Assembly: GCA_902588625.1 (NCBI GenBank)
Contig: CACIPU010000003.1
Location: 1-64,000 of the forward strand
Direction of reading: 5' to 3'
Origin: an uncultured Pelagibacteraceae bacterium
Lineage (GTDB): Bacteria; Pseudomonadota; Alphaproteobacteria; Pelagibacterales; Pelagibacteraceae
DNA length: 64,000 bases
Shown: piece by piece, positions 1 to 64,000 of the stretch
Position numbering within the stretch: the stretch's first letter is position 1
Layout: every line of letters starts with the position of its first letter
Position numbers and translations under genes: made by a program
The notes under the pieces: generated by a model
Told to the model about the DNA's origin: nothing
The model's database searches: none
Seen by the model: the letters and a program-made list of their open reading frames with translations, nothing else

Positions 1-1127
1 TTCTTATAATATTAGCTGCTGGAGATAGCAAAAGATTTAAATCCAGCACTCCTAAACCTTATCAAATAGTAAATGATAAAACAATTTTAGAACATTCGTT
101 AAATGCCTTTAAAGATGTTAAAAAAATAAAGAAAACAATACTCGTTTATAATAAAAAACATAAAAAATATATAGATAAACTTTCAATTAAAAATGTCTTA
201 AAAATTGTTGGAGGCAGATCTCGTCAAGAGTCAACTTTTATAGCTTTAAAAAAAATAAAAAAAATGGGATGTAAAAAGGTTTTAATACATGACGCTGCAA
301 GGCCAAATATTTCTGTAAATATTATAAATAATACAATTTTAAAACTCAAAAAATACAACGCTGTAATTCCGGTTATACCAATTGCAGATTCATCAAAAAG
401 GATAAATCAGAATATAATATTTAAAAATATTGAGAGAAATAGTTTAAGGCTCGCACAAACTCCGCAAGGTTTTTATTTTAAAAAAATTTATAATAAGCAT
501 TTAAAGAATAAAGGATTATCTATTGAAGATGATTCTGCATTATTTACAAACGATCAAGAAGATGTTTTTACTATTTCTGGTTCTAAAAAGAATTTAAAAA
601 TTACAGATAACGAGGACTTAGAAATATTTCAATCATTTAAAAAAAAAAGAAATTATGTTGGAATAGGTTTTGATATTCACAAGTTGGTACCAGGAAGACC
701 TCTTTATTTAGCAGGCTTAAAAATTAGATCCAAGTTAGGTACATTAGGGCACTCAGATGGAGATCCTGTTCTTCACTCGATAATTGATGCAATATTAGGA
801 GCTTGTAAAATGGGGGATATTGGACAAATGTTTTCTGATAAAAACAAAAAATTTAAAAATATTAGGTCGACAGTATTACTCAAAGAAGTAATAAATAAGA
901 TTAAAGAAAAGAAATATCATATAAGTAATTTAGACATGAATATAATTACACAAACTCCTAAAATTAAAATTCATAAAAATAAAATGATTAAAAATATCAG
1001 TAATTTATGCAAAATTTCTGAAAACCAAATTAATATAAAAGGTAAAACAACTGAAAAGTTGGGCGTTATTGGAAAAAAACAAGCAATAGCTTGCGAAGTG
1101 ATAATTTCAATTATTAAATATGATTAA
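1..1127 (+). CDS. ispDF: Bifunctional IspD/IspF (MEP pathway), 5' end outside window
   Basis: Fused enzyme making two steps of the MEP isoprenoid pathway: IspD (2-C-methyl-D-erythritol 4-phosphate cytidylyltransferase) and IspF (MEcPP synthase). The reading frame is open from the window edge; the first complete codon is at base 3 and it begins LILAAGDSKRF, the nucleotide-binding signature of IspD, so only a few residues are missing. The ORF-track start at 264 is an internal Met. IspD motifs IHDAARP and LAQTPQGF follow. The IspF half starts near base 657 with VGIGFDIHKL and carries GHSDGD..LHSIIDA, the metal-binding Asp/His set. IspDF fusions are common in Alphaproteobacteria. It overlaps pgpA by 8 bp, which suggests co-translation. 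Confidence 0.95.
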   Translation, partial: LIILAAGDSKRFKSSTPKPYQIVNDKTILEHSLNAFKDVKKIKKTILVYNKKHKKYIDKLSIKNVLKIVGGRSRQESTFIALKKIKKMGCKKVLIHDAARPNISVNIINNTILKLKKYNAVIPVIPIADSSKRINQNIIFKNIERNSLRLAQTPQGFYFKKIYNKHLKNKGLSIEDDSALFTNDQEDVFTISGSKKNLKITDNEDLEIFQSFKKKRNYVGIGFDIHKLVPGRPLYLAGLKIRSKLGTLGHSDGDPVLHSIIDAILGACKMGDIGQMFSDKNKKFKNIRSTVLLKEVINKIKEKKYHISNLDMNIITQTPKIKIHKNKMIKNISNLCKISENQINIKGKTTEKLGVIGKKQAIACEVIISIIKYD

Positions 1128-1623
1128 TAAAATCAATTTTCTATTCGTAACATTTTTAGGTCTTGGAAAAATTAATTATGCACCTGGAACTTTGTCATCT
1201 TTAATAACTACATTTTTATTGTTTTATTTTTTTCATATACTTAACCTATCCCATCAAACAATTTTAATTGGCTTTTTTATAATATTTTTTTATTCGCTTT
1301 ATGCAATAAGTAGTTACATCAAAAAAAAGGAAAATAAGGATCCTAAAGAAATAGTAATAGATGAAATTATTGGCCAATCAATACCTATTTATGTTTATGA
1401 AATCTCTCACGGTATAGAAAAGAATTATAGTGAGGCTTATTTGTATTATATTTATATTTTTATTTTGTTTAGATTTTTTGACATAAAAAAACCTTTTCCT
1501 ATAAGTTATTTTGATAAAAATTATAAAAATAGCCTAGGTGTTATATTGGATGATGTTATTGCTGGAATTTATGTTATTTTAACATTAATTATATTTATGG
1601 TAATAAAATCAAGTTTATCCTAA
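1120..1623 (+). CDS. pgpA: Phosphatidylglycerophosphatase A
   Basis: Membrane phosphatase removing the phosphate from phosphatidylglycerophosphate to give phosphatidylglycerol. The 167-residue length fits PgpA. Family motifs are visible: GLGKINYAPGTLSS near residue 15, the acidic VIDEIIGQ near 80, FDIKKPFPI near 120 and GVILDDVIAGIY near 140; the conserved acidic residues bind Mg. Several hydrophobic segments fit an inner-membrane protein. It starts inside the end of ispDF (8-bp overlap) and its stop shares a base with the next start (TAATG), so ispDF-pgpA-CinA-C read as one operon. The family call is firm. Confidence 0.92.
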   Translation: MINKINFLFVTFLGLGKINYAPGTLSSLITTFLLFYFFHILNLSHQTILIGFFIIFFYSLYAISSYIKKKENKDPKEIVIDEIIGQSIPIYVYEISHGIEKNYSEAYLYYIYIFILFRFFDIKKPFPISYFDKNYKNSLGVILDDVIAGIYVILTLIIFMVIKSSLS

Positions 1624-2090
1624 TGAAAATAAATAAAATTATTAGTTTATTAATTAAAAAAAAATGTTCAATTTCTGTGGCTGAATCCTGCACTGGTGGC
1701 TTGCTTTCTAATTCCATAGCCTCAATAGATGGTGCATCTAAAGTATTTAATATGGGATTGGTAACTTACTCTAATAAAGCTAAAAAAAGTATTTTAAAAG
1801 TTCCACAAAAAATAATAACTAAATATGGAGCTGTGAGTTTTCAGTGTTGCTTATCTATGGTTAATAACCTTAGTAAAATTAGCAATAGTAACATCTGTAT
1901 TTCAATAACGGGAATAGCGGGTCCCAAAGGTGGTTCAATAAAAAAACCTGTCGGATTAGTTTTTATCGGTATTAAAAAAAATAACAAAACCTATATAAAT
2001 AAATATTTATTTAAAAATAAAGGAAGAAATAAGATTCAACAGCAAGCTGTTAAAAAATCTTTAGAATTAGTTTTTGGATTTATTAAATAA
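1623..2090 (+). CDS. pncC: CinA C-terminal domain protein, NMN amidohydrolase-like
   Basis: Stand-alone CinA-C domain (155 residues), the family that includes nicotinamide mononucleotide deamidase (PncC/YgaD) used in pyridine nucleotide recycling. Diagnostic motifs are SVAESCTGGLLSN near residue 18, GLVTYSNKAK near 45 and ISITGIAGPKGGS near 100. The N-terminal molybdopterin-binding half of full CinA is absent, as is usual for the short form. The start is coupled to the pgpA stop (TAATG). Its 3' end overlaps the convergent ratA/coq10 gene by 24 bp. The family is clear; the NMN deamidase activity is inferred from relatives. Confidence 0.88.
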   Translation: MKINKIISLLIKKKCSISVAESCTGGLLSNSIASIDGASKVFNMGLVTYSNKAKKSILKVPQKIITKYGAVSFQCCLSMVNNLSKISNSNICISITGIAGPKGGSIKKPVGLVFIGIKKNNKTYINKYLFKNKGRNKIQQQAVKKSLELVFGFIK

Positions 2091-2522
2091 ATCTGATGCT
2101 CTGCTCTCAAAAGCATTAGCAATCTTTACAAGACCTATATCGAAAGATTTTTTCATTAAAATATTTAAAATTTTATTTTTTAATTCAAAGTTAATGTGAA
2201 AATCTATTTGGCTTTTTTTACCAATATCTTTAAAAAACCATCGATTTTCTAAGTGTTTAATTGGTCCTCCAATATTAGTTACAAAAATTGAGTCTTTATT
2301 TTTGTCATAAATTACTAAGCTTTTATAAGTCTCTTTAAAAAAACTTTTTCCAATAGTGAGGTCTGCTATAATTTCGATTGTACTACCTTTGCTATTTTTG
2401 CTATGAATTTTTCCATCAATACACCAAGGCACAAATTCAGGGTATTTTTCAATATCAAGAACCATTTTAATTAAATTATCTTTTGTACAAGGTATGTCTT
2501 TTTTTAAATAAGCTTTGGGCAT
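2067..2522 (-). CDS. START/polyketide-cyclase-like protein, COQ10/RatA family
   Basis: A 151-residue single-domain protein of the COQ10-like START superfamily. The N-terminal part has the typical [14 protein letters not shown] stretch near residue 26, which in this family follows the first helix of the lipid-binding fold. Alphaproteobacterial members next to lipA are usually annotated as ubiquinone-binding COQ10 homologues, and the enterobacterial homologue is called RatA; I infer a quinone-chaperone role. It overlaps the end of lipA by 19 bp, which fits the same operon, and converges on and overlaps the CinA-C gene by 24 bp. Confidence 0.82.
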
Positions 2523-3442
2523 TCAGATTGTTCTTCTCTTAGCCTTTTCATTTTAGAAAAATCCTCGTCTGCATGATATGATGATCTCGTTAATGGTGAA
2601 GATGATACAATTAAAAAGCCTTTTGTTAGAGCTATTTTTTTTAGTTCTTCAAATTCATCAGGATGGACATATCTATTCAATGGATAATGTTTAACAGTTG
2701 GTTGAAGATATTGTCCAATAGTCAAAAAATCTACATTAGCAGATAATAAGTCGTCCATTACTTGGATAATTTCATCTTTTGTTTCACCAAGACCCAACAT
2801 AATTCCAGATTTTGTAAATATTTTATTATTAATTTGTTTAGCAGATTTTAATAAATCAATTGAGGAGAAATACCTAGAACCAGGCCTCACTTTTCTATAT
2901 AAACTCGGTACAGTTTCTATGTTGTGATTAAAAACATCTGGATTCGCTGCAACAACTTTTATATAAGAGTTTCCCTTTCGTAAAAAATCAGGTGTTAATA
3001 CTTCTATAGTCGTGTTTTCATTAATTTTTCTTATAGCTATTATGACTTCTGAAAAGTGTTGCGCTCCTCCATCATCTAAATCATCTCTATCGACTGAAGT
3101 AATAACCACATGTTTTAAATTTAATTCTTTTGTAGCTTGAGCAATTTTATTTGGTTCCAAAGGATCTAAATCAACTGGCTTGCCTGTTCTAACATTACAA
3201 AAAGAACATGCCCTTGTACATGTGTCTCCCATAATCATAAAGGTTGCGTGTTTTTTACTCCAACATTCTGAAATATTAGGACAGCTAGCTTCTTGACATA
3301 CTGTATGAAGTTTTTTTCTATTAATAATTTCTTTAGTTTTAAAATAATTTTTTGTATCTAATAATCGTGACCTAATCCATCTTGGTTTTTTTTTTATTAA
3401 ACTTATTGGATTATTAATTTTTTCTGGATGTCTCAACTTCAT
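2504..3442 (-). CDS. lipA: Lipoyl synthase
   Basis: Radical-SAM enzyme that inserts two sulfurs into protein-bound octanoyl groups to make the lipoyl cofactor of 2-oxoacid dehydrogenases and the glycine cleavage H protein. Both cluster motifs are present: the auxiliary [12 protein letters not shown] (CX4CX5C) near residue 49 and the radical-SAM CTRACSFC (CX3CX2C) near 75. The C-terminal RSSYHADE carries the conserved serine that ligates the auxiliary cluster. The 312-residue length is normal. It lies 2 bp after ftsB; in many alphaproteobacteria the pdh genes sit between these two, and here they do not. Confidence 0.97.
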
Positions 3443-3444
3443 AT

Positions 3445-3738
3445 TTAATTAATAAATATTTTTTCATTCTTTTTTCCTACCATAAATTTTTCTCTATATA
3501 AAATTTCCAGATAGTCAGCATCAATAACGCCTGTTAAAAGATTGTTCTGTTTTTCAATTTCGTTTAATTGTTTAATAGCTATTAACTTATTTTTATTGAG
3601 TTGTTTAACTGTTTCTCTTTTCTCAAGATAAGAAATCAAACCTCTTTCACCCTCCAAAAGATTTAATAGCATATACAAAAATAAAGTAATGCATATAAGA
3701 ACAAATTTGTTTTTATTAAATATTTCTAAAAATATCAT
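3445..3738 (-). CDS. ftsB: Septum formation initiator FtsB/DivIC family
   Basis: Small bitopic cell-division protein (97 residues). One N-terminal transmembrane helix (about residues 10-27, [17 protein letters not shown]) is followed by a Gly-Leu region and a predicted coiled coil rich in Lys/Glu/Leu/Asn (about 35-75), then a short [12 protein letters not shown] segment typical of this family. It forms the FtsQLB divisome subcomplex in relatives. It sits between eno and lipA with 2-4 bp gaps. The family is supported by architecture and by the eno neighbour, a conserved position for ftsB. Confidence 0.85.
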
Positions 3739-3742
3739 TAAT

Positions 3743-4996
3743 TTAAACTTTAGCCATTTTTACAGAATTTCCAAGTTCATCTTCGATCTTTAATAAACGG
3801 TTATATTTAGCTACTCTTTCTGATCTAGCTAAAGACCCTGTTTTTATTTGTGATGAGTTAGTAGCCACTGCTAAATCAGCTATAAAAGTATCTTCGGAAT
3901 CCCCTGATCGATGTGAAATGATAGTCTTATAATTATGTTTGTGAGCAAGATTAATGACTTTTTGAGTTTCCGTTAATGTTCCTATTTGATTAGGTTTTAT
4001 CAATATTGTATTAGCTGCTTTAGACTTTATACCCTTGGATAATCGTTTATGGTTTGTAACAAAAAGATCGTCTCCTACAACTTGAATATTATTGTCTACA
4101 AGCTTGGTAAAATTACTCCAAGAAGTCCAATCCTCTTCAAAAAATGGATCTTCGATTGATCTTATTGGATATTTTTTGATTAGTTCTAAATAATAATTAA
4201 TTGTTTTATCGGGTGATAAAAACTGTGGTGAATTAATTGCATATTTATTATCTTTAAATAGTTCATTTGCCGCAACATCTAAACATATTGAAATATCTTC
4301 ACCTGGTTTATATCCAGCCTTATCAATTGCCTCTAAAATAAATTCAATTGCTGCTTCGTTATTTTGCAGTGAAGGAGCAAAACCACCTTCATCACCAACA
4401 GTTGTTGGATAGTTTTTGCTACTTATAAGATTTTTTAATTTTTGTATTACTAAAAAACAAATATTAACTGCTTCTTTAAAACTTCTAGCTTTATCAGGTC
4501 TAATCATAAATTCCTGGATTCTTAAAGAATTATTTGCATGAACTCCTCCATTAATTATATTCATTAATGGAAGTGGTAAAGTTTTTTTATTTCCTAAATA
4601 CTCATATAAAGGTAATTTTTTTGAAATGGCCGATACTTTAGAAACGGCTATAGAGACTGATAAAATTGCGTTAGCGCCTAATCTTTTTTTTTGATCCGTT
4701 CCGTCTAAATCAATTAGAGTTTGATCAATATTTTTCTGATCTTCCGGATTTAAACCATTAAGACTTTTTGCTATTTCTCCGTTTACTTTTTCTATTGCTT
4801 TTAAAACACTTTTTCCTAAATAATTTTTATTTTCTATATCTCTAAGCTCGAAAGATTCATAAGTTCCTGTAGATGCTCCCGAAGGCACGATTGCAGATCC
4901 AACGCTTCCATCATTTAATAGAATCTCAGTTGAAATAGTGGGCATTCCCCTGCTATCAAAAACTTGTCTTGCCTTGATGCTAGTTATTTTTGGCAT
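3743..4996 (-). CDS. eno: Enolase (phosphopyruvate hydratase)
   Basis: Glycolytic enzyme interconverting 2-phosphoglycerate and phosphoenolpyruvate. Full-length at 417 residues. It begins [17 protein letters not shown], the enolase N-terminal signature. GDEGGFAP carries a catalytic Glu, SIEDPF and VGDDLF supply Mg ligands, [10 protein letters not shown] carries the catalytic base Lys, and SHRSGD is the substrate loop. Its start overlaps the end of kdsA by 17 bp, so the pair is probably translationally coupled; the PEP it makes is the co-substrate of KdsA. Confidence 0.98.
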
Positions 4997-5816
4997 CTTT
5001 TACTAAATTATCAATTTGAATTAATTTTTTTAATAAAGAAGATAGTTTTGATAAAGGAACCATATTTGGTCCGTCTGAAGGAGCATTATCTGGATCGGGA
5101 TGAGTCTCTATAAAAACGGCCGCGACTCCTACGGCAACTGCTGCTCTAGCAAGATATTCAACGAACTCTCTTTGTCCACCACTTTTGTCACCCATTCCAC
5201 CTGGTTGTTGCACTGAGTGCGTTGCGTCAAAAATAACTGGATAACCAGTTTTTGCCATTATTGGTATCGACCTCATATCTGAAACTAAAGTGTTGTAACC
5301 AAAACTTGCTCCTCTTTCAGTAAGTAAAATATTTTTATTTCCAGATTCTTCAATTTTTTTAATTACATTAACCATGTCCCATGGAGCTAAAAACTGTCCT
5401 TTTTTTATATTAACAATTTTTCCTGTTTTAGCTGCAGCTATTAACAAATCTGTTTGACGACATAAAAAAGCTGGAATTTGCAGAACGTCAACATGTTTAG
5501 AAACTACAGTACACTGATCAATAGAGTGAACATCTGTTAAGATAGGAATCTGCAATTCATTTCTAATCTTATCAAAAATCGGAAGTGATTTTTCTAATCC
5601 AATTCCCCGTTTTCCTTTAAGGCTTGTTCTGTTAGCTTTATCAAACGATGTTTTATAAATGAGTTTAATTCCAAGCTCTTTAGTAATTTTTTTTAATTCT
5701 TTTGATACTTCAATAGCATGGGATTCACTTTCTAGCTGACATGGTCCAGCAATCAAAGTAAATTTATCAGAATTAGAAATATTTATATCGTTACATTTAA
5801 CTATTTTATTTTGCAT
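4980..5816 (-). CDS. kdsA: 3-deoxy-8-phosphooctulonate synthase (KDO8P synthase)
   Basis: Condenses PEP with arabinose 5-phosphate to make KDO 8-phosphate for the LPS inner core. 278 residues. Motifs are [35 protein letters not shown] and [14 protein letters not shown]. The Cys in AGPC together with the His, Glu and Asp in the later motifs is the ligand set of the metal-dependent class (Aquifex type) rather than the metal-independent E. coli type, which has Asn at that Cys position; this is inferred from motifs. Its start shares one base with the pyrG stop (TAATG), and it overlaps eno by 17 bp. Confidence 0.96.
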
Positions 5817-7441
5817 TAACTAATTTCCTTTTGTTTGTGGGCAGCTTTAATAAATGATGAAAATAAAGGATGTGGATTAAAGGGTCTAGATTTAAACTCA
5901 GGATGAAATTGAACACCTATAAACCACGGATGTGTTTTAAGTTCTACTATTTCAGGCAATAAACCATCTGGAGAGATTGCTGAAAATATTAATCCTTTTT
6001 TTTCAAATTCGCTTTGATATTTTATGTTCACTTCGTACCTATGTCTGTGTCTTTCACTAATTTTTTTCATTGAATATATTTTTGATGTTAATGAATTTTT
6101 TTTTAATATTGCATCATATAAACCAAGTCTCATTGTCCCGCCTAAATTTTTTTCATTACCTTTAAAAATTTTATTACCTTTTTGCCATTCATTTATTAAG
6201 CCTACAACAGGTGTGCAATTATTTCCAAATTCACTGCTAGAAGCATTTTTAATTTTCAGTAAATTTCTAGCGGCTTCGATAACAGCCATTTGCATACCAA
6301 AACATATACCAAAAAAAGGTATATTGTTTAATCTTGCGTATTTTATGGCAGCAATTTTTCCTTCACTTCCCCTTTTTCCAAAACCTCCAGGGATAAGTAT
6401 GCCTGAAACTTTTTTTAATAAAGCGTCTAAATTGTCAACTCTTAAGCTATCAGAATCTATACGGTCTAATTTTACTTTAAGCTTATTAGATATTCCTCCA
6501 TGCGCTAATGCTTCATCTAAAGATTTGTAAGCGTCTTTTAAATTTACATATTTTCCAATGATTCCAATATTTACCTCTTTTTTTGATCGTAAAACATTTA
6601 ATGTGATTTTTTTCCATTTTGTAAGATTGGGTTTCTTTTTACTTTTTATGTTAAAATAAGATAAAACACGCTCATCAAGTTTTTCTTTGTGAAAACTAAT
6701 GGGTGCCTCATAAATAGTTTTCACATCTATTGTTTCTATTACATTTTTTATATCAACATTACAAAATAAAGATATTTTTTCTCTTTCATTTTTAGGTATA
6801 CTTTTTTCACTTCTACAAATAATTATATCTGGTTGTATGCCCAAACTTCTCAATTCTTTTACTGAATGTTGTGTAGGTTTAGTTTTAAGTTCAGCTGATG
6901 CTTTTAAATAAGGTACAAGAGTTAAATGTATAAATAAACTATTCCTTTTTCCTATATCATTTGAAAATTGTCTTATAGCTTCTAAGAAAGGTAAACTCTC
7001 TATATCTCCAACAGTTCCACCAATTTCACAGATAATAAAGTCTTCATTTTTTACGTTATGAGATATAAATTTTTTAATTCTATTTGTTACATGTGGAACA
7101 ACCTGAACTGTTCCTCCCAAATAATCTCCTCTTCTTTCTTTTTTTATAATATCGCTGTAGATACCTCCTGTTGTAATGTTATCAAATTTAGTAGCTGATA
7201 TTTCTGTAAACCTTTCATAATGACCTATATCCAAATCTGTTTCAGCGCCATCATCAGTTACGAATACTTCTCCATGTTGAAATGGATTCATGGTTCCTGG
7301 GTCAACATTTAAATACGGATCTAATTTTCTTATTCTAACTTTGTATCCTCTTAATTGAAGCAAAGAAGCTAAAGAAGCTGAGGATAGTCCTTTTCCAAGT
7401 GATGAAACCACGCCGCCAGTGACAAATATATATCGCGCCAT
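5816..7441 (-). CDS. pyrG: CTP synthase
   Basis: Makes CTP from UTP, ATP and glutamine. 541 residues, the normal length. The N-terminal synthetase domain starts [20 protein letters not shown], with the P-loop-like site, and continues through [11 protein letters not shown] and [16 protein letters not shown]. The C-terminal class I glutamine amidotransferase domain (about 290-541) has GGFGKRG, the nucleophile Cys in GICFGMQ, and the His/Glu pair in GVQFHPEF. It follows secG after 46 bp and is coupled by a 1-bp overlap to kdsA, a CMP-sugar pathway gene that ultimately needs CTP. Confidence 0.98.
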
Positions 7442-7487
7442 GGAAGTGTATTATAGTAAAGATTAATGGAGAAAGAAAGTTAAATTA

Positions 7488-7787
7488 TTACTCTGATTTT
7501 GGAATTTCTGGTTCTGATGACACTTTTTCTTCTTCTGTAGATTCTAAAACAGATTTTGTAGGAAGGTTTTCTTTAGAAACAATTGTCAATGAAATACTAG
7601 TAATAATAAACAAAGTTGCTAATAAAGCTGTAGCTTTAGTTAAAAAATTGCCAGCTGATCTAGATGAAACAAAGCTTTCTTGTGAAACTCCCAGTCCTAA
7701 AGCTCCACCTTCAGATTTTTGAAGTAAAATAGAACCTATTAACAAAATGGCTAAAATTACATTTAAAATTAAAAGAAAATTTTCCAT
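7488..7787 (-). CDS. secG: Preprotein translocase subunit SecG
   Basis: Small inner-membrane component of the SecYEG channel (99 residues). Two hydrophobic segments (about 4-22 and 52-72) flank the loop LLQKSEGGALGLG, the hallmark of SecG, followed by an FLTKATALLATLF-type second helix. The C-terminal tail is acidic and Ser/Glu-rich. Placement between tpiA and pyrG is the usual alphaproteobacterial order. It starts 5 bp after the tpiA stop. Confidence 0.93.
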   Translation of the reverse strand: MENFLLILNVILAILLIGSILLQKSEGGALGLGVSQESFVSSRSAGNFLTKATALLATLFIITSISLTIVSKENLPTKSVLESTEEEKVSSEPEIPKSE

Positions 7788-7792
7788 TAGTG

Positions 7793-8551
7793 TTATTTAT
7801 AGTAATTTTTTATTATATCAATAAATTTTTTAGAAGATTGGGAGGCGCTACCTATTAAAAAACCATCAATTTCATTAACATTAGATAAAAGTTTAACATT
7901 TTTACCATTTACCGATCCACCATATAAGACTTTAGGAAAGTTTTTAGTTTTAAAAATTTTTTTATAACTAATTTTTATATATTTAATTATATATTTTAGT
8001 TCATTAATATTTGGAATTTTATTAGATCCTATACACCAAATAGGTTCATATGCTATCATTATTCTTTTTTTGTTAAAACTTTTTTTAATACACTCTTTTA
8101 TTTGTTTTCGAATAATAGAATATGTTTTTCCTCTTTTTTTTTCATGAGAAGTTTCTCCAATACAGTATATTACATTTAACTTCTGGTTAAGAGAAGACTC
8201 AATTTTTTTTTCGATTAATTTTGGACTTTCTCCTTCTTTTCTATTTTCTGAGTGTCCTAAAATTATATATTCAGATCCCACTTTTTTTAACATTGATGCA
8301 TTAACGGATCCAGTAAAAGGACCGCTTGCTTCATGATGGTGGCAATTTTGAGCTCCTATTGAAATTGATTTTTTTTTCAGCTTTTTAACAAAAAAATTAA
8401 TTAATATATTAGGAACACATATTACTATTTTTTTTTTATTAATATAATTATTTTTAGAAATATAGGTATTTATTTTAGATATGATTTTAAATGATGCTAA
8501 ATCACCAAACATTTTCCAATTTCCTATAAAATACTTTAATTTATTTGTCAT
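7793..8551 (-). CDS. tpiA: Triosephosphate isomerase
   Basis: Interconverts dihydroxyacetone phosphate and glyceraldehyde 3-phosphate. 252 residues, a single TIM barrel. The catalytic residues are visible: Lys in GNWKM near residue 13, His in ILGHSE near 97 and Glu in AYEPIW near 167; the phosphate-binding LYGGSVNGKN and GFLIGSAS segments close the barrel. It is the first gene of the leftward tpiA-secG-pyrG-kdsA-eno run and diverges from ppiD across a 61-bp AT-only-like intergenic region that must hold both promoters. Confidence 0.97.
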   Translation of the reverse strand: MTNKLKYFIGNWKMFGDLASFKIISKINTYISKNNYINKKKIVICVPNILINFFVKKLKKKSISIGAQNCHHHEASGPFTGSVNASMLKKVGSEYIILGHSENRKEGESPKLIEKKIESSLNQKLNVIYCIGETSHEKKRGKTYSIIRKQIKECIKKSFNKKRIMIAYEPIWCIGSNKIPNINELKYIIKYIKISYKKIFKTKNFPKVLYGGSVNGKNVKLLSNVNEIDGFLIGSASQSSKKFIDIIKNYYK

Positions 8552-8612
8552 GATATAAAAATTAATTTATAGAGTATCTAAATATATAACAATAAAATAA
8601 TTTTAATTAAAA

Positions 8613-10061
8613 ATGTTAGGATCTATAAGAAAATTCTCGACTTCAATTTATGCCAAGATACTTTTAGGTATAGTTATTATCCCTTTTGTATTTTGGGGTA
8701 TGGGATCATCATTTGTTGGTGGTAATCAAAATGTTATAGCTACAATTGATAAAGAAAAACTTTCAACAAATGAATTTGCCAACTTTGTTTCTTCTTACAA
8801 AAAAAAGGACGATAAAATTTCTTCTACTGAAATTGATCAACTACTTTCAGCATACATAGGAGACAAACTCATTGAGATGGAATATGAAAATTATGGCATC
8901 TTATTATCTGATAAATCCTTGCGTGAATTAATAAGAAATCAAAAAGAGTTTAAAAAAAATAATAAATTTTCACGAACTCAGTATGAAAAATTTTTAATAG
9001 GAAACAATTTAGACGCTGTAAGTTTTGAAACAAACCTTGCGTTACAAGAGAAAAAAAAGCAACTTTTAAGTTTGATTGGTGGTGGAGTGGTTCCGTCAGA
9101 TTTTATGATTAACAAAATTTATAACATGATAAATCAAAAAAGAAATATCCAATTAATAAAATTAAATGATGCTTTTAAAAATGAACTAAATTTTGCAAAC
9201 GAAAAAATAGAAACTTACTATGAAAAAAATAAAGACAGGTATGTTGACACTTTTAAAAAAGCACAATTATTAGAAATTACTCCTAAAAAACTAAATGGAA
9301 CAGAAGAGTTTAATGATCTCTACTTTAAAAAAATTGATGAAATTTATGATGGAATAATTCAAGGTAAAAATTTTGACTCTATAATTAAAGATTATAACCT
9401 AACTGGAAAAAAAAATTTTCAAATTAATTCACAAGGTCAAGATTTAAATTATAATTTAGTAAATGAGATATCACCATTTATCGTAAATGAAATTTTTAAA
9501 TTAACTAGTGAAGAGCCTACCACCTTAATAGATGACAATAGCAAATATTACATTGTTGAAACTATTGACACAGAAATAGTTCAGAAGAAAATATCAGATG
9601 TAAATGTTAAGAAAGATATTATTAAAGATTTGAAAATTGCAAAAAAAAGAGAGTTAATGTCTAATATTATTAGCAAAGTTAATCAAAATAATTATAACAA
9701 AGTTGATTTTGATGAATTTATAAGAAAAAAAAGCGCTACAGTCCAAAAAATAAAATTACAAAGTATTAGTGATACAAAAGTACTTAGTGAAAATGTTGTG
9801 AAACAAATTTATTCAGTTCCTAATAAAAAAGTTATTGTGTACTATGATATTGATTTTAAAAATAATTTCTTAATTTATATAGATTCTATAACAGAGGTAA
9901 GTATTGATAAACAATCAAAAGATTATGAAAAATATTTAAATTTATCTAAGACTAGAATTACAAGTAGTATGTTTAATGCTTATGATGATTATATAAAATC
10001 CAAATATGAAATTGAGATAAATTATAAAGCGTTAAAAAATGTGAAAAGTTATTTTAATTAA
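8613..10061 (+). CDS. ppiD: Membrane-anchored periplasmic chaperone, PpiD/SurA-N family
   Basis: A 482-residue protein with a short cytoplasmic N-terminus (MLGSIRKFSTSIYAK), one transmembrane helix (about 15-31, ILLGIVIIPFVFWGM) and a long periplasmic part beginning with a SurA-N-like chaperone region. This is the architecture of PpiD, which helps folding of secreted proteins near SecYEG. The parvulin (PPIase) region in the second half is hard to recognise and may be degenerate, and the protein is shorter than the roughly 620-residue enterobacterial PpiD. The stop codon overlaps the trpE start (TAATG), so it heads the trp gene run. The family call is good; isomerase activity is doubtful. Confidence 0.8.
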   Translation: MLGSIRKFSTSIYAKILLGIVIIPFVFWGMGSSFVGGNQNVIATIDKEKLSTNEFANFVSSYKKKDDKISSTEIDQLLSAYIGDKLIEMEYENYGILLSDKSLRELIRNQKEFKKNNKFSRTQYEKFLIGNNLDAVSFETNLALQEKKKQLLSLIGGGVVPSDFMINKIYNMINQKRNIQLIKLNDAFKNELNFANEKIETYYEKNKDRYVDTFKKAQLLEITPKKLNGTEEFNDLYFKKIDEIYDGIIQGKNFDSIIKDYNLTGKKNFQINSQGQDLNYNLVNEISPFIVNEIFKLTSEEPTTLIDDNSKYYIVETIDTEIVQKKISDVNVKKDIIKDLKIAKKRELMSNIISKVNQNNYNKVDFDEFIRKKSATVQKIKLQSISDTKVLSENVVKQIYSVPNKKVIVYYDIDFKNNFLIYIDSITEVSIDKQSKDYEKYLNLSKTRITSSMFNAYDDYIKSKYEIEINYKALKNVKSYFN

Positions 10062-11518
10062 TGAACATAAATTTAAAAACATTTACAAAAAAACATAAGA
10101 ATAAAAAAAATCAAATATTTTTCCAAAAAAGTCATTTTAAAAGCTCCTTTGCTATTGAAAATATTATTGATAATTATTTAATTAAAAAAAACAGTTTTAT
10201 TTTCGAGTCCGTTGAAAAAAGAAAAATTCGTGGTCGATATACGATACTTGGAGGAGATCCTGATAAGATTTGGGATTTCAACAAAAATAAAATTTATTTA
10301 ACTGAAAATTCTAAAAGAAAAATTATTAAAGAAAATCCGTATATATATTTAAAAAAATTAATTGATAATTTTAACTTCAAATTACCAAAGGGTTTGCCTC
10401 CTCTATCATCACTTTTAGTTGGTTACTTTTCTTATGATATTGTTAGATATATTGAAAAAATACCAAATAAATGTATTGATGATTTGAAAATACCGGATAT
10501 TAGGTTGATAAGACCTAAAACTATAATTATCTATGATAATTTAAAAAAAGAAATTTACTTTATTGCAAACTGTTTTGCTGATCAGAAAATTAAAAATTAT
10601 AAAAATTATTACAATACACAGCTCAAATTTATTTCTTCATTAAAGAATGATGTTTTTCAAAAAAGGAATAAGATTTTTATCAAACATAAAAAAATAAAAA
10701 AAATCAATGTAAAATCAAATATTTCTAAGAAGAGATTTAAGGATATAGTTTTAAAAGCTAAAAAATATATTAAAAAGGGTGATATTTTTCAGGTAGTACT
10801 TAGCCAAAGATTTGAAACACAATTAAGCAAGCCTCCTCTGGAAATTTATAAAAAACTAAGAAAAAACAATCCTTCTCCATTCATGTTCTTCTTTAATTTT
10901 AATGACTTTCAAATAGTTGGTAGTAGTCCTGAGATATTGGTTAGACTTAGAGATAATAAAATTACAATAAGACCAATTGCTGGTACTCGTCCAAGAGGAA
11001 CTAATTTTAACAAAGATCAAATCTATAAAAAACAACTCTTAAATGATCAAAAAGAACTAGCTGAGCATCTTATGTTACTTGATTTAGGAAGAAATGATGT
11101 TGGTAAAGTTTCAAAAGTAAATACAGTTAAAGTTACAGAGCAATTTAAAATTGAAAAGTATTCTCATGTTATGCATATAGTTTCGAATGTGGAAGGTCGT
11201 TTTGATAAAAAAACATCTTTATTAGATACTATGCTTGCTGGTTTTCCTGCTGGAACAGTGACTGGAGCGCCAAAAGTAAGAGCCATGGAAATTATTGATG
11301 AATTAGAGAAAAATCAAAGAAAAATGTACGCTGGTTCAATCGGTTACTTTTCTGCAAATAAAAGTTTTGATACATGTATAGCTCTAAGAACATCCTTAAT
11401 AAAAAATAATAAATTTTATATTCAATCGGGAGCAGGTATTGTTGCTGACAGCGTTCCTGAAAAAGAATATCGTGAGACAGTTAATAAAGCTAAAGCTTTG
11501 ATTAAATCTTTGGATTAA
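10061..11518 (+). CDS. trpE: Anthranilate synthase component I
   Basis: Chorismate-utilising subunit that makes anthranilate in the first step of tryptophan synthesis. 485 residues. The N-terminal region has the ESVEKRKIRGRYTILG segment corresponding to the tryptophan feedback site of the family. The C-terminal chorismate-binding domain has GDIFQVVLSQRF, PIAGTRPRG, DLGRNDVGKV, FPAGTVTGAPK and SGAGIVADSVPE. The TrpE-type N-terminus and the adjoining trpG, trpD and trpC favour TrpE over PabB. No leader peptide or attenuator is possible upstream, because the start overlaps the ppiD stop. Confidence 0.95.
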   Translation: MNINLKTFTKKHKNKKNQIFFQKSHFKSSFAIENIIDNYLIKKNSFIFESVEKRKIRGRYTILGGDPDKIWDFNKNKIYLTENSKRKIIKENPYIYLKKLIDNFNFKLPKGLPPLSSLLVGYFSYDIVRYIEKIPNKCIDDLKIPDIRLIRPKTIIIYDNLKKEIYFIANCFADQKIKNYKNYYNTQLKFISSLKNDVFQKRNKIFIKHKKIKKINVKSNISKKRFKDIVLKAKKYIKKGDIFQVVLSQRFETQLSKPPLEIYKKLRKNNPSPFMFFFNFNDFQIVGSSPEILVRLRDNKITIRPIAGTRPRGTNFNKDQIYKKQLLNDQKELAEHLMLLDLGRNDVGKVSKVNTVKVTEQFKIEKYSHVMHIVSNVEGRFDKKTSLLDTMLAGFPAGTVTGAPKVRAMEIIDELEKNQRKMYAGSIGYFSANKSFDTCIALRTSLIKNNKFYIQSGAGIVADSVPEKEYRETVNKAKALIKSLD

Positions 11519-11520
11519 AA

Positions 11521-12087
11521 ATGAAAATTTTATTAATAGATAATTATGATAGTTTTACATATAATTTGTATCACTATATATCTGCTTTAAAATGTAAAGT
11601 GGAGGTTTACAGGAATGATCAAATTAAAATTGACCAAATTGAAAAAAATAAATACAAGAAAATAGTTATTTCACCTGGGCCTGGAAATCCCTATCAAGCA
11701 GGTAATTGCCTAAAAATTGTTAAGCATTTTTATAAAGTATTACCCATTTTAGGTGTTTGTCTAGGTCATCAAATTATAGGTCAAGTATTTGGATCTAAAA
11801 TAGTATGTGCTGAAATTTTAATGCATGGAAAAACAAGTTTAATTAAACATAATAAAACTGGTATTTTTAAGGGATTAAAAAAGAATTTTCTTGCTACAAG
11901 ATATCATAGCTTAATTATTGATAGAAAAACTATGAGCAAGGATTTAATAATTACTGCTGAAACAAAGGATAAATTAATAATGGGAATAATGCATAAAACA
12001 TTTGATGTTCACGGTGTTCAATTTCATCCTGAGAGTATTAAGACTACAGAAGGAAAGAAATTATTAACGAATTTTATCAAAAAATAA
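11521..12087 (+). CDS. trpG: Anthranilate synthase component II (glutamine amidotransferase)
   Basis: Class I glutamine amidotransferase (188 residues) that releases ammonia for TrpE. It begins ILLIDNYDSFTYNLY, the TrpG/PabA signature; the oxyanion region is ISPGPGNP, the nucleophile Cys is in GVCLGHQ and the His/Glu pair in HGVQFHPES. It begins 2 bp after trpE. In small genomes the same protein can also serve as PabA for folate; I cannot exclude this dual use. Confidence 0.95.
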   Translation: MKILLIDNYDSFTYNLYHYISALKCKVEVYRNDQIKIDQIEKNKYKKIVISPGPGNPYQAGNCLKIVKHFYKVLPILGVCLGHQIIGQVFGSKIVCAEILMHGKTSLIKHNKTGIFKGLKKNFLATRYHSLIIDRKTMSKDLIITAETKDKLIMGIMHKTFDVHGVQFHPESIKTTEGKKLLTNFIKK

Positions 12088-12092
12088 AAAAA

Positions 12093-13097
12093 ATGAGTAA
12101 ATTTGAAAATTTAATTAATAATATATCTAAAGGAAAAAATTTAAGCTTTGAAGAAAGTAAATTAATTTTTTTAGAAATTATGAGTGGTAATTTAAGTGAA
12201 GAATTGATTTGTAAATTTCTAATAAGTCTCTCAGAAAAAGGTGAAACAGCTGAAGAAATAGCTGGTGGAGTATATATATTAAGAGATAAAGCCCTAAAAG
12301 TAGAAGTTCCAGAAAATACTATTGATACTTGTGGTACAGGTGGAGACGGAAAAAATACTTTAAATATTTCGACAGCTTCATCTCTTCTTTTGGGAAGTAT
12401 GGGCGTAAAAATTGCAAAACATGGTAATAAAGCATTATCATCAAAGTGTGGATCAGCTGATGTTCTTGAAAAATTAAACATTAATATAAATTTAAGCCCA
12501 GAGGAAGTTGCTCAAAATATAGTTGAAAAAAATTTTGCTTTCATGTTTGCCCCAAATTATCATTTAGCTATGAAGCATGTTGGCCCAGCAAGAAAAAAAA
12601 TAGGAAAAAGAACAATTTTTAATTTAATAGGTCCCTTGAGTAATCCTGCTAAAGTTAGAAGGCAAATTGTCGGCGTTTACAGTAAAAAATTTTTATTACC
12701 CTTTGCAAAAGCATTAAAAAGTTTAAAATCATTACATGCGTGGATAGTACATAGCGAAGATGGTATGGATGAAATATCACCATTTGCACCGACTTATATT
12801 TATGAATTAAAAAATAATAATATAAATGAGATTTCCATAAACCCCAAAAAACTTGGTATTAAATATAATAACCCAAATAATTTAGTTGGAAAAGATGCTG
12901 AATATAATGCTAAACAAATAATTAATATCTTTTCTGGTGAAGAAAATGAATTTTCTGAGGCTGTTTGCTTAAATTCGGCTGCAGCTTTGCTTGTTGCTAA
13001 TAAATTTACTGATTTCGAATCTGCTTATAGAAATAGTAAAGAATTTATTTCTACGGGAAAATCTTTAAAATACTTAAAGACTATTCAAACTAAATAA
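12093..13097 (+). CDS. trpD: Anthranilate phosphoribosyltransferase
   Basis: Transfers phosphoribose from PRPP to anthranilate. 334 residues. Key motifs are DTCGTGGDGKNTLNIST (PRPP binding, near residue 76), KHGNKALSSKCGSADVLE (near 103) and HVGPARKKIGKRTIFNLIGPL. It begins 5 bp after the trpG stop and ends directly before trpC. An antisense ORF in this region (12077-12481) is a shadow. Confidence 0.96.
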   Translation: MSKFENLINNISKGKNLSFEESKLIFLEIMSGNLSEELICKFLISLSEKGETAEEIAGGVYILRDKALKVEVPENTIDTCGTGGDGKNTLNISTASSLLLGSMGVKIAKHGNKALSSKCGSADVLEKLNININLSPEEVAQNIVEKNFAFMFAPNYHLAMKHVGPARKKIGKRTIFNLIGPLSNPAKVRRQIVGVYSKKFLLPFAKALKSLKSLHAWIVHSEDGMDEISPFAPTYIYELKNNNINEISINPKKLGIKYNNPNNLVGKDAEYNAKQIINIFSGEENEFSEAVCLNSAAALLVANKFTDFESAYRNSKEFISTGKSLKYLKTIQTK

Positions 13098-13907
13098 ATG
13101 GAAAACATTTTAAAAAAAATTATTGATAAAAAAAAGGAAAAAATTTCTTTACTAAAAAAAGAATTAAATATAAACACCATATTAAAAAATATTAGTAGCA
13201 CAAAAAACTATATAAACTTTATAGATAAAATTAAAAGCAAAGAAAAGAAAAATGAAATTTCTATTATTGCTGAAATAAAAAAAGCTAGTCCTTCAGCTGG
13301 GCTTTTAGTTAAAAACTTTGATCCTCTTAAAATAGCTAAAACTTATGTGGAAAATGGGGCTCAATGTTTATCTATACTAACAGAAGAAGATTTTTTTTTA
13401 GGAAAACTTGAATACATGAAAAACGTAAAAAATAATTTTCAAATACCAATTTTAGGTAAGGACTTTTATATAGATACATACCAAATAGCTTTAGCTAAAA
13501 GTTATGGTGCTGATTGCATCCTTATAATTCTTTCTGCGGTTGATAAAATTTTAGCTAAAGATCTTTATCAAGCTGCTAATGACTTAAATATTTCATCAAT
13601 TGTTGAAGTTCATTCTAAGAAAGAAGCTGAAATAGCCTTATCTTTTTCTAAGTCTATTATTGGAATAAACAATAGAAATTTAAAAACTTTAGATATATCA
13701 ATTAATAATTCTTTGATTCTTTCGAAGATTTTGAGCTCTCACCGTAACCCATTAATATGTGAAAGTGGCATTCATTCAAAAGAAGATATTAATATTATTC
13801 TTAAAAAAACAAAAATTCGCAGTTTTTTAATCGGAGAATCACTTCTCTCTGGTGATAATATAGGGTCAAAATTAGGCCAATTTTCTTCAATAAACGTTGA
13901 AAATTAA
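13098..13907 (+). CDS. trpC: Indole-3-glycerol phosphate synthase
   Basis: Closes the indole ring to form indole-3-glycerol phosphate. 269 residues, TIM barrel. IIAEIKKASPSAG (near residue 57) carries the catalytic Lys; ILTEEDFFLG, LGKDFYID, IVEVHSKKE, IGINNRNLKTL and CESGIHS follow in the expected order. Not fused to TrpF, as is usual in Alphaproteobacteria. It abuts trpD. In many alphaproteobacteria moaC and moeA follow; here lexA is next. Confidence 0.96.
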   Translation: MENILKKIIDKKKEKISLLKKELNINTILKNISSTKNYINFIDKIKSKEKKNEISIIAEIKKASPSAGLLVKNFDPLKIAKTYVENGAQCLSILTEEDFFLGKLEYMKNVKNNFQIPILGKDFYIDTYQIALAKSYGADCILIILSAVDKILAKDLYQAANDLNISSIVEVHSKKEAEIALSFSKSIIGINNRNLKTLDISINNSLILSKILSSHRNPLICESGIHSKEDINIILKKTKIRSFLIGESLLSGDNIGSKLGQFSSINVEN

Positions 13908-13920
13908 GGTCTTTTTACCA

Positions 13921-13949
13921 TTGATTTAAAATAAGAACTTTTGTAGAAC
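13921..13949 (+). promoter_or_regulatory. Predicted lexA promoter
   Basis: TTGATT at 13921-13926 and TAGAAC at 13944-13949 are spaced by exactly 17 bp and would place transcription initiation near 13956. This leaves a leader of about 17 nt before the lexA ATG at 13973. The -10 hexamer lies within the first GAAC repeat pair of the SOS operator, as expected for an autorepressed gene. Read by eye, not tested. Confidence 0.5.
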
Positions 13950-13971
13950 GGTAGATGTACGATATTTGTTC
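13935..13971 (+). promoter_or_regulatory. LexA (SOS) operator array upstream of lexA
   Basis: GAAC at 13935-13938 and GAAC at 13946-13949 form an exact GAAC-N7-GAAC, the reverse complement of the alphaproteobacterial SOS box GTTC-N7-GTTC. The pattern continues with GTAC at 13957-13960 and GTTC at 13968-13971, all four tetramers spaced exactly 11 bp. The GAAC-N7-GTAC-N7-GTTC part is symmetrical on the two strands. The array overlaps the predicted -10 and initiation region and ends just before the lexA ATG, so LexA bound here should block its own transcription. Confidence 0.85.
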
Positions 13972-13972
13972 T

Positions 13973-14653
13973 ATGCTTACAAAAAAACAAAAAAACCTAT
14001 TACTTTTTATTAATAAAAAAATTAGATCTACAGGTGTATCCCCTTCTTATGAGGAAATGAAAAATTCATTAAACTTAAAATCAAAATCAGGGATTCACAG
14101 ACTTATATCTGCCCTTGAAGAAAGAGGTTTTATAAGAAGGCTAGCACACAAAGCAAGAGCTTTGGAAGTTCTAAAACTTCCAGAAACAGCAAGTGCAAAT
14201 GATATTTACAATTCTTTTTCGCCTAGTGTAATAAAAGGAGGACTAGACGCAGATAATTATAAAAAAAGTATGCATGAAATACCTGTTTTAGGTAAAATAG
14301 CTGCCGGAACACCAGTTGAAGCGATTCAAAACGAAGTCAATAGAATATCAATACCGGAAGAACTTAGTAATAATGGTGAACACTTTGGATTAAAAGTGAC
14401 AGGCGATTCTATGATTGAGGCAGGAATCAATGATGGTGATACGGTTATTGTAAAAAAATCCAATACAGCAAACAATGGACAAATTGTTGTAGCTTTAATA
14501 GATGATCACGAAGCTATGCTTAAAAGATTGAGAAGAAAAGGTAAAGTTATTGCTCTTGAGAGTGCGAACAAAAAATATGAGACTAAGATTTTTGGCCCTG
14601 ATAGAGTTAAAGTCCAAGGTGTCCTAGTATCTTTATATAGAAACTTTCAATAA
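13973..14653 (+). CDS. lexA: LexA repressor (SOS regulator, self-cleaving)
   Basis: SOS-response repressor. The ORF track starts at 13955, but that ATG lies inside the operator; the ATG at 13973 gives [17 protein letters not shown], matching the usual alphaproteobacterial LexA N-terminus, and is chosen. The winged helix-turn-helix comes first ([31 protein letters not shown], about residues 23-53). The cleavage site Ala-Gly is in [11 protein letters not shown]; the catalytic Ser is in GDSMIEAGI and Lys in HEAMLKRL, so the autoproteolytic S24 peptidase domain is intact. About 226 residues. It follows trpC and precedes gltX. Confidence 0.95.
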
Positions 14654-14672
14654 AATAGTTTAATAATATTTA

Positions 14673-16067
14673 ATGAGTTTTGTAGCAACAAGATTTGCTC
14701 CCTCACCGACAGGACCTCTCCATATAGGTGGTGTAAGGACTGCTTTGTTTAATTGGTTGTTTTCAAAAAATAAAAAAGGGAAATTTTATTTAAGAATTGA
14801 AGATACTGATAAAGAAAGATCTAGAGATGAATATAAAAAGCAAATAATACAATCTTTAAAATGGATTGGCATTAATTATGATGGTAATGAATATATCCAA
14901 TCACAAAATATTGAATTACACAGAAAAATAGCTGATGAACTTTTGAAGAAAGGCTTTGCATATAAATGTTATTGTACAGAAAAAGAAATTGAAGAACAAA
15001 AAAAAAAGTCAAAAGAAAATAAAATGCCTTTTATATATAATAGAAAATGTCGAAATGCGGAAAGTGCAGATTCTTCTAAGGGTGTTAACCCCGTAATACG
15101 GTTTAAAAGTAAAATTACTGATATCAGTTCCATTAAAGATTTAGTTCAAGGTGAAATAAATATATCTAATTCAACAATAGAAGATTTTGTAATACTTCGA
15201 AAAGATGGTACACCTACTTATCAACTGTCAGCTGTTGTTGATGATAATAAGATGGGAATAAGCCACATAATAAGAGGAGATGATCATAAAATTAATACTT
15301 TTAAACAAAAACAAATTTATGAAGCTATGCAGTGGAAGTTGCCTGCATTTGCACACGTCCCATTAATACACAGTAACGAGGGTAAAAAACTATCTAAAAG
15401 AGATAATTCATCAACGTTAATTGATTTTATTAAAATTGGAATACTACCTGAGGCTTTAAGAAACTATTTATTGAGATTGGGATGGTCACACAAAGATAAA
15501 GAAATTTTTACCTTAGAAGAAAGTATTAAATATTTTAATTTAGCAGGTATAGGCAAATCGCCTTCAAAATTAGATTATGAAAGAATTTTATCAATAAATG
15601 AACATTATATAAAAAGTTTTGACGAAAAAGAGTTATACAAAAGATTAAAAATTTATTCTGAAGATAACAAAAAAAAAATTGATAATAAATTTGATGATAA
15701 ATTATTAAAATCAATCCATTTTCTTAAAAATAAAGCTAAGTCGTTAGGAGATATTTATAATAATGCAGAATATATTATGTCTGAAAATTTAATTATTAAA
15801 AGCGAAGAACTGAAATTAATTGATGCATCGTCAAAGAAAATTATTAATGATTTCTCAATAAGAATCGAGAATTCTAAAGAACTAAATAAAAATATATTAG
15901 AAAAAAATCTTAAAGAATTAGTAGAATTATATAAAACAAATTTCAAAGGTGTGGGTCAACCAATGCGTATTGCATTAACTGGCTCAAGATATGGGCCTGG
16001 AATATATGATATAATTTTATCTTTAGAGAAAAAAGAAGTTTTAAAAAGATTAAATAGATTTAAGTGA
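14673..16067 (+). CDS. gltX: Glutamate--tRNA ligase
   Basis: Class I aminoacyl-tRNA synthetase. 464 residues. The HIGH-like motif is APSPTGPLHIGG (residues 9-20), FYLRIEDTDKERS follows, the KMSKS-like loop is KKLSKRDN (near 245), and a C-terminal anticodon-binding domain ends the protein. It follows lexA after 19 bp with stop TGA followed directly by TAA. It converges with lpxB across 13 bp. In many alphaproteobacteria comEC lies between lexA and gltX and gltA follows; both are missing here. Confidence 0.97.
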   Translation: MSFVATRFAPSPTGPLHIGGVRTALFNWLFSKNKKGKFYLRIEDTDKERSRDEYKKQIIQSLKWIGINYDGNEYIQSQNIELHRKIADELLKKGFAYKCYCTEKEIEEQKKKSKENKMPFIYNRKCRNAESADSSKGVNPVIRFKSKITDISSIKDLVQGEINISNSTIEDFVILRKDGTPTYQLSAVVDDNKMGISHIIRGDDHKINTFKQKQIYEAMQWKLPAFAHVPLIHSNEGKKLSKRDNSSTLIDFIKIGILPEALRNYLLRLGWSHKDKEIFTLEESIKYFNLAGIGKSPSKLDYERILSINEHYIKSFDEKELYKRLKIYSEDNKKKIDNKFDDKLLKSIHFLKNKAKSLGDIYNNAEYIMSENLIIKSEELKLIDASSKKIINDFSIRIENSKELNKNILEKNLKELVELYKTNFKGVGQPMRIALTGSRYGPGIYDIILSLEKKEVLKRLNRFK

Positions 16068-16080
16068 TAACAAGCTTTAA

Positions 16081-17220
16081 TTAGAGATTTTTGATTTCAT
16101 CATTTAAGATGGTCGCAATTTTTTCCGACGACGTACCATTTGTTTTCATTTTTTTTAAAATTTTATTAAAACTATCAATCTGATTTTTTCTTAAATTTGG
16201 TTTTGTCATATATTCGTTAAATACTTGATATATTTTATTATGATTGCAATCTGATTGTATTAATTCAGGTATAATTTCATCGTTAGCCATAATATTTAAA
16301 ATATTTGCGAATTTTACTTTAACTAGCAATTTGATAATAAAGAAATTAATAAAATTCATTTTATATATAATTAATGATGGTAATCCTGCATTACATATTT
16401 CTAATGAGATTGTTCCTGATTTAACAATAGCAAAAGAAGTTTCTGATAATTTATTTTTTTTAATTACATCATCAGATATTACTTCATAGTTTTTAATAGC
16501 TGCTTTAACTAAAAAATTGCTTAAATAATTTTTAAGATGCTCAATAGTATGAAATACAAACTTATAATCCTCACCTTTTTTTTGAGTTAAAATAATAAAT
16601 TTTATTAAAATGGGCATTAAGGATTTAATTTCAGATAAACGACTGCCGGGAAATATTGAGATGATTTTTTCTTTATTAGTATTTAACTTAGAATTATCAG
16701 TATTAGTAGAATTAGTAACATCTAAAAGAGGATGGCCAACAAAAGTTGATTTTAAGTTTTCCTTATCAAAATATTTTTTTTCAAATGGAAAAAGTAATAA
16801 CATATGGTCTAAAAAATATTTCAGTTTTTTTACACGTCTTTCTCTCCAAACATAAACTTTAGGAGCAACAAAATGAATTGTTTTAATTTTTGGTTTAATT
16901 ATTTTAACCCTTTTTGAAATTCGCAAAGTAAAGTCTGAACTATCAACTGAAAATAAGATATCTGGATTAAATTCAATAATTTTATCTACTGTATAATTAA
17001 TTTTTTTTTTTATTTTAAATATATTTAAAATGACTTTAGTAAACCCAAGAAAAGTAATTTCATTTAAATCATAGAGCGACTCAATACCAAGATTCTTTAA
17101 GTTTTCTCCACCCACGGATAAATATGAAATTTCATTGTTTTTGGTTTTAAGTTTAGATATAGCTTTGGATGCAAGTTTATCGCCAGATGGCTCTCCAGTA
17201 AGTACGAATATTTTTTTCAT
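16081..17220 (-). CDS. lpxB: Lipid-A-disaccharide synthase
   Basis: GT19 glycosyltransferase joining UDP-2,3-diacylglucosamine and lipid X into the lipid A disaccharide. 379 residues. FVLTGEPSGDKLASKAI (start), VAPKVYVWRERR (near 122), FVGHPLLD (near 160) and SIFPGSRLSEIKSL (near 187) are family motifs. It overlaps the lpxI stop by 4 bp (ATGA). Last gene of the rpsB-to-lpxB leftward block; it ends 13 bp from the convergent gltX. Confidence 0.95.
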   Translation of the reverse strand: MKKIFVLTGEPSGDKLASKAISKLKTKNNEISYLSVGGENLKNLGIESLYDLNEITFLGFTKVILNIFKIKKKINYTVDKIIEFNPDILFSVDSSDFTLRISKRVKIIKPKIKTIHFVAPKVYVWRERRVKKLKYFLDHMLLLFPFEKKYFDKENLKSTFVGHPLLDVTNSTNTDNSKLNTNKEKIISIFPGSRLSEIKSLMPILIKFIILTQKKGEDYKFVFHTIEHLKNYLSNFLVKAAIKNYEVISDDVIKKNKLSETSFAIVKSGTISLEICNAGLPSLIIYKMNFINFFIIKLLVKVKFANILNIMANDEIIPELIQSDCNHNKIYQVFNEYMTKPNLRKNQIDSFNKILKKMKTNGTSSEKIATILNDEIKNL

Positions 17221-18011
17221 TTAACTTTAATAAACATTTTATTTTTATTAGCGAAACTAATGCATTTAGTTCTTTCTAGAAATACATTCTGATTACTTTT
17301 TAAAACAACTCCCTTTATTCCTGCTAATTTACATTGATAAAATGTTTTATATCCAACGGTAGGTAAATCGATTCTCAAATCTTGTTTCGGTTTTGGAAAT
17401 TTAACCAAGACACCACTATTATTAGTAGTTTCTTTTTTACATTTTTTTAACATGTATTCAGTGCCTTCTTTACTCTCGACAGCAATTACTTTTCCATTTC
17501 TTACAACGGTTCCTTGAGAAAAATTATATTTTTTTAATTTTTTTAGCGTACTAATTGCTTTTTTAATATCTTTATTATCTTTTTTATTAGGTTTTAGTTT
17601 TGAATAATTTCCTCTTTTCAAAGATAAATTACTATTAAAGGTTAAAGAATTAAGTGTTTTAATATTCTCACTATTTAAAATTCTTATTATTTCCTTTAAA
17701 ATAGCAGCATCTCCTAATCTAGAGCTTTTAATAATTTTTGGCATATAATATATGCCCTTTAAATCTAATTTTAGCCTTGAAAAATTTGGTCTCTTTACAG
17801 TTCCAGCAAAAATGACTTTTTTACAATTATTTTCTTTTAGAATATTTATTATTTTTCCAAATTGCCCTATTGAGGCTGAATAGGAATTAATATTTTTTTT
17901 AAAAATATTTTTTCTTGTTAAATCAATTATTAAATACTTTAATCTTTTTCTTTTAATTTTCTTAAGTATTTCAAGAGGTAAAGTATTTTCGCCAAATATA
18001 AGACCTATCAT
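17217..18011 (-). CDS. lpxI: UDP-2,3-diacylglucosamine pyrophosphatase LpxI
   Basis: Hydrolyses UDP-2,3-diacylglucosamine to lipid X in lipid A synthesis, replacing LpxH in most Alphaproteobacteria. The ORF track begins at 18032, inside lpxA; the second Met at 18011 overlaps the lpxA stop by one base (TAATG) and gives MIGLIFGENTLPLEI, the expected LpxI N-terminus, so I use it. The C-terminal half has GTVVRNGKVIAVESKEGTEYML and VKFPKPKQDLRIDLPTVG, typical of the catalytic DUF1009 domain. Position between lpxA and lpxB is the canonical one. Confidence 0.9.
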   Translation of the reverse strand: MIGLIFGENTLPLEILKKIKRKRLKYLIIDLTRKNIFKKNINSYSASIGQFGKIINILKENNCKKVIFAGTVKRPNFSRLKLDLKGIYYMPKIIKSSRLGDAAILKEIIRILNSENIKTLNSLTFNSNLSLKRGNYSKLKPNKKDNKDIKKAISTLKKLKKYNFSQGTVVRNGKVIAVESKEGTEYMLKKCKKETTNNSGVLVKFPKPKQDLRIDLPTVGYKTFYQCKLAGIKGVVLKSNQNVFLERTKCISFANKNKMFIKVK

Positions 18012-18793
18012 TATTTTGATTGTGGTGTGCAAATAGGTCTTTTTTTATCTTTTGATATAAAATTTATGACCTCATTTACTAATTGATTATCTTTAAACTC
18101 TCCATTTATACTATTCAAATTTTCATGAAGGTTTTTTGATGCAAATATTTTTTTGAAAGCAGTATCTAATTCTAAAATTGTTTTATTATCATATTTTTTT
18201 CTTTTTAAACCTATTAGGTTAATTCCACGTAAGTAATTTCGATTACCAAAAGATAGCCCAAAAGGAATTACATCTTTTAAAACTCCTGTCATTCCACCTA
18301 TCATTGCCAATCTTCCAATTCTCGTAAATTGCTGCACAGCAGAATTTCCTCCAATAACAACAGAGTCTTCGATTGTTACATGCCCTCCTAAAGGCACATT
18401 GTTTGCAATTACTACATTATTCCCAATATAACAATCGTGAGCAACATGTGATGAAATCATAAGTAAGTTGTTGTTTCCAATAAATGTTTTACCCCCTCCA
18501 CCACTTGTACCTGGATTTATACTTACATATTCTCTAATTGTATTATTTTCACCAATTTCTAAACTATTAGTTTCACCTTTATATTTTAGATCTTGAGGAT
18601 TTGTACCGATTGTTGCAAATGGGAAAATCTTTGTCCCTTTTCCAATTTTGGTATTTCCTTCAATGTGAACATTAGATATCAATTCAACGTTGTCTTTAAT
18701 ATCAACATTAGCACCCACATAGCAAAAAGGTCCAATCTTAGCTTTGGAATCAACTTTTGCATCTTTATGAATAATGCTTGATTTATGAATCAT
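18011..18793 (-). CDS. lpxA: UDP-N-acetylglucosamine acyltransferase
   Basis: First enzyme of lipid A synthesis, adding the 3-hydroxyacyl chain from ACP to UDP-GlcNAc. 260 residues. Many hexapeptide repeats (IGPFCYVGANVDI, IGNNVVIANNVPLGG and others) make the left-handed beta helix; the catalytic His is in SSHVAHDCYIG (near residue 115). A helical C-terminal domain follows, with GLKRKKYDNKTILEL. It starts 2 bp after fabZ and shares a base with the lpxI start. Confidence 0.96.
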   Translation of the reverse strand: MIHKSSIIHKDAKVDSKAKIGPFCYVGANVDIKDNVELISNVHIEGNTKIGKGTKIFPFATIGTNPQDLKYKGETNSLEIGENNTIREYVSINPGTSGGGGKTFIGNNNLLMISSHVAHDCYIGNNVVIANNVPLGGHVTIEDSVVIGGNSAVQQFTRIGRLAMIGGMTGVLKDVIPFGLSFGNRNYLRGINLIGLKRKKYDNKTILELDTAFKKIFASKNLHENLNSINGEFKDNQLVNEVINFISKDKKRPICTPQSK

Positions 18794-18795
18794 TT

Positions 18796-19251
18796 TTATT
18801 TGTTTCTATCAACTATTGTTGCAGACCATTCAGCGTCAGCCATTTTTTTATCATTTACTTTTGCTACTCCTTTATACTTCCAAACTCTCCCGTGTGAACG
18901 TACAGCCTCAATATGAAGATGTAATTCACAATCTGGTAATACAGGATTTCTAAATCGAGCTTTTTCGACACTCATTAAATAAACTAATTTATTTTCATAT
19001 TCTTTAGGGTTAACCCCGTATGCTGTCAAAGCTGCAGCTGCTTGGCCAAATGCTTCTACTATAAGAACTCCTGGCATTACTGGTTGTCCTGGAAAATGCC
19101 CTTGCACAAAAAAAGATTCTTTTTTTACATTTACGATGGCTGTAGCAGATTTTAGATGAACTATATTTATCAACTTTTCGATTAAAAGCATAGGTTCTCT
19201 ATGTGGCAATAGACTCTCTATTTTTTTTTTATCTATACTATCACTATTCAT
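18796..19251 (-). CDS. fabZ: 3-hydroxyacyl-ACP dehydratase FabZ
   Basis: Hotdog-fold dehydratase of fatty acid elongation (151 residues). LLPHREPMLLIEKL is the N-terminal motif; GHFPGQPVMPGVLIVEAFGQ carries the catalytic His and Glu. Located between lpxD and lpxA, the usual order; it competes for the 3-hydroxyacyl-ACP that the Lpx acyltransferases use. Its start overlaps the lpxD stop by 4 bp. Confidence 0.96.
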   Translation of the reverse strand: MNSDSIDKKKIESLLPHREPMLLIEKLINIVHLKSATAIVNVKKESFFVQGHFPGQPVMPGVLIVEAFGQAAAALTAYGVNPKEYENKLVYLMSVEKARFRNPVLPDCELHLHIEAVRSHGRVWKYKGVAKVNDKKMADAEWSATIVDRNK

Positions 19252-20240
19252 TTTTTCTTTCTTAGTTTAACAAATTCTTTTAAAGGTATCGCAGGATATC
19301 CCATTACTTGCATGTTGTCAGAGACATTATTAATTACTCCACTACCTCCTCCAATTTTAACATTATTTCCAATTTTAAGATGCCCTGATATTCCTGCTTG
19401 ACCACCAATAACCACATTATCGCCTAATACTGTACTCCCTGCAAAGCCAACCTGCCCTGCTATCATACAATTTTTACCAATTTTTACATTATGAGCTACA
19501 TGAACTTGGTTGTCTAAAAAAGTATTACCTCCTATAACTGTATTTGTTAATGAGCCTCTGTCTATAGTGCTATTTGCTCCTATCTCTACTCCATCCTCTA
19601 AAATAACAGATCCAACATGTGGTGATCTAATATTTTTATCTTTTATAGGTATAAAACCAAAACCTTTAACTCCTATTTTACATCCGTCCTGAATATGAAC
19701 ATCATTTGCGATAAGTGAATTCTTTATAGTAACAAAAGATCCTATTAAACAATTTTCTCCTATAACAACATTACTTTCAATTATAGTGTTGCTAGCAATA
19801 CAGGTGTTTTTCCCGATAAGAACATTTTTTCCTATGAGAACATTCGTTCCAAATTTAACATTTGAAAAATTTTTAAAATCTTCAGCTTTTTTCAATGAAT
19901 TATCTGGGAAGTCCATATCTGCTGTTGGATAAAACATTTTCGAAGTAAGTGTTACAGCAAAAAGGACATTTTTTACGTCAATTTTAATACAGTTTTTTGG
20001 TAAATATTTAAATAAATTTTTAGTTGAAATGCAGGCTTTAGCTTTGGTTTTAAGTGATAGATCTTTATACTTTATTGAATTAAAAAAAGTTATATCTTCA
20101 GGTGTTGCATTATTTAATGATTCAAAACCATAAATCATAGTATTGCTATCTTTATAAGAAGACTCAGAAATACCAATATTTTTAATTATGTTGTTTAAAG
20201 GAAATGGTCCTTTTTTCTCATAAAAATGATTTTTAGTCAT
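19248..20240 (-). CDS. lpxD: UDP-3-O-acylglucosamine N-acyltransferase
   Basis: Adds the second hydroxyacyl chain in lipid A synthesis. 330 residues. The N-terminal uridine-binding domain (1-105) has ISESSYKDSNTMIYGFESLNNATPEDITFF-like features. Hexapeptide repeats run from about 120 (FGTNVLIGKNVLIGKN) to 300. The catalytic His is in NQVHVAHNVKIG. It follows skp by one base and leads into fabZ with a 4-bp overlap. Confidence 0.96.
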   Translation of the reverse strand: MTKNHFYEKKGPFPLNNIIKNIGISESSYKDSNTMIYGFESLNNATPEDITFFNSIKYKDLSLKTKAKACISTKNLFKYLPKNCIKIDVKNVLFAVTLTSKMFYPTADMDFPDNSLKKAEDFKNFSNVKFGTNVLIGKNVLIGKNTCIASNTIIESNVVIGENCLIGSFVTIKNSLIANDVHIQDGCKIGVKGFGFIPIKDKNIRSPHVGSVILEDGVEIGANSTIDRGSLTNTVIGGNTFLDNQVHVAHNVKIGKNCMIAGQVGFAGSTVLGDNVVIGGQAGISGHLKIGNNVKIGGGSGVINNVSDNMQVMGYPAIPLKEFVKLRKKK

Positions 20241-20241
20241 T

Positions 20242-20766
20242 TTATTTTAAAGCTATTGAAGGAAGTACCTTATTAAGTTTATCAACTATGATTTTAGTTA
20301 TATCGTTTGATGAATTACCCGCTAAGACAGTCTTTTTGTCCACAACTAATGATATATTATTTTCTTTAATATACGCTTGTAAAAGAGGTTCGATGCTTTT
20401 AATTAGTGTAGAGCGTGCTTCTGCCCTTTGAGTAGCTATTTTATCTAACGATGCTCTTCTTTGTGACTGGTAATCAATCACTTTTTTTCTTAGGGCATCA
20501 CTTTTCTTTACATACTCTTCTTTTGACAAAATTGTTTTTTTAGTTAGCAAATCTGATTCTTCCTTTTTTAAATTTTGTTCCATATCTGAATATTTTTTTG
20601 AATTATCTTTCAATGATTTCTTTAAAAACTCTTGTGCTCCTTTTCCAGCTTTACTTTCATTTAAAACGTATTTTAAATCTAAAAATGCAATTTTATCTTC
20701 TGCAAAAGTATTAGTACTTAAAATAAGTAAAAAAGTAATTACAAAAAATCTTACGAAATATTTCAT
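20242..20766 (-). CDS. skp: Periplasmic chaperone Skp/OmpH family
   Basis: A 174-residue secreted protein. Residues 1-22 (MKYFVRFFVITFLLILSTNTFAED) are a signal peptide ending near FAED. The mature N-terminus KIAFLDLKYVLNESKAGKGAQEFL matches OmpH/Skp, and a long Lys/Glu-rich coiled coil (about 50-125) forms the arms of the trimer that holds unfolded outer membrane proteins. Its start shares one base with the bamA stop (TAATG), so it is coupled to its client-assembly machine. Confidence 0.92.
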   Translation of the reverse strand: MKYFVRFFVITFLLILSTNTFAEDKIAFLDLKYVLNESKAGKGAQEFLKKSLKDNSKKYSDMEQNLKKEESDLLTKKTILSKEEYVKKSDALRKKVIDYQSQRRASLDKIATQRAEARSTLIKSIEPLLQAYIKENNISLVVDKKTVLAGNSSNDITKIIVDKLNKVLPSIALK

Positions 20767-23006
20767 TAAAATGATGTTCCTAGTCTGAAATTGAAAGTTT
20801 CGGTTTCGTCATTTGTAGCCTTTGTTATGCTTTGAGCTAATGTAAAACTGAGAGGTCCTATAGTCGTAAAAACATTTGCGCTGACTCCTACTGATGTTCT
20901 TATAGTATTTGTCTCATCTAAAGCAGCATAATCTACACCCCAAACATTAGCTGCATCAAGAAATGCACTAAAATCTGTTCTGTAAGCCTCTGGTAAAAGA
21001 TTTGGTAATTGAGCCTCTGCACTCATAGCTGTAGTGTAATTTCCTCCTATATAGTCATCTCCGTCTTTAGGGCCAACCTTAAAAGTATTGAAGCCTCTTA
21101 GTTTATTTCTAGGTATATAAAGTCTATTTGTCAATCTAACATCGCTGTCAATACCAGTTATAGTTCTTGCATGAAATTTTAAGGAACCAATCAAATCTTC
21201 TGAAAAATCATGATAACTATTTATGTCTAAACCATTTAAAATTGATGAAGAATCTTGAATGATTGGTAGAGATTGTCTAAAGACAACTTGTGAACCTTGA
21301 GTTGGTTTGAAAGCCTGATTTCTTTTGTCGCTAGCTAAAGAATATCCTAAATCAGCATTAAAAAAATTACCTTCCATTTTTTTAACAGACGACGATGCTG
21401 TTGAATCAACTTCAATATCTTCAAAAACTACGGTAAAATTTGGAGATATGTAAAAATCTTCATATTGTTCAAATGAAGTTCCAAGATCAAATCCAGTCTT
21501 TGAACTTTTGAACCCAGACGTAGTAGATCTATCAGTAGAGGAAACATCTAAAGCTGCTTGGACTGCATTTCCAGTATACTTGTAGTTAGGGTTATTTACT
21601 GAAATATTTCCACTAATTTTTGTTTCTGATATATTTAAATCGGAAATTAATTTAACACCTCGACCTAACCAATTATTTTCTTTTACAGAAACTAAGAAGC
21701 TTGTTCCATCTGTTCCAACTCCAGCTCCTGCCATAATTTCACCTGTAGCTTTTTCCTCAACCGAAATATTTAATATTTTAAGGTCATTCGAAGATCCTTC
21801 AACTACTTCATGATCAACTTTTCCAAAAATATTCCTTGCTTTAATCTCATTTATTGATTTATTAACTAAAAGTGCACTATAGGGATCTCCTTCATCTACA
21901 ATAAGAGCGCTTCTTATAACTGAATCGTTTGTAACAGAATTTCCAGTAATATTTATTCTCTCAATGATTACTTTTTCTCCTTCAAAAATATTAATCTTAA
22001 CCTCAACATTTTGTCCATCAAGTGTTTCTAAAACATTGTGGTTAATAAATTGTAACTCTTTTTGTTCACTTAGTTTATCAATTTTATCTAATACGGATTT
22101 TAATTTTTTTTGAGAATAATATTTCCCAACTAGTTTATTAAATTCTTTTTCTAAAGATACAAATGCATTTTTTTCTAAGGTTTCAGATATGTTCGCATAT
22201 ACTTTATTAAATTTATATCTTTTACCAGCATTAATATTAAAACTTAAAACAAAACCTTGATCAGGTGAATATTCAACATTTGTAGATTTTACACTTACTT
22301 CATAGTAACCTTGGTTTCTGTAATAATTTTTTAATAGTCTTGTGTCTAAATCTATTCTCTCTTTACTTAAATATACATTTCTCGATATAAATTTCCAAAA
22401 CTGAGCTTCGTCAGAAGTTATTATATCTCTTAATTTTTTTTCTCTTATTTTCTTATCTCCTAAAAAATATATTTTAGCAATTTTTGCTTTATCACCCTTG
22501 TCTATTAAAAAAGAAATATTTATTCTATTTTTATCTAATCTCTCAATTTTACTGTCAATTTTTACAAAATAGTGTCCAAGACTTCTATAAAATTCTTTTA
22601 TTAAATTTATATCACTCTTTATATTATTTTCATTAAAAGCTCCGCTCTCCCTTAACGTTAATAGTTCAATAATTTTTTCCTTAAACTTTGAAGCTTTTTC
22701 ACCTTCTAATTTAATCTGATTGACAATTGGATTCTCTTTCACGGTAATATTTAAAATATTATTTTCTATAGAAGCTGAAATGTCTGAAAAGAAACTTGTA
22801 TTATAAAGTTTTTTTATTAATAAATTTAAATCATTAGTTTCATAATTCTTTCCAATTGTAATGTCGCCAAATAACATTATCGTTTCTGCAGAAATTCTTT
22901 CATTTCCTTTAACATTTATCTTTTCAATTGTATCTGCATGCACAGATAAACTTAAACTCGAAACGAATAAAAAGAATGAGATTATAAAAATTTTAAGTTT
23001 TGACAT
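20766..23006 (-). CDS. bamA: Outer membrane assembly factor BamA
   Basis: Central subunit of the beta-barrel assembly machine. 746 residues: signal peptide (1-25, cleaved near SVHAD), then five POTRA-like repeats (about 27-410), then a C-terminal 16-strand barrel of the Omp85 family. The barrel contains the conserved LRGF motif (the VRGF-type motif of loop 6) and ends with aromatic FNFRLGTSF. It begins 4 bp after dxr; in most alphaproteobacteria rseP is between dxr and bamA, and it is missing here. Confidence 0.96.
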   Translation of the reverse strand: MSKLKIFIISFFLFVSSLSLSVHADTIEKINVKGNERISAETIMLFGDITIGKNYETNDLNLLIKKLYNTSFFSDISASIENNILNITVKENPIVNQIKLEGEKASKFKEKIIELLTLRESGAFNENNIKSDINLIKEFYRSLGHYFVKIDSKIERLDKNRINISFLIDKGDKAKIAKIYFLGDKKIREKKLRDIITSDEAQFWKFISRNVYLSKERIDLDTRLLKNYYRNQGYYEVSVKSTNVEYSPDQGFVLSFNINAGKRYKFNKVYANISETLEKNAFVSLEKEFNKLVGKYYSQKKLKSVLDKIDKLSEQKELQFINHNVLETLDGQNVEVKINIFEGEKVIIERINITGNSVTNDSVIRSALIVDEGDPYSALLVNKSINEIKARNIFGKVDHEVVEGSSNDLKILNISVEEKATGEIMAGAGVGTDGTSFLVSVKENNWLGRGVKLISDLNISETKISGNISVNNPNYKYTGNAVQAALDVSSTDRSTTSGFKSSKTGFDLGTSFEQYEDFYISPNFTVVFEDIEVDSTASSSVKKMEGNFFNADLGYSLASDKRNQAFKPTQGSQVVFRQSLPIIQDSSSILNGLDINSYHDFSEDLIGSLKFHARTITGIDSDVRLTNRLYIPRNKLRGFNTFKVGPKDGDDYIGGNYTTAMSAEAQLPNLLPEAYRTDFSAFLDAANVWGVDYAALDETNTIRTSVGVSANVFTTIGPLSFTLAQSITKATNDETETFNFRLGTSF

Positions 23007-23010
23007 AATG

Positions 23011-24177
23011 TTATATTACACACATACGATTTGTTTTCAATCTGGCCCATTTGTCTATTATTTCTATATCTTTTACTGATTTAGCTTTCCTTCTAGCATA
23101 TTTTTTAAAATCTTTATCTTTAAAAATCTTATTAATATTCCTAACTATGTCTAAAAAACCAATTTTTTTTCTTAAAAAAAGACCTACTAATACTTCATTT
23201 GAAGCATTCACTATGATTGGGGTTGACGGACCTGAATTTAGGCATTTATCAACTAACTTTATAGCTGGGAATCTTTTTTTATCTACTTCATAAAAATTCA
23301 TATCATTTAAAAGTTTAGTATTAATTTCGTGTGATCTGCAAAACATATTTCTATTAATATTTAAAATATTAAAAATTGGTATTTTCATATCAGTCTTATA
23401 TAAAATCATTTTTATTAACCCATTTTTGAAACGGACTATTGAGTGAACAAATGATTGAGGATGTATTTTAATTTTATAAACTTTTTTGTCTAAGTCGAAC
23501 AATTTATAAGCTTCAATTACCTCAAACACTTTATTCATCATAGTAGCAGAGTCTACAGAAATTTTTTTTCCCATTTTCCAATTCGGATGTTTAATTGCTT
23601 GACTTGGTTTTATAAATCTAAATTTCTTTTTATTAGTTTTTAAAAAGGGACCTCCAGAAGCAGTTATAATCACCTCATCAATTTCTTTGGGGTGGCTATT
23701 TCTAATTAACTCCATTATTGAAAAGTGTTCAGAGTCTACAGGTAAGATTTTTGTTTTATATTTTCTTTTAAGATTTTTTAGTATGTCCCAAGCACAAATA
23801 ATAGTTTCTTTATTAGCTAAACATACTGATTTACTAATTTTAATAGCATCTACTGTTGGTTGTAAACCAGCCAAACCAACTATAGCAGACATAGTTATAT
23901 CAATTTTATCTGAGATAATATTTTTTATAGGTGTGTGGTTTGTAAAAACTTTAATTTTACTATTTTTTAAAGATTTCTTAATTTTTTCATAATGTGATTT
24001 ATTATTAATAATTATATTTTTTGCATTAAATATTTTAGCTTGTTTAATAAGTTTTTTATAATTATTATTAGCTGTAAGCAAAACAACGTCAAAAAAAAAT
24101 TTATTTTCTTTGATTACTTTTAATGTAGACTCTCCAATTGATCCTGTTGATCCAAGTATAGCAATTTTAATTTTCAT
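23011..24177 (-). CDS. dxr: 1-deoxy-D-xylulose 5-phosphate reductoisomerase
   Basis: NADPH-dependent enzyme committing DXP to the MEP isoprenoid pathway (also called IspC). 388 residues. The Rossmann motif is ILGSTGSIGESTLKV; LANKETIICAW, VDSEHFSIME, ITASGGPF, HPNWKMGKKISVDSATMMNKVFE and HPQSFVHS are the metal and substrate motifs. It lies 1 bp from cdsA. It shares the pathway with the IspDF fusion at the start of the window. Confidence 0.97.
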   Translation of the reverse strand: MKIKIAILGSTGSIGESTLKVIKENKFFFDVVLLTANNNYKKLIKQAKIFNAKNIIINNKSHYEKIKKSLKNSKIKVFTNHTPIKNIISDKIDITMSAIVGLAGLQPTVDAIKISKSVCLANKETIICAWDILKNLKRKYKTKILPVDSEHFSIMELIRNSHPKEIDEVIITASGGPFLKTNKKKFRFIKPSQAIKHPNWKMGKKISVDSATMMNKVFEVIEAYKLFDLDKKVYKIKIHPQSFVHSIVRFKNGLIKMILYKTDMKIPIFNILNINRNMFCRSHEINTKLLNDMNFYEVDKKRFPAIKLVDKCLNSGPSTPIIVNASNEVLVGLFLRKKIGFLDIVRNINKIFKDKDFKKYARRKAKSVKDIEIIDKWARLKTNRMCVI

Positions 24178-24178
24178 T

Positions 24179-24889
24179 TTAAAATAGTTGAGTTATTTTT
24201 AAAAAATATACAAATGGTATAGCAAATATGATTCCATCTATTCTATCAAGTAGACCTCCATGTCCTGGCAAAATATTACCAGTATCTTTGACTTTATTCA
24301 GTCTTTTAAAATAAGAAATAAATAAATCTCCAGCTTGACAGACTAAAGAAACCAATAAACAAAAAAATATATTTTTGAATGAAAAAATAAAGTTAAACGT
24401 AAAATAATATCTAATATGATTATCAAAAATATAAAAGTTTTCAAAACTTCTTATCATTATATAAATAAATAGTGGAAAAACAGAAAATACAAATGATCCT
24501 ATACTTCCTGAAATTGTTTTGTTTGGGCTGATATGTGTTAATTTTTTTCCACCAATAGCTTTTCCTGTTATATAGCCTCCAATGTCAGAAAAAATACATA
24601 TAAACAAAGTTATAATAAAAAAATTTATACCACTAATGCTATCTGCTCTTAAAAGTATTGAAGAATAAATAAAAACAAAAAAATATGTAATACTAAGAAA
24701 ATATAATAAAAATCTTTCGAAATGACTTTTTTTTCTTATCTTATTAAAATTAAAAAATTCATACAGACATATTGTTCCTATCGATAAAATTGCTACTATA
24801 AAAACTATTTTATTTATAGATATAATTAACATTGATATTATTAATAAAAATATAGATGTAACTATTCTTTTTTTAAGTTCAGCAGTCAT
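24179..24889 (-). CDS. cdsA: Phosphatidate cytidylyltransferase
   Basis: Integral membrane enzyme making CDP-diacylglycerol. 236 residues, shorter than E. coli CdsA, with about six hydrophobic segments. The C-terminal signature is present: DIGGYITGKAIGGKKLTHISPNKT, then QAGDLFISYFKRLNKVKDTGNILPGHGGLLDRIDG. Start shares one base with the uppS stop (TAATG). Confidence 0.94.
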   Translation of the reverse strand: MTAELKKRIVTSIFLLIISMLIISINKIVFIVAILSIGTICLYEFFNFNKIRKKSHFERFLLYFLSITYFFVFIYSSILLRADSISGINFFIITLFICIFSDIGGYITGKAIGGKKLTHISPNKTISGSIGSFVFSVFPLFIYIMIRSFENFYIFDNHIRYYFTFNFIFSFKNIFFCLLVSLVCQAGDLFISYFKRLNKVKDTGNILPGHGGLLDRIDGIIFAIPFVYFLKITQLF

Positions 24890-25569
24890 TATACTTTTCC
24901 ATAATTTCTTTTTATTTTATAAAACTTTTTTATAATTTTTTTATAATCTAATTCATTAAATTCAGGCCACAACTTTTTTACAAAAAAGATCTCTGAATAT
25001 GCTAGCTGCCAAAGTAAGAAATTACTTAGCCTTGTATTACCTCCTGTTCTAATCATTATATCAGGATCTGGTAAGTTTTTTGTATAAAGATGATTGCTAA
25101 AACTTTCTGCTGATATCTTCTTATTTTTCTTTAAACTTATTTTTTTACAAGCATTTAAAATCTCCTCTTTAGATCCATAATTTAGCGCAAGATTTAAATA
25201 TATTGTCTTATTTTTTAATGTTTTTCTTTCAATTAAGCTAATTGTATTAATAATATCTCGCGGTAATCCCTTTTTCTTTCCTAAAATTTTAATTTTAATA
25301 CCCTGTTTAATAATCTTATTTAAATTTTTTTTTAATGATTTTCTAATTAAATTGAAAAGAAAATTAATTTCATTTTTGGGTCTTCTCCAATTCTCGGTGG
25401 AGAAAGTATATAGGGTTAGGTATGGAATTTTAGATTTAACTGAAGCTTTTATTATATTTTCTGCTGACTGTAACCCTTTTACGTGTCCGTAATCTCTTGA
25501 ATTTTTTTTTTTTAAACCATATCGCCCATTTCCATCCATTATTATAGCAACATGGTTTAATTTATTCAT
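24889..25569 (-). CDS. uppS: Undecaprenyl diphosphate synthase
   Basis: Cis-prenyltransferase making the C55 lipid carrier for peptidoglycan and surface glycans. 226 residues. IIMDGNGRYG (catalytic Asp), YTLYTFSTENWRRP, LNLALNYGS, and DIMIRTGGNTRLSNFLLWQLAYSEIFF are the conserved regions. It overlaps the frr stop by 4 bp (ATGA). Confidence 0.97.
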   Translation of the reverse strand: MNKLNHVAIIMDGNGRYGLKKKNSRDYGHVKGLQSAENIIKASVKSKIPYLTLYTFSTENWRRPKNEINFLFNLIRKSLKKNLNKIIKQGIKIKILGKKKGLPRDIINTISLIERKTLKNKTIYLNLALNYGSKEEILNACKKISLKKNKKISAESFSNHLYTKNLPDPDIMIRTGGNTRLSNFLLWQLAYSEIFFVKKLWPEFNELDYKKIIKKFYKIKRNYGKV

Positions 25570-26126
25570 ATTGTCATTATTTCTGTTTCTTTTTCTTTAA
25601 CCTTACGTTCAAGTTCAGATATTTGTTTGTCGGTCAGATTTTGAATTTGTTTTTCAAAATTTTTACTTTCATCTTCGCTAATCTTTTTATCTTTAAGGTC
25701 TTTTTTTAACTTATCGTTAGCTTCTCTCCTGATATTTCTAACAGCAACTTTTGATTTTTCTGCTAACCCTCCCATTATTTTTTTTAATTCGTTTCTTCTT
25801 TCTTCATTTAAACTTGGGATTGGAATTCTCATTAATTGACCATCAATTTGAGGATTAACTCCTAAGTTGGACTTTTTAATTGAGGCATCTATTAGATTAA
25901 CATTATTCTGGTCCCAAACTTGAATATTGATAAGTCTTGGTTCAGGAGTTGTTATTGTAGCAAGTTGGTTTATTAACATTTTTTGTCCATATACATCAAC
26001 TTTAACTATATCAAGCATCGAAGAATTTGCTCTACCGGTTCTTAAAGAATTAATTTCTTGATTAAAAACCTCAAAAGCTTTTTTCATTTTTGCTTCGCAG
26101 TTGCTTAAAATTTCATTTGATGGCAT
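25566..26126 (-). CDS. frr: Ribosome recycling factor
   Basis: Splits post-termination ribosomes with EF-G. 186 residues, normal length. LRTGRANSSMLDIVKVDVYG, INQLATITTPEPRLINIQVWD and IPSLNEERRNELKKIMG are the family signatures; the second half is Lys/Glu-rich helix. It starts 5 bp after tsf. pyrH, normally between tsf and frr, is not present. Confidence 0.97.
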   Translation of the reverse strand: MPSNEILSNCEAKMKKAFEVFNQEINSLRTGRANSSMLDIVKVDVYGQKMLINQLATITTPEPRLINIQVWDQNNVNLIDASIKKSNLGVNPQIDGQLMRIPIPSLNEERRNELKKIMGGLAEKSKVAVRNIRREANDKLKKDLKDKKISEDESKNFEKQIQNLTDKQISELERKVKEKETEIMTI

Positions 26127-26131
26127 AAAAT

Positions 26132-27001
26132 TTAAATACCTTCGCCAACTTTAAACCTTATAAATTTTTTAATTACAAGTTTGTCTTTTCCTGACAAGTT
26201 TTTAATTATATCTTTTACTTTTTTTTTAGGTTCCATAATCCACTCTTGATTTAAAAGAGTATTATCGGCAATAAACTTATTTAATTTACCTAAAGCGATC
26301 TTATCAATAATTTTATCATCTTTACCACTGTTTTTTAGCTCTTCTACAATAATTTCTTTTTCTTTATCTAATACTTTTTTATCAAGCATATCTCTGTCTA
26401 AGCATAAAGGTGAGGTTGCAGCTATATGCATTGCTAGTTGTTTGCCAAATTCTTCTAATTTTTCTTTTTTTATATTTGTCTCTAAACTCACAAGCACACC
26501 AATTTTGCCTAAGTTTTTTTTAACTGCAGAGTGAGTGTAAGAAAAATTAATTAAATTATCTGATTGAATACAATTTGATCTTCTTATTGTAATCTTTTCA
26601 CCTATTTTAGAAATAATTGCAACAAGGTTCTCCTTTACACTTTTTTTATTAACCATTTCAGAAATAAGTATTTTTTCAAGATCACCAGAATTTAATAAAC
26701 ATAAATCTGAAATTTCTTCAACAAACTTTATGAATTCTTCATTTTTTGCAACAAAATCTGTTTCACTATTTATTTCAATAATTGAAAATTTATTTTTTTT
26801 TTCTGATATGCAAACCAGGCCATCGGCTGCGACTCTCTCCATTTTTTTATTAGCTTTAGCAATTCCTTTTTTTCTCAAATATTCAATGGATTTATCTATA
26901 TCACCATTATTTTCATCAATTGCATTTTTACAATCTTTAAACCCAACACCCGTAATTTCTCTTAGTCTTTTAACTTTTTCTAATACTGTTTCCTGGGACA
27001 T
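26132..27001 (-). CDS. tsf: Translation elongation factor Ts
   Basis: Nucleotide exchange factor of EF-Tu. 289 residues. The N-terminal UBA-like domain is VKRLREITGVGFKDCKNAI; the EF-Tu contact motif is SETDFVAKNEEF (TDFV near residue 81), and the central domain has MHIAATSPLCLDRD. It follows rpsB by 11 bp and should share the rpsB leader and promoter. Confidence 0.97.
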   Translation of the reverse strand: MSQETVLEKVKRLREITGVGFKDCKNAIDENNGDIDKSIEYLRKKGIAKANKKMERVAADGLVCISEKKNKFSIIEINSETDFVAKNEEFIKFVEEISDLCLLNSGDLEKILISEMVNKKSVKENLVAIISKIGEKITIRRSNCIQSDNLINFSYTHSAVKKNLGKIGVLVSLETNIKKEKLEEFGKQLAMHIAATSPLCLDRDMLDKKVLDKEKEIIVEELKNSGKDDKIIDKIALGKLNKFIADNTLLNQEWIMEPKKKVKDIIKNLSGKDKLVIKKFIRFKVGEGI

Positions 27002-27012
27002 TTTAAAAATTA

Positions 27013-27882
27013 TTATTTCTTTTTTTTAGTAGCTAGAGATTTTACTTTAGATATGATTGATTTTGATATTTTTTCTACAGTTTTAATCTTTTTCTTCTTT
27101 TTTACAGGTTCTTTATCTTCAGATACTTTGTTTTCTATGTTTTTATTTAAATTAGTATCTTCACTGTTTTTATTATCAACTTCCTCACTTACTTTAATAT
27201 TTTTCTGAGCGTCAATTATAGTTTGTTTGATCAAATCACAATATAAATTTATGGCTCTACGAGCGTCATCATTTCCTGGTATTGGATAGTCAATACCTAT
27301 TGGATCAGAATTTGTATCAAGTATTGCCACTATAGGTATGCCTAATTTTAGTGCTTCTTTGACCGCTAACTCTTCAATATTTGTATCAATTACAAAAATC
27401 ATATCTGGTATTTTTTTCATATCAGATATTCCCCCCAGTGATCTTTCTAATTTATCTCTTTGAATACCCATTTTCAAAAATTCTTTTTTTGTAAATCCTA
27501 TATTTTCTTTTTGTAATTCTGTAGAAAGTTTCTTATATTTTTTTATTGAATTGGATATTGTATTCCAATTTGTTAGCATTCCACCTAACCATCTATGATT
27601 TACATAAAACTGGGAAGTGTCTTTTGCTAAAGTGGCGATTGATTCCGCTGCTTGTTTTTTTGTAGAAACAAATAAAATTTTACCTCCTGAACTAATACAA
27701 TTATGTATTTTAAGCAGAGCAACATTAATAAGTTCTATTGTTTTTACTAAATCTATAATATGGATTGAGTTTTTCGCACCAAAAATAAATTTACTCATTT
27801 TTGGATTCCAACGAAAAGTCTTGTGTCCTAGATGAACACCAGCTTCTAATAAATTTTTAATCGTAACACTTGGTAGTTTCAT
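27013..27882 (-). CDS. rpsB: Small ribosomal subunit protein S2
   Basis: Ribosomal protein S2. The ORF track extends to 27918, but the 12 extra codons lie in the structured leader; MKLPSVTIKNLLEAGVHLGHKT starting at 27882 is the normal N-terminus. Conserved KFIFGAKNSIHIIDL, HRWLGGMLTNWNTI and GNDDARRAINLYCDLI are present. The C-terminal 60 residues are a Lys/Glu-rich extension (about 290 residues in total). First gene of the long leftward translation-envelope block. Confidence 0.95.
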   Translation of the reverse strand: MKLPSVTIKNLLEAGVHLGHKTFRWNPKMSKFIFGAKNSIHIIDLVKTIELINVALLKIHNCISSGGKILFVSTKKQAAESIATLAKDTSQFYVNHRWLGGMLTNWNTISNSIKKYKKLSTELQKENIGFTKKEFLKMGIQRDKLERSLGGISDMKKIPDMIFVIDTNIEELAVKEALKLGIPIVAILDTNSDPIGIDYPIPGNDDARRAINLYCDLIKQTIIDAQKNIKVSEEVDNKNSEDTNLNKNIENKVSEDKEPVKKKKKIKTVEKISKSIISKVKSLATKKKK

Positions 27883-27963
27883 AGTTTTTCCGGTTATTCC
27901 ACCACAATTTCTTTCCATTTAAGGACCGGGGGTTTTACAACCAAAAACTGTGTGCGTATTTTT
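27883..27963 (-). ncRNA. rpsB (S2) leader, candidate autoregulatory RNA
   Basis: A locally GC-rich leader in very AT-rich DNA. On the minus strand a hairpin GTTTT-TGGTTGT-AAAAC lies at 27948-27932. A second pairing joins CCGGT (27929-27925) and ACCGG (27894-27890), enclosing a small TCC/GGA pairing, and closes just upstream of the rpsB ATG. Cis-regulatory elements before S2 genes are known in Candidatus Pelagibacter from published comparative genomics, which fits. Probable role: S2 binds its own mRNA and limits rpsB-tsf translation. The 5' boundary is a guess from the predicted promoter. Confidence 0.65.
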
Positions 27964-27969
27964 TAGAGT

Positions 27970-27998
27970 GTTCTACAGGGTAAATTAATAAAACACAA
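27970..27998 (-). promoter_or_regulatory. Candidate rpsB promoter
   Basis: On the minus strand TTGTGT (27998-27993), 17 bp, TAGAAC (27975-27970). This would start transcription near 27963 and give a leader of about 80 nt that contains the two pairings described. The hexamers match consensus only moderately. Confidence 0.35.
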
Positions 27999-28004
27999 TA
28001 AGAA

Positions 28005-31000
28005 TTAGACATTAATTTTCTTTATAAATGCCTCTTTATTTAGGTTTTTTAAAGTTTCATAGTCAAACTTTCTTTTATCTTTAAGCTCGAACAAATAATT
28101 TTTATCTTTATTTTCAACAGAAATTCTAATTTTTGAAGTGCCTTTATCTTTAATTGCATTATATAATTTATCTAAATCTTCAATATTTTTCATCTCAATC
28201 TCTACGTTTTCATAATTAGTCTTTGTAAATTTATCAAGACTAAGTATTTTTCTTACGTTAATTCTTCTAAATCTATTATCTTGATTTTCTTTATCTTTCA
28301 TAACGGTTAATAAAAAAGATTTTCCCTCTATTAAATGCTGTCTATTTAAGTCTAATATTTCTGAAAACAAAAAGATTTCATATACCTTGCTTAAATCACT
28401 AAATTTTACTATTGCAAAAGCATTTCCCTTCGATGTTTTTTTTTCTTTTATAGACATAACGGTTCCAGCAATAAAAGCTTCTGAGATATTACTATTTTCA
28501 AAATCTTGAAAAGATTGTACTTTATAAAGCGAAAGAGCATCTTCATAATTTTTTAGCGGATGATTTGACATATAAAACCCTATTGACTCAAATTCTTTTG
28601 ATAAATATTCATCAATAGACCAACTTGTTAATTTTTTAGTATTTTCCAAATATGGTATTTTTTGATTATCTTCTGAAAATAAACTACTTTGATTCTGTAT
28701 TTTATTTTCATATATAGTTTTTGAATTCTGTATAATGTTGGGAATATTATTAAAAAGAACTTTTCTATTTTTAAAGATAGAATCAAATGCTCCTGCTTTT
28801 ACTAATCCCTCAAGTTGAAGTTTGTTGATATTTTTTGGATCTACTCTATTAATAAAATCACTTATTGATTTAAATTTTCCATTTTTTTCTCTCTCTTCAA
28901 CAAGAGATGACACAGCGTCAAAACCAACATTTTTTATTGCTCCTAGTGCGTAAAATAAATATTTATCTTTTGGTATAAAGTCTGCGAAACATTTATTAAT
29001 ACATGGACTTTGGACTTGTATTTCTAATCTTTTTAATTCTTCAAAAAATTCGCTTAATTTATCCGTATTTGATAGTTCATTAGACATAGAAGCTGAAATA
29101 AATTCATTTGGATAGTAAGTTTTTAAATATGCTGTTTGATATGCTATTAAAGCATAGGCTGCGGCATGACTTTTATTAAAGCCATATTCTGCAAAAGGTT
29201 CGATTTTTCCAAAAATAAAGCTAGCGGTATCTTTAGCGATTCCATTTTTTATAGCACCGCTTACAAAACGTTCTTTTTGTTTTTCAAGTTCAGCTCTTTT
29301 CTTTTTTCCCATTGCCTTTCTTAAAATATCTGCTTCGCCCGGTGTAAATCCTGAAAGTATCTGAGCTATTTGCATTACTTGTTCTTGATAAATAATAACC
29401 CCGTACGTAGGCTCTAAAATCTTTTTAAGTTTAGGATGAAGATAATCTGGTTCTTTTTCACCATGTTTACACTGGTTGTATGTAGGTATATTGCTCATTG
29501 GACCAGGTCTGTATAAAGCTACTAATGCTATAATATCGTCAAATTTGTTAGGTTTCATATTAACTAAAGCATCTCTCATTCCAGCACTTTCCAATTGAAA
29601 TAATCCTACTGTATGACCCAAACTTAATAATTTAAAAATTTGAGGATCGTCTAATCTAATTTTTTTAATATCTAAATTAATTTTCTTTTCTTTAAGAAGT
29701 GATATTGTCTTTTGAATTACTGTTAAAGTTTTTAAACCAAGCAAATCAAATTTAACTAGACCTGCATTTTCTGAAGCATACATGTCAAATTGTGTTGAAG
29801 GTAAAAGTGAATCTGAAGATGGATCTTTATAAAGTGGTACAAGTTCTGATGATTTTTCTTCTGGTATAACTACACCAGCAGCATGAGTTGCCATATTTCT
29901 ATTTAGTCCTTCAAGTTTAAGAGAAAGTTCTATAAGTTTTTTAACTCTTGGATCTTTTTTTTCTTCACTTTGTAATCTAGGTTCCCTTGCTATTGATTCT
30001 TTAAGAGATAAGGGTCTAGAAGGATCAAATGGTATCATTTTACATAAAGCATCAACATGACCGTAAGATAAACCCAGGACTCTTCCTATATCTCTAAACG
30101 CCATTCTAGCTTTTAATTTTCCGAATGTAATAATATGCGCAACACCCTTTCCATATTTTTTTTTTAAATAATGAAATACTTGGTCTCTTTTTTCCTCACA
30201 AAAATCAATATCAAAATCAGGCATTGAAATTCTATCTGGGTTTAGAAACCTTTCAAAAATTAAATCAAATTTTATAGGATCAATATCAGTGATTGACAAA
30301 ACCCAAGCAACTAACGAACCGGCTCCTGAACCTCTTCCTGGTCCAACTGGAATATTATTTTTTTTTGCCCATTTGATATAATCAGATACAATAAGAAAAT
30401 AGCTTGAGTACTTCATTTTTGAAATAATATTAATCTCATGTTGAAGTCTTAAATGATACGTTTTTTCTACTAAAGATTTTTTTTTGTCTTGGGTGCTTGG
30501 TAAAACAAATTCCTGCAATTTAATATTTAAACCTTTTAATGACTCTTCTTTCAACAGCTGATCAACATTTTTGGATTGTTCAGTTTGAATATTAGGAAGA
30601 ACAGGTTCAGAATTTTTGGGTCTATAAGAAATTCTTAAAGGAAGGTTTTTATTATTTTCTAAAGCATCTGGAAGATCTTTAAAAAGATCGAACATTTCAT
30701 CAGACTTTTTTAAATAATGATGATTAGAATATTTTCTTCTATCTTTTACATTTACATAAGTTTTTTCTCCAATACATAAATAGGCATCGTGAGCTTCATG
30801 CATTTCTTTGTCTAAATAAAATACTTCATTTGTTGCTATTAGAGGTAAATCTAATTCATTTGATACATTAGTTAGAAATTTTTCAAAAAAATTTTCACCA
30901 GGATCGTTATGTCTTTGAATTTCTAAGTAAATATTGTCAGAAAAACTTCTTTTAAGAGTTTTTAATAATTTATAAATTTCGTCAGTAAGATTTCTCGAAA

Positions 31001-31427
31001 AGAGTTTCCCAAAAAAAGAATCTATAGATCCAGTTAATAAAATTAATCCCTCACTATTTGTTATAATATCGTCAATCTTACAATGAGGATGTTCATTATC
31101 TTTTATTTCTAAATATGATTTTGAAGAAAGCTTAATTAAATTTTTATAACCAATTAAATTTTTAGCAATTAAAGGAATTTTTCCAGTATTGTTTCCATTT
31201 ATAATATTAATTTGGGTTCCTATAATTGGCTGTGTTTTTGATTTTGCAAGAAGTTCCGAAAATTCTAAAGCTCCACATAAATTGTTAGAATCGCTTAGAC
31301 CAACTGCTTTGATTTTGTTGTCTTTACAATATTTTGCTAAATCAGAAGTCCTTAACGCTCCTTCGCAAATTGAATATTGAGTATGAACTTTAATATGATT
31401 AAATTCTTTATTATTAACTCCATTCAT
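28005..31427 (-). CDS. dnaE: DNA polymerase III subunit alpha
   Basis: Replicative polymerase catalytic subunit, 1140 residues. The N-terminal PHP domain begins IKVHTQYSICEGALR. The C-family palm has GPGRGSGAGSLVAW and PDFDIDFCEEKRD, with the two catalytic Asp; the fingers contain YQEQVMQIAQILSGFTPGEADILRKAMGKK and GYNKSHAAAYA-like EYGFNKSHAAAYALI. An HhH segment and an OB domain (near 960-1050, FIAGTVMSIKEKKTSKGNAFAIV) follow. It overlaps the lolD stop by 4 bp. Confidence 0.98.
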   Translation of the reverse strand: MNGVNNKEFNHIKVHTQYSICEGALRTSDLAKYCKDNKIKAVGLSDSNNLCGALEFSELLAKSKTQPIIGTQINIINGNNTGKIPLIAKNLIGYKNLIKLSSKSYLEIKDNEHPHCKIDDIITNSEGLILLTGSIDSFFGKLFSRNLTDEIYKLLKTLKRSFSDNIYLEIQRHNDPGENFFEKFLTNVSNELDLPLIATNEVFYLDKEMHEAHDAYLCIGEKTYVNVKDRRKYSNHHYLKKSDEMFDLFKDLPDALENNKNLPLRISYRPKNSEPVLPNIQTEQSKNVDQLLKEESLKGLNIKLQEFVLPSTQDKKKSLVEKTYHLRLQHEINIISKMKYSSYFLIVSDYIKWAKKNNIPVGPGRGSGAGSLVAWVLSITDIDPIKFDLIFERFLNPDRISMPDFDIDFCEEKRDQVFHYLKKKYGKGVAHIITFGKLKARMAFRDIGRVLGLSYGHVDALCKMIPFDPSRPLSLKESIAREPRLQSEEKKDPRVKKLIELSLKLEGLNRNMATHAAGVVIPEEKSSELVPLYKDPSSDSLLPSTQFDMYASENAGLVKFDLLGLKTLTVIQKTISLLKEKKINLDIKKIRLDDPQIFKLLSLGHTVGLFQLESAGMRDALVNMKPNKFDDIIALVALYRPGPMSNIPTYNQCKHGEKEPDYLHPKLKKILEPTYGVIIYQEQVMQIAQILSGFTPGEADILRKAMGKKKRAELEKQKERFVSGAIKNGIAKDTASFIFGKIEPFAEYGFNKSHAAAYALIAYQTAYLKTYYPNEFISASMSNELSNTDKLSEFFEELKRLEIQVQSPCINKCFADFIPKDKYLFYALGAIKNVGFDAVSSLVEEREKNGKFKSISDFINRVDPKNINKLQLEGLVKAGAFDSIFKNRKVLFNNIPNIIQNSKTIYENKIQNQSSLFSEDNQKIPYLENTKKLTSWSIDEYLSKEFESIGFYMSNHPLKNYEDALSLYKVQSFQDFENSNISEAFIAGTVMSIKEKKTSKGNAFAIVKFSDLSKVYEIFLFSEILDLNRQHLIEGKSFLLTVMKDKENQDNRFRRINVRKILSLDKFTKTNYENVEIEMKNIEDLDKLYNAIKDKGTSKIRISVENKDKNYLFELKDKRKFDYETLKNLNKEAFIKKINV

Positions 31428-32101
31428 TCTTTAATTATATTACCATCTAATATATTTAACTTATAGTCTGCTTTACTGGATAAATCTCTATTATGAGTTG
31501 CATATAAAATTGCTCTATTTTGTGATTTAAGTTTTAAAAAAAGTGAAAAAATTTCACCCGCAGTTTTTCTGTCAAGACTCCCTGTGGGTTCATCAGCCAA
31601 AATTAACTTAGGTTCGGTAATTATTGCTCTTGCAACTGCTACTCTTTGTTGTTCTCCTCCTGAAAGTTCATTTGGAAAGTGATCGATTCGACTTGATAGA
31701 TTTACTGATGACAAAGTTTTTTTGGCTTTTGTTAATGATTCTTGCAATGAAACTCCTGTATTAAGAAGAGGCATCATAACATTTTCAAGTGCTGTAAAAT
31801 CAGTAAGTAAATTATTTTGTTGATAAACAATTGAAATACCTTTTTTTCTTACTTTATCTTTTTCTGCATCTGAAGATCGTGAAATATTCTTTCTATCAAA
31901 AAATACTTCACCCGATGTTGGTTGATCTAATAACGCTATTATGTGTAATAATGTTGATTTTCCTGATCCGGAAGGTCCGTTTAACGATACTAGTTCACCT
32001 TTATTAATTTTTAAATCAACACTTTTTAATACAGAAATTTTTTTTTTATTTAAGAAAAATTTTTTTGATATTTTTGATAATTTTATTATTTCCCTATTCA
32101 T
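31424..32101 (-). CDS. lolD: Lipoprotein-releasing ABC transporter ATPase LolD
   Basis: ATPase of the LolCDE system that extracts lipoproteins from the inner membrane. 225 residues. Walker A GPSGSGKSTLL, Q-loop VYQQNNLL, signature LSGGEQQRVAVARAI, Walker B LILADEPTG and switch His in YATHNRDL. It overlaps the end of the LolC/E permease gene by 8 bp, so the two products pair. MacB-type efflux ATPases look similar; the neighbouring FtsX-type permease and synteny favour LolD. Confidence 0.92.
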   Translation of the reverse strand: MNREIIKLSKISKKFFLNKKKISVLKSVDLKINKGELVSLNGPSGSGKSTLLHIIALLDQPTSGEVFFDRKNISRSSDAEKDKVRKKGISIVYQQNNLLTDFTALENVMMPLLNTGVSLQESLTKAKKTLSSVNLSSRIDHFPNELSGGEQQRVAVARAIITEPKLILADEPTGSLDRKTAGEIFSLFLKLKSQNRAILYATHNRDLSSKADYKLNILDGNIIKE

Positions 32102-33329
32102 ATTTTAAAGCTTTGATTGGATCTAATTTAGCTGCAGATATTGATGGAAAGATTGTCGCAAAAAAAGTAATTAGTAATGAAAAAAAAGAAACAAAAACTA
32201 TATATTTTAGATTAATTTCAGATGGCATTTGACTTAAAAAATATATTTCCTCAGGAAATAGCCTAACATTAAATAACGAAGTAATTAATACTCTGATTTC
32301 TTCTATATAATATGAAAAAAGCACTCCTATGATAACGCCAGTGATTGTTGCTAACAGCCCTATTGTGAAACCAACTAAAAAAAATATTTTACTTATTGAT
32401 TTTTTGCTCACACCTAAAGTTCTTAAAATAGCTATTTCTTTAGTCTTGTTTTTTACTAAAATTGTTAATCCTGAAATTATATTAAATGCCGCTACTATAA
32501 TAATTAAAGTTAAAATAATAAACATAACATTTCTCTCTACTTTTAATGCACCAAAGAATGATTTATTTAAATCAGCCCATGAATAAACATACTGTTCATT
32601 GAATATTTCTTGAATTTTCTCTTTAATGAGTTCTGCGGTATCAGGATTTTTTAAAAAAATTTCCAAGCCAATATCCATACCAGATAACTCAAATAAAGAA
32701 TTTGCATTATCAAAGTGCATAAAAATAACGTTTTGGTCAAATTCTGCAAGTCCTGTACTAAATACTGATGTAACTCTAAATTTTTCTTGAAGAGGTAAAT
32801 TTCCAAATGGTGTTTGTAAGTTTGAAGTTGACATTACAGATATTTCATCCCCTACTACCAAATCTAAAGAAATTGCTAAGTCTTTTCCTATAGAGACTGT
32901 ATTTTTCTTAAACAGTTCTAAAGATCCGTCTATAATACCATTTCTAATCAAATCTATTTTATGAATATCATTTTTTTGGTATGCCCTAACTAATATACCC
33001 ATTGTATTTTCTTTATTAATCAATATACCTTGGCCACTAAATGTTAATGACGCTCTTTCTATTAAGTTGTTAAGATTACCAAGTTTTTTAATATTCTTTA
33101 CATCGATTGCCTGTGAATAGGGTTTGACAATAATATGAGGATTAAAACCTAAAATTTTATTAATTAGTTCAGTTCTAAAACCATTCATAACTGACATAAC
33201 TATTATTAAAATAGCTACGCCAAGTGTGATTCCCATGAATGAGAAAATAGAAATAACTTTTAAAAAACCCTCTTTCCGCTTAGGTTTTAAATATCTAAAT
33301 GCTACTATTCTTTCTAATTTTGAAATCAA
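32094..33329 (-). CDS. lolC: Lipoprotein-releasing permease LolC/LolE
   Basis: Inner-membrane permease of lipoprotein export, 411 residues. Topology: one N-terminal helix (about 23-47, ISIFSFMGITLGVAILIIVMSVMNGF), a periplasmic domain (about 50-260), then three helices in the FtsX domain (about 270-400) with KTKEIAILRTLGVSKKSI, the conserved coupling segment. Only one LolC/E gene is present, as in other alphaproteobacteria, which suggests a homodimer. Overlaps proS by 4 bp and lolD by 8 bp. Confidence 0.92.
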   Translation of the reverse strand: MISKLERIVAFRYLKPKRKEGFLKVISIFSFMGITLGVAILIIVMSVMNGFRTELINKILGFNPHIIVKPYSQAIDVKNIKKLGNLNNLIERASLTFSGQGILINKENTMGILVRAYQKNDIHKIDLIRNGIIDGSLELFKKNTVSIGKDLAISLDLVVGDEISVMSTSNLQTPFGNLPLQEKFRVTSVFSTGLAEFDQNVIFMHFDNANSLFELSGMDIGLEIFLKNPDTAELIKEKIQEIFNEQYVYSWADLNKSFFGALKVERNVMFIILTLIIIVAAFNIISGLTILVKNKTKEIAILRTLGVSKKSISKIFFLVGFTIGLLATITGVIIGVLFSYYIEEIRVLITSLFNVRLFPEEIYFLSQMPSEINLKYIVFVSFFSLLITFFATIFPSISAAKLDPIKALKYE

Positions 33330-34654
33330 TTTGAATTTATCTTTTTATTTAATTTATTTTTAATTTCTTCAATAGTCAAAATGTCAGTTTTCCCGTTTAT
33401 TTCCTTGAATTCAAATTGATTTTCTCCAGATTTTGACCCTATAATAATTTGATAAGGTATTCCGATTAAATCAAATTTTTTAAACTTTGCAGATAAATGA
33501 TCCTCTGTATCGTCAAAAAGTACGTCAATATTACTATTTTTTAAAAAATCATATATTTTTTTTGATTTTTCAAAATTTAAATCATCTTTTTTTTGCAAAC
33601 TTGGAATAATAACAACGTCAAAAGGTGAAATAGACTCAGGCCACTTCATAATGTTGTTATTAAACTTGGCCTCTATTACAGCCCCGACTAATCTTGAAAC
33701 TCCAATTCCATATGAACCCATTTTGACATAAACCTTTTTACCATCTTTTAAATCAACTGAACATTTTAATGGTTTTGAATACTTGTCACCAAAATAAAAA
33801 ATATGTCCTACTTCAATTCCTTTTGTTGTTAGCTGATTATTTTTATTTACTTTACTCGTAAAATCTTCTTTTTTAAATTTATCATCTGTAACTGCATAAA
33901 AATTATCATATTTTCTTCTTAGGTTATTTATTGAAGGTTGATTATTTTGGTGTTCATTAATATCAATATCAAAAATTCTTTTATCGGCGTAAATTTTACT
34001 TTCACCGGTATCAGCTAATATTATAAATTCATGAGATAAATCTCCTCCTATTGGTCCTGTATCAGCAGACATAGGTATAGCTGTAAGACCCAATCTTTTA
34101 AAAGTATTAAGATAAGCAAAAAACATTTTATTATAAGACTCTTTTGCCTTGTCATCATCTAAATCGAAAGAATAAGCATCCTTCATAAAAAATTCTTTAC
34201 ATCGCATTACACCAAATCTTGGTCTAAGTTCATCGCGGAATTTCCATTGAATGTGGTATAATATTTGAGGTAATGATTTATATGATTTAACGCTGGATCT
34301 AAAAATTTCTGTAATTAGTTCTTCATTTGTAGGACCATATAATAAATCTTTTCCTTGTCTATCTTTTATTCTTAACATCTCTTCACCATAATCATCATAT
34401 CTTCCACTTTCTTTCCATATTTCAGCAGATTGTATTGTTGGCATTAACAACTCTTGTGCACCAATTTTATTTTGTTCTTCTCTAACAATTTTTTCAATTT
34501 TTTTCATAATTTTAAAACCTATAGGTAGCCAAGAATAAATACCTGTGGAAGATTGTTTTATCATTCCAGTTTTTAACATAAGTTGATGAGATTTAATTTT
34601 AGCTTCAGATGGATTTTCTTTTAAAAGAGGAATGAATAGTTTTGATAAATACAT
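33326..34654 (-). CDS. proS: Proline--tRNA ligase, short form without editing domain
   Basis: Class II synthetase of 442 residues. Motif 2 lies around WKFRDELRPRFGVMRCKEFFMKDAYSFD; motif 3 is GSYGIGVSRLVGAVIEA. The segment TGPIGGDLSHEFIILADTGES runs on with only about 50 residues before KGIEVGHIFYFGDKYS, so the 180-residue INS editing domain of E. coli-type ProRS is missing. This is the alphaproteobacterial/mitochondrial type, which depends on trans-editing; a YbaK-domain protein is encoded at 62304-62786. Between rnj and lolC; 3 bp from rnj. Confidence 0.95.
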   Translation of the reverse strand: MYLSKLFIPLLKENPSEAKIKSHQLMLKTGMIKQSSTGIYSWLPIGFKIMKKIEKIVREEQNKIGAQELLMPTIQSAEIWKESGRYDDYGEEMLRIKDRQGKDLLYGPTNEELITEIFRSSVKSYKSLPQILYHIQWKFRDELRPRFGVMRCKEFFMKDAYSFDLDDDKAKESYNKMFFAYLNTFKRLGLTAIPMSADTGPIGGDLSHEFIILADTGESKIYADKRIFDIDINEHQNNQPSINNLRRKYDNFYAVTDDKFKKEDFTSKVNKNNQLTTKGIEVGHIFYFGDKYSKPLKCSVDLKDGKKVYVKMGSYGIGVSRLVGAVIEAKFNNNIMKWPESISPFDVVIIPSLQKKDDLNFEKSKKIYDFLKNSNIDVLFDDTEDHLSAKFKKFDLIGIPYQIIIGSKSGENQFEFKEINGKTDILTIEEIKNKLNKKINSN

Positions 34655-34657
34655 ATT

Positions 34658-36322
34658 TTATATTCTGACTAAATTTACGTTTGTATAAGGTCTCTTTCCA
34701 GTCTTTTCTTTAACTGTTTTTCTACAATCGATCCTCAAGGTTTCTATTAGACTTTTTTCTTGTTTTGAGTTTTGTAGAGAAAATGTTTTGCATATTTTTC
34801 TTATTTTTTCATTTAAAATAAAAACAAAATCACTATTTTCTCCGTTACTAGGTATTCCTTTAAACGAAATAATAGGATTTTTTACTAAAGACCCAGTTTT
34901 ATTAATTAAAAGTGTTATTTCTAAAAAACCATTGAAAGATATATTAATTCTCTCTTTAATAGAGTGTGAGTCTTCACCTACACTCAATTTACCATCTACA
35001 TACATTCTTCCTACTGGAGCTTTATCAATTATTTTTGGTTTTTCGCCAGGATAAAGTTGAACAATATCACCATTTTCAATTTTTACAGGGTAAGGTACCT
35101 GCATTTCTTTTGCAAAATTTATATGTTCTATCATATGTCTATGTTCGCCATGAACGGGAATGATTGATTTTGGTTTCACCCATTTATACATATCTTTTAA
35201 ATCTTCTCTATTGGGATGTCCTGAGACATGAACAAATTCATTGTCTTCTGATACTACATCAATACTATTTTTAACTAACTGATTATGAAGTTTAAATAAT
35301 TTTTTTTCGTTACCAGGAATAATTTTTGATGAAAATATAACTGTATCTTTAGGTTCGATAAATACATCGGGATGAATATAATTTGCTATCCTCATCATTG
35401 CCCCATTTGGTTCTCCTTGACTACCTGTACACAAATATAAAATTTTCTTTTTTTCTATATTTTTTGCATCACGTGTGTCCAAAGGTTCGATTAAATCACT
35501 TAAATAACCACATTGGCGCGCTGCTTTATATATTCTGTGCATAGACCTTCCAACGAGAGAGATATGTCTCCCCAATTTTTTAGCACAATAAAAAATGCTT
35601 TCCATGCGTGCTACATTTGATGCAAAAGAAGTAACTATAATTCTGTTTGTTCTATTTTCCATTATTTTTAATAAACTTTCTCTTACATCAGACTCTGATC
35701 CAGCTCTACCTGGACTAAAAACATTTGTTGAATCACATATCATAGCTAATATTCCTTGTTCACCAATTTTTTTGAGTTTTTCTTCATTAATTTTTTCTCC
35801 AATTAGGGGGTTTGGATCTATCTTCCAGTCTCCTGTATGTAAAACTAATCCTGAAGGTGTTTTAATACTAAGACCGTTTGGTTCTAGAATGGAATGTGTA
35901 AGTGTAACAAATTCAATTTCAAATGGCCCAAGTGAAATGTTTCCATTTAACTTAACTATTTTCAATTTATTTCCTAAGTCAATTTTTTTTTCTCTAAATT
36001 TTTCTTTTATTAAAATGCTAGTAAATGGTGTAGCATAAATATCGCAAAGCAATTTGGGCCATATATGTGCAATAGCACCGATATGATCTTCATGGGCATG
36101 AGTCAAAACGAGGCCAAGTAAATCATTCTTTTTATCAACTATGAAACCAGGATCGGGATAAATTAAATCTATTCCTGGTATAGTATCATCTGCAAATGTA
36201 ACTCCTATATCAACTATAATCCATTTTCTATTCCCTGGATTACCATAAGCAAATAAATTCATATTCATGCCTATTTCTCCTGATCCACCAAGTGGACAAA
36301 AAATAAATTCTTCTTTTTTCAT
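34658..36322 (-). CDS. rnj: Ribonuclease J
   Basis: Metallo-beta-lactamase/beta-CASP ribonuclease of RNA decay and maturation, 554 residues. LGGSGEIGMNMNLFAYG begins the fold, LTHAHEDHIGAI (near residue 74) binds the zinc pair, LHTGDWKIDPNP and CDSTNV follow, and beta-CASP motifs GSQGEPNGAMMRIAN, SGHPNREDL and PVHGEHRHMIEH are all present. The C-terminal domain after 430 is of RNase J type. It has both endonuclease and 5' exonuclease activity in characterised relatives. It sits between coaX and proS, the usual alphaproteobacterial site minus mce. Confidence 0.95.
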   Translation of the reverse strand: MKKEEFIFCPLGGSGEIGMNMNLFAYGNPGNRKWIIVDIGVTFADDTIPGIDLIYPDPGFIVDKKNDLLGLVLTHAHEDHIGAIAHIWPKLLCDIYATPFTSILIKEKFREKKIDLGNKLKIVKLNGNISLGPFEIEFVTLTHSILEPNGLSIKTPSGLVLHTGDWKIDPNPLIGEKINEEKLKKIGEQGILAMICDSTNVFSPGRAGSESDVRESLLKIMENRTNRIIVTSFASNVARMESIFYCAKKLGRHISLVGRSMHRIYKAARQCGYLSDLIEPLDTRDAKNIEKKKILYLCTGSQGEPNGAMMRIANYIHPDVFIEPKDTVIFSSKIIPGNEKKLFKLHNQLVKNSIDVVSEDNEFVHVSGHPNREDLKDMYKWVKPKSIIPVHGEHRHMIEHINFAKEMQVPYPVKIENGDIVQLYPGEKPKIIDKAPVGRMYVDGKLSVGEDSHSIKERINISFNGFLEITLLINKTGSLVKNPIISFKGIPSNGENSDFVFILNEKIRKICKTFSLQNSKQEKSLIETLRIDCRKTVKEKTGKRPYTNVNLVRI

Positions 36323-37099
36323 CTACATTAAATAATTTTTATTTTTTCTAAAAATTTCAATTATTCCTTTAATTGTTATATTCTTGTCTACCTTAAAATT
36401 CTTATTAATAGAAGACCTAAATAAATCAGCATACCCACCAGTAAAAATTATTTTATATTTTTTTTTAGTCTCGTTTTCTATTTTTAAAATAATATTATTT
36501 ATTAAACCAGAATATCCCCAGAAAAAACCTGAGCGTAAGGCTTCAATAGTATTTTTTCCTATGACTTTTTTTTGTTTTTTCATTAAAAAAGTAGGTATTT
36601 GATCAGCAGAGTCGACTAAGCCTTTTAGCGAAACATTTATTCCTGGCGCAATTATACCACCAGTATAAATACCATTTTTAGTTACTACATCAAATGTGGT
36701 AGCTGTACCAAAGTCTAAAACTATACAATTAGATTTAAATATTTTATGAGCAGCAACGGCATTAGCTATTCTATCAGATCCTACTTGTTTTTTATTCTTG
36801 ATATTTATCTTGATTATTTTTTTAATATTTTTTTTTTTAATTTCAATCAAATTGACTTTATAAAATGTTCTTAAAAACTTTTTTAATTTTAATTCATATT
36901 TAGGTACAACACTTGAGAACAAAGCATTTTTGTTTAATTTATTTTTCTTTATAATTTTGGATAAATTTTTCTTTAAAAATTTTTGTGATAATATATGTGC
37001 TGAATTGAAATAAACAAAATTTTTGATCTTAAAGTTTTTAAGATTTATTATACAAATTTTTGTATTTGTATTTCCTATATCTCCAATTAATATATTCAT
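36323..37099 (-). CDS. coaX: Type III pantothenate kinase
   Basis: First enzyme of coenzyme A synthesis. 258 residues of the ASKHA fold: phosphate-1 motif IGDIGNTNTKICI at the start, GSDRIANAVAAHK near 110, DFGTATTFDVV near 130 and GGIIAPGINVSLKGLVDSADQIP near 147. Separated from birA by 3 bp and directly adjoining rnj. Confidence 0.94.
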   Translation of the reverse strand: MNILIGDIGNTNTKICIINLKNFKIKNFVYFNSAHILSQKFLKKNLSKIIKKNKLNKNALFSSVVPKYELKLKKFLRTFYKVNLIEIKKKNIKKIIKINIKNKKQVGSDRIANAVAAHKIFKSNCIVLDFGTATTFDVVTKNGIYTGGIIAPGINVSLKGLVDSADQIPTFLMKKQKKVIGKNTIEALRSGFFWGYSGLINNIILKIENETKKKYKIIFTGGYADLFRSSINKNFKVDKNITIKGIIEIFRKNKNYLM

Positions 37100-37102
37100 T
37101 TG

Positions 37103-37696
37103 TTAATCTAAGGATCCTCCATCTATCATAGCAGTTATATCTTTAGTATCTAAAAAACTTAAAGAACTTAAATTATAAAAAAATTTACTATATCTTGCAT
37201 ATAATATAAAAATTAATTCTTTATTATTAACTCTTTTTTTTGTTTCTAAAAGAATATTTGTAGCTTTATATTTATTTGTAATATTAGGACTTGAAATAAC
37301 ATTTATTCCTACTCCTACAATTAAAAATTTTTTCTTATTTAAAGTGATTACTTCTTGTAGAATTCCACAAACTTTTTTTCCATTAAGTAAAATATCGTTT
37401 GGTCTTTTAAATGAAATCTTTTTATTTATACAAAATTCTTTAATTACACTAGAAACTATTGCTGAATTAATTAAGTAAAACTCATTAGATTTTGGATAAT
37501 TTTTTTTTAGTGGAAAAAAAATTGAAACAAATAAATTGCCTATATCTGATATCCATTTTTTTCCATGGGTACCTCTGCCTTTGTTTTGAGATTCAGCGTA
37601 AATAAATCCATTTATTCCTTTTTTCTTTTTTATCAAATCTATAGCCACATCATTTGTGCTAGTTACTCTTTTAAATTTAAATATTTTAAATTTCAT
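37103..37696 (-). CDS. birA: Biotin--[acetyl-CoA-carboxylase] ligase
   Basis: Attaches biotin to the acetyl-CoA carboxylase carrier protein. 197 residues. VTSTNDVA near the start, AESQNKGRGTHGKKWIS (biotinyl-AMP loop), FKRPNDILLNGKKVCGILQE and VGVGINV are family motifs. There is no N-terminal helix-turn-helix, so it is a class I ligase without repressor function. The C-terminal domain is very short. Its start shares one base with the nuoN stop (TAATG), as in other alphaproteobacteria where birA trails the nuo operon. Confidence 0.92.
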   Translation of the reverse strand: MKFKIFKFKRVTSTNDVAIDLIKKKKGINGFIYAESQNKGRGTHGKKWISDIGNLFVSIFFPLKKNYPKSNEFYLINSAIVSSVIKEFCINKKISFKRPNDILLNGKKVCGILQEVITLNKKKFLIVGVGINVISSPNITNKYKATNILLETKKRVNNKELIFILYARYSKFFYNLSSLSFLDTKDITAMIDGGSLD

Positions 37697-39111
37697 TAAT
37701 AAATTTGTATAGATGCAATAATATCAATTAATATTGAAGGATAAATAAAATATAATAAGATAGATATTGTAGAAATAATCAATGAAGCTCTAAGCCCCCA
37801 ATCATAAATTTGGTCAAAAGGTTTTTTTGCTTTATCAAAGTAAATAATTTTTATAATTCTTAAATAGTAAAAAGCTGAAATTACTGTTGTTAACAAACCA
37901 ATTATTGCTAATGCATACATTTCTACTTTTATTACACTCATGAAAATATAAAACTTTGCAAAAAAACCAGCTAGCGGAGGAATCCCAGCAAGTGAGAAGA
38001 AAATTACTAGAAACGAAACAGATAACAATGGTTGATTTTTTGATAATCCTGACAAGTCATTAATATTTTCGTAATAATTATTTTCTATTCTCATCATAAA
38101 AATACAAGCGAAAGCTCCTAGATTCATTACCAAATATATAATTAAATAAATTATTGAACTCTGAATTCCTTCAATTGTTCCTGTTGCGACTCCAGCTAAA
38201 GCATATCCCATGTGCCCGATCGAACTATATGCCATAAGCCTTTTAATATTATTTTGTCCTATAGCAGCTACAGCACCTAAAATCATAGAAGCTATTGATA
38301 AAAAAACTACTATTGTTTGCCAATGCTCTACTACATTTATAAAAGGAACGTACATAAATCTAATAAAAACAGTTAATGCTGCAACCTTTGGAACGATAGC
38401 AAAAAAACTTGTTACAGAAGTTGGGGACCCTTCATAAACATCAGGGGTCCACATATGAAAAGGTGCTGCTGATATCTTAAAAGCTAAACCAATTATTATA
38501 AAAACAATTCCAAAAATAGCTCCAAAATTTTTATCATTTAAATTATTTGAAATTATTTCAAAATTAGTTGATCCAGTAAAACCATAAATTAAAGAACATC
38601 CATAAAGCAATAAGCCAGTAGCTAGCGCACTTAAAATAAAGTATTTGAGTCCTGCTTCAGTAGATCTTTCGTTATTTCTCTTAAAAGACGCTAAAATATA
38701 TAAACATAGAGATTGTAGTTCTAAACCTAAATAAAAAAGTATCAAATCATAGGAGCTTATCATAATCAACATTCCTAAAACAGATGACAGCGTTATAACA
38801 AAATACTCTACTTTATCTATATTGTTAATTTTTATATATTCATTAGATGAAAATAAAACAAGTATACAAAATAACAAAGTGAGAATTTTCATAACTATAG
38901 ATAAATTATCAATAATATAATTTTCACTAAATATTTTAATTACTTCATTTGGTTGGTTCGCAACAAGCGCAAGAGTAAAAAATAAACTTGTTATGGTTAA
39001 AAACTTTATTGGCTTAAATTTACCTTTATAAAAGATGCCAATCATTAAAAGTAACGAAATAGAAAAAAATAAAAAGAGTTCAGGTAAAATATATAAAGCA
39101 ATATTCATCAA
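37696..39111 (-). CDS. nuoN: NADH-quinone oxidoreductase subunit N
   Basis: Antiporter-like proton-pumping membrane subunit of complex I. 471 residues with about 14 hydrophobic helices; YLGLELQSLCLYILASF carries the conserved Glu, AAPFHMWTPDVYEGSPT is the family signature and YSSIGHMGYAL follows. Last gene of the nuo operon; 4-bp overlap with nuoM. Confidence 0.96.
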   Translation of the reverse strand: MMNIALYILPELFLFFSISLLLMIGIFYKGKFKPIKFLTITSLFFTLALVANQPNEVIKIFSENYIIDNLSIVMKILTLLFCILVLFSSNEYIKINNIDKVEYFVITLSSVLGMLIMISSYDLILFYLGLELQSLCLYILASFKRNNERSTEAGLKYFILSALATGLLLYGCSLIYGFTGSTNFEIISNNLNDKNFGAIFGIVFIIIGLAFKISAAPFHMWTPDVYEGSPTSVTSFFAIVPKVAALTVFIRFMYVPFINVVEHWQTIVVFLSIASMILGAVAAIGQNNIKRLMAYSSIGHMGYALAGVATGTIEGIQSSIIYLIIYLVMNLGAFACIFMMRIENNYYENINDLSGLSKNQPLLSVSFLVIFFSLAGIPPLAGFFAKFYIFMSVIKVEMYALAIIGLLTTVISAFYYLRIIKIIYFDKAKKPFDQIYDWGLRASLIISTISILLYFIYPSILIDIIASIQIY

Positions 39112-40610
39112 TTATTCCTTTGAGATAAAAATAGATTTAAATCAACTTGATAATTTTTAATTACGTTATCAATTGAAATATCAATAGTATTAAGTAATGG
39201 TTCGGGATAAAAACCAAAAAATAAAACCAAAAAGGCCAATAAATAAAGAATGTAAAATTCTGTTTTGTTTAAATCTTTTAACTTTTTTAATTCAGAATTT
39301 AAAATTTTTCCAAAAATAATTCTCTTATATAGCCATAACATATACGCAGCACCTAAAATAACTCCAAAGCTGGCAAAAAATGCTGTGATTATACTTTTTT
39401 GAAAAACTCCAACTAAAATTAAAAACTCACCTACAAAACCACTTGTACCAGGTAAACCAAGGGCACCAAGTGTAAAAATCATAAATACTAAGGAATATTT
39501 TGGCATAACGTTAACTAAGCCGCTATAAGAAGAAATAGCTCTTGATTGCATTCGATCATATAATACACCAACGCATAGGAAAAGAGCAGCGGAAATTAAA
39601 CCATGACTCAACATCTGAATTATACTTCCTTCCATACCTTGTTTTGTTAAAGAGAATATTCCAATTGAAACAAACCCCATATGAGCAACCGAAGAGTAAG
39701 CAATTAATTTTTTCATATCCTCTTGCATTAATGCTACTAACGAAGTGTAAATTATGGCTATTACACTTAATGAAAAAATAAATGGTGTAAAATAATCTGA
39801 TGCAACAGGAAATAATCCTAATGAAAATCTAATGAAACCATATCCAGCCATTTTTAAAAGTATAGCAGCCAAAATTACTGATCCAGTTGTTGGAGCTTCA
39901 ACATGAGCATCTGGAAGCCAAGTATGAACTGGCCACATTGGCATTTTAACAGCAAAAGAGCTAAAAAAAGCTAGCCATAATAAATATTGGTATTTTTCGG
40001 GAATAGTCAGATTTAATAGTTTTATAACATCGGTGCTTCCAGTAATCCAATATATAGAAATAATTGCAACTAACATTAAAACAGAACCTAACAAAGTGAA
40101 TAAAAAAAATTTAAATGCCGAATAAACTCTTCTTGAGCCTCCCCAAATACCAATTATTAAAAACATCGGTATAAGCCCTCCCTCAAAAAAAAGATAAAAA
40201 ATAACAAGATCCAAAGAACAAAAAACACCAAGCATCAAGGTTTCTAGTACAAGAATAGCAATAAGAAATTCTTTAATTTTATGCTTAATGCTACTAATTC
40301 CAGAAAATATACATATAGGAGTTATAAAAGTTGTAAGTATAATAAATAATATTGAAATTCCATCTATACCTAATTGAAAATTTATAAAACCATTAATCCA
40401 TATTTTGTTTTCTATAAACTGGAAATCAGAAATTGTTTTATCAAAAGAAAACCACAGAAAAAGTGATAGCAAAAAATTTACTATTGATGAGAATATCGCT
40501 ACATATTTAGAATTTTTTTCAATATTTTTTTCACTTCCTTGTGTAATTAAAATAAAGATAGCACCAATCGCAGGTATAGATATAATAGCTGAAAGAATAG
40601 GAAAATTCAT
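39108..40610 (-). CDS. nuoM: NADH-quinone oxidoreductase subunit M
   Basis: Antiporter-like membrane subunit of complex I, 500 residues. FYLFFEGGLIPMFLIIGIWGG has the conserved Glu; AVKMPMWPVHTWLPDAHVEAPTTGSVILA carries the conserved Lys and substrate-channel motif; AYSSVAHMGFV follows. Neighbours nuoL and nuoN are the related subunits. Starts directly after nuoL. Confidence 0.97.
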   Translation of the reverse strand: MNFPILSAIISIPAIGAIFILITQGSEKNIEKNSKYVAIFSSIVNFLLSLFLWFSFDKTISDFQFIENKIWINGFINFQLGIDGISILFIILTTFITPICIFSGISSIKHKIKEFLIAILVLETLMLGVFCSLDLVIFYLFFEGGLIPMFLIIGIWGGSRRVYSAFKFFLFTLLGSVLMLVAIISIYWITGSTDVIKLLNLTIPEKYQYLLWLAFFSSFAVKMPMWPVHTWLPDAHVEAPTTGSVILAAILLKMAGYGFIRFSLGLFPVASDYFTPFIFSLSVIAIIYTSLVALMQEDMKKLIAYSSVAHMGFVSIGIFSLTKQGMEGSIIQMLSHGLISAALFLCVGVLYDRMQSRAISSYSGLVNVMPKYSLVFMIFTLGALGLPGTSGFVGEFLILVGVFQKSIITAFFASFGVILGAAYMLWLYKRIIFGKILNSELKKLKDLNKTEFYILYLLAFLVLFFGFYPEPLLNTIDISIDNVIKNYQVDLNLFLSQRNN

Positions 40611-42521
40611 TTATCTTAAAATTAAATAAGTTAATAAAATAGAGAAACTCAACAACATTACAAAAGCATAATGATATAAGTACCCGCTTTGAAAATTAAC
40701 AGCTTTATTTGAAATAATTTTAATTATTTTTGAAACGCCATCAGGTCCATATTTATCAATTGTGTCAAGATCTCCCTTTTTCCATAGGAAAAATCCAATT
40801 TTTTTTAATGGTTGTACAAAAATAAATGTATACAATTCGTCAAAATACCATTTGTTTAACAGAAAGTTATATAGAAAGTTGTATTTTAAAACTAAATATT
40901 TAGTAATTTTATCATTCTTTATATAAACATAATAGGAAAGGGGAATAGATAATGTTACTATTAATGGTGTTAAAATTAATAACCATGTTGGTGGATGTTC
41001 ATGGGAAATGTCACCAAGAAAAAAAATTGCTTTTCCCCAAAAATCTAAACTTTCTTTTCCAATAAATATTTCTTTAAAAATAAAACCTACAAAAATTGCT
41101 CCCATAGCTAATAAAAAAGAAGGTATTAACATAATTAAAGTTGAGTCTTTTATAGAATTTAAATTATTTTCTTTATTGTTATACTTGCCATGAAAGGTTT
41201 TAAAAATTAATCTCCAAGAATAAATTGAAGTTAGGAACGCAGTTAAAACTCCTATAAATGTTGCAGAATAACCAATTAAACTATCCTTTGAGTAAGCAAA
41301 TTCTATAATTGCATCTTTTGAATAATAACCTGACAAAAAAGGAAAGCCTGTTAAGGCAAGAGTTCCTATTATCATCAAAATATAGGTATAAGGTATTTTT
41401 CTCCAAACACCTCCCATTAATCTTATATCCTGTTCATCCTTAAATGAATGAATCACGCATCCTGAACCTAAAAATAATAAAGCTTTAAAAAATGCATGCG
41501 TAAATAAATGAAACATTGCAACATGATAAGCTCCTATGCCAGCAGCAAAAAACATATAGCCAAGTTGGCTACATGTTGAGTAAGCTACTATTTTCTTTAT
41601 GTCGTTTTGAACAAGAGCTATTGTTGCAGCAAAAAATGCAGTTGTCATTCCAACTACAGTTACTACATTTAAAGCAAATTGTGAGTATTCAAATATTGGA
41701 GAACATCTAACTACTAAAAATACACCTGCTGTAACCATTGTTGCTGCATGTATCAAAGCTGAAACTGGAGTTGGTCCTTCCATAGCATCGGGCAACCAAG
41801 TATGAAGAAATATTTGAGCTGATTTTCCCATTGCTCCTATAAAAAGCATTAAGCATATCAAAGTAATTAAATTTAAATTTAAACCTAAAAAAACAATCTC
41901 TTTCGTTATGAAATATGGTGTCATTGCAAAAACTTCATTATAATTAAGTGTTTTATAAAAAAAGAAAATTAAAAAAATGCCAATTGCAAAACCGAAATCA
42001 CCTACTCTATTTACTATGAAAGCTTTTATAGCTGCTGCATTAGCAGAAGATTTTTTATACCAAAAGCCAATTAGTAGGTAGGAACAAAGACCAACTCCTT
42101 CCCAACCAAAAAATAATTGCAAAAAATTATCTGCAGTTACCAATGTTAGCATTGAAAATGTAAACAAAGATAAATAAGACATAAAACGAGGTTTGTGTGG
42201 ATCGTGACTCATATACCCTATTGAATAAAAATGAATTAGTGAAGAAATTAGACTCACAACAACCAACATTACAACGGTTAAACTATCTATATATATTGAC
42301 CAATTAGAATTAAAATTACCTGAGGTTATCCAAGTAAATATTATTTTGTTACTGGAATAATCATTAACAAATACTTTATAAAAAAGTATGACTGACAGTA
42401 TTCCTGAGATAGCTACTAATATGCTTGATATAATTTGACTGTAAAATTCACCTATCCTCTTTCCAAAAAAACCTGAAATTATTGATGAGAACAAAGGTAA
42501 AAATAAAATAGCATATTCCAT
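40611..42521 (-). CDS. nuoL: NADH-quinone oxidoreductase subunit L
   Basis: Largest antiporter-like subunit of complex I, 636 residues. LFFGWEGVGLCSYLLIGFWY with the conserved Glu, NRVGDFGFAIGIF, and GKSAQIFLHTWLPDAMEGPTPVSALIHAATMVTAG with the Lys/His channel residues are present. The C-terminal part forms the long lateral helix and extra transmembrane helix. Separated from nuoK by one base. Confidence 0.97.
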   Translation of the reverse strand: MEYAILFLPLFSSIISGFFGKRIGEFYSQIISSILVAISGILSVILFYKVFVNDYSSNKIIFTWITSGNFNSNWSIYIDSLTVVMLVVVSLISSLIHFYSIGYMSHDPHKPRFMSYLSLFTFSMLTLVTADNFLQLFFGWEGVGLCSYLLIGFWYKKSSANAAAIKAFIVNRVGDFGFAIGIFLIFFFYKTLNYNEVFAMTPYFITKEIVFLGLNLNLITLICLMLFIGAMGKSAQIFLHTWLPDAMEGPTPVSALIHAATMVTAGVFLVVRCSPIFEYSQFALNVVTVVGMTTAFFAATIALVQNDIKKIVAYSTCSQLGYMFFAAGIGAYHVAMFHLFTHAFFKALLFLGSGCVIHSFKDEQDIRLMGGVWRKIPYTYILMIIGTLALTGFPFLSGYYSKDAIIEFAYSKDSLIGYSATFIGVLTAFLTSIYSWRLIFKTFHGKYNNKENNLNSIKDSTLIMLIPSFLLAMGAIFVGFIFKEIFIGKESLDFWGKAIFFLGDISHEHPPTWLLILTPLIVTLSIPLSYYVYIKNDKITKYLVLKYNFLYNFLLNKWYFDELYTFIFVQPLKKIGFFLWKKGDLDTIDKYGPDGVSKIIKIISNKAVNFQSGYLYHYAFVMLLSFSILLTYLILR

Positions 42522-42522
42522 G

Positions 42523-42834
42523 TTAACCTCTCAGTGAACTAATTTGTTCGACATCGATAGATCCTTTATTTTTGTAATATATAACAATTATAGCTAATCC
42601 AACTGCTGCTTCTGCAGCTGCTACTGTTAGGATAAACATAGTAAAAATTTGTCCAGTTATATTTTGCAAATATATCGAAAAGGATACTAAATTAATATTT
42701 ACTGCTAAAAGTATTAATTCGATTGACATTAATATAGTAATAATATTTTTTTTATTTATAAATATTCCAACAACACCAATAGTAAAAATAATAGCACCTA
42801 AAGTTAAATAATGGCCTATGCTTACTTCAATCAT
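42523..42834 (-). CDS. nuoK: NADH-quinone oxidoreductase subunit K
   Basis: Small membrane subunit of complex I (103 residues, three helices). The ORF-track start at 42867 lies inside nuo[24 protein letters not shown] from 42834 is the normal NuoK N-terminus and overlaps the nuoJ stop by 8 bp. Conserved Glu residues occur in [16 protein letters not shown] (helix 2) and [14 protein letters not shown] (helix 3). Confidence 0.95.
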
Positions 42835-43459
42835 TAAGTTTAACTCCTTTGTCGCTTTCAACTTCAACTAATGATATTGAACTATCTTTTTCTCTATTTA
42901 TCTGTTCAAAGTATTTTTGTCTTTTTACATTTTCTTTTTTCTTAAAAGTAAGAGTTATTGCTCCTATCATAGCAACTAATAAAATCATTCCGGATATTTG
43001 AAAAAGTAAAATGTAGTCAGTGTACAAAACATTACCTATAGCATGTGTATTACTAATTTCTGAATTTATGTTTATAGATGAAAATACGCTGAAAGTTTCT
43101 TTATATTTCCATCCGCTTACCACAATTAACATTTCAAGTAATATTATTAACCCTACAAGTGAGGCAACAGATCTGTAATTAATTATTTTTTTTTTTAAGT
43201 TCTTTTTGTTTACAATTTCAGTAACATTTAGCATCATTACTACGAATAAAAATAAAACAGCCACAGCTCCTACATAAACTATAAGCATTATCATTCCCAA
43301 AAATTCTGCTCCTATCATTATAAATAAAATTGAAATACTGACAAAAACTAATATTAGAAAAAAAACTGAATAAACTGTATTTCTTGACAGGGTAACCATT
43401 AATGATGATAAAATTGCTATCCCAGAAAAAAAATAAAAAAAAAATGTATGTGCTAACAT
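42827..43459 (-). CDS. nuoJ: NADH-quinone oxidoreductase subunit J
   Basis: Membrane subunit of complex I, 210 residues, five predicted helices. [47 protein letters not shown] includes the highly conserved helix 3 with its pi-bulge region. The C-terminal 40 residues are charged and cytoplasmic. Directly follows nuoI. Confidence 0.95.
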
Positions 43460-43945
43460 TTAATTAAACGGTGCATCAGCTTTAATATTTTGTTCTAATG
43501 CAGCCTCCCATTTATCACCATTTTCTAATAACTTTTGTTTATTATAGTAAAGTTCCTCACGAGTTTCTGTTGCAAATTCAAAATTGGGACCTTGAACGAT
43601 AGCATCAACTGGACACGATTCTTGACATAATCCACAATAAATACATTTAAGCATATCAATATCATATTTAGTTGTTTTTCTACTTCCATCTTTTCTAATC
43701 TCCGATTCTATAGTTATGGCTTGGGCGGGACAAACTGCTTCACATAACTTACATGCAATACATCTTTCTTCTCCGTTTGGGTATCGTCTTAAAGCATGCT
43801 CACCTCTAAAACGTGGACTTATCTTCCCCTTTTCAAATGGATAATTAATAGTTTTTTTGCCTTCAAATATTTTTTTAATCGCAATTAGTAAACCAACCGC
43901 AAAATCCTTAAGAAAAATTGTTTTAATTATTCTACTTATTTTCAT
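43460..43945 (-). CDS. nuoI: NADH-quinone oxidoreductase subunit I
   Basis: Two-[4Fe-4S] ferredoxin subunit of complex I, 161 residues. The two cluster motifs are [16 protein letters not shown] and [16 protein letters not shown], carrying clusters N6a and N6b, preceded by the amphipathic N-terminal helix and [16 protein letters not shown]. 4-bp overlap with nuoH. Confidence 0.98.
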
Positions 43946-44946
43946 ATACTTACCTTTGGTAACATATCAAAGAAAAACAAAAAACTAGCTGTTAACACTA
44001 ACCACACTAATGAAAACGGCAGAAATACTTTCCAGCCTAGTCTCATTAATTGATCAAAACGATATCTAGGTACAATTGCTTTAACAATTGAAAATAATAT
44101 GAAAAGAAATAATATTTTAATTAGTAGCCAGAAAACACCAGGTAATACATTAAAAGGATAAATATCGAATGGACTTAACCAGCCGCCTAAAAAAAGAATA
44201 GAACCCAAGGCGCACAACAATAATATATTAGCATACTCTCCTAACCAAAACATTGCATACATCATGCCTGAATATTCAGTTTGATATCCCGCAACAAGTT
44301 CAGATTCAGCCTCTGGTAAATCAAAAGGTGGTCTATTTGTTTCAGCCAAAGCGGATATAAAAAAAATAACAAACATGGGAAATAATGGTAAAATAAACCA
44401 AACTTTTTGTTGAGCCAGGACTATTTGGTTTAAATTGAGAGAGCCAACACAAACTAGTACATTAATAATAATAATTCCTATTGATACTTCGTAAGAGACC
44501 ATTTGTGCAGCTGATCTTATTGCTCCTAGAAAAGGATATTTCGAGTTCGAGGCCCAACCTCCCATTATAATACCGTATACGCCCAAGGATGAAACAGCAA
44601 ACAAATACAATATTCCAACATTTATATTTGCTAGAACCATCGTGTCACTAAATGGTATAACAGCCCAACCTATAAGAGCTAATGTTAAAGTTATTATTGG
44701 AGCTAACACAAATATAGTTTTATTTGCACTAGCTGGAATAATTACTTCTTTAAAAACATACTTCAAAGCATCAGATAAAGTTTGAAATAATCCTAATGGA
44801 CCAACAACATTTGGACCCTTTCTTTTTTGAACAAATGCCCAAATTCGTCTATCTAACCAAACTATTAGAGCTACAGAAACTAGAACTGGAATCAATAAAA
44901 ATAATATTTTGTAAATTTCACTTAAGAAAATATTTAAATAAATCAT
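43942..44946 (-). CDS. nuoH: NADH-quinone oxidoreductase subunit H
   Basis: Membrane subunit at the quinone site, 334 residues. [72 protein letters not shown] and the C-terminal [19 protein letters not shown] are the hallmark loops. Start shares a base with the nuoG stop (TAATG). Confidence 0.98.
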
Positions 44947-46985
44947 TAACTTGCCTTTTCAATTCCTGTAAATAGAAATTTTTTTGAGATTTGTCTACAT
45001 TCACTCATTACCTTGGATGATCTAGTAATTACATTTGTATAATAATAATCAATAGGATTAATTAAGATATCTTGGTCAATAAAATCTGTTAAATATGACT
45101 TTTTTGAATTATTGTTAATTTTTAGTTTAATTTCTTTCTTTATATTTTCTTGAAGTTGTTTTGAGTCTGTAATTTTATTATTTTTATTAAATAATTTTGA
45201 AATATCTTCTAATATTTTCCAATCTTCTTGTGCCTCACCAGGTGGATATGAAGCTTTATACGCATTTTGTAGTTTACCTTCTAAGTTAATAAACAAACCA
45301 TTTTTTTCTGTATAAGCTGCCCCAGGCAAAACTATATCTGCATTTTCTGCACCTTTGTCACCGTGACTGCCTTGATAAACAATAAATTTATCTTTCTTAT
45401 CAAAGTTTATGTCATCAGCACCAAGTAAATAAATGAATTTAAATTCATTATTATCAAGTTTATCAAAAAAAGGAAAATTATTGTTTTCATTGATTGAATA
45501 AGTCTCAAGATCAATTGCTCCCACTCTTGATGCTTGTTGGTTTAATATATTTAAAGCATTCCATTTATCAGAAATAAAATTATTTACTTTTAAAAATTCT
45601 TTTAACGCTTCAAAAATATATTGACCTGATTTTTCACTTAGTGCTGATTGACCAATAATTATTATTGGTCGTTTTGACTTTTTTAATATTTCAGAAAAAT
45701 TGTTTCTACCTTCTAGTATGTCTAAAATTGTTTTAGTATTAGTGCCAATAATTTCATATGGATATGTTAAGTCACCAGGATCACCGATAGAGTAAATTTT
45801 TGTATTGTTTTTAAGGTATGCTTTTCTAATTCTAGCGTTAAGAATTGTTGCTTCAAGTCTAGGATTAGATCCAATCAAAAGTATAAGATCTGATGATTCT
45901 ATTCCGTTAATTGTAGAATTAAATATGTAGTTATTTCTATCTTCGGGGTTAATATAAGTTCTAGTCTGCCTGCACTCTAAATTATTAGATTTAAAAGTAT
46001 TCTTGAAAAGTTGTCTGAAACTGTAAATCATTTCTAAATCTGCTAGATCTCCAATTATGCCTGCTATTTCATTTGGTTTAAATTCCTTAACTTTTTTTAC
46101 TAATAATTTTAATGCTTCATCCCAACTAGATTTTTCAAGTTTACCATTTTTACGAACGTACGGAATGTCTAACCTTTGTTTTAATAATCCATCACACGCA
46201 TATCTTGTTTTATCAGATATCCATTCCTCATTGATATTTTCGTTTAATCTAGGTAAAACTCTCTTAACTTCCCATCCATATGTATCAACTCTAATATTAG
46301 ATCCTACGGCATCCATCACATCAATGGTTTCAGTTTTTTTTAACTCCCATGGCCTTGCCTCAAAAGCATATGGTTTTGAAGTAAGAGCTCCAACAGGACA
46401 AAGATCAATAACATTAGCCGATAATTCCGATTCCATTGATTTTTCTAAGTATGTTGTTATTTCCATATCTTCTCCTCTTCCAATTGCACCCAATTCAGGT
46501 ATACCCGCAACTTCTGTTGCGAACCTTACACACCTTGTGCAATGAATACATCTTGTCATTTGTGTTTTTATCAATGGACCCATGTTTTTTTCTTTTACAA
46601 TTCTTTTATTTTCTGAATATCTAGAGTTATCTAAACCATAAAAAAGAGATTGATCTTGTAAATCACATTCACCACCTTGATCACAAACTGGACAATCTAA
46701 AGGATGATTTGCTAGTAGAAATTCCATTACTCCCTTTCTTGCTTTATCAACAAAGTGAGTGTTAGTTTTTATTTTCATTCCATCTGAAGCAGGCATTGCA
46801 CAAGATGCTATCGGTTTTGGAGATTTTTCTAACTCAACTAAGCACATTCTACAGTTACCAGCGATGGATAATCTTTCATGATAGCAAAACCTTGGTATTT
46901 CAACACCAGCAACTTCACATGCTTGTAAAACGGTCATACCATCTTCAAAATCAATTTCTTTATTATTTATTGTAATTTTAGGCAT
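44946..46985 (-). CDS. nuoG: NADH-quinone oxidoreductase subunit G
   Basis: Iron-sulfur subunit of the peripheral arm, 679 residues. N-terminal [2Fe-2S] domain with [29 protein letters not shown]; and [10 protein letters not shown] for the [4Fe-4S] clusters. The rest is a molybdopterin-oxidoreductase-like domain that no longer binds Mo; it is of the shorter mitochondrial/alphaproteobacterial size. Overlaps nuoF by 8 bp. Confidence 0.97.
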
Positions 46986-48309
46986 TTTCTTTTTCCAAAA
47001 GATGTTGATCTACAAGATAAGGGATATCTGCTTTTTTTTTGATTAAAGGCTCTTCGTGACTTCTTTTCTCTATTTCTTTTCTAAAATGTCTAAGTAAACC
47101 TTGAACAGGCCATGAAGACCCTTCTCCAAAAGCGCATATGGTATGACCTTCTATTTGTTTTGTAACATTATACAAAAGGTCTATTTCATTATAATTAGAT
47201 TCTCCTTCAGACATTCTTTCTAAAATTCTCCACATCCAACCACATCCTTCTCTACATGGTGTGCATTGACCACAACTTTCATGTTTATAAAATTTTGCAA
47301 TTCTTGCTATTGACTTTATTATATCTTGATCTTTATTGATTACGACAATACCAGCGGTACCTAAACCACTTTTTTCTTTTATAAGTGAATCAAAATCCAT
47401 GGTGATAGTTTCACAAACATTTTTAGGCAACAACGGCATCGATGATCCTCCTGGTATTACAGCCTGAAGGTTGTTCCATCCTCCAATAACACCTCCTGCA
47501 TGTTCTTCTATTAGGTCTTTAAGTTTAACTCCCATTTCTTCTTCAACATTACATGGATAGTTTACGTTTCCAGATATACAAAAAATTTTTGTACCAGTAT
47601 TTTTAGGTCTTCCTAATGAAGCAAACCATTTAGCACCCCTTCTCATAATTGTTGGAAGCACAGCTATTGTTTCAACATTATTAACTATCGTAGGGCAGCC
47701 ATATAAACCAACTAATGCTGGAAAGGGAGGTTTAAGTCTAGGTTGTCCTTTATTACCTTCTAAACTTTCCAATAATGCTGTTTCTTCACCACAAATGTAA
47801 GCGCCAGCACCAAAATGAATATAAATATCAAAATTCCACTTGGAACCACAAGCATTCTTTCCCAAAAAATTCTTTTTATACGCTTGATCAATGGCTTTTT
47901 GTAATCTCTCACCCTCTCTGTAGTATTCTCCTCTTATATAAATATAACAAGTGTGGGCTCCAACTGCATAACCAGCAATTAAACATCCCTCTATAAGTTT
48001 TTGTGGTTCAAATCTTAATATATCTCTATCCTTACAGGTTCCAGGTTCAGATTCATCAGCATTTATAACTAAATAGTGGGGTCGTGATCCAATTACTTTT
48101 GGAGCAAAAGATAACTTTAGACCAGTGGGAAATCCAGCTCCACCTCGGCCTCGGAGTTCAGAGTCTTTAATTTCTTGTATAATATTTTCTTTTTCTTTTG
48201 ATAGTATCTTATCTGTATTTTCCCAATCACCTCTTTTTATCGAATTCTCAATTTCCCAACCGAGATCATTATATAAATTTTTAAATATTCTATCTTTATC
48301 TTTAAGCAT
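46978..48309 (-). CDS. nuoF: NADH-quinone oxidoreductase subunit F
   Basis: NADH- and FMN-binding subunit, 443 residues. [19 protein letters not shown] is the glycine-rich NADH site, [15 protein letters not shown] binds [18 protein letters not shown] follows, and [16 protein letters not shown] plus a later HTICAFG Cys bind cluster N3. Overlaps nuoE by 8 bp. Confidence 0.98.
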
Positions 48310-48910
48310 TTTTAATATTAATTAGAGTTTTTCTTCCGCTTTCTGGTGCATTGCTTGATCTATTTATAGATGATCCAGGTTTGGGAAATTCATCTTTTAA
48401 CAATTTTTGTAAAATATTTTCAGCAGATTTTTCATTAATGTCTTCGAAATAATCTTTATTGATTTGTAACATGGGAGCATTAACACAGGCACCTAGACAT
48501 TCTACTTCCGTCCATGAGCAAAGTTTATTTTCAGATAGTTCGTTTGGTTTGTTTGATATGTGTTTTTTACATGCATCAACAATTTTTTTAGCTCCCCTAA
48601 TCATGCATGGTGTTGTCGTACAAACCTGAATAAAATACTTTCCTACTGGAGATAAATTAAACATAGAATAAAACGTAACAACTTCATAAACTTTTATATA
48701 TGGCATATTAAGTAATTTAGATACATACTTTATAGCCGACAGAGGTATCCAATTATCATTCTGATCTTGAACAAGGTACAGTAGAGCCATAACAGCACTA
48801 GCTTGTTTTCCTGAAGGATATTTTTTTATTTCTCTTTCTGCTTTATTTAAGTTTTCTGAAGTAAATTCAAAAAACTCTGGCTGTACTTTAGATATTTTTT
48901 TTATACTCAT
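48302..48910 (-). CDS. nuoE: NADH-quinone oxidoreductase subunit E
   Basis: Thioredoxin-like [2Fe-2S] subunit, 202 residues. [25 protein letters not shown] and [11 protein letters not shown] give the CX4C...CX3C ligands of cluster N1a. The last 30 residues are a Ser/Asn/Pro-rich tail ([19 protein letters not shown]). Overlaps nuoD by 4 bp. Confidence 0.96.
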
Positions 48911-50082
48911 CTATCAACTTCTCCAAAAACAATATCTAGAGAACCTAAAACTGCAGGAACATCAGCTAACATGTGTCCTTTAAGCAAATAATCCATAGCT
49001 TGAAGATGAGAAAATCCAGGAGCTCTTATTTTGCATTTGTATGGTTTATTACTTCCATCAGCTATAAGATAAACTCCGAACTCTCCCTTGGGGGCCTCTA
49101 CTGCAGTATAAATCTCTCCTTCATTTACTCTATAACCCTCAGAAAATAATTTAAAGTGATGTATTAAAGCTTCCATTGAGTTTTTAAGATCTGCTTTTTT
49201 TGGAGGTGTTATTTTGCCGTCTACCGATTTAATTGGGCCAAGAGGCATTTTTTTTATACAATCTTTAATAATTTTAATACTCTCTCTCATTTCCTCCATT
49301 CTACAAAGATACCGATCATAACAATCTCCATTTTTACCAATTGGAATTTTAAAGCTAAAATCTCTATAACATTCATAAGGTTGTGATTTTCTTAAATCCC
49401 ACGGAACACCTGAACCTCTAAGCATAACACCTGAAAAGCTATAGTCTAATGCTTCTTGTTTGCTAACAACTCCTATATTTACATTTCTTTGTTTAAATAT
49501 TCTATTATCAGTGAGTAAAGACTCTAGGTCATCTAGAATTTTTGGAAATGTATCACAAAATAGCAAAATATCTTCGCTTAATCCCCGTGGTAAATCTCTA
49601 TGTACACCGCCTGGTCTAAAATAATTTGCATGTAATCTTGATCCTGAAACTCGCTCATAAAAAGTCATTAAAGTTTCTCTTTCTTCAAAACCCCAAAGGG
49701 AAGGTGTTAAGGCTCCGACATCTAGAGCCTGAGTAGTAATGTTTAAAATATGACTAAGAATTCTACCTATTTCACAAAATAAAACTCTAATATACTGGCC
49801 TCTTATTGGAACTTCTATATTTAATAATTTTTCTACTGCTAGAGCGAAGGCATGCTCTTGATTCATTGGTGCAACATAATCAAGACGATCAAAATATGGA
49901 ACTGCTTGAGTATATGTCTTATGCTCAATTAATTTTTCTGTACCTCTGTGAAGTAAACCTATGTGTGGATCTATTTTTTCAACTACTTCACCATCCAATT
50001 CAAGTATTAAACGTAAAACTCCATGAGCAGCAGGATGTTGAGGTCCAAAGTTTAGATTCATTGTTTTGGTTTTTTTAGTCAT
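48907..50082 (-). CDS. nuoD: NADH-quinone oxidoreductase subunit D
   Basis: 49-kDa-type subunit forming part of the quinone pocket, 391 residues. [23 protein letters not shown] at the start carries the conserved quinone-site His; [36 protein letters not shown] and the ending DIVFGEVDR are diagnostic. Separate from nuoC (not fused). Overlaps nuoC by 8 bp. Confidence 0.98.
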
Positions 50083-50695
50083 TTTTTTTAAAATTTTTAT
50101 TATTTTTTAATTCATCATTGTTAACGTATTTTGTACCTTCCCAAGGACTCTCAAAATCAAAATCTCTATATTCTTGTTCTAATTTTACTGGTTCCGATAT
50201 AACTTGCTTACTATCTTCGTTGTAACGAACTTCTGTATGACCGGTTAGCGGAAAGTCCTTTCTTAAAGGATGACCTTCAAATCCATAATCTGTAAGTATT
50301 CTTCTTAAATCAGGATGATCTTTAAAAGAAACACCGTACATATCAAAAATTTCTCTTTCCATCCAATTTGCAGAAGAAAAAATTTTTGTTATTGATGAAA
50401 TAATTTCTTTTTCATCAATATTAATATTAATAACAGTTCTATAATTAAATTCATGACTTAATAATAAATAAATAATTTTAAATCTTTTTTCTCTAGAAGG
50501 ATAATCTACTGCAGTAATATCTATTAACTGTCTAAAACGACATTTTTCGTTTGTTTTTAAAAATAATATAGTTGATATAATATTTTTTGGTTCTATTTCA
50601 ATATAAAGTTGATCAAATTTAATTTCTGATTTTATAATACTTGTTGTTAAACCTGAGTTAATAATTTTTTCTAAATCTTTAAGAGTAGCTGACAT
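50075..50695 (-). CDS. nuoC: NADH-quinone oxidoreductase subunit C
   Basis: 30-kDa-type subunit, 206 residues. [43 protein letters not shown] is the strongly conserved family signature. An acidic/aromatic C-terminal tail ([14 protein letters not shown]) ends the protein. It begins one base after nuoB. Confidence 0.97.
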
Positions 50696-50696
50696 T

Positions 50697-51221
50697 TTAT
50701 CTTGTTATATTGCCTTCTCTTCTAATTTTCTTTTGTAATTGTAAAATTCCATATAATAAAGCTTCGGCAGATGGAGGACACCCTGGAACATAAATATCTA
50801 CTGGAACTATTCGGTCACAACCCCGAACTACAGAATAGGAATAGTGGTAATAACCGCCTCCATTAGCGCAGCTCCCCATTGATATTACATATCGTGGTTC
50901 TGGCATTTGATCATAAACTTTTCTTAAAGGTTTAGCCATTTTATTTGTTAAAGTACCAGCTACGATCATAACATCTGATTGTCTAGGTGAAGCTCTTGGC
51001 GCAGCTCCAAATCTTTCTAAATCATATCTTGGCATAGACGCCTGCATCATTTCAACTGCACAACAAGCTAAACCAAACGTCATCCAATGCAGTGATCCTG
51101 TACGAGCCCAATTAATTAAATTATCAAATGAAGTTGTAATAAAACCTTTTTCGCTAAATTCTTTGGAGATTTTTTCAAATTCTTTTGGAATTTTTTGATT
51201 ATTTTTTTTTAAATTTAACAT
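50697..51221 (-). CDS. nuoB: NADH-quinone oxidoreductase subunit B
   Basis: Carries cluster N2, the last electron donor to quinone. 174 residues. [10 protein letters not shown] gives the tandem Cys pair; [17 protein letters not shown] and [18 protein letters not shown] give the other ligands. One base from nuoA. Confidence 0.98.
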
Positions 51222-51222
51222 C

Positions 51223-51591
51223 TTAATCCCAATCTAAGGCGCCCTTTTTCCATTCATAAATAAAACCTATCGTTAAAATTGTAAGAAAGAGAATCATAGA
51301 CCAAAATCCTAATGCTCCTATATTTCCTAACGATATAGCCCAAGGAAAAAGGAAAGCTATTTCTAAATCAAAAATAATAAATAAAATTGCTACTAAATAA
51401 AATCTAACATCGAATTCAATTCTTGAATCATCAAACGCATCAAAACCACATTCGTACGCTGATAATTTTTCAGGATCAGGATTTTTTGGAGCAACTAGAA
51501 AATTAATTAGCACAAAACCTAAGCTTAAAGCTAAGGCAATAAAAAGAAACAAAACAATCGATAAGTAATCTGATAATAAATTATAAATCAT
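51223..51591 (-). CDS. nuoA: NADH-quinone oxidoreductase subunit A
   Basis: First gene of the operon; membrane subunit of 122 residues with three helices. [44 protein letters not shown] is the family signature, including the conserved Cys and the Glu/Asp residues. Operon order A-B-C-D-E-F-G-H-I-J-K-L-M-N is complete with no inserted ORFs. Confidence 0.97.
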
Positions 51592-51617
51592 CTTTAATAT
51601 TTATAATTACTTTTTAC

Positions 51618-51648
51618 ACTATATCATTAAATTAGCCTAGTTAATCAA
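51618..51648 (-). promoter_or_regulatory. Candidate nuo operon promoter
   Basis: On the minus strand TTGATT (51648-51643), 19 bp, TATAGT (51623-51618), about 27 bp before the nuoA ATG. The spacing is longer than ideal. Transcription could alternatively continue from the upstream tRNA genes. A small CACAT/ATGTG inverted repeat lies just upstream at 51662-51678. Confidence 0.3.
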
Positions 51649-51703
51649 ATGACTACATGGTCACATTTAATTGATGTGTTGATAATGATTCACAAAAAAA
51701 GAG

Positions 51704-51780
51704 TGGCGGGAGTGACCGGGCTCGAACCGGCGACCTCCTGCGTGACAGGCAGGCGCTCTAACCAACTGAGCTACACCCCC
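51704..51780 (-). tRNA. tRNA-Asp (anticodon GTC)
   Basis: Complete 77-nt cloverleaf: acceptor GGGGGTG/CACTCCC with one G-U, D-arm GCTC/GAGC, anticodon stem CCTGC/GCAGG with loop CTGTCAC, T-loop TTCGAGC, discriminator G and encoded CCA. A T7 run follows three bases after the CCA on the minus strand. Transcribed with tRNA-Val 13 nt upstream. Confidence 0.97.
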
Positions 51781-51793
51781 ACTAAGATAAAAA

Positions 51794-51869
51794 TGGTGGG
51801 CGGTAAAGGACTCGAACCTATGACCCTCTCGGTGTAAACGAGATGCTCTACCAACTGAGCTAACCGCCC
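51794..51869 (-). tRNA. tRNA-Val (anticodon TAC)
   Basis: 76-nt cloverleaf: acceptor GGGCGGT/ACCGCCC, D-arm GCTC/GAGC, anticodon stem TCTCG/CGAGA with loop TTTACAC, T-loop TTCGAGT, discriminator A and encoded CCA. The T-stem ATAGG/CCTTT has a U-U mismatch at its second pair. Everything else is canonical. Confidence 0.95.
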
Positions 51870-51886
51870 CATTTATCTTTTAAAAC

Positions 51887-51915
51887 TTATTACATTACGT
51901 TACTGATAAAGTAAA
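51887..51915 (-). promoter_or_regulatory. Candidate promoter of the tRNA-Val/tRNA-Asp unit
   Basis: On the minus strand TTTACT (51915-51910), 17 bp, TAATAA (51892-51887). Initiation near 51880 would leave a precursor leader of about 11 nt before tRNA-Val. It sits directly behind the stop of the 848-residue fusion gene. Confidence 0.35.
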
Positions 51916-51916
51916 A

Positions 51917-54463
51917 TTAATTCTCTAAATCTTTTATACTAATAAACTTTTCAGCTAATTTACTATTATTTTTTTTTATTTCTTCTATAAAATTCCAGGC
52001 TAAAACTAGAACATAGTCAGGTTTTTCTTTTACCTTTATTTTAGATAAAATAGGAATATTCATTCCAGGTAAAAATTTACCATGTTTTAGTTTGTTGTCC
52101 TCTACTATAAAGTCAATTTCTTTTGATATGCCAAAAAAATTTAAAGCAGTTGTGGCCTTTGCTGGTGAGCCATAACCAATTATCTTGTTATTTTTGGTTT
52201 TAATTTTTTGTATATTTTTTCTAACATTATCTCTAATTTTATATACCTTTTCACCAAATTCTTGGTAAGTTTTATACTTTTTAATTCCAAAATCTTCTTC
52301 TTCTTTAAGTAATGATTTTACATTGTTTTCAATTTTAACTTTTTTACCTTTCTTAATATAAACTCTTATAGAGCCACCATGAGTATTTATCCTTTCTACC
52401 CTATAAATTTTGCCATCATGACGATTAAAGAAGTTAATTAAAGATGTTAATGACCAATAATTGTAATGTTCGTGATAAATATTATCAAAAGTTAAATCTT
52501 TTAAAGTATTTAACAAATATTGAACTTCAATAATTATAGTTCCATTTTTCTTTAAAAGTCTAAACATGCATTCAGCCATTTCTTTTAGTTTATCTGAATG
52601 AGCAAATACATTTGAAGCTAAAATTAAATCTGCATTTTTTTTAATTTTCTTTAAATTTTTTTCTTCTAAAAAACCATTAAATGTTTTAATCTTATTTTTA
52701 TTTGCCAATTTAGCTAAATTTTTTGCTGGTTCTATTCCTAATATTTTTTTAAAACCTAATTCTTTAAATGGTCTTAATGCAACGCCATCATTACTACCTA
52801 TATCGATTATATAAGATTTACTTTTATTTAGTTTAAAATTTTTTATATAACTTTTTGCTGCAGTTACAAAATGTTCAGTAAAAGATTTAGATGTAGATGA
52901 TGTGTAGAGATAATTTGAAAACATTTTTTTTGGGTCGACAGCTACAGATAGCTGACAGTTATGACAATTGTTACAATAGTTTACCTCTAGAGGATAAAGA
53001 TCACATTTTTCATTCTTTTTGTTTAATAGATTATTTGCAAGAGGTTGATACCCTAAAGATACAACTCTTTTTAAATTTCCATTTCCACAAGATCTACAAT
53101 TAAATTTATAGCAACTAAGTAATAAATCTCTTTCTTTCTCATCCACAAAGATATGTTTAATTGTATGAGTAATACCATAATTATCATGTTCTCTCTCGCC
53201 TCTTACTAGGTTTAAAAATGTTGTATCTTTAGTAAAAACCATCGTGTGGGCTACATTGGGTTTTATGATTGACAGTTGTCCTTCATTCACTACTTGTGTA
53301 ATTTTTGGAGAATTGGGATTAAGAATATCTTGAAATATTTCTATGATTTGTCCTTTCGTAAATAAACATTTTTGTTCCTGTTGAGGATGGTAATGATTAG
53401 CTCTAATTGTACCTTTTTTGGAATCTATTAAGCCAATTAAATTAATTGGTTCTGTCAACTCATGATTACTAATCTTACCTCTTGAGTCAATAAATTCATT
53501 TTCTCCATCTCTCACATGTTCTAAGTCTTTGATTAAATTTTGACTAGACCATTTTGAAATCATATCTTTAATACTTTCATCTAGGCTATAAAGGAATTTA
53601 AAACCTGTACCTAATATTTTTTTATTGGATAAAGAAAATCCTAAATTTGGTATTTCATCGTTAGTTTCTCTTAGAGTTATTTTTGGATTGTATTTTTTAC
53701 AAATCTCAGCTACCTCTTTGACTGTAATTGTATCTTTGGTTAAATTGAAAACTTCAGAAGAAATATCTTCCCTTTCCTCCATATGTTTAAAGCATCTCGC
53801 TACATCAATTAGTGGAACTAAACTTTTTACCTGTCGACCTCCTGCAAAAAGTTTTAAAATGCCATTTTGAGATGCAATTTTTGAAAAAAGATTTGGCATT
53901 ATATCTATCCTGGCTGTATCAGAAGAGTATCCATAAACTGATCCTAATCTTAAAATTATATAATTCTTGCCTGATTCTTTTAATTGTCTTTCATTTACTA
54001 CTTTTGAGTTTGCGTAAGAAAGTATAGGTTTAGTCTCTTCATCTTCAAGTATGTCATTTTTTACTTTATCAATTCCTTCGTAAACTACATGGGTTGATGG
54101 TAAAATTATTTTACATTTATCGCTAATAGCATCTAATATATTTTGAGTTCCTTTTTCTGCTACTAAATTAATTTTTTCATCTTTATCTTTATTTCCCTCG
54201 CTTCGAGTTCTTGGAACATCAGTGATTCCAGCAAGATGATGTACTATATCAGCATCTTTACAATATTTATTAACCAGTTCTTTATCTAAAATATCTCCAT
54301 GGATAAAATTCATATTCCAATTTCTTAATTGATTAACACGTTCAGATATAAATCTATTATCGATCACTATAATTTCATTATTCCAACTAACTCCTGAGTA
54401 TATTTTACATAGCTCAGTACCTATATAACCAATTCCACCAGTAATAACGATTTTTTTAGACAT
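51917..54463 (-). CDS. Three-domain sugar-modifying fusion: SDR epimerase/dehydratase + cupin + C-methyltransferase
   Basis: 848 residues with three recognisable parts. Residues 1-305: extended SDR with GGIGYIG NAD motif, LPSTHVVYEG and the catalytic YANSK (Tyr150/Lys154), as in nucleotide-sugar epimerases/dehydratases. Residues about 325-440: a cupin-like domain with ANHYHPQQEQ and PNVAHTM, resembling WxcM-type/sugar isomerase barrels. Residues about 453-848: a sugar C-methyltransferase of the TcaB9/NovU type, with a Cys zinc site (C456, C459, C497, C500/C503), SAM loop IIDIGSNDG, YHEHYNYWS, THGGSIRVY and the C-terminal GYGSPAKATTALNF domain. Probably makes a branched or deoxy sugar nucleotide for surface glycan. 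The exact reaction is unknown. Lies between tRNA-Val and a divergent glycosyltransferase. Confidence 0.8.
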   Translation of the reverse strand: MSKKIVITGGIGYIGTELCKIYSGVSWNNEIIVIDNRFISERVNQLRNWNMNFIHGDILDKELVNKYCKDADIVHHLAGITDVPRTRSEGNKDKDEKINLVAEKGTQNILDAISDKCKIILPSTHVVYEGIDKVKNDILEDEETKPILSYANSKVVNERQLKESGKNYIILRLGSVYGYSSDTARIDIMPNLFSKIASQNGILKLFAGGRQVKSLVPLIDVARCFKHMEEREDISSEVFNLTKDTITVKEVAEICKKYNPKITLRETNDEIPNLGFSLSNKKILGTGFKFLYSLDESIKDMISKWSSQNLIKDLEHVRDGENEFIDSRGKISNHELTEPINLIGLIDSKKGTIRANHYHPQQEQKCLFTKGQIIEIFQDILNPNSPKITQVVNEGQLSIIKPNVAHTMVFTKDTTFLNLVRGEREHDNYGITHTIKHIFVDEKERDLLLSCYKFNCRSCGNGNLKRVVSLGYQPLANNLLNKKNEKCDLYPLEVNYCNNCHNCQLSVAVDPKKMFSNYLYTSSTSKSFTEHFVTAAKSYIKNFKLNKSKSYIIDIGSNDGVALRPFKELGFKKILGIEPAKNLAKLANKNKIKTFNGFLEEKNLKKIKKNADLILASNVFAHSDKLKEMAECMFRLLKKNGTIIIEVQYLLNTLKDLTFDNIYHEHYNYWSLTSLINFFNRHDGKIYRVERINTHGGSIRVYIKKGKKVKIENNVKSLLKEEEDFGIKKYKTYQEFGEKVYKIRDNVRKNIQKIKTKNNKIIGYGSPAKATTALNFFGISKEIDFIVEDNKLKHGKFLPGMNIPILSKIKVKEKPDYVLVLAWNFIEEIKKNNSKLAEKFISIKDLEN

Positions 54464-54475
54464 ATATCTATTTAT

Positions 54476-54493
54476 ACTTTATTAAAATAAAGT
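54476..54493. repeat. Perfect inverted repeat in divergent intergenic region
   Basis: ACTTTATT-AA-AATAAAGT, 8-bp perfect arms, lies in the 68-bp region between the fusion gene and the GT17 gene, 13 bp from one start and 38 bp from the other. It could be a shared operator; the low-complexity AT background means chance is possible. Confidence 0.4.
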
Positions 54494-54531
54494 CTTTATT
54501 TATATTATATAAATCAAAGTTTCAATTAAAT

Positions 54532-55431
54532 ATGAAAATTTACGATTGCTTTCAGTTCTTTGACGAAGAGATGCTTTTGGATCTCAGGTTAAATATCATG
54601 AATAAATATGTGGACAAATTCGTCATAACAGAAGCAACATATATGCATAATGGAAAATCAAAAAAACTTAATTTTGATATAAAAAAATACTCAAAATTTA
54701 AAGAAAAAATTATTTATATTGTTGTTGAAGATCAACCCAAAGATCTTTTTAAGATTTACAATTCTGATAAAAATACAAGAGATACAAGAGGTCAAAAATT
54801 AGTTTTAAATGGTTATAAAAGAGATAACTACCAAAGACAAATGGCATTAAGTGCTTTGAAAAATATTGATGTTAATGATTGGATCATTATTAGTGATATA
54901 GATGAAATTCCTAAATTAGAAAATATTAATTTAAAAGATGTTAAAAATAAAATTGTTATATTCAAACAAAAAATTTTTTATTATAAATTTAACTTAATAT
55001 ACCCAAATATTTTATGGCATGGATCTAAAATGTGTAGGAAAAAAGATTTCATATCACCACAATGGTTACGTAATATAAAACATAAAATCTACCCTTATTG
55101 GAGACTGGATACAATATTTTCAAAAAAAAAATATAGCAATATTTTACATGTGGACGATGGAGGTTGGCATTTTACAAATATTAAGTCACCGGTAGATATT
55201 GAGAAAAAACTTTTAAACTATACACACCATTATGAATTTGAACAAAGTCAAATTACATTAGATGATTTAAAAAAAAGAATGTCAGATAAAAAAATTATTT
55301 ACGATCATGATGTAGACCAGCGTAAATCTAAATGGAATTCAAATAAAACCTTAGAAATTGCTGAATTATCTGTGTTACCTGATTATATTAATGATAATTA
55401 TGATCTATATAGTAATTGGCTAGAAAAATAA
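54532..55431 (+). CDS. Glycosyltransferase family 17-like protein
   Basis: 299 residues resembling GT17 (beta-1,4-mannosyl-glycoprotein N-acetylglucosaminyltransferase-like) enzymes found in bacterial surface-glycan clusters. MKIYDCFQFFDEEMLLDLRLNIM at the start, FVITEATYMHNGKSK (near 30) and NDWIIISDIDEIP with a DxD-type metal site (Asp122/Asp124) are characteristic; HVDDGGWHFTNI near 210 also matches the family. No signal peptide or membrane segment. Divergent from the sugar-enzyme fusion and likely part of the same glycan module. Donor and acceptor are unknown. Ends 5 bp from the convergent lon. Confidence 0.8.
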   Translation: MKIYDCFQFFDEEMLLDLRLNIMNKYVDKFVITEATYMHNGKSKKLNFDIKKYSKFKEKIIYIVVEDQPKDLFKIYNSDKNTRDTRGQKLVLNGYKRDNYQRQMALSALKNIDVNDWIIISDIDEIPKLENINLKDVKNKIVIFKQKIFYYKFNLIYPNILWHGSKMCRKKDFISPQWLRNIKHKIYPYWRLDTIFSKKKYSNILHVDDGGWHFTNIKSPVDIEKKLLNYTHHYEFEQSQITLDDLKKRMSDKKIIYDHDVDQRKSKWNSNKTLEIAELSVLPDYINDNYDLYSNWLEK

Positions 55432-55436
55432 TTTTT

Positions 55437-57833
55437 TTAGTGTGTACTTTCTGTAGAAGGTTTTATTCCAGATTTTGAAGTTGGTAATTTTTCAACTTCT
55501 ATCCATTCGACTGGTTTTAATTCTTTTGTAAGAGCTAATTTTAATACTTCATCAACTGTTTTAACTGTTTCAATTTTTATAGACTCTAAAATATTTTTAG
55601 GTATTTCTGCTAAATCTTTTTTATTTTCCTCAGGTATTACAACTCTTTGAATTCCAGCTCTATGAGCTGCTAACAATTTCTCTTTCAATCCACCGATACC
55701 TAAAACATGACCTCTTAACGTCACTTCACCAGTCATAGCAATATTTCTATCTACTGGAACTCCAGTTATAGATGAAACTATAGATGTTACCATCGCAATA
55801 CCAGCAGACGGTCCGTCCTTTGGAGTTGCTCCCTCAGGAACATGTATATGAAAATCTTTTTTTTCAAATATTGGAGGTATTATTCCAAATTCCAAAGATT
55901 TAGATCTTACATATGATTTTGCTGCTTTTACTGACTCTTGCATTACATCACCTAACTTACCTGTAATTTGCATTTTACCTTTTCCGGGCATTACAGCAGA
56001 CTCGATTTTTAATATTTCTCCTCCATATTCTGTCCAAGCTAATCCTGTAACAATTCCAATCTTATTTTCTGACTCAACTTCACCATATTTAAATTTTTTA
56101 ACACCTAAAAAATTAGTTAAATTTCCAGAATTAATTGTATTATCAGTAGACTTATTTACTAAAATATTTTTTATTGTTTTTCTAGCTAATTTTGAAATTT
56201 CTCTTTCGAGATTCCTAACACCAGATTCTTTTGTATAACATCTTATTACATCTTTAAGTGCTTCTGGTTTTATATCCAATTCATTTTCTTTAAGACCGTT
56301 ATCTTTTATTTGTTTAGGTATTAGATAATTATTTGCAATATTAATTTTTTCATCTTCTGTGTAACCTGGAATTCTAATGACTTCCAACCTATCAAGAAGA
56401 GGTGGAAGGATGTTTAATGTATTTGCAGTAGTAACGAACATTACATCAGATAAATCGTAATCAACTTCTAAATAATGGTCATTAAAATTTATGTTCTGTT
56501 CAGGATCTAAAGCTTCTAATAAAGCTGAAGATGGATCTCCTCTATAATCAGATCCAACTTTATCAATTTCATCAAGTAAAAATAATGGGTTTTTGGTACC
56601 CGCTTTTTTCATTTGTTGAATAATTTTTCCAGGTAACGATCCGATGTAAGTTCTCCTGTGTCCTCTTATTTCAGCCTCATCCCTTACTCCACCCAAAGAC
56701 ATTCTAACAAATTTTCTTCCTGTAGCTCTTGCTATTGACTTACCTAAAGAAGTTTTACCTACACCCGGAGGTCCAACTAAACATAATATGGCTCCCTTTA
56801 TTTTGCCCACTCTTTTTTGGACCGCTAAATATTCAAGTATTCTTTCTTTTACTTTATCTAAACCATAATGATCTTTATCTAACACTTTCTTAGCTTCAGT
56901 AATATCTATATTATCTGAATTTTTTGATTTATTATACCAGGGTAACTCTATCATCCAATCTAGATAATTTCTTACAACAGTCGCTTCTGCTGACATTGAG
57001 CTCATAGATTTTAATTTTTTTAATTCTGCTATACATTTAGTTGAAGCTTCTTTTGGCATTTTTGCTTTAATAATTGCTTTTTGTAAATTTGCTATTTCAT
57101 CTTTACCATCTTCAATTTCTCCAAGCTCTTTTTGAATTGCTTTCATTTGCTCATTTAAATAGTACTCCCTTTGAGTTTTTTCCATTTGATTTTTAACTCT
57201 TCCCCTAATTCTTTTTTCTACACCAATAACATTAATTTCATTATTAATATGACCTATTAGCTTTTCTAATCTTTTTTTCAAATTGATAGTTTCTAGTAAT
57301 TTTTGCTTTTCGAATATTGATATATTTAATTGGCCGGATATATGGTCAGCTATTTTAGTTGGATTTTTTTGATCTTTCAAAGATGTTAATAGTTCAGACG
57401 GAATTTTTTTATTTAAATTAGTTAATTTTTCAAGCTTTCTTATCATTGCAACTGCAAAAGGAAGAAGATCTTCTTTTGTATCGATGACATCTTTGCAAAC
57501 CTCTACGGAAGTTTTTAAAAAATCTTTATCATTCTTACATTCAATTATTTTGATTCTATCAATTCCTTCAACAAGAACTTTCACTGTACCATCGGGGAGT
57601 TTTAACAATTGTAAAATTTTACTTTCACAACCATACGAATATAAATTTTCTTCAGCTGGGTCATCAATTTCAGGATTTTTTTGAGTGACTAATATAATCT
57701 TTTTGTTTGTTTTCATTACCTCATTTAATGCTTTTATAGATTTATCTCTTCCAACAAAGAGTGGCACGATCATGCCTGGAAACACGACTATATCTCTTAA
57801 CGGCAAACACGGAAAAAAATCACTTTTATTCAT
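55437..57833 (-). CDS. lon: ATP-dependent Lon protease
   Basis: 798 residues. N-terminal LON substrate-binding domain from LPLRDIVVFPGMIVPLFVGR, a coiled-coil region, AAA+ module with Walker A GPPGVGKTSLGKSIA and Walker B FLLDEIDKVG, arginine finger region LLDRLEVI, and C-terminal protease domain with the catalytic Ser in PKDGPSAGIAM and Lys in GGLKEKLLAAHRAG. Degrades misfolded and regulatory proteins. It follows clpX by 44 bp, the conserved tig-clpP-clpX-lon order. Confidence 0.98.
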   Translation of the reverse strand: MNKSDFFPCLPLRDIVVFPGMIVPLFVGRDKSIKALNEVMKTNKKIILVTQKNPEIDDPAEENLYSYGCESKILQLLKLPDGTVKVLVEGIDRIKIIECKNDKDFLKTSVEVCKDVIDTKEDLLPFAVAMIRKLEKLTNLNKKIPSELLTSLKDQKNPTKIADHISGQLNISIFEKQKLLETINLKKRLEKLIGHINNEINVIGVEKRIRGRVKNQMEKTQREYYLNEQMKAIQKELGEIEDGKDEIANLQKAIIKAKMPKEASTKCIAELKKLKSMSSMSAEATVVRNYLDWMIELPWYNKSKNSDNIDITEAKKVLDKDHYGLDKVKERILEYLAVQKRVGKIKGAILCLVGPPGVGKTSLGKSIARATGRKFVRMSLGGVRDEAEIRGHRRTYIGSLPGKIIQQMKKAGTKNPLFLLDEIDKVGSDYRGDPSSALLEALDPEQNINFNDHYLEVDYDLSDVMFVTTANTLNILPPLLDRLEVIRIPGYTEDEKINIANNYLIPKQIKDNGLKENELDIKPEALKDVIRCYTKESGVRNLEREISKLARKTIKNILVNKSTDNTINSGNLTNFLGVKKFKYGEVESENKIGIVTGLAWTEYGGEILKIESAVMPGKGKMQITGKLGDVMQESVKAAKSYVRSKSLEFGIIPPIFEKKDFHIHVPEGATPKDGPSAGIAMVTSIVSSITGVPVDRNIAMTGEVTLRGHVLGIGGLKEKLLAAHRAGIQRVVIPEENKKDLAEIPKNILESIKIETVKTVDEVLKLALTKELKPVEWIEVEKLPTSKSGIKPSTESTH

Positions 57834-57877
57834 TATCGGAGTATATGGGTATTATTATAAATATTTCAACAACTTTT

Positions 57878-59131
57878 TTATGCAGCTGTTGTTTTTTTAT
57901 TTTTTATATGCGTAATTATTGGTTCACTATTATTCTTGACATTTGAGCTATTTACTGTCACCTCGCTAACATCGCTCATTGCAGGAAGTTTAAACATAGT
58001 TTTTAACAATAAAGCCTCTATTATAGATCTCAATCCTCTAGCTCCGGTTTTTTTGTTAATTGCTTTTTTTGCAATTTCTAGAATAGCATCTTCATTGAAA
58101 TTTAGTTTTACATTTTCAAATTCAAAAAGTCTTTTATACTGTTTTATTAATGAATTTTTTGGCTCTTTTAAAATTTTTACTAAAGATTTTTCGTCAAGCT
58201 CTTCAAGTGTTGCAAGAATAGGCATTCTTCCAACAAACTCAGGAATTAAACCATATTTTATTAGATCTTCAGGTTCTAGACTTTTTATTAGTTCATCAGT
58301 AGGTTGATCCTGGAAGTGTTTAACTTTAGCTCCAAATCCTATAGAAGTATCACTACCCCTTTTTGCGATCACTTTATCAAGTCCTGCAAATGCTCCTCCA
58401 CAAATAAACAATATGTTTGTAGTATCAACTTGTAAAAATTCCTGCTGCGGATGTTTTCTTCCACCTTGAGGTGGAACGCTGGCTATTGTTCCCTCCATTA
58501 TTTTAAGTAAAGCTTGTTGCACTCCCTCTCCTGAAACATCTCTTGTTATAGAAGGGTTTTCAGATTTTCTGCTTATTTTATCTACTTCATCTATATAGAC
58601 TATTCCTCTTTGAGCTTTTTCAACATTATAATCTGCAGCTTGCAACAATTTAAGAATTATATTTTCAACATCTTCTCCTACATAGCCTGCTTCAGTTAAA
58701 GTAGTTGCATCAGCCATTGTAAAAGGAACATCGATAATTCTTGCCAAAGTTTGAGCTAATAAAGTTTTTCCACATCCAGTTGGACCGACTAAAAGAATAT
58801 TAGATTTAGAAAGTTCAACATCTTTACTGCTATCAGTTTCATAATTTAATCTTTTATAATGATTATGTACTGCTACTGACAACACTTCTTTTGCATAAGG
58901 TTGACCAATGACATAATCATCTAAAACTTTACAAATTTTTTGAGGTGTTGGTACTCCCTCTTGATTATTAATGAAAGAATCTTTGTTTTCTTCTTTAATT
59001 ATATCCATACATAGTTCAACACATTCATCACAGATAAAAACTGTAGGACCAGCAATTAATTTTCTTACTTCGTGCTGACTTTTTCCACAAAATGAACAAT
59101 ACAATATATTTTTATTATTTTTTTCTGACAT
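57878..59131 (-). CDS. clpX: ATP-dependent Clp protease ATP-binding subunit ClpX
   Basis: Unfoldase feeding ClpP. 417 residues. Zinc-binding domain [26 protein letters not shown] at the N-terminus; Walker [16 protein letters not shown]; pore region [11 protein letters not shown]; Walker [35 protein letters not shown]; sensor motif [10 protein letters not shown]. Separated from clpP by 88 bp of AT-rich sequence containing a weak imperfect hairpin. Confidence 0.98.
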
Positions 59132-59176
59132 AATTTAAAAACGAATCACTTAAAATAAAAATAAACTAATATTAAA

Positions 59177-59207
59177 AGTTATCAAGTTTAAGTTGAGTTT
59201 GTTAACT
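59177..59207 (-). other. Weak imperfect hairpin between clpP and clpX
   Basis: AGTTA and TAACT flank an A-A mismatch and a CAA/TTG pairing. No U-run follows, so it is not a convincing terminator. It may be processing- or chance-related. Confidence 0.2.
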
Positions 59208-59219
59208 AAATCTAGTGGC

Positions 59220-59831
59220 TTAAGATCTTTTTTCCACAACTTCATCTATCAATCCAAAACTCTTGGCTTCGTTTGGAGTCATAAAGTTGTCCCTTTCTAG
59301 GGCTTTCTTAATTTCCTGTTCACTTTTTTTTGTATGTTTAGAATAAATCTTATTCAATCTATCTTTTAATGATAATATTTCTTTAGCATGAATTTCAATA
59401 TCTGTGGCTTGACCTTGATAACCTGCAGATGGTTGGTGAACCATAATTCTAGAATTAGGTAATGAAAATCTTTTTCCCTTTTCGCCAGCAGATAATAAAA
59501 AAGAACCCATTGAAGATGCTTGACCGATACACAAAGTTGAAACTGGAGGTTTTATATATTGCATAGTGTCATAAATACCAAATCCAGATGTTACTAATCC
59601 TCCTGGACTATTAATATAAAAAGATATTTCTTTTTTTGGGTTTTCAGATTCTAAAAACAATAGTTGAGCAGTAATTAAAGTTGAAACATTATCGTTTACA
59701 GGACCAACTAAAAAAATTATACGCTCTTTTAATAACCTAGAATAAATATCATAGGCTCTCTCACCTCTATTTGATTGTTCAACAACCATTGGGATCAAGT
59801 TATTCATATTTTCTTCAATTTTATTATTCAT
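59220..59831 (-). CDS. clpP: ATP-dependent Clp protease proteolytic subunit ClpP
   Basis: Serine peptidase of the ClpXP machine, 203 residues. The catalytic triad is Ser in [14 protein letters not shown], His in [13 protein letters not shown] and Asp near [25 protein letters not shown] and [17 protein letters not shown] are typical. 35 bp after tig. Confidence 0.98.
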
Positions 59832-59866
59832 AACGAATCAACAATCTGAAGTTATACAACTTATGA

Positions 59867-61285
59867 TTACTTTTTTCTAATTTTTTTATTTTTTTTTACT
59901 ATTTTAGAGGCTTTTTTTAGTTTTCCAGTCTGTTTCTTACCAGGAGATTTTTCACTTTTTTTATTTTCATGGTTGTGATCGTGGTTATGTTTTAGGTCAT
60001 GTTCTTTTTTTAAAATTTTTTCAGCTTCTTGAAGTGAGATAACTTTTTTTGTTTGTTTGGATTTTTCTTTAATTAAGTTTAAAATTTTTTCTTCATAAAT
60101 ATTTCCTCTTAGACTTGAGGCTGCTGCAGGATTTTTTTGATAATAATCCAAAATTTGTTTTTCTTGCCCTGGCATAGATTGAACTTGTTTTTGGATTTCG
60201 TTTTTTAATTCTTGTTCTTCAACTTTTAATTTATTAGCCTCTCCCAATTCGTTTAGTATCAAACCTAATTTGATCCTTTTTTTTGCTATTTTTAAATTTT
60301 CATTTTTATTTTTTTCAATGTCTTCTTTTTTTAAACCCTGAGTAATTATTGACAACTCTTGATTTAGAAGGTTATCAGGTATTTCAACATTATGAATTTT
60401 TTCTATTTGGTTTAATATATTATCTTTCGATATTGCATCTAGACTCATTTTATATTGACTTTGAATTTGTTTATTTACCATTATTTTTAAATCATTCAAA
60501 TCTTTTGCTCCAAGATTTTTAGCAAATTCATCATCAATTTTTGTTGCTTCAGGTTTTTTAATATTTAAGATTTTACACTCAAAATTTGCCTTTTTATTTG
60601 CATATTCTTTTTTGGGATAATTTTCGGGAAGTGTCACCGTAACTTCTTTTATATCTTTTTTTTTAGCTCCAACTAATTGATTATCAAAACCTTTTATAAA
60701 TAAATCTTTACCTAAAACTATTTGTGTGTTCTTTCCTTCGCCACCATCAAATTTTTTATTTTCAACTTTGGCTTCATAATCAAATATTACTAGATCTCCT
60801 ATTACGGCAGTTTCATTTTCCGTTTTATCTTTAAAATTATTTTGATTTTTAGCTATATCTTCTAGCTTTGTTTTTGTTTCCTCTTCTGTGATTTTGACTT
60901 CATAATCTACAAATTTAATATTTTCTAAAGATTGAAGTTTTATAGATGGCAATTCATCTATCTCTAATGTGTAAGTTAAATCTTTTCCTTCACCATATGA
61001 TTTAAGATCTAATTTTGGTTGACCCGCAACTTTAATTTTTTTTTCTTCTAAGGCTTTTGTAGAAGTTTCTTTTAAAATCTTTTCTAAAACTTCTCCATAA
61101 ATAGCTTTACCAAACTGTCTTTTTAAAACTTCTACTGGAACTTTCCCGGGTCTAAAACCTTTTAAGTTTACTGTTTTACTTAATTCGTTCAATCTTATTA
61201 CCATTTGCTCGTCGATAATTTTTTTTTCAACTAAAATTTTAAGATTAGTCTTCAGTCCTTTTTTGGAATCAATAGTTACTTTCAT
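59867..61285 (-). CDS. tig: Trigger factor with His/Lys-rich C-terminal tail
   Basis: Ribosome-associated chaperone and peptidyl-prolyl isomerase, 472 residues. The N-terminal ribosome-binding domain has LKGFRPGKVPVEVLKRQFG, with the GFRxGK-P signature near residue 43; the FKBP-type PPIase domain (about 155-240) has VIGDLVIFDYEA and IKGFDNQLVGAKK; the helical C-terminal domain follows. From about residue 426 there is a low-complexity tail with HNHDHNH and many Lys, beyond the usual family end. The start lies only 6 nt after the tRNA-Leu CCA. Confidence 0.95.
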   Translation of the reverse strand: MKVTIDSKKGLKTNLKILVEKKIIDEQMVIRLNELSKTVNLKGFRPGKVPVEVLKRQFGKAIYGEVLEKILKETSTKALEEKKIKVAGQPKLDLKSYGEGKDLTYTLEIDELPSIKLQSLENIKFVDYEVKITEEETKTKLEDIAKNQNNFKDKTENETAVIGDLVIFDYEAKVENKKFDGGEGKNTQIVLGKDLFIKGFDNQLVGAKKKDIKEVTVTLPENYPKKEYANKKANFECKILNIKKPEATKIDDEFAKNLGAKDLNDLKIMVNKQIQSQYKMSLDAISKDNILNQIEKIHNVEIPDNLLNQELSIITQGLKKEDIEKNKNENLKIAKKRIKLGLILNELGEANKLKVEEQELKNEIQKQVQSMPGQEKQILDYYQKNPAAASSLRGNIYEEKILNLIKEKSKQTKKVISLQEAEKILKKEHDLKHNHDHNHENKKSEKSPGKKQTGKLKKASKIVKKNKKIRKK

Positions 61286-61291
61286 AAATTC

Positions 61292-61376
61292 TGGTGGGCA
61301 AGAAGAGACTCGAACTCTTAATCCGTGAGGAACCGGTTCCTAAGACCGGCGCGTATACCAATTCCGCCACTTGCCC
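61292..61376 (-). tRNA. tRNA-Leu (anticodon TAG)
   Basis: 85-nt class II tRNA: acceptor GGGCAAG/CTTGCCC, anticodon stem CCGGT/ACCGG with loop CTTAGGA, long variable arm with TCC/GGA stem, T-stem AAGAG/CTCTT with TTCGAGT loop, discriminator A and encoded CCA. The tig start codon follows after GAATTT, so the two are probably one transcript. Confidence 0.97.
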
Positions 61377-61385
61377 GTGCACGAT

Positions 61386-61414
61386 TTATTATCAAATTAA
61401 AAGATAATGTCCAA
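61386..61414 (-). promoter_or_regulatory. Candidate promoter of tRNA-Leu/tig
   Basis: On the minus strand TTGGAC (61414-61409), 17 bp, TAATAA (61391-61386), directly after the EamA gene stop at 61420. The alternative -10 GATAAT (61393-61388) would be 15 bp from the same -35. Either would start just before mature tRNA-Leu. Confidence 0.4.
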
Positions 61415-61419
61415 GTCTA

Positions 61420-62307
61420 TTAAACAATTTTAATTTTACTACCCTTTTTTACAATATAAATTCCTATAATTACAGCTAACAACGAAATAATAACTTTTGG
61501 TGTAATTAATTCTCCTAAAATTAAAAAACCTAAAATTACCCCAAATATTGGTATTAGATATGCTACTTGGGACTGAAATACTAAACCGTTATGTTTCAAA
61601 ATATAAAATCTTAATAACCAGGCTATCCCAGTTGAAAAAATTCCAAGATATAGAAGAGAAATGGAAGAATCTAATCTTGGTGATAAATTCCATGGTTGTT
61701 CAATAAAAAAAGATATGGGCAATAATACTATAGATCCCCAAATTAAAATTGATGCAGTAACATTTTCATTTTTTTTATTACTAATTTTTAAAGTTAATAA
61801 CCCTCCAACAACATAAAATGTAGACCCACATAAAATTAACAAAGCTGAAATAAAATTATTTTTATTTATTAATATATTGTCAGAAAATAAAAAAATTATT
61901 CCTGAAAACCCCAATAAAACACCTAATGATTTTACTAAATTAATTTTTTCATTTTTGGTAAAAAAATGAGCTAAAACCGTAGCGCTCAAAGGAGTGCTAG
62001 CCATCAATATTGCAGCTAAATTACTTTGAATATTTTTAACTCCAAACGCTATAAGAAAAAAAGGTATTACTAAATTTATAACTCCAATAGATGCAAACCA
62101 ATACCAATCCTTCGAGAATGCTTCTATTTTAATTTTTTTTATATAACATAATAAAATTACTGGGATAGCTCCTAGAAAAATTCTTAAGAATGCAATCGTA
62201 AGTGGACCATATGAATAGGTGGCAATTTTTATATTAAAAAAAGCTGAAGCCCAAATCAGTGCAAGTAATATTAAGACAAAATAATCTAACGATTTAGCTT
62301 CTCTCAT
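61420..62307 (-). CDS. EamA/DMT-superfamily transporter
   Basis: 295-residue inner-membrane protein with about ten hydrophobic helices arranged as two EamA repeats (about 8-140 and 150-290). LIWASAFFNIKIATYSYGPLTIAFLRIFLGAIPVI and ASTPLSATVLAHFFTKNEKINLVKSLGVLLGFSGI are typical of the drug/metabolite transporter family. Substrate cannot be told from sequence; relatives export amino acids or other metabolites. Overlaps the YbaK gene by 4 bp. Confidence 0.88.
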   Translation of the reverse strand: MREAKSLDYFVLILLALIWASAFFNIKIATYSYGPLTIAFLRIFLGAIPVILLCYIKKIKIEAFSKDWYWFASIGVINLVIPFFLIAFGVKNIQSNLAAILMASTPLSATVLAHFFTKNEKINLVKSLGVLLGFSGIIFLFSDNILINKNNFISALLILCGSTFYVVGGLLTLKISNKKNENVTASILIWGSIVLLPISFFIEQPWNLSPRLDSSISLLYLGIFSTGIAWLLRFYILKHNGLVFQSQVAYLIPIFGVILGFLILGELITPKVIISLLAVIIGIYIVKKGSKIKIV

Positions 62308-62786
62308 TCTGCTATATCTTTTTCTCTTCCATTAGTTATTTTAATTAATTTTTTGTAATCTATTTTAAATACGCAGTTGGGGTGGCCAGCTGCAGCAAAT
62401 ACATATCTAAATCGACCAAGTGATTTATCTATTAAGATATCCAATTTTTTTATATGTCCCACCGGTGAAACTCCACCAATAGAAAAACCAGTAATTTCTT
62501 TTACTTCTGTAGGATTAGCCATACATATGTTTTTACTATTTAAAAAAAATTTTAATTTATTTAATGAACATTTTTTGTCTCCAGCAACTAAGCAGATTAA
62601 AAAATTTTTTTCAACTTTAAATAGCAAACTTTTAACAATAGCACCAACATTACAATTCAAAGAATCAGCAGCATCTTTTGCTGTTCTAGCTGTTTTGGTT
62701 AAAACAGTTATACTTAGACTAGTGTCAAATTTTGATATAATTGATTTTACTCTCTTTACAGGCTCATTATTTAATAATGTTTCCAT
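62304..62786 (-). CDS. YbaK/aminoacyl-tRNA deacylase (trans-editing) domain protein
   Basis: 160-residue single-domain protein of the YbaK/ProX/INS-like editing superfamily. The conserved Lys region is GAIVKSLLFKV, then LVAGDKKCSLNKLK, and TGFSIGGVSPVGH is the signature glycine-rich loop. Such proteins hydrolyse mischarged tRNA, often Cys- or Ala-tRNA(Pro). Which misacylated tRNA is the target is not clear from sequence, but the ProRS in this genome lacks its own editing domain. Coupled to an EamA transporter; divergent from glnA. Confidence 0.85.
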   Translation of the reverse strand: METLLNNEPVKRVKSIISKFDTSLSITVLTKTARTAKDAADSLNCNVGAIVKSLLFKVEKNFLICLVAGDKKCSLNKLKFFLNSKNICMANPTEVKEITGFSIGGVSPVGHIKKLDILIDKSLGRFRYVFAAAGHPNCVFKIDYKKLIKITNGREKDIAE

Positions 62787-62804
62787 TTTTTTATCTTTTT
62801 AAAC

Positions 62805-62824
62805 TGCGTTATGTTTGTAACGCA
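62805..62824. repeat. Inverted repeat between YbaK gene and glnA
   Basis: TGCGTTA-TGTTTG-TAACGCA, 7-bp perfect arms around a 6-nt spacer, unusually GC-containing for this AT-rich intergenic region. It lies 18 bp from the YbaK start and 125 bp before glnA. No T-run follows on the plus strand, so it is more like an operator or a leader hairpin than a terminator. The remaining 62825-62949 is AT-rich with no clear RNA structure seen. Confidence 0.5.
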
Positions 62825-62949
62825 TACCTGTTAATTAATAAATTCATTTCATTAAATTGTTGAAGTTGAGTAATGATACAACCTGAAGCTTTAAATAAAA
62901 GTATTTAGTTAAGTAACAAATTATATATATAAGTAAAAAGAGAAATATT

Positions 62950-64000
62950 ATGAGTGCAAGTAAAATTTTAAAAAAGATTAAAGAAAAAGAAATTGAATAT
63001 ATAGATCTTCGTTTTACTGATCCTAAGGGTAAATTGCAGCATGTTACTATGGATAAGTCTGTTGTTGATGAAGAAATGCTAAATGATGGAATTTTCTTTG
63101 ATGGTTCTTCAATTGCTGGCTGGAAAGCTATAAATGAATCAGACATGATATTAAAACCTGATCTTGAAAAAGAGATTTTAGATCCTTTTACATCTCATAA
63201 TACTTTAATATTATTTTGTGATGTTATGGATGCGGTTAAAAAGACTCCTTATGAACGCGATCCTAGAAGTACTGCAAAAAAAGCTGAGGAATATTTAAAA
63301 AAATCTGGAATTGGTGATAAAGCTTTTTTTGGTCCAGAGGCTGAATTTTTTGTTTTTGATGATGTAAAATTTAAAAATGATATGAATGAGACTGGATTTA
63401 AAATTGATAGTTCTGAAGGTCCTTATAATACCGGAAAAGATTATGAAAATGGAAATATGGGACATAGACCAGGAATTAAAGGAGGTTATTTTCCTGTGCC
63501 TCCAGTAGATAGTGCTCAAGATATGAGAGGGGAATTTTTAAAAGCTTTAAAAGATATGGGAATTAAAGTTGAGAAACATCATCATGAAGTTGCTCCAAGT
63601 CAACACGAACTAGGAATGTATTTTGGAACATTAACTAATCAAGCTGATAACATGCAACTTTATAAATATGGAGTACATATGGTTGCTCATTCTTTTGGAA
63701 AAACTGCGACCTTCATGCCAAAACCAGTTAAAGGAGATAATGGATCAGGAATGCATGTTCATCAATCTTTGTGGAAAGGAAATACGGCTTTATTTTCAGG
63801 GACTAAATATTCAGGTTTATCAGAAATGGCTTTATATTATATTGGTGGAATTTTAAAACATGCTAAAGCAATTAATGCTTTTGCAAACAGTACCACAAAT
63901 AGTTATAAAAGATTGATACCTGGATTTGAAGCTCCTGTTCTTCTAGCCTACTCTGCTAGAAATAGATCGGCATCATGTAGAATACCTATAACCATGAATA
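62950..64000 (+). CDS. glnA: Glutamine synthetase type I, 3' end outside window
   Basis: Makes glutamine from glutamate and ammonia; the central nitrogen assimilation enzyme. The frame is open from ATG at 62950 to the window end (350 codons), so it is missing from the ORF track. It begins [45 protein letters not shown] is the beta-grasp signature, [12 protein letters not shown] carries metal-binding Glu, [13 protein letters not shown] follows, [21 protein letters not shown] is the ATP/metal site and [18 protein letters not shown] the substrate loop. The adenylylation site region is beyond the window. Confidence 0.97.

Follow-up and report, generated by a model that had tools for sequence, protein, structure and literature searches.

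Introduction

In E. coli, a single promoter ahead of a tRNA serves both the tRNA and tufB, a translation-related protein gene, and the transcript is processed between the two. The intergenic leader before tufB is long, and ribosomes load on it in the normal way. The thrT/tufB region is covered in PMC5371648. A second arrangement is the tRNA punctuation of mitochondria, in which protein genes begin directly at tRNA 3' ends and excision of the tRNAs sets the mRNA 5' ends; most human mitochondrial mRNAs have no leader or a very short one (PMC9881170). Bacterial mRNAs with extremely short leaders are also known: in P. acnes, transcription commonly starts 10 nt or less before the start codon (PMC3848588), and 171 leaderless transcripts have been reported in S. 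meliloti (PMC3616915).

Here we describe a junction in SAR11 bacteria at which a tRNA-Leu(UAG) gene stands directly in front of tig, the gene for trigger factor. The junction is real, conserved and mostly ordinary in origin, with an interesting consequence. As in the tufB operon, a promoter is predicted upstream of the tRNA (in 60 of 68 loci) and none between tRNA and protein gene (by a scan of the window), and processing would take place between the two. Unlike the tufB leader, however, the SAR11 gap is 4-16 nt and contains no tetramer resembling a Shine-Dalgarno (SD) sequence, so that a leader with room for an SD is missing. The predicted tig leader (4-10 nt if the cut is at CCA) resembles those of the P. 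acnes and S. meliloti mRNAs, which lack an SD and have no more than 10 nt, if any, ahead of the start codon (PMC3848588, PMC3616915); their 5' ends, on the other hand, are primary transcription starts, whereas that of SAR11 tig would be made by cleavage. We found no report of the tRNA-Leu(UAG)-tig junction in the open-access literature that we searched.

Layout of the Locus

The window, a 64,000-nt stretch of DNA from an uncultured bacterium, is placed in the Pelagibacteraceae (SAR11) through named contigs. The locus lies on its minus strand and comprises the following features, in the direction of transcription.

61420..62307, minus strand: EamA-type transporter gene, upstream of the tRNA (ORF; named by eye from the sequence)
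61409..61414, minus strand: -35-like hexamer TTGGAC, opening the promoter-like element before the tRNA (sequence and conservation)
61386..61391, minus strand: -10-like hexamer TAATAA of the predicted promoter (sequence, conserved position)
61377..61385, minus strand: short 5' leader between promoter and tRNA, the expected RNase P leader (judged by position only)
61292-61376 (or 61295-61376), minus strand: tRNA-Leu(UAG) with encoded CCA (ARAGORN; Rfam RF00005, 59.9 bits)
61286-61291, minus strand: spacer GAATTT, 6 nt between CCA and ATG, without an SD (sequence)
59867..61285, minus strand: tig, trigger factor, 472 aa (ORF and TIGR00115)
59220..59831, minus strand: clpP, next after tig (ORF; named by eye from the translation)

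The CCA ends at 61292 and the tig ATG occupies 61285-61283; the 6-nt CCA-GAATTT-ATG junction claimed in the initial annotation is thus exact by ARAGORN, Rfam, the ORF and the sequence itself. The EamA-type gene is separated from the tRNA by 43 nt of intergenic DNA. Past tig, the gene order on the same strand is clpP, clpX and lon (identities read by eye), and the tig-to-clpP gap is 30-72 nt across SAR11, mostly 32-35.

The identity of tig is clear: the protein scores 342.9 bits against TIGR00115, the tig family, for which the cut-off is 180.2. Because its N-terminus, MKVTIDSKKGLK, aligns with the pattern at the start of other trigger factors (e.g., MQVTETxxEGLKR), the annotated start codon is correct. 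All 68 SAR11 tig starts are ATG, and SAR11 tig therefore has the AUG start of the leaderless class of mRNAs.

Conservation of the Spacing in SAR11

We compared 69 SAR11 loci, made up of 61 named contigs, seven further genomes and the window. The spacing seen in the window holds across this set: tRNA-Leu(UAG) lies 4-16 nt upstream of tig in 67 of the 69 loci, and chance or an assembly artefact can therefore be dismissed. The gap is 10 nt in 43 loci, 6 nt in 11, 9 nt in five, 7 nt in three, 5 nt in two, and 4, 12 and 16 nt in one locus each. Many of the 10-nt gaps come from one close clade, and the 35 distinct spacers are a better gauge of independence. The spacers consist of 54% A and 38% T, and no SD-like tetramer was found in any of the 67.

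The tight junction is not obligatory, since it is broken in two SAR11 genomes. One of them (G010, locus L015) has a tRNA-tig gap of 60 nt, and the other (AG-464-P07, L094) carries an insertion of about 0.9 kb between an intact tRNA-Leu(UAG) and tig. The inserted DNA (L094, ~1800-3000) contains a small ORF resembling a secreted protein and, directly before tig, a duplicated tRNA 3' half of the kind that integrative elements leave. In a separate case, G003/AG-414-E02 (L004/L093), the tRNA-Leu(UAG) sequence is clearly unlike that of close relatives, yet the promoter, the gap and tig around it have been retained, which suggests that the tRNA alone was replaced. A pattern scan also returned zero-gap matches, CCCACCAATGAAA, which we treated as chance; the one example checked (L081) had no tRNA.

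A Promoter-Like Element before the tRNA

The initial annotation saw no space for a promoter or an SD outside the tRNA. This is true of the spacer, but immediately before the tRNA there is a conserved site that resembles a promoter. Its form, TTGGAN-N16-18-TAnnn(A/T), ending 9-14 nt before the tRNA, is shared by the 60 loci mentioned above and absent from the other eight. In the window, TAATAA follows the -35-like hexamer after 17 nt and is preceded by TGA, which gives it the look of an extended -10 element. The gene on the far side of this element differs or diverges in other SAR11; in the complete genome G040, which represents a genus that also has the element, it is divergent and 89 nt away, so no source of sense transcription other than the promoter-like element is apparent there.

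It is conceivable that tig has a promoter of its own inside the tRNA. Its mRNA, leaderless or with a short leader, would then be a primary transcript made independently of the tRNA. Leaderless primary transcripts do exist in alphaproteobacteria, those of S. meliloti (PMC3616915) being the example. A scan of the tRNA and the gap, however, found no promoter-like pair on the minus strand, and the 3' half of the tRNA, the sequence of which is constrained by tRNA function, holds no TAnnnT box at the right distance. We consider an internal promoter very improbable. A genome-wide mark of leaderless transcription, -10 boxes 7 nt before ATG, was looked for and set aside, as there was only a weak rise at -8 to -11. 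Since a conserved promoter-like element stands ahead of the tRNA, the gap holds no such element, and no terminator-like site was found between 59200 and 62400, co-transcription of tRNA-Leu(UAG) and tig is well supported as a prediction from sequence.

Origin of the Short Gap

To see the junction in a wider context, we sampled one or two genomes per alphaproteobacterial family, 68 genomes in all. The pairing of tRNA-Leu(UAG) with a downstream tig is present in 57 of them, with a median gap of 69 nt; the gap is 16 nt or less in only five, one from SAR11 and the others from other small genomes. In other words, the pairing is ancestral and the closeness is derived. The junction is thus neither exclusive to SAR11 nor, given the two deviating SAR11 genomes, absolute. 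In a sister family, the pairing has a gap of 7-21 nt. The small non-SAR11 genomes at L287 and L288 (G219, G333), L306 (G346) and L291 (G324) have gaps of 7-16 nt, and two of these genomes are AT-rich (28-30% GC). This suggests that contraction of the gap was repeated in small genomes of other families, and the tRNA-tig closeness was apparently derived more than once.

Short spacers are the rule in SAR11. Among same-strand neighbours in G040, the CDS-CDS gap has a median of 2 nt and is 16 nt or less in 68% of cases, and the tRNA-to-CDS gaps are not shorter than these; a median intergenic distance of 3 nt has been published for HTCC1062 (PMC2704228). Ordinary spacers are also constant: the gap between clpP and the next gene, the second pair downstream of tig, is 87-92 nt in most loci, and that between hisS and its next gene is -23 in 25 of 26. 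We therefore rejected constancy of the spacer as a sign of function, because CDS-CDS gaps in the same loci are equally constant. A tRNA-tig gap that is short and constant needs no special function when ordinary SAR11 spacers are as short and constant, and these comparisons show that compaction alone accounts for the spacing.

One could stop at this point and suppose that streamlining had no functional consequence, that is, no special maturation of the 5' end and no coupling, with ribosomes using a mixture of cut and uncut RNA. The spacer lengths, their constancy and the same contraction in other small genomes all fit such a view. It explains the spacing, however, and leaves the production of the mRNA unexplained: the tRNA 3' end must be freed, and any cut near CCA leaves a very short leader, whatever the origin of the gap. 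We regard streamlining without consequence as rather unlikely. Streamlining as such and a 5' end made by cleavage are largely compatible.

Proposed Processing at the tRNA 3' End

Taking these lines together, we consider it probable, though far from secure, that tRNA and tig form one unit under the tRNA promoter, that an old pair was contracted by streamlining, and that cleavage yields a short-leader tig mRNA translated without an SD. Within this reading, the order of the genes, their spacing, its conservation, the promoter-like element and the lack of an SD are observed, and from them we infer co-transcription in vivo, the enzyme and site of cleavage, and the route of initiation. A promoter just upstream of the tRNA would drive a single tRNA-Leu(UAG)-tig transcript, the gap having shrunk to a handful of bases as SAR11 genomes were streamlined, which also happened where several other tRNAs meet a gene. 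RNase P would cut the primary transcript at the tRNA 5' end; the cut on the 3' side, within the A/U-rich spacer or beside it, would most likely be made by RNase E/G. The resulting tig mRNA would carry a 5'-monophosphate and no more than about 6 nt of leader, and it would be translated as leaderless or very-short-leader mRNAs are, without SD pairing. That the 5' end of the tig mRNA arises from such a cut behind the tRNA is plausible and the likeliest reading. The tRNA has to be freed, and any cut near CCA would leave very few bases ahead of the tig start.

Matches to RNase E/G exceeded the curated cut-off in all 10 genomes tested, and in E. coli a tRNA precursor is known to be cleaved by RNase E 2 nt past metU (PMC4191395). 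RNase Z was considered as the cutting enzyme and set aside: none of the genomes tested reached the cut-off of the RNase Z model, and the best SAR11 matches to it fit MBL/PhnP-like families far better. Other alphaproteobacteria tested also fell below this cut-off, which means that the absence is not firm. With RNase Z lacking a clear match, we prefer RNase E as the candidate enzyme. Matches to RNase PH were obtained in G046, G049 and G074 and none in G040, so trimming routes would differ among SAR11 lineages.

A Probable Translation Start without a Shine-Dalgarno Sequence

Ribosomes might instead start before any cut is made, on a precursor in which the tRNA serves as a structured 5' element. 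In the predicted fold of the precursor, the bases around the start codon are fairly accessible (mean P(unpaired) 0.69 over -3..+13), but the tRNA fold is predicted to be stable (-29.8 kcal/mol) and the gap offers no SD. Judging from ribosome structure, a folded acceptor stem 4-10 nt before the AUG would occupy the mRNA exit path of the ribosome, a linker of this length probably being too short for the 30S exit path. Moreover, tRNAs normally mature quickly. We regard initiation on the uncut precursor as improbable.

Initiation on a cleaved, very-short-leader tig mRNA would have to proceed without an SD. The 3' end of SAR11 16S rRNA keeps the anti-SD sequence CCTCC. Among G040 genes whose upstream neighbour lies on the opposite strand, however, SD-like motifs occur in 8%, against 8% in shuffled sequence (with crude, ATG-first gene calling), and this equality indicates that SAR11 translation tolerates the absence of an SD.

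Other tRNA-Gene Junctions

Trigger factor is not the only gene placed in this way. In the genome of the window, same-strand gaps of 4-13 nt separate tRNAs from seven different genes, and in G040, seven of the 16 same-strand tRNA-to-CDS gaps are 2-11 nt long. Besides tig, the junctions include the following.

tRNA-His, then hisS: gap 5 nt, window's genome (G000 C1:72778-74191, L034/L327)
tRNA-Pro, then NDUFS4: gap 8 nt, window's genome
tRNA-Met, then a FabH-like gene: gap 6 nt, window's genome
tRNA-Met, then a gene of no known identity: gap 4 or 13 nt, window's genome
tRNA-Leu(CAA), then an AMP-binding enzyme gene: gap 7 nt, window's genome
tRNA-Lys, then a methyltransferase gene: gap 12 nt, window's genome
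tRNA-Gln, then a CCA-adding/poly(A) polymerase-family gene: gap 3 nt, G040 C1:1060416-1061690 (L231:416-1690)
tRNA-Leu(UAA), then an NAD kinase gene: gap 4 nt, G040

Many SAR11 tRNAs thus have a gene 2-13 nt downstream, and the initial proposal that trigger factor output is tied to tRNA-Leu fares unevenly: co-transcription and the conserved short gap stand, the specificity for tig falls, and regulation of tig in particular by the tRNA is unsupported. The broader pattern is more interesting than tig alone, and its tightest case is hisS. In all 30 SAR11 genomes retrieved (L034/L327, L328-L356), tRNA-His(GUG) lies 4-5 nt ahead of hisS, its own synthetase gene, and the hisS starts at these junctions are ATG; the set includes one truncated tRNA that ARAGORN did not call and one true ATG 3 nt beyond the start of the match. 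In 29 other alphaproteobacterial loci, no tRNA was found near hisS.

Several mRNAs in SAR11 would therefore begin directly after a tRNA, as in mitochondria (seven of 16 junctions in G040, seven genes in the window's genome and 30/30 for tRNA-His-hisS), and excision of the tRNA, if cleavage occurs as proposed, would set their 5' ends. The gaps, mostly 4-10 nt, nevertheless exceed mitochondrial leaders of 0-3 nt, and the 16S rRNA has not lost its anti-SD but keeps CCTCC. SAR11 differs further from mitochondria in that the gaps span 2-16 nt and concern only a subset of genes, and in that a promoter-like site belongs to the tRNA-tig unit itself. We tentatively propose a chromosomal form of tRNA punctuation, which we hold possible without favouring it: tig, hisS, the CCA-adding/poly(A) polymerase-family gene, NAD kinase, NDUFS4 and others would obtain their 5' ends only from tRNA maturation, with leaders of about 2-12 nt, and their output would follow tRNA transcription and processing, hisS being tied to its own tRNA-His. 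If this is true, SAR11, which ranks among the most abundant cell types on Earth, would give free-living bacteria a counterpart to the tRNA punctuation of mitochondria, and RNA cleavage would supply a natural set of very-short-leader mRNAs. It would also mean that the compaction of genomes alters mRNA production and the start of translation, and that synthetase and chaperone genes sit under tRNA promoters.

A tRNA-His precedes hisS in G040 as well. There, an odd tRNA-like sequence with a GTG anticodon, missed by ARAGORN, is found before hisS (C1 ~205070-205143); the tRNA-His of this genus looks diverged, alongside a diverged HisS (47% identity). Finally, tRNA-Met and the FabH-like gene occur twice in opposite orientation on one contig of the window's genome (L042/L043; G000 C12:4597-4670 and 20640-20713), as an inverted repeat or an assembly artefact.
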